A DNA stretch of 64,000 nt from Cheilinus undulatus (taxonomy: Eukaryota > Chordata > Actinopteri > Labriformes > Labridae): assembly GCF_018320785.1 (NCBI RefSeq), contig NC_054867.1, positions 51,001,355 to 51,065,354 of the forward strand, in the 5' to 3' direction. Every line of letters begins with the position of its first letter. Position 1 is the first letter of the stretch. Below the pieces are notes generated by a model that saw nothing but the letters and a program-made list of their open reading frames with translations, searched no databases and had not been told where the DNA came from. Below are positions 1 through 64,000 of the stretch, piece by piece. A program made the position numbers and the translations under genes.

Positions 1-500
1 AAGGTATCCAAGAATTGCAAAAACTGGGTCAGAGAGGCAAAAAGGTGCTCAAAGCATCAAAAATTAACTAAAATTGGCAAAAAAATATAGCAAAAATAGC
101 CTGGCAAAGTAGTGAAAAGTGGCACACAGGGGCAATAATAGGCAGTCAAGTGGCTAACAGGGGTTACATAGTGGTAAAGTGGGTAAGAAGTGGCAAACCT
201 TGGTTTAAAAGTGTCAAAAATTATCAAAATGGGTTAAAGGTAGCAAAAAATGTTGCAGAACTAGCCAAATGAAGAAGTGAAAAGGGATTAAAAAGTGTCA
301 AATATGGGTTAATATTGGTGCTAAATCACAATTGGGAGGGCCTATTCCCCAGGATTCAAAAGAAAATACTAACACTAATACAATAATGTGTTAATTAGCC
401 CAAAATATTTATTTAATTTTTGTTTGTTTGAAAGTCTGGCCCTCAGAGTCTCTGTCAAAACTAAACCTGGCCCTTGTGCAAATTTACTTGATGACCCCGG
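1..500 (-). mobile_element. hAT-type non-autonomous element, right part only (family A)
   Basis: Read on the minus strand it begins GGGGTCATCAAGTA...TTTGCACAAGGGCCAG...GACAGAGACTCTG. This matches the starts of the elements at 52,338 and 54,430. Its interior is the same run of diverged TTTTGCCACTTTTAACCC repeats (seen here as GGCAAAAA and GTTAAAAGTGG). It is cut by the left window edge. Confidence 0.7.
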
Positions 501-933
501 CTCTATGGTTCTTTGTAGCTCTGTGTTTTAAAAAGTGATGAACAAATTAAGGTTACATCATAGCTGCACACTAATAGGTGGGGATTCTATACACATGCAC
601 ACACTGGATCCTATGGACATGCACTAATGGAGCGATGGGGGTTTTGTTCTTCTCTCAAGGGTCTCAGAAGTGCTCAGTAGTGAGCTAGTACTTCTCCAGC
701 CAGACCTTAGACCAGGCTTTTATCAGTATGGAGGCTTGCACTCAGTCCTGTTTTTTCCTCTTCCCTTATTTCTGAGTGCCCTCTTGGCCCTTGAAATAAC
801 TTTACAAGCAGTAGTAAACTCTTCTCCTATGAAATGACCCTTCAAGTTCCTGAATTGCATCAGCAGTAGATGAAGGTGACTAAAATATAAATCTGGACAC
901 TGGACAGTCGCTACATCTTCTTGCCATACTTAC
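501..933. other. pxk intron 7 sequence, nothing recognised
   Basis: I see no exon, repeat or ORF worth naming between the hAT remnant and pxk exon 7. Confidence 0.5.
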
Positions 934-25559
<24,626 letters not shown>

Positions 25560-25740
25560 CCCGGAGGATTCACGGTGAAAGTCTGATCAGGAGGTCAGTC
25601 TGTCACTCACCCAACCGCCGGAGAAAAAGCACCTCTACAGAGCGGAGGAGCAACATCAACAGCCCGAGAGGAGCGGAGTAACTGCTAGCTTAGCTCTGCC
25701 GTAACCAGGAAGTGCTGCGGCGGTCAGACGTCACCACGCT
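25560..25740 (-). promoter_or_regulatory. pxk 5' UTR and probable promoter
   Basis: This GC- and CpG-richer segment directly upstream of the pxk start codon stands out from its AT-rich surroundings. It contains an ETS-like core (AGGAAGTG near 25,708) and a CRE-like GACGTCAC near 25,728. No TATA box is apparent, as expected for a housekeeping gene. The transcription start is not determinable from sequence, and the boundaries are my estimate. Confidence 0.5.
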
Positions 25741-25915
25741 GCTTTGTCGTGACAATTTGAGGTAGTGCAATTAGAGAAAGTACCGACACTGCCACCTGTT
25801 GGTTTGAAAGACACCAAACAAGTCTTTTGAATTTACTGATTTTGTCCACGTAAAAAGACAGCAAAATGGTCGCACAGGAAAATTCTATTCCACAAAACAG
25901 AAAGCGTAAGTACGA

Positions 25916-26034
25916 AAGAGGATTAGGGCCACTGAAAAAAATGAGATGCATTTTTTTTTCTAATTCTGACTTTACACTCAGAATTAGAAAAAATGCATCT
26001 CTAATTTTTTTTTTCAGTGGCCCCAATCCTCTTA
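25916..26034. repeat. near-perfect palindrome (hairpin or tiny MITE)
   Basis: Arms of about 54 bases (25,916-25,969 and 25,978-26,034) are reverse complements with few mismatches, separated by the 8-base loop CTTTACAC. The arms include AGGATT(A/G)GGGCCACTG and GATGCATTTTTT. It lies about 200-300 bp upstream of the pxk promoter region. Confidence 0.9.
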
Positions 26035-26361
26035 AATAGAAATACTTCATCCTTCTTTTATTAAAGTTTTTAGTTAGATGAGTATAAGTTGTCCTAATTT
26101 TTCCAGGCATAATCCTTCTTTCTTCATTAATTAGGGTGTTAAGAATTGTGATGCCATCATTTTGGATGTCTGTGTGTTTACTATTTAAACTGTCTTCACA
26201 ATAGTCATGAAGGCGAAACACATAAATTGATTCTTCTTATTCAGTGTTTGTTTATAGTATCAACACAGCATGTACCTTGTGATGGAGAAATGGGATATTG
26301 ATAACCTAATAAAGACCCATGCTAAAAAAAGAAATACTTCTATGTAACCATCTATCATCAT

Positions 26362-27225
26362 CTACACTGCTTTTCCCATCCAGGGTTGCAGGCACTAGAA
26401 CCAATTACAGCTGTCATTGGGCAAGAGGTACACCTTGACATTCAAGCAGCCATGCCTGCAATCACATCTACGGGCAATTTAGAACCACCAATTAACCTAA
26501 GGAGCAGGTTTTTGAACCGTGAGAGGAAGCTGGAGTACACAGGCCTCAGACTGGCAGGGCTCCGGTTCCTGAACCTTAATTTGAACCGGCTGGCGCATTC
26601 AAACCAGGAAAAAAATTGGTTCTGAACCTGAAATTTGGTTCTTAGTTGGAACCAAAAATAGTTGGTTATTTCTTGGGAACTGTGAAATCATTAGTGGGCG
26701 TATCACATTCTAGGTTATGAAGATGAGAAGAAAAAAAAAATAAAAAGAAAAGTGGTCTGTGGAGAGACAAAATGTTTGGTTGTGATCTGGGCATTGACAA
26801 AATTCCAGCTGAAGCTGGAGAGTGGCACAAGGAAGAGCACGTTATATGCCAAACTTGCAAAAGAGATGGCAAAGGCTGGGTTTTCCTGAACACCAGACCA
26901 AATAATTAATAAACTCAAGAAACTGAAGAAGGAATACTGGGACAACATGAAAGACTTAGGCAAAAGTGGAGCAGGCCATGGTAATACATATCATTATATC
27001 CTCCCACTTTGGTTCTGCTTAAACTGGTGTGAACACGGGCTGGTTCGCCAGAAAGCACCAAGGTTCTGTGTCTCTACAAGGGAACCAGTGCCAGAACCAG
27101 AACCAGAACCGTGTCTGTCTGAAAACAACTATAAAGAACCCACACATGCACAAGGACATTCAAACTCCACAAAAAAGACCAGGTACCTTCTTACTGTGAG
27201 GCAACCGTGCTGATTCCTTCACCAG
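26362..27225 (+). repeat. dispersed fish repeat (29.1-kb family) split by a DNA-transposon insertion
   Basis: The left part (to about 26,540) has ACAGCTGTCATTGGGCAAGA, GGGCAATTTAGAACCACCAA and GAGGAAGCTGGAGTAC. The right part (from about 27,134) resumes with AACCCACACATGCACAAGG and CTTCTTACTGTGAGGCAACC. The order is that of the copy at 29,095-29,402. The family is probably a LINE (RTE-like) 3' end or a SINE; I cannot settle which. Confidence 0.65.
26541..27133 (+). mobile_element. DNA-transposon fragment with a SANT/Myb-like coding remnant
   Basis: This ~590-bp insertion is bounded by GGGCTCCGGTTCCTGAACC and GAACCAGAACCAGAACCG inverted words. Plus-strand codons at about 26,850-26,985 read AKEMAKAGFS, a TGA, then PDQIINKLKKLKKEYWDNMK. 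This matches the third helix of the Myb/SANT-like domains carried by PIF/Harbinger and some hAT elements. Confidence 0.5.
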
Positions 27226-28123
27226 GCACCACTGTCTGGTCCCTGCAAAGTTATTTCTTTTTCCTCTTTGATAGGCTAGATGTAAGCTATTGTTTTCTTG
27301 AAGTTACCCAAATATATGACCAATTATTTTTGTCTTGAAAAATACCAGTGTAATGCTGATATCCAGTCCTTTCAAAACTTAAATATTATCATGGTTGACT
27401 TTAATATGAGCACATTAAATCAGTAGTTGGTAAACATTTTTTGCCCAAGGTACACCTAAGACCAAGACAAAACCTCAAGGTACATATTTAAGTCCATGCA
27501 AAACAACCTCTTTAAGTATTCCATGTTTTTCTGGCATCTACAACAATCATAAGTAATTACGACTCTGAGCCAGTGATAGCCAGGGCTGTTTATCCATATA
27601 CTGTATAATCGCTTTGGAATAGTGTAAAATCTGTGAATCAGGGCAGTATGTGCTTAGGAATTGATGCATAACTATTCAAAATGTTTGAAAGTACCAATTC
27701 GTGCAAGACTAAGTTGAAAGTTGCGAATAAAAAAGATCCAGAGGAAATCTAAGTCTGTAACCTACTGACATACAAAAACCTGAGAAAGAATTGAAAAAAT
27801 ACTAAATGTTGACGACCACACATGAATGGATTTGAATACTCCAAAGATAAGCAGATTTTTTGTGTTGTTATTACACATAAAACATCACACATTAAAGAAA
27901 ATACAGAGTAAATCTTTAGATAACCAATAAAACATAAAGTTACACATCCTCCTCGTAACCTAAGTGTCCTCTCATACTTCCTTTAGTAGTGAGAGTTCAA
28001 GTACTTGATCAATTAACAAAACAAAGGATCAAATAGCAAGTCCACTGTGCAGAAAAATATTGCATCCAGAATATATTGTGTGGCTGCTTGCTTTGTCCTC
28101 TCCTCCTCTTCTTCTTTTTCCCC
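27226..28123. other. spacer downstream of htd2
   Basis: This should contain the rpp14/htd2 3' UTR. I see no canonical minus-strand AATAAA. Words near 27,425-27,490 (CAAGGTACACCTAAGACC) look like a worn hAT fragment. Confidence 0.35.
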
Positions 28124-28609
28124 TCAGCCCTTCTGCTGCTGATCCTCCGGCATCATCACCATCACCTCCCCCTCCATCACCACCTTGTCTTTCACAGAGC
28201 ACGTCACAGCAATGAAAGCAAACGACATTTTGATCTTGCGGACCTCGGCCTCGGCTAGCACCTCTTCTCCGATGTAGAGCGGTGCTGGGAAGCGGATCTC
28301 CTGGTACAGGAACACGCAGCCGCGGCCAGGCATCTTGGTGCCGAGCACGGCAGAGATGAGCCCATTGATGAGGACGCCGTGGACGATGGGTGTCTCAAAG
28401 GAGGTGGTGCGGGCATAAATGGGGTCCAGGTGGAGGGGGTTTGTGTCACCCGTCAGCTCGGCAAACAGCTCCACGTCACGGGAGGAGAAGGCTTTGGTGA
28501 GGGAGGCTCGCTGGCCGATGTGGAGCAGCCTGCAGGGGCGAGGAGCTGCTGCGATGGAGGACAGACAGAGCCGAGGTTTACTAAAGAGGCTCAACCACCT
28601 GAAAGTCAT
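28124..28609 (-). CDS. htd2: htd2, mitochondrial 3-hydroxyacyl-thioester dehydratase (second cistron of the rpp14 mRNA)
   Basis: This is a single uninterrupted 161-codon ORF. The first ~35 residues are rich in Arg, Ser and Leu with no acidic residue ([16 protein letters not shown]...), as in a mitochondrial targeting peptide. A MaoC-like hot-dog domain follows. It carries the hydratase-2 motif [15 protein letters not shown] and then [18 protein letters not shown], with the catalytic Asp and His of GDxNPxH. Human HTD2 (about 168 residues) catalyses the dehydration step of mitochondrial type II fatty acid synthesis. The start codon lies 28 nt after the rpp14 stop in the same exon, so translation must rely on reinitiation, leaky scanning or an alternative transcript. 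ORFs on the opposite strand here are shadows. I saw no clear AATAAA on the minus strand in the 700 bases downstream. Confidence 0.94.
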
Positions 28610-28637
28610 CCTGGAGAAAATGATGATGGCTCCTCTG

Positions 28638-31600
28638 TCAGACCAGCTGCAGCTCTCGACTGTTTCCTGTCAGTGAGAGAAGGTACGGAGACACCTGAAG
28701 ATAGGGCAGATAGAAAGTTAGTCAGGAGGAGTTTCATTTTTAGAGTTTTTACACAGTAATCACAGACAAGAACAAATAAAACACTTATATTTACATATTT
28801 ATATCTAAAAAATATATATCTAAAAAAAAGACAGCCTACGGGTGAACCTACTTTTTAAATCTCCCCCCAAAAAAGTAGAAATATGATGTTTCTCCATAAA
28901 GCATTCATATAGATGGCACTAAAGTCAACATATCTAAACAGAATGGGCTCCTTTCAGAGAAGTTTTCATATTTGCTAAGATAAATTCAAGCATTTTAATT
29001 GGTTAATTGCAAATGCATATACTACAAAAATTATACATTTCGATTTCTTGGTGTAATTTCTTCCTAATGTTCATCTTTTAAGATAGGTCCATACATCCAT
29101 ACATCCATTTTTTACAACGCTTTGGGGTCGTTGGTGGCTGGAGCCTATCCCAGCTGTCATTGGGCGAGAGGCAGGATACACTCAGACTGATGGTCAACCA
29201 CAGGGCTGACATTTAGCTGACAATTTAGAGTCACCAGTCAACCTAACCAGCATGTCTTTGGTGGTGTGAGGAAGCTGGAGTACCAGGAGAGAACCCACGC
29301 ATGCACGGGAAGAACATGCAAACTCTGCACAGAAAAGCAGCCAGGCAGGGACCTTCTTGCTGTGAGGCAACAGTGCTAACCCTGTGCCGCCGTGCAGCCC
29401 TAAGTCCATACATGTGCTCAGCTAACAGACACAGCAAGTGATGTACTTTAGCTGGCCTGTCGAGTATGTTACGTAAAGCCCAACTTCTCACTAAGCTTTA
29501 ACTTTTGAGAACTTCTTATCCCATGGTTTGGAATTGCACCTCACTGGCTTTCATCATTGACTTATGTTAATAATAAAACCTTTCCACACACGGTTCAGCT
29601 ACTGTTGAGAAACTGGAACAGAGTTGTGTTTTTAGGTAACTTTATCAAACGTACTTCTGATAATAAAGGCAAAAGTGCAGTCATAGAGTCAGAGAGAAGT
29701 GAAGCAAGCAGCTGTGTGAAGAATGGCTGTCACATTTACACATCCAAAAGATAGTAAGAATTGAACAATAATACTTGTTTGTCCTGCACAGTCTAAATTC
29801 CACAACTACATTGACAAGCACGTATTTGTGCATTTACTTTCTATTTTGCTACAGCTTTTGGGTAAGAGTGACTAAAGATGTGATTTTTGAAAAATAAAAA
29901 GCTTTGGTACTTTGATAATTTAAGTAATCAACTTGCATCCTTTAAAACATGTGATATCTGTCAATAAGTATAAATGTATCGTGAATTTGACGACCTAAAT
30001 GTGAAGTAAGAATTGTTGATGGGTCTGACTCAACACTAAACGGAAAAGAAAAAATGACAGCAAATACTACAAACTGTGTACATTTTAAAGATTTTTGAAT
30101 ATATTAAATAAAGGTTTCTTAAAACAGTGCTTCCTTGATTATAAAGAAATGAGCTTTAGGTGCTCTTTGTCATAGAATTAAGCAAGGAAAACACCAAGGT
30201 GCTCACTTTAACTGGTATGTCTTTATTTTCATGGCATGGTCGAGGAGACCTTAAAACACACTTTGACACATTTCAGCTTCAAGAGTCCAAGTGTGTTTTT
30301 AAGGTCCAGTTGGTGATGTAATGAAAATTAAAGCATTTCAACCTTTATAGTATGTTCCTAGGAAATTTTTTTTCTTTATAAGTCAGTGAAATAAAGGCTT
30401 TTTAATGCTGCTCACCTGTAGGACTCTGAAGGCACACGCCTTGTTCTGATAGAAGCCCAGCAGAGTCAAGGTGCTCCAAAGCTTCACCAATCCCCTAAAA
30501 ATACACACAAATACACGAGCACACAAACATTTAAAAACCATAACAAGTCTTTAAGCATTAAAAGACTATTTCTCTACTGCTGCTGTGGTTCTCACCTGCT
30601 GGTAACACGAAGAAAAGCTGTGAGAGTGTCCTCATCATACTTCAACAAGTCAAAGGACAGTGCTGCTCCCACCTGAAACACATAAAGGCATAACAGGAGA
30701 AAAAATAAGCTGACAGACACATTTTAAGTAAGGTTATAGACTTCATTCAAGAAGAAGAAGTACCCTATACATTCACAAAATAAATGAATATTAACACTAT
30801 TAAGCTATGATATGTTTGAATCTTGATCAACTGTTCTGTTAATAAAAGTTAGAAATAAATTAAAATGTCCTCTTTTTTGTCTATACTGCCAAGAAACATC
30901 ACGCAATCTGTTCTTTTGTCTAACCAGCAGTTCAAAACCCCAAATATGTCAGTGTACAATCAAAGTAATTCCTCACAGCCAGGCCTACCCACAGATACAG
31001 CTGGACCCCTGAGAGAAACAGGGCACTAGAAATAAGTGCTTTTATGTTTATGTTTTAATAAGGTATGGTGTTAAGGTTTGAAATAAAAATTGATGGTAGA
31101 GAACAAAGGAGGGGGTTGACTGGCTGCTCAGTGTGACTGTGGTGCTTCAGTAATACACCAAAGTTGGGTGCTCTTGGAGAACAGGGGAGAAAGAAATGTC
31201 CAAAAAAAAGGGGAGAAATCCAGGCCCTCCAAACACAAAAACAGTAAAGGAAACCCTTTAAAAGGACTATTGTAATGGCCAAATCACAAACAAACAACAA
31301 TATTTGTTAGCCCTGATAAAGACCGATATGGTTGAAACGTGGGCTTTTTTGAAATGATGTGGCCATTAGAGAGCAGGGGTGTCAAACTCAATCACAAAAG
31401 GGGCCGGATTCTGAATTAAAGTCTAACCCGAGGGCCTAACCAGGTCCACATTTAACCAAACTGTTAACCTCATTTTCACTGGTAATAAATTATGGGGGAA
31501 AAAAATACCAGCCCTGATGATGAAGGATTTTGATATTTAAAAAGTCTAAATGATTAGTTAAAAAAATCAAACTTATTAGTTGAAAAGGTCAAAGCACAAA

Positions 31601-33298
31601 TTTTTTAGTTAAAATAATGCTTCAAAAATTCAAATATATAAAAAAGAAAGTCACAATCATGTTTTTAAGGCAAAAATATTACTTAAAATTTAAAATGGTG
31701 CGCCTAAAAGGTCAAGATTTGAGAAAAAGGTGAAATAACAAATTTAAAAGGCCAAAAAATTAAAAATTATAAATTGAAAAGGTCAAAATATGAAGAAAAA
31801 AAAATCAAAATTATAAATGTAAAAGGTCAAAATATGTAATTAAAGTCCAAATACTAGACTGAAGTCATAATTGTGCGATGCAAAATTGAAAATATGAAAT
31901 GAAAAAAACACAAATTAATTTATTCCCCACAATTCTTTTTATCTAATTTTTTATCATCTTTATTTTTTCACATTTTTATGCCTTAAGGATATTTGATATA
32001 ATCAGCAGACCTTATATTTTAGGGCCAATTATAAAAAGAAAAGGATATGATTTTGCAGGCTGGGTGTAGCTGTACCATAGGCCAGATTTAGCCCTCTGGC
32101 CTCGAGTTTGACACCGCTGCAATAGAGTTTTTATTTTTAAAGTGTTTCCTTCCTAATTTTTTTTTTTTTACTGTTTTTGTGTTTGGAGTACCTTTTGTTT
32201 GTTTTTAAAAATGATGGTGTTTACTAGGGCTGAACGCTTTGGGAAAACAATCTTATTGCAATTTTTTTTACCCAACATTGCTATTGCGATCTAATATGTG
32301 GTTATTTCTGAAGTTCCTCATCTCATGTAATTTCCCACAAAAACAAGCAATATTTCATTTTATACTATAACAAACCCAATATTAGACTAAACTCAGGCTA
32401 GGCAATTTTGAAAAAAATATCTAATTGTAATGATTTTGACTCATTTTGCGAATTGGATATGAACTGATGTCTTAAATGGAATGATAATTTTAATATAATT
32501 CTCACATATAACAAGATAAACATACAAAAATAGATAAAATAGGATTTTTTTGTACACTTTTCTAAAAATATGACATGAGAATGATTGCATGATATGTAAT
32601 GCGTAACATCTCTGCTGTAAAAAAGTTTTAAACTATTATTTAGACACAGATTTCAGGTTGAAGAAATATTGCACCTTCTGCAATTTGAAAATTGCAGCAG
32701 GCCATATTGCAAATTGATGTAATTTGCGATTAAGTGCCCAGCCCTAGTATTTAATTGTATAAATTCAAGATCAATCATGTCAATGCAACCCTCCATGGCG
32801 CCTCCATGCAGCTGGGCCCCAGAGATCTTTCCCCTTTGAACCCTCCTATGAGCAACCTTGCTCACAGCAGTGAAAAGGGAATATCTGGTATCTTAAAGCT
32901 GAATTATCAAATGATAATATTGATCTCACCTCTCCATAGAGACCCTTCAGGCCTGTGATGATGAACTGTTTTAAGTCAACAGCGCTCAGTTTTGTAGATG
33001 CATCCTCCAGCTCTCTAAACACACAGAAACAAGACTTCTTATAAGAGGGCAGATTAAATAGTAGTGGACAGACATTTGTCAATAATATCAATACATCCAT
33101 GTTAATAATGTTTAAATTTTCAGGCATAAGTAGCCTAGTAAAGACAAGATAAAGGAGCCCATCTCCTAAATAAATACTTGTACTTAAACGTGCCAGAGTG
33201 ACTCACAAGCAGACTTTCATGTAGTGGTAGGGAGAGGCGTTCTTCAAAACGTCCCTTCTGAAAACTGAAGTTTGGTCCTTTTTGTCTTCGTGGCTCAT
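28638..33298 (-). CDS. rpp14: rpp14, ribonuclease P protein subunit p14
   Basis: Coding exons on the minus strand: 33298-33207, 33014-32930, 30672-30596, 30494-30416 and 28694-28638. They splice in frame to a 129-residue protein (human RPP14 is about 124). Landmarks are [83 protein letters not shown] and a TGA stop. The family (Pop5/Rpp14) forms part of nuclear RNase P, which processes tRNA 5' ends, and of related complexes. The start codon lies in an exon (33362-33207) whose acceptor follows TTTTCTAG. The last coding exon also holds the htd2 ORF, so the two proteins share one message. An hAT element (31,374-32,119) and a second one (32,225-32,746) sit in intron 2. Confidence 0.94.
29095..29402 (+). 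repeat. dispersed fish repeat (LINE 3' end or SINE)
   Basis: It contains GGCTGGAGCCTATCCCAGCT, GTCATTGGGCGAGAGGCAGG, CAATTTAGAGTCACCAGTCA, GAACCCACGCATGCACGGG and CTTGCTGTGAGGCAACAGTG in the order seen in a very common fish repeat. It lies in rpp14 intron 4. Confidence 0.75.
29403..30415. other. rpp14 intron 4, nothing recognised
   Basis: The intron is AT-rich without recognisable repeats or exons. Confidence 0.45.
31374..32119 (+). mobile_element. hAT-type non-autonomous element (family D)
   Basis: It is 746 bp with ends CAGGGGTGTCAAACTCAATC and CTCGAGTTTGACACCGCTG. The flanking 8-mers TTAGAGAG and CAATAGAG agree at only 5 of 8 positions. The interior carries AAAAGGTCAAAATATGAA-like units. 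It is a relative, in opposite orientation, of the element at 11,190. Confidence 0.7.
32225..32746 (+). mobile_element. hAT-type non-autonomous element (family B), uninterrupted copy
   Basis: The ends are TAGGGCTGAACG and GTGCCCAGCCCTA, with flanks GTGTTTAC and GTATTTAA (6 of 8). At about 32,365 it preserves the site TATACTATAACAAACCCA that holds the Tc1 insertion in the copy at 2,836-4,988. Confidence 0.8.
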
Positions 33299-33362
33299 CC
33301 TATTAAAGCATCAGTGACTCAGACCCCAACAGGAGAGCAGAACAAGGCCAGACAGCTTTATA
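33207..33362 (-). other. rpp14: rpp14 first coding exon with 5' UTR portion
   Basis: A pyrimidine-rich tract ending TTTTCTAG gives an acceptor at 33,363. The exon then runs 64 nt of UTR before the ATG at 33,298 and ends at the donor after 33,207 (CTT|GTGAGT). This implies an upstream noncoding exon, for which 34,047 to about 34,130 is a good candidate. Confidence 0.7.
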
Positions 33363-34046
33363 CTAGAAAATGAAAATAAAAAAAACAATCAGCTCAGGTG
33401 TGACTGGAATCTTAGAACAGAAAACCTTTTAAACGTTTGGTTCTTTGTAAATATTCTGTATTAAATGAAAGGCTTGTCACGATACGTGGATTTTAAATTT
33501 TGCTGTGATACTACACTACACTTGTTCTGACACCAGGGCAATAAAATTAGAAATCCTAAGGACCCAATTTTGGGTTATATTTCTATTATAAATAAACGAA
33601 TAACAGGCAAACTCAGTCACAATGTCTAAAATGCATAAAAAGCTGGTAACACACCAAATGCTCCCAATGTTTGAGTTCAGTTTGACAACATGCATAAGTT
33701 TACCTTCACTTTGATAGTATCATTCCTCTTCTAATCATTTGTCGGAATACATGTAGTCGTTTTTACAATTACGTGATCCAGAAAACTACGTAGCCAAAAT
33801 CTGATAATAATCTGATCCAGTAAACAACGTTTCCCCCCCTGTAAATGTCAAATACAGTGTACATGATAGCACAACCCGAAGCTAAAACAAGCTAACAGGA
33901 GGTCAAACAGGAGGTAAATGAAGTGACCTGGTTAATTTCAGCTACAATAGTTTTAATTTCAGCGCTGGCAGCTTACAACTGTGATGTACTGTCGTTCGTT
34001 TTTCGTAAAACGTTTTTAAAAAAGTTGATTTCATTATTAGACTCAC
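33363..34046. other. rpp14 5' intron, nothing recognised
   Basis: This is the first intron implied by the UTR exon at 34,047 and the acceptor at 33,363. No repeat is identified with confidence. Confidence 0.4.
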
Positions 34047-34145
34047 CTGCTACATTAAAGTTCAGAGTTGAAGGCGTGTAGTGAACCGCACGGCATCCGT
34101 GCAAACTTCGAACTAGCCTGTCCGAACACTTGCGCATGCGTCATC
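34047..34145 (-). promoter_or_regulatory. rpp14/htd2 noncoding first exon and core promoter
   Basis: On the minus strand a perfect donor (GTAGCAG|GTGAGT) follows position 34,047. Just upstream is TGCGCATGCG (34,131-34,140), an NRF1-type palindrome, with an AAAGATGG (YY1-like) motif near 34,161. NRF1 sites are common in promoters of mitochondrial and RNA-processing housekeeping genes, which suits an rpp14/htd2 transcript. The transcription start is inferred, not seen. Confidence 0.55.
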
Positions 34146-34880
34146 ACACTCAGCTATTACAAAGATGGTTTCCATAAACGATGGATCACTCTGTCTTTAC
34201 ATCAGAGTCCCATGGACGGAGGTCCACCGAAAAGGTTTCCAGTCATAACGTTCACGATCGTATTTCCAAACATGGGTCGGCATTTGATTACACAATAACT
34301 ATATAATGATGACTGTACAGCTCAACAATATAAATTCCATTCATAAACGTACGTGTTCAACCATAAATTCACTCAATAACCTGTTAACACTTTTCGTGAA
34401 AACTTTAAATTTCAAAGTGCAATTTGTGGTGTTTAACTTAGCTTTTTTTTCTAGATTCATAACAATGAGAGTTCTGTAAACGTTTTTAACTGCCATCGTA
34501 TATAGTAAAATGTATAATTTATCAGTGCACTGCTTATGTACTTATGTGTTCACTGAAACGACGCATTTAAATGTCTCGAGTTTATGATCATTATTAGGAC
34601 AACTAAACAATAATAGTAATCAAAATTTCACCCATAATTTAGTGCATCAAGTTAATCTTAACCTACACAGTTATTAATGTACATTTTTGGAAATGTGATC
34701 AAGCAAAATTGCCAAGTTTTCCCACGATGCACGGCAGAGGATAGACAACTGTTTTTGTGGCAGAGGGGTACATCTTCACTACATGTTCAACTCTTTGGCG
34801 TTCTAAACGATAATCTGATGATAAATTGCCCCCTAGCGGTCTGGTTGCGTATAAATGTCCACACAGATCAGAGCAGAAGT
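34146..34880. other. spacer between rpp14 promoter and abhd6 3' UTR
   Basis: The spacer is AT-rich with no ORF or repeat of note. The two genes are about 0.8 kb apart. Confidence 0.45.
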
Positions 34881-34903
34881 TTCAATAAATCATTGTTTAA
34901 AGA

Positions 34904-34909
34904 TTTATT
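34904..34909 (-). terminator. probable abhd6 polyadenylation signal
   Basis: AATAAA reads on the minus strand about 490 nt after the abhd6 stop codon. I noticed no other canonical hexamer between. The rpp14 promoter is about 760 bp further on. Functional use is inferred. Confidence 0.4.
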
Positions 34910-35397
34910 TTTGCAGTCCACGAATAAACACTCTGGTCTGGTGCTGGAATCATGAAATAATCTCATACAACTTAAATACAACTGAATGTTTATATGAAAT
35001 TAAACATTTCAACGCATACATAAGACTCACAAACAAACATGACATTCACAAAAAATAAAGGATGAAAATAATGGTCTGAAAAGTATGAAAAGTGCAAAAT
35101 CAAAACATGGAATGTTTTCATGAAACTTCTTAGACAGCCTCCTGTGTTAGTGCCGGTGCATGCCTATGTTTGAGTGAGTGTAAAAACTGCAGCGTAGTTT
35201 GACAGTCAGCCTCGCTTTGCTTTGTGTTAATTTCAACTATTACAGAAGTGCATGCTGGCACAGAAAACTCACATATCAAACTTAAAAATAATAAATTTAA
35301 CAATTAACTTCACTTCTTCATCTTCATCATAACCTTCATTGTCATTGTGTCCTCCTTTGTGAGGTTAGAGATCAACATTTAAGTTCAAGGCTTTTCT

Positions 35398-38300
35398 TCA
35401 GGAAAGTTTCTTGGTGTTTTCAGTGCTGACTTCCCGTGCAGTTAGGTAGTTCATGATGAGATTAGCAGCTTTCCTGGGACGCTCCAACGCCACAGAGTGA
35501 CCACAGTTTTCTATCACCTCCACCTGACAGTCTGGCAGCGCCGCCTTCAGCACCGCTGCCCCGGACGCGTCGACCACCTGAGGAGAAGAGAAAGAATAGA
35601 CAGATTAGTAAGCATGGGGGTTTTGGTGATGTCATGATGATCTGCTGACACTACTTGGTGTTATGCCCATTTTTAAATCAACCTTCCAGCAACTGTCTTA
35701 AGAGGCCTTTGCTTCCAGGAGCAACTGGCCACTTTTTGTGTGTTCTGATTTTATCAGCAGTTAGTTAAAAACATTTACCAAAGCTTCAGCTCTCCATTTG
35801 TTACCTTTATCTAAAATCTGACTGGATATTTGAGAAGTGACAATGGGGATGGATTTAAGAGGAAATTATTAGCTGCGCTTCCATGCAGCAGTCTTGAAAT
35901 TATACATATATCACATGTATCTGTACCTGCAATAGTTAATTAACAAATATAAGACTTCACTCTTAAATCCCCATGCCAACCTCCTTGTATCTTTCCTCTC
36001 CCAACCCCCCTCCACTGACTGACAGGTGAACTGCAGAAAAACGTCCTGATGCGAGGGACAAATATGAACAAGCACAATAGGAAATTTTCTGGGTAGGTTT
36101 CCCTGAAGTGCTGCAGGTGTGAAAAGGACTTAAGATTCATTTACCTGGTCTTCTTTCCCCCAGATGACCTGTGTGGGTGTTTTGATCAGGTGCAGGTTTT
36201 CCTGCAGTGAATGACGAGACTTCTCCCCGACGATCTCCATGAAAACTGAAAAACACAAAAATGCACACACAGACAGAGGAAATATTAAAGCATTCTGTAA
36301 GCACAGCCAGGAACATTTAGGCTGTTTAAAAAACAACATTCCTAGTATTTGCTGCTATTTCTTAAAACTGGTGTTTGAAAAGAGGCCGGGCAGGACAGTG
36401 ATGCTTTCGTCAACTAAAACTATGACTAAAAATGCTCTTCATCAGCCTTTTTTTCCTATGACAAAAACTAGACTAAGACTAACAAAAATAGATCTGTAAT
36501 GACTTAAACTGACGAAAAGTAAGTTTAGTTTTCGTCGAGATAACTAAAACTAAACTAAAATGTTATGTAGTTTTCGTCAGACATTCAAAATCAGTGATAT
36601 TTCTCCACTGTGGGTAAATTTTTCAAAAAACAATGCATCTGTATCTATTCTGCCTCTTAGCTGTAGAAAGCAGGGACCCCAGGTTTGGCACAGAACACAT
36701 TACCATGATTTGGTACCAGATTAAGGCAGAAAATAAATGCTTGGATTTAAAGTAAAGACTAAAATGTGAAGACTTTTTATGGACTAAAACTAGACTAAAA
36801 TGTTTTGAGTTTTCGTCGACTAAAACTAGACTAAAACTAAAATGCCTTTCATGTAAGGACTTAAAATAAGACTAAAATAAAAAATAGCTGCAAAAATTAA
36901 CACTGGATCAGAATTATTTTTACTGTCATGGTTTAGGTACAATGTAAATTATTGCTTTTTTTCAGCCTAAAAACTAGAACAGCTTTGTTTCAATTGTTTG
37001 AATAAGTGCTGCAAAAATGTGCATTATTATGATGACAACACATAAATAAGATTGAAGTGCAAAGATAAAAACAGGAGCAGCTCAGAACACAAGAAAGGTT
37101 CAAGGTGATTTTGAAAAAGAGTCCCCAAAAAAAAAAAAAGGTCTGAGCTTTGAAGATAGATATGAGGACTAACCTTCTTTATAGAAACCGTTGTTGGGGA
37201 TCCTGTTGTCAAGGAGACCCCGTAGGAGCTGAAAAAACACATCAGACACTATTTCACTGGTGTTTTCTTAAACTCGCAGCAGCAACTGCAGCTTAAAGGG
37301 TCCCTGTTGTTCCTAAGACTGTGCTGAAAGGAGTATTTGCCTCCTTCCTGATCTCTTGTTTTTGTGCATATTTGTCACACTTAGCATGGGTAAATACAAA
37401 ATGCAGTTTTTAAATGATTTCATTTATTAAGGGGAAAAACATCCACCCAAACCTACCTGGCTCTATGTGAGAAAGTCATTGGCCCCTCTACACTAATACA
37501 TGCTTTTTTCCACCCTTAGTGGCAACAACTGCAAACAAGCATTCTTGATAATTGGTAATGAGTCTTTCACGTCACCGTGGAGGAATTTTGGCCCACTCTT
37601 CTTCGCAGAATTGCTTAAAATTTAGCCGAATATTAACGACCTGAGGTCATGCCACAAAATAAATGCATGAATTAACAGTGATCAACCACATTTTTTGGAA
37701 AGCTGAGATCAACCTCACTAGCCTCACCCAGGCCTGATTACTGCCAGGCCTGTTGAACCCAGAAATCACTTTAAGTGAAGCAGGCTAAAAGATCTCAAAA
37801 AGCAACACATCATGAAGCCATTTAAAGGAATTCAAGAACAGATGACAAACAAAGCCACTGACATTGATCAGTCTGGAAAGAATTAAAAGCCATTTCCAAG
37901 GCTTTGGGACTCCAGCCAACCATAGTGAGAGCCATTATCCACAAATGGAGAAAACTTGGAACAGTGGTGAACCTTCCCAGGAGCTGTCGGCCTACCAAAA
38001 TGACTCCAAGACTGCAAAGCCAACTCATCCAGGAGGCCCCAAAGGAACCCAGAACCACATCTAAAGGCCTGCAGGCCTCACTAAGGTCGGCGGACATAAT
38101 TCAACAATAAGAAAGAGACTGGGCAAAAATGGCATCATGGGAGGACAAAACCACTGCTGACCAAAATGAACACAAAAGCTCGTCTCATATTTGACTAAAA
38201 ACCTTCTGATGATCCCCAAGACTTTTAGGAAAATACTTGCTGGTGGGAACTTTAATGGAAGTTACATCTGGAGTAAAACTAACACAGCATTTCATCAAAT

Positions 38301-41300
38301 GAACATCAAACTACAGTTAAACATGGTGGTGGCTCACGTGGGTAATGCAGCGGGACAATGATCCCAAACTGACCAGCAAGTCCACTTCTGAACGGCTTAA
38401 AATCCAAGCTGAAGGTTTTGTCAGAGTTTGGGCTTAAATCTGACTGCAAAGAGGAGTGGGCCGACATTTATTCACAAAGATGTGAAAGACTTATTGACAG
38501 TTATCAGACGCTTGCAGCTGTTGCCACCAAGGGTGGAAAAAGCAGTTAATAGGTTTAGGGGGTGATAACTTTTTCTCACAGGAGCAGGTAGGTTTGAGGG
38601 GCTTTTCTTTTAATAAATAAAATCATCATTTAAAAAGTGCATTTTGTATTTACTCAGTTTATCTTTGTCTAATATTAGTTTGATGTTCTGAAACATTTAA
38701 GTGTGACAAATATGCACAAAAAAAAAAAAATCAAGGGGCCGATACTTTTCACAGCCCTGTACCTGTTTGGGGAGGTTGACCGGGGAGTAGCAGCAGAGTC
38801 TCAGCATGTCTTCGAGCTCCTTGGTCGTGGAAGGGATCAGAGGGATCGACTCCTCCTGCTCACTTTTCTCCAGCTCCCTCAGACGGCTGATGAACTGAGA
38901 CTCTGTGGGATAAACCAGACCTGCAGCACACAGAGGAGAGGAGGAGGATCTGTTACTCTTGTTAAGGTATCAGACTTCACTGAGATCTCATGTCTGCTGG
39001 GTTCACCTGCCGGGCACATCAAGGTGACGCTGCACAGGACATCAGGGTGCTGAGCGGCGTAAACTCCAGCGACGTTTCCTCCCATTGATGTCCCAACCAG
39101 GTGGAAGGGTGTTTTATCCAGACCGATACTCTGAACAAACTGCACAGAAAATGAAAAACGATGACGGTATCAAAACTTTTAATGCTTCAATTCAACATCT
39201 TTAATTGAAGAGTTGCTTTAATGTTGTTCTAAGCCTGGTAATCTCACTTTGCTTTAAGGTGTGCAGGTTATTTTACATTTACTCCATATTTTCCAGAAAT
39301 GTTTCACTCATTGTTAAGTTTACTGTCCTTGATTCAGAGAAAAACTACAAATTTAGCCCAGAGGATGTAAATAATCAAGAAAATGTTTCTGTCTGGGAAA
39401 GTTTACCACCGCCTCCATCAGCACTGACCTGGTGTATTCGGCGGACCTGGCCCTGGATGCTGTAGTCCTCCGCTCCGGTCCGGCTTGTTCCTTCATGACC
39501 CGGCATGTCCACACATATCACGTGCTGCTCTTTAGGGAGAAACTGGAGGAGAAAACAAACACATCCAACTTAAAAACAAGATTAACGTCACATTCTGACA
39601 AATTCTGAGCTTGTTTTAGGTTCAGAATTTATTCAGATCAAAAATAAATTAAGTCTGCACATGATAGAAGGCAAATAGACTGAGCTTTATGGGTAGTTAA
39701 TACACATTATACTCTTAAATACAAAAAATAAATGGAGGTGTAGATGTGGTGAGTAAGCCGCTTGTGGGCACCATTGGGCAGGAAGGATGGTTAACACAAC
39801 CCAGGTCTTGCTCTGGATGTCCTTCACCTCACCAGGGGCACAGGAAAATAATCTGCTGAAAACATAACAAAGTCCACACCATACAGGGTGGATGTGGCAC
39901 AGTCTGGTGTACTGTCCGTGTGGGTAGTAGGTTTGCCTGTGGTCTGTGAATGTCCTAAGGGCACAAAAACTCCCAGTGGTCTTTGGGCGTACAACCAGGA
40001 GTGAAAACACCCGGACAAAAAGGATGCCAAGTGACACGTGTTGACATGTGTTGAGCTCGACTCTGCTCCTTTCCACAAACCCTGGGTTGTGGCAAATTGG
40101 ATCCTGCGGTAAATCCTTAGCACCCTTGTCATCCACATAAAACTGGGTTACATCTGCCCGTCTGAGATAAAAACTACTCCCTGTTCACTCGCAAAATACC
40201 ATTTTGAGCCATATATGAGGGCTCACCACAGCCTTTTCCTTTGAAGTTTTGTGCAAAAGCAATCAGTGTTTCATCATTAAGGTCTGTTTTGGCAATAAAA
40301 AATCTATCTAGTGTGTAACACCTTATGAGGAGATTATCCCAAAACGAGCTGAGGAAATGGCCAAAAATTCCCACTAAATTTTGCTAGATTTTCAAAAATA
40401 GCTGACTTGTAGTTGGGAATTGACCATGACGACAATAGTTTTTTTTTTTTAGGTGTTAGGATTCTGGGTATGTCTACCAAAATTTCTCTTTCTAGGTGAA
40501 ATCACTCCAGGCACTGCAACTTTGAAAGATGTTAGGGGGCACTGTTAAGCCAATTTCCCTAATGAACACAAAAAAATATCACATTTTTCACCAGGCCTGA
40601 TGTGCCTGCCGAGTTTGGGGAGTTTCCAAACTTGTTTAGGCGTTGAAGTTTGAGTAAATGTTTAGAAGGAAATAATCCTTTGGACTGAACAGAGTTCTTG
40701 ACCCTTGGTTTCTCAGGCCTAACATATAAGAATATGACTTCTCCTAACATAGGAGAAGCCATTTTTTAACTTATGTAGAGGATTTCAGTGAAAAAATTCC
40801 ACTCATTGGAGATTTAAATTGTTGACCATCCTTCCTCTTATCTTCCTTTTTCTGTATATCTATATTTAGTGTTTAGGCAAGAAGTAGGACCTTTTTCTAC
40901 GTGTAAAATTTACCCTAATGAGGGGCAGCCACATGTCTTTAGTGGCTGAGAAGCCATGCAGCAGCAGCAGTGATGGCGTGGCGCCCCCTGGCTTCCCTCT
41001 GCTGGAATAACAGAAGCGATAGCTTCCACTGTGAGAGTATCGGATCACCAGCCCGATCTTGTGTCGCCAGTACCTGTGGAGGAAAACAGCAGAAGCACAC
41101 TCAGTTATCACATGGACCTGTCAGCTCATACTGCAATATGTTAAAATATTTAAAGCTAAAAATGTAAACATCACAATCCTTTTAGCCTAAACTCTTATCA
41201 GAGAGTGCTTGGCTGAAATAAGTTCATCTGCACCAGTGTGACTTGTAGTTTAACTCTTATAAGACTCTTTTCTATAGTTGTTGTTTTTGGTACCCGACAT

Positions 41301-44300
41301 TGGGTAATTTCCTTTTTCTATTATCACTTTAACCTCCATAGAGCAGCAGCACTAACAGCTAAAAATATATCTTATGTTCAGCAGTGATTTATCTTCTTAA
41401 AATATAAATATCCGTGTCAGACAGTCTGCTTGGACTCACAGAGTTCCAGTTGTACCCCTCATTAAAAGTTAATGTGAATCAGTTCATGGACATAACACGC
41501 CTTTTTTATGTTGCTAAATTTTAACATTTACAGACTTTTACAAATTTGAGATTTTCATGCACAAAGCTTTGGACAAATACACTATTATATGCCTCTGACT
41601 CAGCATTTCATGTGCATCTGTGAGCGTGAGTAACAGCCATCAGAAACTGCAGAGAGGCCAACATGCAAGATTTCTTTTACATCTGAGACAAAGTCCAGCA
41701 GACAAGGTCACGCTATCAGCACTTCACAATAAAAGTCTTCACAGTGCACAGATAAATGCATGACTGGTACAAAAACACGACTTTGAGATTATCTAAAAAC
41801 ACAATTTAAAGGTAGAAACAGTTTTTATATAGCACAGTACCAAAGAACACAACTCAAACACAATCTTTGGTTCAACTGCCAGAAAATCTGTTGTTAGTTA
41901 CTGAGTTAATTTGATTTAAACAAATCTGGACCGTATGTTAATAAAAATGATATATTTCAATATTTAAAACATTCTTAAAGTATTCATTCAATCCTCATCA
42001 TCATTGAACTGTTGGATTAGCATTCAGGTTTGCAGTTTATCTCTAGTGTGAGTAATTCATCACAGGATGTTCATGCTTTCTTAATAAGATAATTCTACAT
42101 GAAACACTTTTTTATGTCTGTTGATGACTGATCCCAGCAACAGGCCGTAGCTGTTGCATAGAGTCATCATGTATGAAACTATCTTTTCATGTTTTTGCTC
42201 CATTGTGTTGGTCATCATCTTAGCCACAGAGGCATTTTTAAACTAGAGATGAGATGAAGATCAGATAATATGTTTCCTAACAGAGCTCAATCTGTTTTTA
42301 ATTTCTGGAAAATGAAGGCAAAGAAAGAAGTAAACTCTAAATATTCAACCAAAAAAGACTCAAATGAGTCAGCATCCTCTGAAGTCCTCTAGGGTTGTTT
42401 TTTAAACCTCTGAGCACAGTAGAGGACAAACCACAGCAAACGGGTATTTGAAGCTGCTGGTGCATCTGGCGTCCCAAGAACCTCTGGATGCAGGATCCTC
42501 CAGAGGCTTGAGGATGTGCATAAAGCTGTATTTCAGCCACCCTTAACCAGTTCCCACAAGGAGAAATTATTTTAGCGGGCTCAGAAATATAAAGTGACTA
42601 ATGATCAAACAGTTTAATTCACTGATAAATGCCGTGCTACACTGGATGGTCCAGATGGCTGTAGTTCTGGATGGTTGGTGGATGGCCGCCATGTCCCAAC
42701 AAGGCTGTAATGTCAGCGAGGAAATGGTGGAGTCATGTTTTGGGGCTGGAATCACAGGAAGTGAGTTGGTAGACCCGTTTAAGGTGCCCGAAGGTGACAA
42801 AATGAGCTCAGCAAAATATAAGGAGTTCCTAACTACCCATTTTCTATCATCCCATGTTGTATTAAATCCAACTGAGGCATCGGCAGCTATTGGCATAAAG
42901 GGAGAAAAGATCACGGTGTGGCCCTATCATTCCCTGACCTTTAACCCTAGTGAGAACCTGAGGAGCATCCTTAAAAGGAAGCTCGATGAGAATGGACAGA
43001 GGGCAGTTTAGCTCTAAACTGCAGCTCTGGGAGGAATTCCTTAAAGGAAATACAGGCAGAATCTATACAAAGACTTAAAAGTTCAATAGATGAGAGAGTT
43101 GTGATGTCGAAGAAGGTCTTCGGTGTTAACATGGAACTAAATCCGGAAAAATGTTTTTAACTGAAACAGCTATGATTTGAGGAAAATTACCTCCTTATGC
43201 AAAGAATTAGAACAGATTTCTGTTTTTAATCCTTTGGAAACTGTTGAGTGTTTTCAAACTCTGTTTTAATAATAATTTGATTGGAATTTTAAGATGTTTT
43301 GCAAAAAATACCTTGGCCATCATTGATAATTTTGTTGAATAGGATCCAGATTACAATAAAATTGTTGAGAATTGAAAAATCCTATTAAGGGACAATTATC
43401 TCGACTACTTAGGAAAAAATGAACAAAGATTATATAAACAAAGATTACTGTTTAGCAATTGGGAATTTCTACTCATTTGGGATTTACGACAGATTTGTTA
43501 AACACTGGATGAGGAGAATAACTGCACAACATTGTTCTGAATCTGGATGACAAGCTTTTTGAACCTAAGGTAGGCCGACCACATTTTTGTTGAGTTTTAT
43601 GTAGATACCAACCCAATAAACAAAAGAGATGACACATCCCTATCCACTCCTGCTGTCTGTCCCACTGCTCCACACATGCACGCTCCTCCTCATTCCTCTC
43701 TGCTTGTGTTTTGACAGATTTTACAGTCAGTGGAGAAATATAATGGATTTTAAGTGTCTGACAGTCCCTTGCATTATAGTCTCATCTTGTCATAAAAACT
43801 GAAAATACTATTCAGCACAGTTTTTAAAATAAAGCTTCTCGTTGTCTTTTTCATGAAAAAAGGTTGCTTGTGAACATTTTTCCATTCTATTTTTGTAGAC
43901 AAAAAACACTAAAGCAAAGCTTATGATGACGATAATCAACATGTACATCATGTTGCATTAAAACAGACTTTAAATTAGTGATTCAGACTTTACAATGACT
44001 AAGAAATGTCTATCTAAATAATACGAAGGGCTGATTTAAGATTGTTCTTTGTACAAACTGATTCACTACCTCGTTTCCACATGTGCATGTTGCTGATGTC
44101 CACGATTCTGTAACATATAGATGGCACCTCCAAGGAAGTGCACTCCTTTACTAATTGAAAGAATCCTCATAGAAACTACCACAAGGAGAGGATAATTTTG
44201 TTCCTTTTTCTCCATTCAGTAGTTTGGAATATGTGGTTAGAGAATAACTTAGACAAAAACAGGACTAATGCTGCATATCAACAAAAAGTGAAGAGGATAA

Positions 44301-44996
44301 TCTGCCAGAAATGGAGCATGTTTGGAGAAATATTTCATTAAAACGACGACTGAATGAGCTTAGCCAACTCTTTCAGACCTTTGAATGCTGGTTTTGTATG
44401 ATAACTAACCCTTTTCATCTAATTATGCTGTCTAACTTTCACTTGAATGTTTGAATATATTTAAAACTGCAAAGCCGATGCTACAGCGCTTCATATCCAC
44501 TGATTAATCATGTTGTATTTCATATCAAGCTGATGACTATATGACTGGTCACAGTAAGAGCCCGTGCTGCTAGTCTCCACTAGCAGAAGGGATGGTTCTC
44601 CTGGTGGGTGGTAGTATCACTGCTGTCACTACCTGCAGTTTCATGCATGCTGCCTGGGTCGGCTGCAGACGGTGATATAGTCTGTGTGGTAGCAAAGGGC
44701 CATGAGGTAGGTTATGTAACTTATCAGTTCTTCATATGGACCTTATTTGGGTTAGGGGTCTCTCCACTGAGTCCTTATCCTAAATCTAAGTGCTACTTAT
44801 TCAGGTTTTATACACAATCTGAGGTATTACCAGGGTTTTTAAAACACTTTACCACTTTGATGTTGCAGTATGAATGTGTACTTTTCTCTCACCAGTTGTA
44901 GACTCTTAACAGTGCCCCAGGCCAGAACAGGAAGGAGGTGATGAAGGCGAGGACAGGAACAACCAGAACACCTCCTGACAGCATGACCAGCTCCAT
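35398..44996 (-). CDS. abhd6: abhd6, monoacylglycerol lipase ABHD6 (complete coding region)
   Basis: Eight coding exons on the minus strand: 44996-44893, 41073-40914, 39542-39429, 39139-39007, 38920-38763, 37228-37174, 36245-36145 and 35577-35398. They join in frame to 334 residues (human 337). The N-terminus has one hydrophobic segment (about residues 8-30), then YNWYWRHKIG. The alpha/beta-hydrolase landmarks are LLLHGFSATKDMW, VDMPGHEGTSRT, the nucleophile elbow GTSMGGNVAGVYAA, VIWGKEDQVVDASGA (acid) and ENCGHSVALERP (His). The family is a membrane serine hydrolase acting on 2-arachidonoylglycerol and related lipids. The ATG follows an acceptor (TTTAAAAG at 45,007) and is the first in the exon. 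The donor of the exon ending at 38,763 is built partly from a Tc1-like transposon end (see findings). Intron 2 carries a degraded transposase. Confidence 0.96.
36393..36905 (+). repeat. DNA-transposon-like repeat of TTTTCGTCGACTAAAAC type
   Basis: The ends CAGTGATGCTTTCGTC and AAAAATTAACACTG are approximate inverted copies. The interior repeats ACTAAAACTAGACTAAAA. Two shorter relatives occur at 9,960-10,230 and near 43,700-43,900. It lies in abhd6 between the exons at 37,174 and 36,245. Confidence 0.55.
37316..38759 (+). mobile_element. Tc1-like transposon inserted at the abhd6 exon 6 donor
   Basis: It is about 1.44 kb. Inverted ends share TATTTGCC/TATCGGCCCC and TGTGCATATTTGTCACACTTA. TA follows the right end (38,760-38,761). 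The left end is more degraded and its exact first base is uncertain. It contains a decayed transposase on the plus strand. Confidence 0.85.
37800..38550 (+). pseudogene. decayed Tc1-like transposase
   Basis: The plus strand gives readable pieces such as LGLQPTIVRAIIHKWRKLGT and VVNLPRSCRPTKMTPRLQSQ (37,904-38,110), the helix-turn-helix half of a Tc1-like transposase. Farther on AATGATCCCAAACTGACCAG and CTTAAATCTGACTGCAAAGA correspond to the catalytic half. Several deletions and frameshifts make it non-coding. Confidence 0.8.
39690..40800. repeat. unclassified sequence, possible dispersed repeat in abhd6 intron
   Basis: The composition differs from the neighbouring introns, and overlapping 100-150-codon ORFs occur at 39,687-40,138 without a recognisable domain. 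The 40,540-40,760 part has wording (GGCCTGATGTGCCTGCCGAG) like long fish repeats. I cannot name a family. Confidence 0.25.
41074..42340. other. abhd6 intron 2, 3' part, nothing recognised
   Basis: The intron is AT-rich, and no exon or repeat is identified. Confidence 0.4.
42450..43070 (+). pseudogene. Tc1/mariner-type transposase remnant in abhd6 intron 2
   Basis: Plus-strand pieces in shifting frames read ASGVPRTSGCRILQRL, FTDKCRATLDGPDG, VMFWGWNHRK, VPEGDKMSSAKYKEFLTTHF and GIKGEKITVWPY...NPSENLRSILKRKL. This order is that of a fish Tc1-like transposase. The block around the second catalytic Asp is missing between 42,850 and 42,885. No terminal repeats are seen. Confidence 0.75.
43140..44892. 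other. abhd6 intron 2, 5' part
   Basis: A fragment near 43,690-43,900 (CAGTGGAGAAATATAATGGA) matches the repeat at 36,393. The rest is unrecognised. Confidence 0.4.
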
Positions 44997-45068
44997 GGCT
45001 GCTCTCCTTTTAAAGACAAAACACACATTTAATTCATGTACGCTGAGTTTCTGAGCTCTGACAGCTTG

Positions 45069-46100
45069 AGGTGGGCATCAAAATCTGGTACCGACACCTC
45101 CGACACTTACAGGACCAAATTAAATCACAGATATCAATACTTCATTACAAGACCCTGCCACTCCAATGCAAACCCATGCCAGACCTAGTTAGGGCTGCAG
45201 ACCACGTCAGGCTGGTCTTGGGCTTGGGCAGTAAAACTAACCTCAAATTATGATATTATATAATATCATATGTTAGGGGTGTGGTGAGCAGGTTTAACAA
45301 GGCCAAAACCTGTTTAAAAATGACTATTTATTAGAGTATCCCTATTCTTTGAGCTAGATTATATCTTTATAAAAGGCACTGATTGATTTCTTTAATGATG
45401 TGTTTTTCTCTATCTAGAGGTATGGCCCTTTTCTGCCTCACTGTCATCCTTATAAAAGTGCCAAATAATAAAGCAAAGACACTGTCATAGTTAGCCAACA
45501 GCCCTCAAAGCAGTTGTATTTTTTTTTTTTTTTTTTTTACAGAAAGCTCTGAAGGGCCGGTCTCAGTCTTTCAGAGAAAAACATGTCCCCTTTCTGGAGT
45601 AAAGTTTACATATTTGTGCTGATTCATGTCTTTCATTAGTCCCAAACTTTATGAAAGTGTATGACTTAAACCCCTGACACTGATGGCCTCTTTATGTAAG
45701 CTGAGTTTTTCAACAGTCCACATAACTGATATTATCAGCTCGTTTCTTATGTGGTCTGTTGATTCCGCTCATAAAGATAAGACTATCAGCAAAAGAAAGG
45801 CTTTCTTTAATCACCAGATCATCTCCTTTTTCATGCTTTTAAATGTTTTAAATGTTTATGAAACTGACTGAAATTAACTCTGACATCTCTGTACGACCTA
45901 CTAAAGGGAATAAGACCACCAGCAGCACTGAAACCGCTGCGGACAATGCAAAGTGAGAGATCAACTATCAAACATGAGCTGTGGAGATGTTTTAAAGTTG
46001 TGACAAAAAATATTGGATGTATGGAAGCCCTAAGTGGACAAACATACATTTATAAGTTTCATTTAATAATGCTGACTTTACAAAAATGATAGACTGGCTA
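45069..46100. other. abhd6 first intron, 3' part
   Basis: It begins with a worn repeat (GGTGGGCATCAAAATCTGGT). A poly-T run follows at 45,520-45,538. Nothing else is recognised. Confidence 0.35.
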
Positions 46101-46104
46101 GTTT

Positions 46105-46300
46105 GTTTGTCATCAAGTGGATCCGTCATCCAGGCTGATCAAGTGGCAGCTGTACTGGTTCCAAGTTCTTGAAGACATTTCGCATCTTCTCCAAAAGGCT
46201 TCGTCAGTTCTATGGGTAACTGGAGAAGAGTCGGAGTATATAGCATAGGCTGACCAATGCTATGCAAATGAGCAGAGATGTTTCCTCTGGGGGTGTGACT
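46105..46300. repeat. dispersed fish repeat fragment
   Basis: TTCTTGAAGACATTTCGCAT, CAAAAGGCTTCGTCAGTTCT and GGTAACTGGAGAAGAGTC are the words of a common fish repeat of uncertain class. Confidence 0.45.
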
Positions 46301-46540
46301 AAGTGGGCATTTCCCGGGTTGTTAGGTTCACTTGTTCTTTGGTCCTTTGTTCTCTGGTAGAGGTGTTGTTTGGATCATTTATGGACTCAGATGTTCACCT
46401 CCATCTTAAGGATTCAGGACATTCTTTCGATGACAACAACATCTACATCCAACCAAAGAAGACAGTTGGTTCGAGAGAGGTGTCAAGAAACCATCCCTGA
46501 ACAGAGGAGGGGGCCTAAGACACTTCCTATCACCTACATT

Positions 46541-47780
46541 CACTATATTGCCAAAATTATTTGCTCACCTGCCTTGACTTGCATATAAACTTAGGTGACG
46601 TCCCATTTTTAATCCATAGGGTTTAATATGACGTCGGTCCACCCTCTGCAGCTATAACAGCGTCAACTCTTCTGGAAAGGCTTTCCACAAGGTTTAGGGG
46701 TGTGTTTATGGGAATTTTGGACCATTCTTCCAGAATCGTATTTGTGAGGTCACATACTGATGTTGGACGAGAAGGCCTGGTTCTCAGTCTCCGCTCTAAT
46801 TCATCCCAAAGGTGTTCTATCGGGTTGAGATCAGGACTCTGTATAGGCCAGTCAAGTTCATCCACACCAAACTCTCTCATCCATGTCTTTATGGACCTTG
46901 CTTTGTGCACTGGTACACAGTCATGCTGGAACAGGAAGGGGCCATCCCCAAACTGTTCCCACAAAGTTGGGAGCATGGAATTGTCCAAAATCTCTTGGTA
47001 TGCTGAAGCATTCAGAGTTCCTTTCACTGGAACTAAGGGGCCAAGCCCAGCTCCTAAAAAACAACCCCACATCATAATCCCCCCTCCACCAAACTTTACA
47101 CTTGGCACAATGCAGTCAGACAAGTACAGTTCTCCTGGCAACTGCCTAACCCAGACTCATCCATCAGATTGCCAGATGGAGAAGCATGATTCATTACCCC
47201 AGAGTACTCGTCTCCACTGCTCTAGAGTCCAGTGGCGGCGTGCTTTATACCACTGCATCCGACGCTTTGCATTGCACTTGGTGATGTATGGCTTGGATGC
47301 AGCTGCTTGGCCATGGACACCCATTCCATGAAGCTCTCTATGCACTGTTCTTGAGCTAATCTGAAGGCCACATGAAGTTTGGAGGTCTGTAGCGATTGAC
47401 TCTGCAGAAAGTTGGCAACCTCTGTGCGCTATGAGCCTCAGCATCCGCTGACCCCGCTCAGTCATTTTATGTCCTGCCACTTGGTGGCTGAGTTGCTGTC
47501 GTTCCTAATCGCTTTGCTATAATACCACCGGCAGTTGACTGTGGAATATTTAGGAGCGAGGAAATTTCACCACTGGACTTGTTGCACAGGTGGCATCCTA
47601 TCACAGTACCACGCTGGAATTCACTGAGCTCCTGAGAGTGAGTCATTCTTTCACAAATGTTTGTAGAAGCAGTCTGCATGCCTAGGTGCTTGATTTTATA
47701 CACCTGTGGCCATGGAAGTGATTGGAACACCTGATTTCAATTATTTGGATGGGTGAGTGAATACTTTTGGCAATAAAGTG
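46541..47780 (-). mobile_element. Tc1-like transposon, full length
   Basis: It is about 1,240 bp with short inverted ends CACTATATTGCCAAAATTAT and the complement of ACTTTTGGCAATAAAGTG. TA follows on the right (47,781-47,782); the left TA is degraded to TT. It contains a transposase pseudogene on the minus strand and lies in the abhd6 first intron. Confidence 0.88.
46623..47682 (-). pseudogene. Tc1-like transposase pseudogene with catalytic Asp lost
   Basis: Coding begins around MTHSQELSEFQRGTVIG (to 47,467). It shifts frame into ERGQRMLRLIAHRGCQLSAE, meets an in-frame stop at 47,157 and continues in the same frame to 46,623 ([44 protein letters not shown]). The first catalytic Asp is replaced by Asn (LWGNESCFSIW, AAT), so the protein would be inactive even if repaired. 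The second Asp and the Glu are kept with DD34E spacing. Confidence 0.9.
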
Positions 47781-47782
47781 TA

Positions 47783-49000
47783 TCAATGCAGTGCCTTCCT
47801 GAAATCTTTATTCAGAATATTTGAGTATTTGGTGAGTATTTTTTAACCAGAAATCGATCACCATGAAAGAAACTCTCCCATCAGTGCCAGACACCAGTTT
47901 AACTTTTGCAGATGCACATATGAAAATTCAATAGGGATTTTACCATTAATGCATTACGAAGGTCCATAATTAGAAACTCACATGCTTTATTTTCCCTTTC
48001 ACGCACATTGGTTAAGCTACATTAGCATCTCCCTGCAGCCACAGTGATGTAAAATAATTCCACCACTGCTCCGGATGTCTCATTTTACTTTAGAAACTCA
48101 CAAACAGCTCAGTGGACGAGTCAGAAGTCATCTGAACCTTGTGTTATAAAACATTAAAGGTTTTACAGTCCCTCATTTCCTTTATGATTTATAACAAGAA
48201 TTTCTGTGGTTAAATTCATGTCATTATCCTGAATCCACCCAAAGTTCCTTATTAATAAAATAAACAGGTCTGTTTTTAAATGGGAAGTCAATCACCCTAA
48301 GATTAATACAGCACAAAAATTCAAAGAAAGAAAAACTGTTTTGAATGTAAAAACAATGGAATTTCAGAATGACTCTAAAATAAAATAAGACAGACTTTAA
48401 TGTCCCAGTAGGTACATATGTTCTGGTCTCAGTCCCACTAAATACACAGAGATTAATCCAAACACACATTACATCCTGAAGCAACAGCAAATCTATCTGT
48501 CATTTTTTTATCATGTAAATAAAAAACTTCTGGCAGCAGCGACATACTGACATACTGCACAACCTGTGACGGACATGGGCATAAATGAATATGGAATTGT
48601 TTTTTTTTTTTTGTCCGGCCATTCACTACATTTTATATCATCATCTTAACATTTTTGGTGTTTTTGCATTAATCTCTTTCTATTTTTTAATGGCAGGATG
48701 GTTATTTGGTAGTTTATCCTCTTATCATAATTTACAAAGTTTTCTTTATGTGTTTTAGACTTATTTTATACAGTTTTATTAAGCTATTTTTTAGTGTTTT
48801 TATTCTTTTTTTAGCAAATTTATGTTCTGTTCACATTTCATTTTAATTCGTTATTATTATTATTTAAATTTCATTTTATGTTACTTTGTTTTTACATTTT
48901 AACCTGACCTCCAGTGTTTCCTCATTTTAAATATTAAGATGGCATTTCCTCAGTACGTAGGTTCCTGTTTTTAAAGAATCCCTTACTCATGATATAAAAT
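47783..49000. other. abhd6 first intron, middle, nothing recognised
   Basis: The segment is AT-rich with a poly-T run at 48,600-48,612. No repeat is identified. Confidence 0.4.
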
Positions 49001-49004
49001 GGAC

Positions 49005-49240
49005 TTGGTAAATGGACCTGAGCTTGTATAGTGCCTTTCTAGTCTACTTAAAGCGCTTTATGAAATACTTGCAATGTGTGTTTGGATTACAGGGAAGAGG
49101 GGACAGGGATGTGGTGGGAAAATGGCTGGGTAGGGAGGGGTGGGTAGGGTGAAGTCATGTGTTTTTCTTTGCTATTTTGTTTGTTTGTAAAGCACTTTGT
49201 GTTTCATATGAAAAGGGCTATACAAATAAGGATTGATTGG
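49005..49240 (+). repeat. LINE 3'-tail-like repeat
   Basis: TTGGTAAATGGACCTGAGCT and TTTGTAAAGCACTTTGTG, followed by GGCTATACAAATAAGGATTG, are typical of fish LINE 3' ends. Confidence 0.5.
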
Positions 49241-49254
49241 CTGATTTAGTTTTG

Positions 49255-49738
49255 TTCACATGAATTATTTGGGTTTTTATGCAATCTGAAAGCTATTGTA
49301 TCGTATGCTGATGTTGTGTCAATATTTCTTTAACCTGAAATATGTCAAAATACCAGTTTGATACAATCTTTTTTCCTATTTTATGTTCTACACACTATGC
49401 AAACTTTCAAGCATCTCTTCTATTTTTATTACAAAAATCCCACTTCTTGTTCATGTATTTGTTTTTCTTCATCAAAAAAAGAATAACATGAAAATGATAA
49501 AACTGATATCAAATTTGCTATACAAGCCTAAACTGCAATAAGACTTTTTTGGCAAATACTTTATCCCTATTTTAACTTACCTAATACTGTGATTGTTATA
49601 AAATAGAAGAATTTCATGCTTATGTTGTTGAACAACACGTAACATGAGGAACCTAAAATAATCACATATTAAATCTCAAACGCAATATTGGGGGAAAAAA
49701 ATCGCAATAAGATTATTTTTTCAAATTGTTCAGCCCTA
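49255..49738 (-). mobile_element. hAT-type element, family B, truncated copy
   Basis: On the minus strand it starts TAGGGCTGAACAATTTGAAA and follows the 32,225 copy with ATTGCGATTTTTTTCCCCCA, GTTCCTCATG and TCAGGTTAAAGAAATATTG. The distal end is lost. Confidence 0.65.
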
Positions 49739-50104
49739 GTTTAATCACGCCCTGATGAAGACCCGGTGTAAGAAGAACCGGTTGGCATGCTCTGTGAATT
49801 TTATAGATTTTAACAGCAATGCCCTGAGCTAATAAAGGCGTTTTAACTTAATTCTTGGCTGTTAGAGAGCGTGCCTGAAGATAGTCCAGGTGGCTCTCCT
49901 TTTTTCATGAATGTTTGTATCTGAGATTGAATGCAGAAAGAGAGATTAATAACAATCAAAGACTGTGTTTGTTCTTATTTTCATGAATGTTTTTAGAAGT
50001 GGATATTTTTGTCCTCATTAGTCCAGGCCAAACTGGTAAAATATAAATGAGCAAAGAAGATAATTAGTTGTGAATATTTTGCTCAAATTTTCCTTCTCGA
50101 AGAT

Positions 50105-51142
50105 CAGGGGTGTCCAAACTTTTTCCACAGAGGGCCACAAACAGAAACATATTAGGATGGTGGGGCCACTTTTATATTTTTTGTCCTAATGATTTTAAAG
50201 TTAGTAAAACTAATCAAGTGTAAGTTAATACATGCTTAATAACTGAGTATGCCCAAATGGCTGGTTAATGGCTGACTGGGCAAACAGACAGCCATGTTCA
50301 GGATTTTGGGGAGTCAATCAGATATCAGGGGTCCCTATTTAACCCTATCTACTGCTGGCACTGCCCCTGAAAAGTTGTTGGTGCTGCGTTTTGCTGTGAT
50401 AATCCATCAGGACTAACCTGACACGCCAGATGGATTTATTTCACACATCCATCTGGAAAACCTTCAATACTAAGCGTTTGGTAAAGGGCAGAGGCTTTGA
50501 AAAAAACCTTGAGTGTGATTGGATTAATGTTCTGTCTGTCACATCTTTACCAGCCAATCAGAGCAATAAAACACGTGACATAGCTGCAACCTAGGTGCGT
50601 GTGTGCAGCTACCGAAGAATGACGTGAACCATGGCGACCGTAGACATGTCAGTACACGACTTTTCACGCTTTTGAAAAGAAAACAACTCACTGCTGTTCT
50701 TTGTTCTTCTTTTGGTGAAGAAAATGTCGTCAAGTTCTGATAAAACTGGTGCTTTAGAAGCATCTATGCTAAGCTCTTCCGCCATAACTGTACCAGCCTC
50801 TTGATGCCCTCGTCACTGATTCGTCTAGTCACTTTCTAACTGGGCCTCAATGGTTCAGACGGGAGCTTTGCAAGATGGATTCACCAGTGAGAAACAAGGA
50901 AACAGGTGTATGCATCTGCTTTGCAAGGTTACATCAGGACATCGTTAATCAAGATATCTCCTTGTCAGAATGTTTGTTTACAGATTTAACATGGTAGCAC
51001 TGTCTTGTGCTGAAAACATGAAAAACAATACAGTTAATCACAGGCTTCAGGTTTTAATATTTCATCTTATCTCTAGAATTTGCTGCAAGCCAATTGAAAT
51101 AGGTCTGCATTCGGTCCCAGGGCCATAGTTTGGACACCCCTG
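50105..51142 (+). mobile_element. hAT-type non-autonomous element (family C-like)
   Basis: It is 1,038 bp with ends CAGGGGTGTCCAAACTTTTT and CCATAGTTTGGACACCCCTG. Flanks TCGAAGAT and TCTAAGAT agree at 7 of 8 positions. The interior (50,630-50,935) matches 18,150-18,520. It has no transposase. Confidence 0.85.
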
Positions 51143-52077
51143 TCTAAGATGAATACTTTCTACCAAGATTTATATAAATATAATGCCATGCTGATCCTAC
51201 ATTTAAAGGGTCAGTTCTTGGATTATTGATTTGTTTTTTTTTTTAAATAACAAACAGAAACTCTTTAGTAAACTCCTGCATTGCTTTTTTAGAGTATTAT
51301 TTTAAAACACAGAATAATAATTTACTAAACATATCTGTCGTGAGCAGCATAAGAACCTAAATGATTGGTTAATATGCTTGTTTTCGATGCACTAATGTTC
51401 TTTAATGCTTTAACAGCTGGTATAGACCCAGTTTAATTTATTAATGATCTAAATATCACCTTACACTGCTGGATGTCTCCATAGAGACAGGTAAAACTTT
51501 GCATTTATTAATTTAATAATCTATTGGTTAATTGTATTTAAAACTGCAGTCTCAGTCTAACAGAATTTAAACAGCAAATAAGTGAAATAGAAACATATAT
51601 AAAAAGGCAGAAGATAGATAAAGAAAAACTGATTCATTATTTACAGATGTGTGTTTAAATAAGCTTCGATCAGACAGTTTACTGTTAAATGAGGGTAAAG
51701 GTGAGTAAACAGACCTTTAGTTGGAGTTGTAGCTGTGTTACATAAAGTCAATTATCACAGTGAGGCGCGAGGAGGAACCAGGAGGCACGTGAAAGATGCA
51801 GGGAACGGAACTTCCTCTTTACAGTTAGTTTTTGAATTTATATTTTTATATTTAAAGATAAACCTGAGCAAACAGAGCAACTTTAAAACAGCAGATAGAG
51901 AAATAAACGTCAGATGCACATGCTTCCTGGTTATAACGTAAAACATCTCCTCTGAAACATGCCCAGAATAACGACAGTGAAGGTTAGACTGACTGATAAC
52001 AGAGCCAGGTGTTAAACATGATCCTTATTCTTCATTATGACTCGTTAATAATCAGATATAGAGGAGTATAACCTACC

Positions 52078-52150
52078 TGTGCGAGTCCTCTTCGGTCTGT
52101 CACAGAAAGCTGCCTTCCTCCTCCTCCTCCTCCTCCTCCTCTCTCACCCA
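52078..52150 (-). promoter_or_regulatory. abhd6 noncoding first exon and promoter region (candidate)
   Basis: On the minus strand CTCGCACAG|GTAGGT gives a strong donor after 52,078. The preceding bases contain a (GGA)n tract and lead into GC-rich, gene-free DNA. No ORF starts here, and abhd6's first coding exon has its own upstream acceptor at 45,007, so a 7-kb first intron is plausible. The assignment to abhd6 rests on position and strand only; the upstream boundary is a guess. Confidence 0.45.
52116..52142 (+). repeat. (CCT)n microsatellite
   Basis: About nine CCT units lie inside the candidate abhd6 first exon or promoter. Confidence 0.85.
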
Positions 52151-52337
52151 AATTACACAACAGTCTTTGAACACCACTTAAAGGGAAAGTACAATCACAG
52201 GAACCCGCATGCGGCGTTCATGACTGTGGGATATTTATGTGTGTGAAAGTTTAATCGATGCGCAGCGCCTCCGCACGAGGGCGGCGAGCACCTCAGAAAA
52301 TACTGACCCTCCACCAGGGCAGGTAGACCATTTACAC

Positions 52338-53452
52338 CAAGGGTCATCAAGTACGTCTGCACAAGGGCCAGATTTAGTCTGGACAGAGACTCTGGGGGCC
52401 GGACTTTCAAATACACAAACATTAAATAAATATTTCAGTCTGATTAAAATATTATTTTGTAATTATTTGCATTTCTTTTCAAAACGCAGGTCATTTTTAG
52501 GCATTACTTTTGAGCTCTATCCCTATAATCTATAATGCAGCAGGCCACAGAGAGACAGGCCAGTCCACAGAACTGTCTGGGCCCCAGAAAATCCCAAATA
52601 ATCGACCCTCCCCAGTTGTGATTAAGCACTAATACTGATTAATTTAAGACACTTTTAACCCCTTTTCATTACTTCATTTGGCCATTTCTGCAACATTTTC
52701 TGCCCCTCAACTAATGTTTGATCGTTTCTGCCCCCTTTTAAAACATTTTTTGCCACTTTTGCCCATTTTGACACTCTTTAACCCTCTTTTGCAACTTTCC
52801 TGCCAATTGCTCTTCCTGTGTGCCACTCTTTAACTCCTTTGCCAGGCTATTTTTGCAACATTTTTGATGCTTTTTGCCATTTTTCTGTTCACTAACCCCT
52901 TTTAAACACTTTATCTGCGTGTTTTATCCCCTTTGTGCCACTCTTGTACCAATTTTTGCCACTTTTGAACCCCTTTTCATTACTTTTTTGCAACTCTTTT
53001 GCCACTAATAACTCTTTTTTTTTTTATTTTTGCCCCTTTTTTCCTCTTTTACAATTTTTTTGCCCCATTTTAACCGCTTTTCCTGCACATTTCTGCCCCT
53101 TTGTGTCTCTACACAACCCATTTTGCCACTCTCTAACCCCTTTTCTTCACTTACTCTGGCCATTTTTGCAACATTTCTGCCAGTCCTAACCCATTTTTTA
53201 AAATATATTTACTAATAATGACTGACGAGTGAACTTCTATTAAAACAGATCAAAATCAGATAATTCTAAAACTATTTCAATAGTAATTGTTCTTGGGATG
53301 GATTAAACAGCTCCAGACATTTGAAGCCAAAAGACACTCATAAAACCAGAACATCTTTTCCTCCTTTTCTGAGTTTAATGATCCTCTGGGGGCTGGACAG
53401 AAAACTTTGGGGGGCCTGATTTGGCCCTCGGGCTGCCAGTTGATGATCAGTG
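52338..53452 (+). mobile_element. hAT-type non-autonomous element (family A)
   Basis: It is 1,115 bp. The ends are CAAGGGTCATCAAGTAC and CCAGTTGATGATCAGTG. An exact 8-bp duplication ATTTACAC flanks it (52,330-52,337 and 53,453-53,460). The interior is a chain of diverged TTTTGCCACTTTTAACCC units at 52,620-53,200. Confidence 0.88.
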
Positions 53453-53639
53453 ATTTACACATTCCTCAAGAAGTGGAAGGGACGTGTTTGCAAAATTCAA
53501 AAGATAAAGATCCTGAAACACATCGAGCCACGACCCTAATCTGCATCAGGATTCAAGTGTCTTAATTGATCCTTGTGTCAATGGAATATGTTCTCATTTT
53601 GGAGTGTGGCTGTAACGGAAGTAGGGATGTGTAGCATCC

Positions 53640-55505
53640 CTCTCTTCTTTAAACAATCTGTAAACCCTGGGAAGTGAGGAGACCATATACTATATATATT
53701 GCTCTAAAACCTCTCTCTACTTTTCAGCATTGATAGTTCCTTTCTAGATCTGCAAGCTGTCCACACCATAGGCACTAATGGAACCCCATACCATCAGAGA
53801 TGCAGGCTTTAGAACTGAGCCAGGACAATAAGCTGGATGGTCCCTCTCCTCTTTAGTCCACAAGACATGAGGTCTGTGGTTTCCAAAAAAAATATTTCAA
53901 AAATTTAATTCATCTGACCACAGAACAGCTTTCCAGTTGGCCTCCGTCCATTTTTAATGAGCTCTGGTCCAGAGAGGACAGCAGCACTTCTGGATCCTGT
54001 TTACATGTGTCTTCAACATATCCAGATTCTGGAAGTGTTCTTGAGCCCATGCAGTGATTTCCGGTGCATGATTCCACATTTTTTAGAAGCATTGTTTCAT
54101 AGATTGTTGAACCTCTGCCCATCTTTACTTCTAAGGGACTCTGCCTCTCTAAAATGCTCCTTTTATACCCATTCATGTTACTGACCTGTGGTAAATTAGC
54201 TTTACTAGTTGCAAAATGCTCCTCTAGTTAATTTTCATTCGTATTAATGACTTTTCCAGCCGTTGGTTTCCCCATCCTGACTTTTTTGAGATGTGTTGCG
54301 GCCATCAAATACAAGATGAACAAATATTTTTAAAAAGGGAAATGTCTCAGTTTAACATCTGATATGTTGTTTATGGTCTATTGTGAATCAAATGTGGGCA
54401 TATGAGAATTGCAAATTGATGCATTATGGCAGGGGTCATCAAGTACCTTTGCACAAGGGCCAGATTTAGTCTGGACAGAGACTCTGGGGGCCGGACTTTC
54501 AAATACACAAAAATTGAATAAACATTTTGGCCTGATTAATATATTATTATAGTAGTTTTAGTATTTTCTTTCAAAACACAGGACATTTTTAGTCGTTACC
54601 AGAGAGATCAATCCATATAATCTATCATGCAGCCGGCCACAAGAGAGAGACAGGCCAGTCCACAGAACTGTCTGGGCCCCAGAAAATCCCAGAGAATGGG
54701 CTCTCTCCACATGTGATTTAGCACCAACATTAACCCATTTTTGCCACTTTTAACCCTTTTTTGATGCTTTTTGCCCCTGTTGCATCTTTAACACAATTTT
54801 TTTGCAAGATTTGAACCCCTTTAAACCCTTTCCCCTGCATGTTTCGTCCCCTTTGTGCCACTTTTCTTCCATTGTTGCCCATTTTAACCCCATTTCATCA
54901 CTTTCTTTCAACATTTTTTGCAACTTTAGAAGCAAGTTTTGCCACTTTTAACCCATTTTAACCACTTTTCCTGCATGTTTTATCCCCTTGGTACCGCTTT
55001 TATCAATTTTTGCCATTTTTCTTCTATTTTTGCCACTTTTAAACCCGTTTTCATCACTTTTTGCACTATTTCTTATCATTAATAACCAATTTTGATACCT
55101 TTTGCCCCTTTTTTCCTCTTTTACCAATTTTTTTTCACATTTTAACCTTTATTCACCACTTAATCTGGTCATTTTTGCAGCACTTCTGCCAACCTAAACC
55201 CCCTTTTTAATATCTACTAATTATGACAGTACATTCTTGTAAAACAGATCAAATATTAAATCATTTTCAAACTATTTCAAAACGGATTGTTTGTGGGATG
55301 GATTAAACAGCTGCAGACATTTAAAGCCAAAGCATACTCTTAAAAGCACAACAGCTTCTTTTCCTGATATTCTGAATTCAATGATCCTGTGGGCTGGACA
55401 GGAAACTTTGGGGGGTCTGATTTGGCCCCCGGGCCGCCAGTTGAAGATCAGTGCATTATGTTTTTATTTACATTTTACACAGCACCCCAACTTTTTTGGA
55501 ATTGT
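53640..55505 (-). mobile_element. Tc1-like remnant interrupted by a hAT element
   Basis: On the minus strand the segment 54,200-53,640 encodes the pieces KMDGGQLESCSVV, VLWSDE and TKEERDHPAY of a Tc1-like transposase with frameshifts. The noncoding end continues to 54,421. It resumes after the hAT insertion at 55,454 with TTTTTATTTACATTTTACAC and CCCCAACTTTTTTGGAATTG, the family's terminal words. Its relative is at 10,231-10,650. Confidence 0.7.
54430..55453 (+). mobile_element. hAT-type element (family A) nested in a Tc1-like remnant
   Basis: It is 1,024 bp with ends CAGGGGTCATCAAGTACC and CCAGTTGAAGATCAGTG. Flanks CATTATGG and CATTATGT agree at 7 of 8 positions. It is closely related to the copy at 52,338, sharing GACAGAGACTCTGGGGGCCG and the internal TTTTGCCACTTTTAACCC chain. 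Confidence 0.85.
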
Positions 55506-57950
55506 AAAATGCACTCACTTTAAGGACGTTGTATGTCAGCTTCTGACATTGTATAGGTTATTAAAGTCAGGATCATCTCCACAAAGTTACCGTAGTTTTA
55601 GTTTTACAAGAAAACACATGGCTGTTTTTGGTGTAAACCTCTTTTAAACTCTTGTCCAGTTCTGAAATTCAAACAAAACAGCCTCCAGCTTTCTTATCTC
55701 AGAACCATAAGTCCACCAATGAAGATAAAACCAAAATAAAAACATCAAGAATGAATTTAATATACTGGATGGGTGAAGGATAAGGCTTTAGAGGTGCTTA
55801 TTTTCTTAACTAAATCATTCAAAACCCTTATTTTGAAAAACTGGGTTCAGATCATCTCTTTTTAGCTCTTCATACAATCAAAGGACGTGATGTCTTACTC
55901 TTACAAATCCTCTTCAAACGCCCCCTGATCCCACTGTTTGCTATTAAAGGCAATAAAACTCTCCAAAGCAAACACATTTATCTCAGTTTGGGACTAAAAA
56001 TATCCTTTTCTGGATTTTATTCATGGTTCAGGAAGTGCTGTCAGACGATCAGAGCAGTGATGTAACTGCAGAGGAATGCCGGCCTAGAAAACCTCAGGAA
56101 TACCTCACATTCCTGCTGGGAGTAGGTCAGCGCGCTCTTCAATGAAAGAATGCGCTCACTGTTGTAAAAGCGATTCCTGTAAATCAGAGGATTACAGCTT
56201 TTAATCTGTCAAACTTCTTTTAATCCAGCTGGACGGATTCAGTTCTGATCTCAAACTTTAACACCTGATTTTAACTCTAACTCCTGAGGTTTCACAAATC
56301 ACTATAATTTGTCGGCAGTGCCTTAATCTAAGGGTGGCATCTGGCCATGACTGCAGTGGCACTAGGTGGTGTATATGCCATTACCTCAGGGACTGTGCCA
56401 TCTTCCACCACTATGATGCATATGTGGGTGGATGCTGCCTTAAACTGCACTTTTGTGATTACAGACTGCTTCTTAACATATTTGTATGCCAACATTTATT
56501 ATCTTTCATAGTGTTGCTTATTAGTGAGACCCATTATGTGTATGCAGTGCCACTGACAGAAAGAGAGAAGAGGCTTTGGGGATAAGAAATTGTGGCTTTT
56601 TCTGCCCTTCTATCAGATGACACAAATAATCAAACATTAAAACCAAAACCCGGGAGAGTGTTTAAAAGCAGAGCTTTATTATGATTTAATAATATATTTT
56701 ATCAGCAGCAATGATTCATGTACATGAAAGAGATTAAATGCACAAAGTTATCCTGTAGGTTGATTGAGTTAAAACACTGAACAGTTAGAAATTATGATAA
56801 GATGAACATAAATAAGACAACTCCATTATCAGAACATTAATCTCATATCGTTAATGGATAGTATGCTCAAAACCTACTGTAAAAAGAACAAAATAAACCC
56901 CAGAGAAACACTGCAGTAAATAATTAGTTGTTAGCCTGCTCCAGCCTCTGCCTGTCCAGTTTTATGAAGTTTAAATCAAAAGATTGTCTCAGCACAGTTT
57001 TAACCTGACAACTTTATCAGTCTAATTTTTTTCTTTAAAAACTCACTGCATTAAAACATGATTTCACTTATTTTGGGGAGTTACAACTCCACATTTAAAC
57101 AAAGACCACATTTAAACACATATAGCCTCTAAAATGTAAATGAATGGTGGCTTTAATCACTGAACTCTGTTTTAGCACATTGTAAGGATTAATCTTTTAT
57201 ATTTTTTACTTTAATTGCAGGCTTACTTAGACAAGGCTGTGATTGGCTGATTAGATATTTGCAATAATTAGACATTGAACAGATACAAATAACAAAGTCA
57301 TCTTTGATTTTAAATCAATTAATAAATCAATGATTAAAAGCTCTGGAGCCTATTGTTAGGCTGTTTTGATTTTAAATGTCATGTTTTTGTCAGTGATTTT
57401 ATTTATCTATTTTTTCCAGCCATCTTTTTTTGTGTAGTGTTATTTTATTTCTTCTCTGTCAGTCCTCCTCCGTCCTCTTTGTTTGTGTCTGAAACTGTGC
57501 AGATTGAAAACAGAGCATCTGGCTCCTCTCACTGTCAGAACTTGAAGTACTAAAAATTCAAAATGTTCATGAGTACTTTAAACACTTTGCATTAGTGAAA
57601 CATTTCCCAAACACCAGAAGCTAAACTGAAAAATTATTTGAGTGCTTCAGTGTCATTTTAAGTATTCTATACACCAATATAACTAGAGATTGATTCTGAA
57701 TACTCTCCGTCCACCAAACACTTCAAACTCTACTTACTTGGATTATTTATCTCAAACTTGGTTCATTTGTTTTATATAAAACAATCTTATCAATCACTAT
57801 TGACACTGGATTTCCCGTGTTAACATTTTTTTGTGTTGTGTCACAGTTTTAGCTGACTGACTGCATCTTTAGCAGCTTTTAATTCTGCTCTTGAGAGGTT
57901 CCTAACACTCTTAAACCAACCGTTAACTGATTTAACATTGTGTGTTTGTT
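55506..57950. other. spacer and probable lmcd1 3' UTR
   Basis: No transposon is recognised. A possible polyadenylation signal lies at 56,675. A 73-nt exon-like block lies at 56,104-56,176 (see findings). The remainder shows nothing I can name. Confidence 0.4.
56675..56680 (-). terminator. possible lmcd1 polyadenylation signal
   Basis: AATAAA reads on the minus strand about 1.27 kb after the lmcd1 stop codon. The intervening DNA contains no recognised transposon, as in a 3' UTR. Assignment is by position only. Confidence 0.3.
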
Positions 57951-60900
57951 TCAGTGCTGACAGGGGGAATCCAGGGTTTGCCCGCACTTCCAGCAGCAGT
58001 GATGTTCATGATGCCACGTCTGACCGTCCTGCGACGTATGAAGAGACTGACAGAAGATCAGCTGAGGAAGAAGAAAGGGGTAAATATGTAACAACAGGTA
58101 CAAAGGTGCATACATAGAGAGCGTACATCCAGCTGAATATGTTAACTCATCTACTAGTCCACCCTTTCTCAACCTTTTTTCTGTCAAGGCACCTTTAATG
58201 AATTTTGAAAAATCTTAAGTCACCCCTGTCAAAAAGTAACAAGAAAACACACATTTAACATGACCGCAGAAGGACTAATGCAGTAAAACAATCAAAAGAT
58301 AAATCTCTAAAGCATTCTCATGTAATAGTTTTTATGCCTTGGATGAAATGGATTGTGGTTGTGTACATTTTAATGCTTTCCCCACTCCATGAACACCTGC
58401 CCACATTGGAAAAAAATGGAATAGCTATTGATCTGCATATTTCTGATAATTCTTGGTTACATATAAAGAACTCTGAAGCCCCCTGATAATGCCAGAAAAG
58501 CTGCAGTAGCCCACCTTTCACCTGGTGTGTGTTTTAAACAATAACTTCTCTGAGTCAAACTGCAATCTGTTGGTCACACTAAGAAGAAAGTCTTTTAAAG
58601 AAGAGGTAAGAGAGCTGAATAAAAATTTGAAGCCTAGTGGTGGTGATGTTGGAGTCAGTTGACTCTTGTGTTGCTCCTTTATAGCCTAACATTAGCTTCG
58701 AACCTCTACCGATCCATTTAGGCTTCTAAAATAATGACAGTTTTGTTTGTTTAAAAAGATACGCATCTTGCTGAACTAAATGTGTCAAAGTTGTGTAAAG
58801 CTTTGGCTCATCCACAGTGCTCATTTTCTACAGTTATCCAAAAACCCATTAAATACAATCTTATTTTTTTTGCTCATAATATTCATAATGTTTGGCCTTA
58901 AAACAAAACTTCTACCAAAGTTATCTAGCTCAAACCTCAAAGGAGCATGAATGCTCGGATAGAATCCATTCGCTGTAAATTAAATCTCAATAACACATCC
59001 CTACATGAGTCTGTCTGAAATCTACCATGCCAGTTTAAAATCTACAGAGATTCATCTCACCTCATCACAGCCTGAACATCGTGGCCAGACCGTTTGACAG
59101 TAGTGTCTTCCACAGAATAACTTCTGACTGGACCAGAAGTAGACCAAATCAACCAATCCAAGGCCACACTCAGAACATTTGAAGCAGGTGGGATGCCACA
59201 GGGCGTTATTGTACCCAGCACGCTCAGCATAAACAGCTGGACTCTCTTTAGAAACCTCTTTAAGGCAACCAGAGCAGCGCTGGAGGAGAGGAAGAACAGA
59301 GTATGAGTATTAGAGTAGAGCTGGTTTTTAAATCTGCAATTAAAAAGAATTAGAGACAGAGATGGAGTGAGGAGTGGTAGACAATCTACAAAAACAGCTA
59401 GTTGGCAGGGCTTTTCTGTTCTCTTCCCTGCAGCATTTAGATGACAAAAACCTTTAAATGCATCCAGAAAGAGAGCTTGTTTCGATCAGTGCAACTCCAA
59501 AATGAGGTGGTGGTATAGCTTTGAAGCAATGACAGTTACTGTGTGAATCTACCCTGCTTTAATGTTTGTTCTAAATCAAGAAAATATTTTTAACGAAAGG
59601 GGAACTTTTTGTCATTTCAGCTCTGTTACACACTCAAAATAACAAGTCTACAGGTGTGTTATTTTGAGTTAATTGTCATTTAAGAATATCACCCATTAGG
59701 TGGGGCAGTAGGATAATACGACAATACGACATTTAAACTTTAATATTTTAGGGGTCTAGAGTGTATTTTAAGAGTAAGAAGAATATCCATTCTTCTCTGG
59801 GTTATAAAGGCATCTCTTAAGAAATTTTTCAACATTAATACAACATAAATGTGCCAAAAGTTGAAGTAATTGCCAAGAATATCATGGGGATACTCTTTTT
59901 GGAGTTTGCATAATTTCCCAGCAGCACTAAAGACTTCTGAGGAGTAACATACTAAAAAGCCAGACCAGAAAAACAGGTCTGGACTGGAAATTCATTGAAT
60001 GATGTAACTAATAACCAAGATTTAAACAACAAGAATGTCTGACGTCTTATTTTCTTACATATTCAGTCTTGGCGCTGCCATCTGTCCCGTTGGTGGGACC
60101 AGCAGCAGGTTCATTGCTGTTATTAGTAGAGTCGTGCTGAGCATCCTTCTTGTCACTGTTGCTGCGATCCTTTGCCTCCTTCGCCATCCTCTGAATGACT
60201 GCTTCCCTTAAAGCTCCGCCCTCGCCAGGTAAAGCCACTTCCCCGACCCCGAGCACTTCCTGTTTGTACTGCTTCACAAAAAGCAGCATGGAGGTAATCT
60301 GCACAGACATAGAGATAAGAGACCAGAGGTAATATTAGTCGTGTGCTCACTGAATTGATCTCAACCACAGACATAGTTTGTTTCAGCACAACTGAAAGTT
60401 TAACGTGTTGTCTGAACTGCTGTACCTCTTCTTCACTGTTCATGCTCTGACACTTCATCGGGTCGACGTCGTAGATAGGGAGCTGAGTGAAGAGCTGTCT
60501 GCGTCTCTCCAACGCTCCTTCTGTCCCTGAAACTGGACGTTGTTTCTCTGGGATGAGCTCCATGTACTGCATCGCCTGAGGAGGATCAGAGAGTTTTAGA
60601 ACCATGGACTGGGTATTAAGATAGACAGAGTAACAGTGGCCTGAGAGTGCAGATGACATATTTAGAGCTCCCCCTGTTGACCGGCTCCAGTACAGGTCAT
60701 AGACCCCCCTTCTTCAGTGATACCAGAGGGGCAAAAAGAAGCTGCTTTATAAAGTGGCCGTCAGTATTCTAAATCTCACTCACAACTCAAAAGCACAATG
60801 GCATGTGGCTGCAGGAGCAGGGGATTTAACCCTAGACTCTTTAGTTAGTCAAACTATAAAATTAAACTTCATGTCAAATAAATAGTTGTTAAACACAGAA

Positions 60901-63279
60901 TCAGTCAAGATAGTAAGACATTTTTACACTGACACTTTTAAGAGGAAGTTAAATGACTTGGAGGAAGATACATCTTGCTGCTGATGCTTACTCTGATTAT
61001 CTTACAAATGTGGTTGATTTTGGTCAATATTTGCTTGAAAAACAGATTTTTCAATAGGACTTTCTTTTTAAATATTCACAGACACATCACTATAGTGACA
61101 AGGCTTTTAAAAACCAGCCACCAGATATGTATGAAACCATATTAAAATAATTTGTAGTAGTCTACAAATCAGAGCTAAAAAGGAGGGGGCATATATGAAG
61201 GCTTCTATTTAAAAGCCCTTCGGTCTCTCATCCTCAACTTCTTCCTCTAGTATTCAACACCCTGTCTTAAGTCTAAGTGAAATAAGCTCCACATTGCAGT
61301 TTCGATAAGCTCTATAAACAAGAATTTTATATGATTCTTCTCACTGAACGAAATATAATAGAGGAAAAGTTCAAATTCATTCTGTCTGTTTCAGATTTAA
61401 TCATCACTCTGTCCAGGTGTTTCAGTCACAGCTTTTCAGATGTCACCACAGTCACATCCCTGACTAATGCTTCTGTGCTCTACAGTCAGCCTGGACACAC
61501 CACAAATGTTCATCTCACAGCAGAATAAAAAGGGTTGGACGACACAAACAGCATGAGAGCAGTTCTTGAGTTTGTGTGTCAGCAAGTTCAACCGCAGTAA
61601 CTTCACCCTCGATCTCCTGCTGTGCTGCAGGGCTCAATAATCACTGTCATCCTCATAATTATAGGTTGTGGAAGCCGAAACATACTCCGGTACGTTTTTA
61701 ATGAAAACCAGACGGTCTAGACTGTCTGATACAAGGAGAGTGCTGCAGAAACAAAACTAACATGAACCAAGGAGGATAGAAAAGGTGTGGTTCTAGGTTG
61801 ACTTTTACTATAAACATTTATTTTCTTTCTTTTAGGTAATTTATTTAGCTCTTTTAAGTTGTTTAAGTTTTACCCAAAAACTTGTTTTCTTTATAAGCAT
61901 GTGCTCATGGTTGAGGAGGTATTAAATAAATATAAAGCACAGTAAGGGTAATGAGGATGCTATGATATTTATATCATATTGGAAATATTATTGAAAAGAT
62001 ACCTATAAAAAGGTGCAGAACCTGTAAGTGATGGACAAGATTTTTATATCTTAATATTTTAGCTTTGAACACTGTTAGCTTGGTTGAGTAAAATCAAGCT
62101 CCCATTTTAAAAGGATAAAGTACAGTATTTGTCTATGTGAAACACGAGTTACCACAACATGCATTACTGTTATGTATATTTCTGTTAAAGCTCTATCATT
62201 GTAGACTTATCATGACGCTCAATCTCAGTAACATCCTTAACCCTCTGAACCCAGCTGGATTGCTGAAGATGCCAAGCGGTAGCACATGCGTTGTTTACAA
62301 TATCTCTGGAACCATGAAATTGATCTCTATAGAGTAAATTATGATTGGAAGCTGACTTAGCAGTCAGTTCTCCATTTTAACACTGGAGGTAAAATACAAC
62401 AACTTCCTGTTAGTCTGTTGGCCAATCACAATGCTCCAAATTCTTCCTCTATTGTTTTCTTGGCAGAAGTGACCAATCAGGGCCAGCCAAAGATCATTGA
62501 GAGACAAGTCAGTTATTCTCCTGTTTGGAAAGATAAGAAAAAAAAATGGTCCTTTTGGGCCCAAATAATGAAAAGAGGATGTTTACACTCCTTAATAGAG
62601 ATTCATGTGCATATCTGTGCACTGGAATATCACATGTGCACAAAACATGAACTGGTTTTATGGAGATAAATGATAGTGATAGTTTCTGTTGTGTGTTAGT
62701 TTGCTTGTTGCTGTTTGATTCCTCTGATGGACAAGGCCTGTAGTAGATCCTGCAGATGTGAAAAGGCTTGTTAATTGCTGATCTGGGTGTGATATTTTTT
62801 TTTTAACTTAATATCTCTGAAAGTGGTCATATTAAGGTCTAAAAACATCTATTTACACGTTTTGCATTAAAACTTAGAAATAGAATAGCTGAGACTTGGA
62901 TTTAAGGCTTTTCCCATATTTTTAAAAGCCTTAATCTTGACCATTGATTTTCCAACTTTTAATACTTATAAAGACTCTGCAGACACCCTGAACCAACCTC
63001 CTGAACTCCTCACTGATCCTCACCAGTGTCTGGTTGAGACCGGCCGGTGCCCAGTCGTATGTCGTGGTGTTGAAGGTCGGGTCTTTACGTGACACAACAG
63101 GATTGGTCACAATCATGCGGTTCCTCTTGTACATGCGAAGGCCACCGCCTCCTTTGATTTTTGCTGTTAGATGAGTGCAGGGTGAGTCTGCGAGCAGGCG
63201 CCCCATCCTCTGGTCATCTTCAGCGTCAGTTCCAGGAGCATGGTCGACCGTACTGCAGCCACAGGCGATACAGGCTTTC
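57951..63279 (-). CDS. lmcd1: lmcd1, LIM and cysteine-rich domains protein 1 (first exon off window)
   Basis: Exons on the minus strand: 63279-63024, 60575-60426, 60298-60059, 59279-59061 and 58061-57951, in frame across AG/GT borders. The first begins mid-codon, so at least one upstream exon lies right of the window. The order is: a Cys-rich stretch (CIACGCSTVDHA); the PET domain (RMYKRNRMIVTNPV, YDWAPAGLNQTLAMQYMELI, RRRQLFTQLPIYDVDP); a linker (FVKQYKQEVLGVGEVALPG); LIM1 (RCSGC...WHPTCFKCSEC...FCGRHYC); and the start of LIM2 (RCSGCDELIF...HHCCWKC). The LMCD1 family is a transcription cofactor at GATA and calcineurin/NFAT targets. The match to LMCD1 is better than to testin because of the linker. 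The last exon reaches TGA after CQTLDSPCQH-like residues, leaving LIM2 without its second zinc-binding half. Confidence 0.9.
60576..63023. other. lmcd1 intron, nothing recognised
   Basis: The intron is unremarkable AT-rich sequence. No exon, repeat or RNA gene is seen. Confidence 0.45.
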
Positions 63280-63529
63280 CTGTCCAGAGGACGGTTCAGA
63301 AAAAGTGAGGAGAAAAAGAAAATGTCAAACAAAAGTATGACTAAGGAGAAGCTTTGAGAGAATGTTTAAGGACCAAAGACTTTGGTTGTGACCAAATTCA
63401 AGGTGAATGGTACTGTTACCTTGCAACCTTTACACCTGCAACGCCACCAGCTTCCATAACTATCATCACATAACCTATTGCTGTACAAATAATAATAAGT
63501 TTCAAACTGATGGCAATGTTTTATCACTC

Positions 63530-63925
63530 CATGTTTGAATCTGTCCTAACCTTTGGCATCATTTCCTTTCATTAGGGGATAAAAAGGGGTTAGAACAGTT
63601 TGTTAAGGTTGCCAGTAAAATTGTCGGTATTAATTTACCTGATCTGTCTCTACCTTTTTTTTTTAGACGAGTGTAACCCCTAAGGCTCAGGACATCATAC
63701 AGTTTCCTGAGCATCCTCTTCATGCTGGCAGGAGATTCAGATTACCAAAAGCCAAATCCATCTGGATGAAAAATTCTTGTCCTTTCTTGTGGTTTCATAT
63801 TTATGCATTTCAGTGTTTGTCTGAATTTGGGAGATTGTGTTTCTCGTGTTTTAGGTTTTTTTTTGCCTGGCTGCAAAGCAAATTTGCCTTAGAGGACTAT
63901 AAAGTAAAACTAAAAAGTGTAAGGG
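63530..63925 (+). mobile_element. LINE (L2/CR1/Rex1-like) 3' end remnant
   Basis: Plus-strand codons with frame changes read LTFGIISFH, LEQFVKVASKIVGINLPDLS, AQDIIQFPEHPLHAGRRFRL and WMKNSCP. This is the C-terminal tail pattern (VASKIVG...HPLH...GRRFR...NS) of CR1-superclade reverse transcriptases. The 3' UTR-like GCTGCAAAGCAAATTTGCC and ACTATAAAGT follow. Confidence 0.65.
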
Positions 63926-64000
63926 GAGCCACAGAAGCTAAGTGCAGCAGGAACCTCAACAATGACAATTATCAATTAGACAAGAACATTACTAGAACAA

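Follow-up and report, generated by a model that had tools for sequence, protein, structure and literature searches.

Can a splice donor outlast the insertion of a transposon between its first bases, and what is it made of afterwards? This question is raised by an intron of abhd6, whose product is a lipid-splitting enzyme, within a window of 64,000 nt of Cheilinus undulatus (contig NC_054867.1), i.e., the whole stretch of DNA that was analysed. An earlier note had described the donor of this intron as host G plus TA target duplication plus the terminal repeat of a Tc1-like element. In the following, slashes mark exon or element boundaries.

The gene and its donor

Seven 3' coding exons of abhd6 were located, with the exon preceding the donor under study being the fourth among them:

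40914..41073, minus strand, coding exon, donor AGG/GTAAAT
39429..39542, minus strand, coding exon, donor CAG/GTCAGT
39007..39139, minus strand, coding exon, donor CAG/GTGAAC
38763..38920, minus strand, coding exon (exon 6 of the earlier note) with 3' end CCCAAACAG, identified by its translation and human ABHD6 match
37174..37228, minus strand, coding exon 3' of the element-bearing intron, LLRGLLDNRIPNNGFYKE, donor AAG/GTTAGT
36145..36245, minus strand, coding exon, donor CAG/GTAAAT
35398..35577, minus strand, terminal coding exon with TGA stop

The 52 residues of exon 38920-38763 match residues 137-187 of human ABHD6 (7ots_A, E 1.4e-10). Once the seven exons are joined, the frame is intact: 299 codons are stop-free and align with human ABHD6 residues 3-298 (E 4.3e-120, 403.3 bits), ungapped at the junction 38763-37228. 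Since the frame joins at 38763 without a gap, the donor at 38762 is the donor required by the protein. Splicing of abhd6 at 38763-37228 is thereby supported indirectly, and we infer that the donor is used in vivo.

Two other introns of the gene drew attention to themselves. By eye, the intron 5' of the exon at 41073 appears to contain another decayed Tc1/mariner-type element (about 42400-43250). The intron between 37174 and 36245 contains a repeat-rich stretch (36380-36900) on AGTCGACGAAAAC and TTTTAGTCTAGTTTTAGT motifs; two such motifs gave four and eight loose matches.

On the minus strand, positions 38785-38755 read CCCCGGTCAACCTCCCCAAACAG/G-TA-CAGGG, where 38763 is the final exon base; the bases directly after the exon are GTACAGGGCTGTG. 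The donor is thus composed of three parts:

38762, minus strand, intron +1, a host G
38760..38761, minus strand, intron +2/+3, the right copy of the TA target-site duplication; TA flanks the termini of sister copies too
38757..38759, minus strand, intron +4 to +6, the three bases CAG with which the terminal repeat opens, as in the family terminus

That is, the junction letters together with the family termini confirm the anatomy given in the earlier note (host G, TA, CAG). Position +5 is A, not the usual G.

The element, its family and the left junction

The intron is divided as follows:

37319..38759, plus strand, decayed Tc1-like element of 1441 bp, delimited by inverted repeats and genome copies, with a transposase remnant running opposite to abhd6
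37317..37318, minus strand, probable left target duplication, now TC after decay, placed by alignment scan
37229..37316, minus strand, remaining host intron, which together with GTA would give a pre-insertion intron of 91 nt

Terminal inverted repeats are present, with 74.7% identity over a 225-column alignment of the arms and 96% in the outer 28 nt; the TA duplication is intact to the right of the window copy and decayed to its left. The transposase remnant of the window copy yields an HTH_SB match (E 1.2e-05, 25.4 bits) under the curated cut-off of 43, and the profile search gave no domain match for the transposase piece at 38321-38434. Sister copy L020 matches DDE_3 over its cut-off (E 5.1e-08) and HTH_Tnp_Tc3_2 under its cut-off (E 0.0022). 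The spacing from the second D to E, 34 residues in DD34E elements, would be 34 by an eye count on a QDND...NPIE motif assembled from several decayed copies, if the catalytic D of QDND is that of Sleeping Beauty. A Tc1-type HTH plus DDE transposase is seen for the family and incompletely for the decayed window copy, and the intron element is classed as Tc1-like.

A first look for relatives of the element in the genome gave 9,525 candidates, of which 40 were scored; 20 copies were fetched. Both trimming motifs occur in 12 of the 20, and L028 was left out for its length, such that 11 copies were aligned. Two of these (L020, L027) had been trimmed at an inner motif and thus lack the true right end, which reduces the right-end count to n=9. 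The termini of the family read TA/CAGTG...CACTG/TA, with TA at the left terminus in 9/11 and at the right terminus in 7/9 copies; the motif used for trimming the 11-copy alignment itself contained TA, and a TA-free motif gave TA beside the same termini. The 29-base terminus TACAGTGNNGTGAAAAAGTATTTGCCCCC has 417 exact matches in the genome vs. 0 for the backwards-read pattern. No match of the terminus was found in the viral contig collection or the genome contig collection searched.

To the left, the duplication is less sharply preserved. A scan of element starts from 37308 to 37323 places 37319 on top (score 25.5), followed by 37316 and 37320 with 24.5 each, i.e., the preference for 37319 amounts to one point under one scoring scheme. 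A MAFFT row also backs the left duplication at 37317, using a window stretch already cut at that position; a wider alignment placed the gap otherwise. With 37319, the pre-insertion donor would be GTATTA and the intron 91 nt long, which we prefer slightly over the conditional proposal of the earlier note, i.e., a TA duplication at 37314-37315, an ancestral GTAGGA and an ancestral intron of 88 nt. That placement has an exact TA in its favour and the second-best score (24.5, tied with start 37320), but it trails 37319 when TA is counted and more so when it is not (22.5 vs. 25.5). We therefore consider the proposed 37314 junction rather unlikely and infer the empty-site letters +4 to +6 from the 37319 junction. 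Under either left junction, the reconstructed empty-site intron begins with GTA.

The age of the intron relative to the element is informed by another abhd6 gene of this genome (C11:30887401-30887550, L030/L031), which is 44% identical in exon 38920-38763 and matches human ABHD6 with E 2.5e-131 and 440.5 bits (vs. 403.3 for the window copy). It shares the intron position: the same phase-0 intron is seen there, 128 nt long, with donor CAG/GTCAGG and without the element. A search of the genome with the exon found two places only, the window and C11, with no second allele or retrocopy; no relative of the exon was found in the genome contig collection searched. Introners elsewhere in eukaryotes are described (PMC9860276) to use target duplications and their own ends as splice sites, such that the intron itself might have been made by the transposon. 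The shared C11 intron excludes such an origin, and 88 nt of non-element intron with an acceptor of its own remain in the window gene. We rejected this candidate on the paralog intron, the host acceptor and the 88 nt of host intron, and its probability is practically negligible. On this comparison, the abhd6 intron is older than the element.

Donor strength and consequences for the gene

Donor strength was computed as ViennaRNA duplex energy against the U1 5' end. These energies leave out U6, exonic signals and U1 modifications; they are -7.1 kcal/mol for GTACAG, -7.2 for GTATTA, -10.7 for GTAGGA and -11.6 for the consensus GTAAGT. All six predicted U1 pairs of the abhd6 donor are held by the exonic CAG and the intronic GTA. 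The five other located abhd6 donors range from -6.2 to -8.4 kcal/mol and the donor of the C11 paralog has -7.4. The other donors of abhd6 span a range that includes GTACAG, so the present donor is ordinary for the gene. Given the near-identical pairing of GTATTA and GTACAG, little donor strength was probably lost through the insertion. That is, the model predicts that U1 pairing probably hardly changed with the 37319 junction and that the site was weakened with the 37314 junction. The scoring suggested in the earlier note, GTACAG against GTAGGA, thus does favour GTAGGA (-10.7 vs. -7.1), but the preferred ancestor is GTATTA with -7.2.

The expectation that no alternative donor is at hand is true in part. 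Within exon 38920-38763, the best other GT is weaker (-4.6 vs. -7.1 kcal/mol). Deep in the intron, in contrast, three stronger donor-like sites are found within the element: 37456 (CAG/GTAGGT, -11.3 kcal/mol), 37727 (-9.8) and 37995 (-7.7). The first of these would close a candidate pseudoexon:

37457..37528, minus strand, candidate pseudoexon of 72 nt in the element with an in-frame TAG, acceptor-like ...TGCTTGTTTGCAG, donor CAG/GTAGGT at 37456

It is therefore conceivable that the insertion damaged the gene, i.e., that partial use of the donor, exon skipping, the cryptic donor at 38863 (AAA/GTGAGC) or a pseudoexon cut its output and that the C11 gene compensates. The strong donor-like sites in the element (-11.3 kcal/mol at 37456), one of them preceded by an acceptor-like stretch, and the drop from -10.7 to -7.1 under the 37314 junction are in line with this, as is the second abhd6 gene: with another ABHD6 in the species, some loss of output at the window gene could be bearable. 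On the other hand, the cryptic 38863 donor pairs less well (-4.6) and its use would cause a frameshift (counted from coordinates), and the 299-codon frame is intact though the insertion is old. We regard such damage as possible but not probable.

How old the insertion is can be bracketed from the decay of the element. Relative to the family majority, 233/1271 sites are changed in the window copy, plus 23 indels, where the majority is weighted to younger copies: 9/11 are 5-9% from it, whereas L014 and L027 lie at 16-18%. When the 11 copies are taken one by one, the window copy shows 20.6-22.7% difference, no less against the old L014 and L027. Half of the distance to an old copy (10-11%) and the distance to the majority (18%) bracket the age, which suggests a decay of roughly 10-20%.

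In simulations, the 897-nt coding sequence was allowed to decay neutrally to levels of 10%, 12% and 18%, with substitution level and indel rate borrowed from the element (indel rate about halved at 10% and 12%) and a transition share chosen by us. Here, 226, 139 and 35 of 4000 runs stayed stop-free, respectively, and 0/4000 runs came through clean, i.e., with neither a stop nor an indel, at any of the three levels. This suggests that abhd6 was probably kept by selection after the insertion, with the GTACAG donor in place. Because the gene was most likely kept by selection, this argues that the GTACAG donor works.

Preferring an insertion with a functional outcome, we propose the following course. 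Tc1/mariner insertion duplicates TA. An old Tc1-like transposon would have inserted at a TA that formed +2/+3 of a pre-existing abhd6 intron of about 91 nt, and the TA duplication would have rebuilt CAG plus GTA at the new junction. Only the bases from +4 onward would have been exchanged, for the fixed terminal CAG of the element. CAG/GTACAG is probably still used, such that the element leaves with the enlarged intron of 1,534 nt. Altogether, we hold it very likely that an old Tc1-like insertion at +2/+3 took place, that GTA was rebuilt by the TA duplication and that the resulting donor probably remains in use.

Recurrence and known systems

If about 100,000 GTA donors are assumed, random insertion at TA would strike one of them about 1.3 times per 1000 insertions. 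The family has at least hundreds of copies, as the 417 exact ends are a lower bound that misses decayed ends. With hundreds of copies, and with other TA-duplicating families, one or more donor strikes are expected before selection. As an event, the abhd6 insertion is not improbable.

In the genome, 25 exact AGG/TACAGTG... junctions were found, and no coding exon ending at the junction was obvious by eye for any of the 25. In two of them (L076, L084), an open frame contains an acceptor-like stretch, and neither frame matched a Pfam family. When 20 open frames (10 from an earlier set of 16 sites, 10 from the 25) were compared with Pfam, 19 gave no match to E 0.1 and the remaining one gave TEX13B_C with E 0.055, below its cut-off. 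None of the 25 was thus recognisable as a second donor case. However, the abhd6 exon itself has no Pfam match, i.e., the test is insensitive and provides little evidence against further donor cases. As a separate observation, L082 (junction at 1503) has a family copy directly after an acceptor-like TTTTTTGCAG/G, within a 76-codon open frame without Pfam match.

A more general reading is that any insertion of a TA-duplicating transposon at +2/+3 of NNN/GTA is a safe landing, which restores GTA, supplies CAG at +4 to +6, is tolerated and has replaced the tails of donors repeatedly in fish genomes, with abhd6 as one old fixed case. We hold this with low confidence and think it improbable in this breadth. 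The wider interest would lie in the recurrence of such safe landings at donors; if there are many such sites, they would form natural experiments on what is required at +4 to +6 of splice donors. The abhd6 case gives a concrete picture of how a cut-and-paste element may lie within an essential splice signal and leave it workable, as the TA duplication restores those donor bases that weigh most for pairing.

Searches of the open-licence literature on the topic listed matches on introners, Tc1 splicing and repeat exonization. Among the matches listed, none reported a TA duplication that preserves a donor, and of the eight listed by one of the searches, none mentioned abhd6. One of the sources, PMC4188875, concerns an intron within a fungal transposase gene and has no bearing on abhd6. 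The abhd6 case is a real, well-resolved old insertion, and the type of event is already known.

Three systems come close to it. Repeat-derived splice sites, e.g., in Alu exonization, are alike in that a host transcript would use splice-site bases derived from a repeat; they mostly yield new alternative exons, whereas abhd6 had part of an existing donor exchanged at a conserved coding exon. Tc1 insertions of C. elegans are reportedly spliced from mutant pre-mRNAs, with new insertions into exons and the use of cryptic sites. As is probably the case in abhd6, a Tc1-superfamily element within a gene is spliced out near its ends, but the abhd6 insertion is old, struck a pre-existing donor and kept GTA. 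The respective study (Rushforth and Anderson 1996) appears in the reference lists of PMC2447444 and PMC4120734, and the latter refers to it where transposons inserted into coding regions activate cryptic splice sites. Introners (PMC9860276), finally, resemble abhd6 in that their splice sites are part target duplication and part element, but they create many new introns, whereas at abhd6 one existing intron was enlarged.
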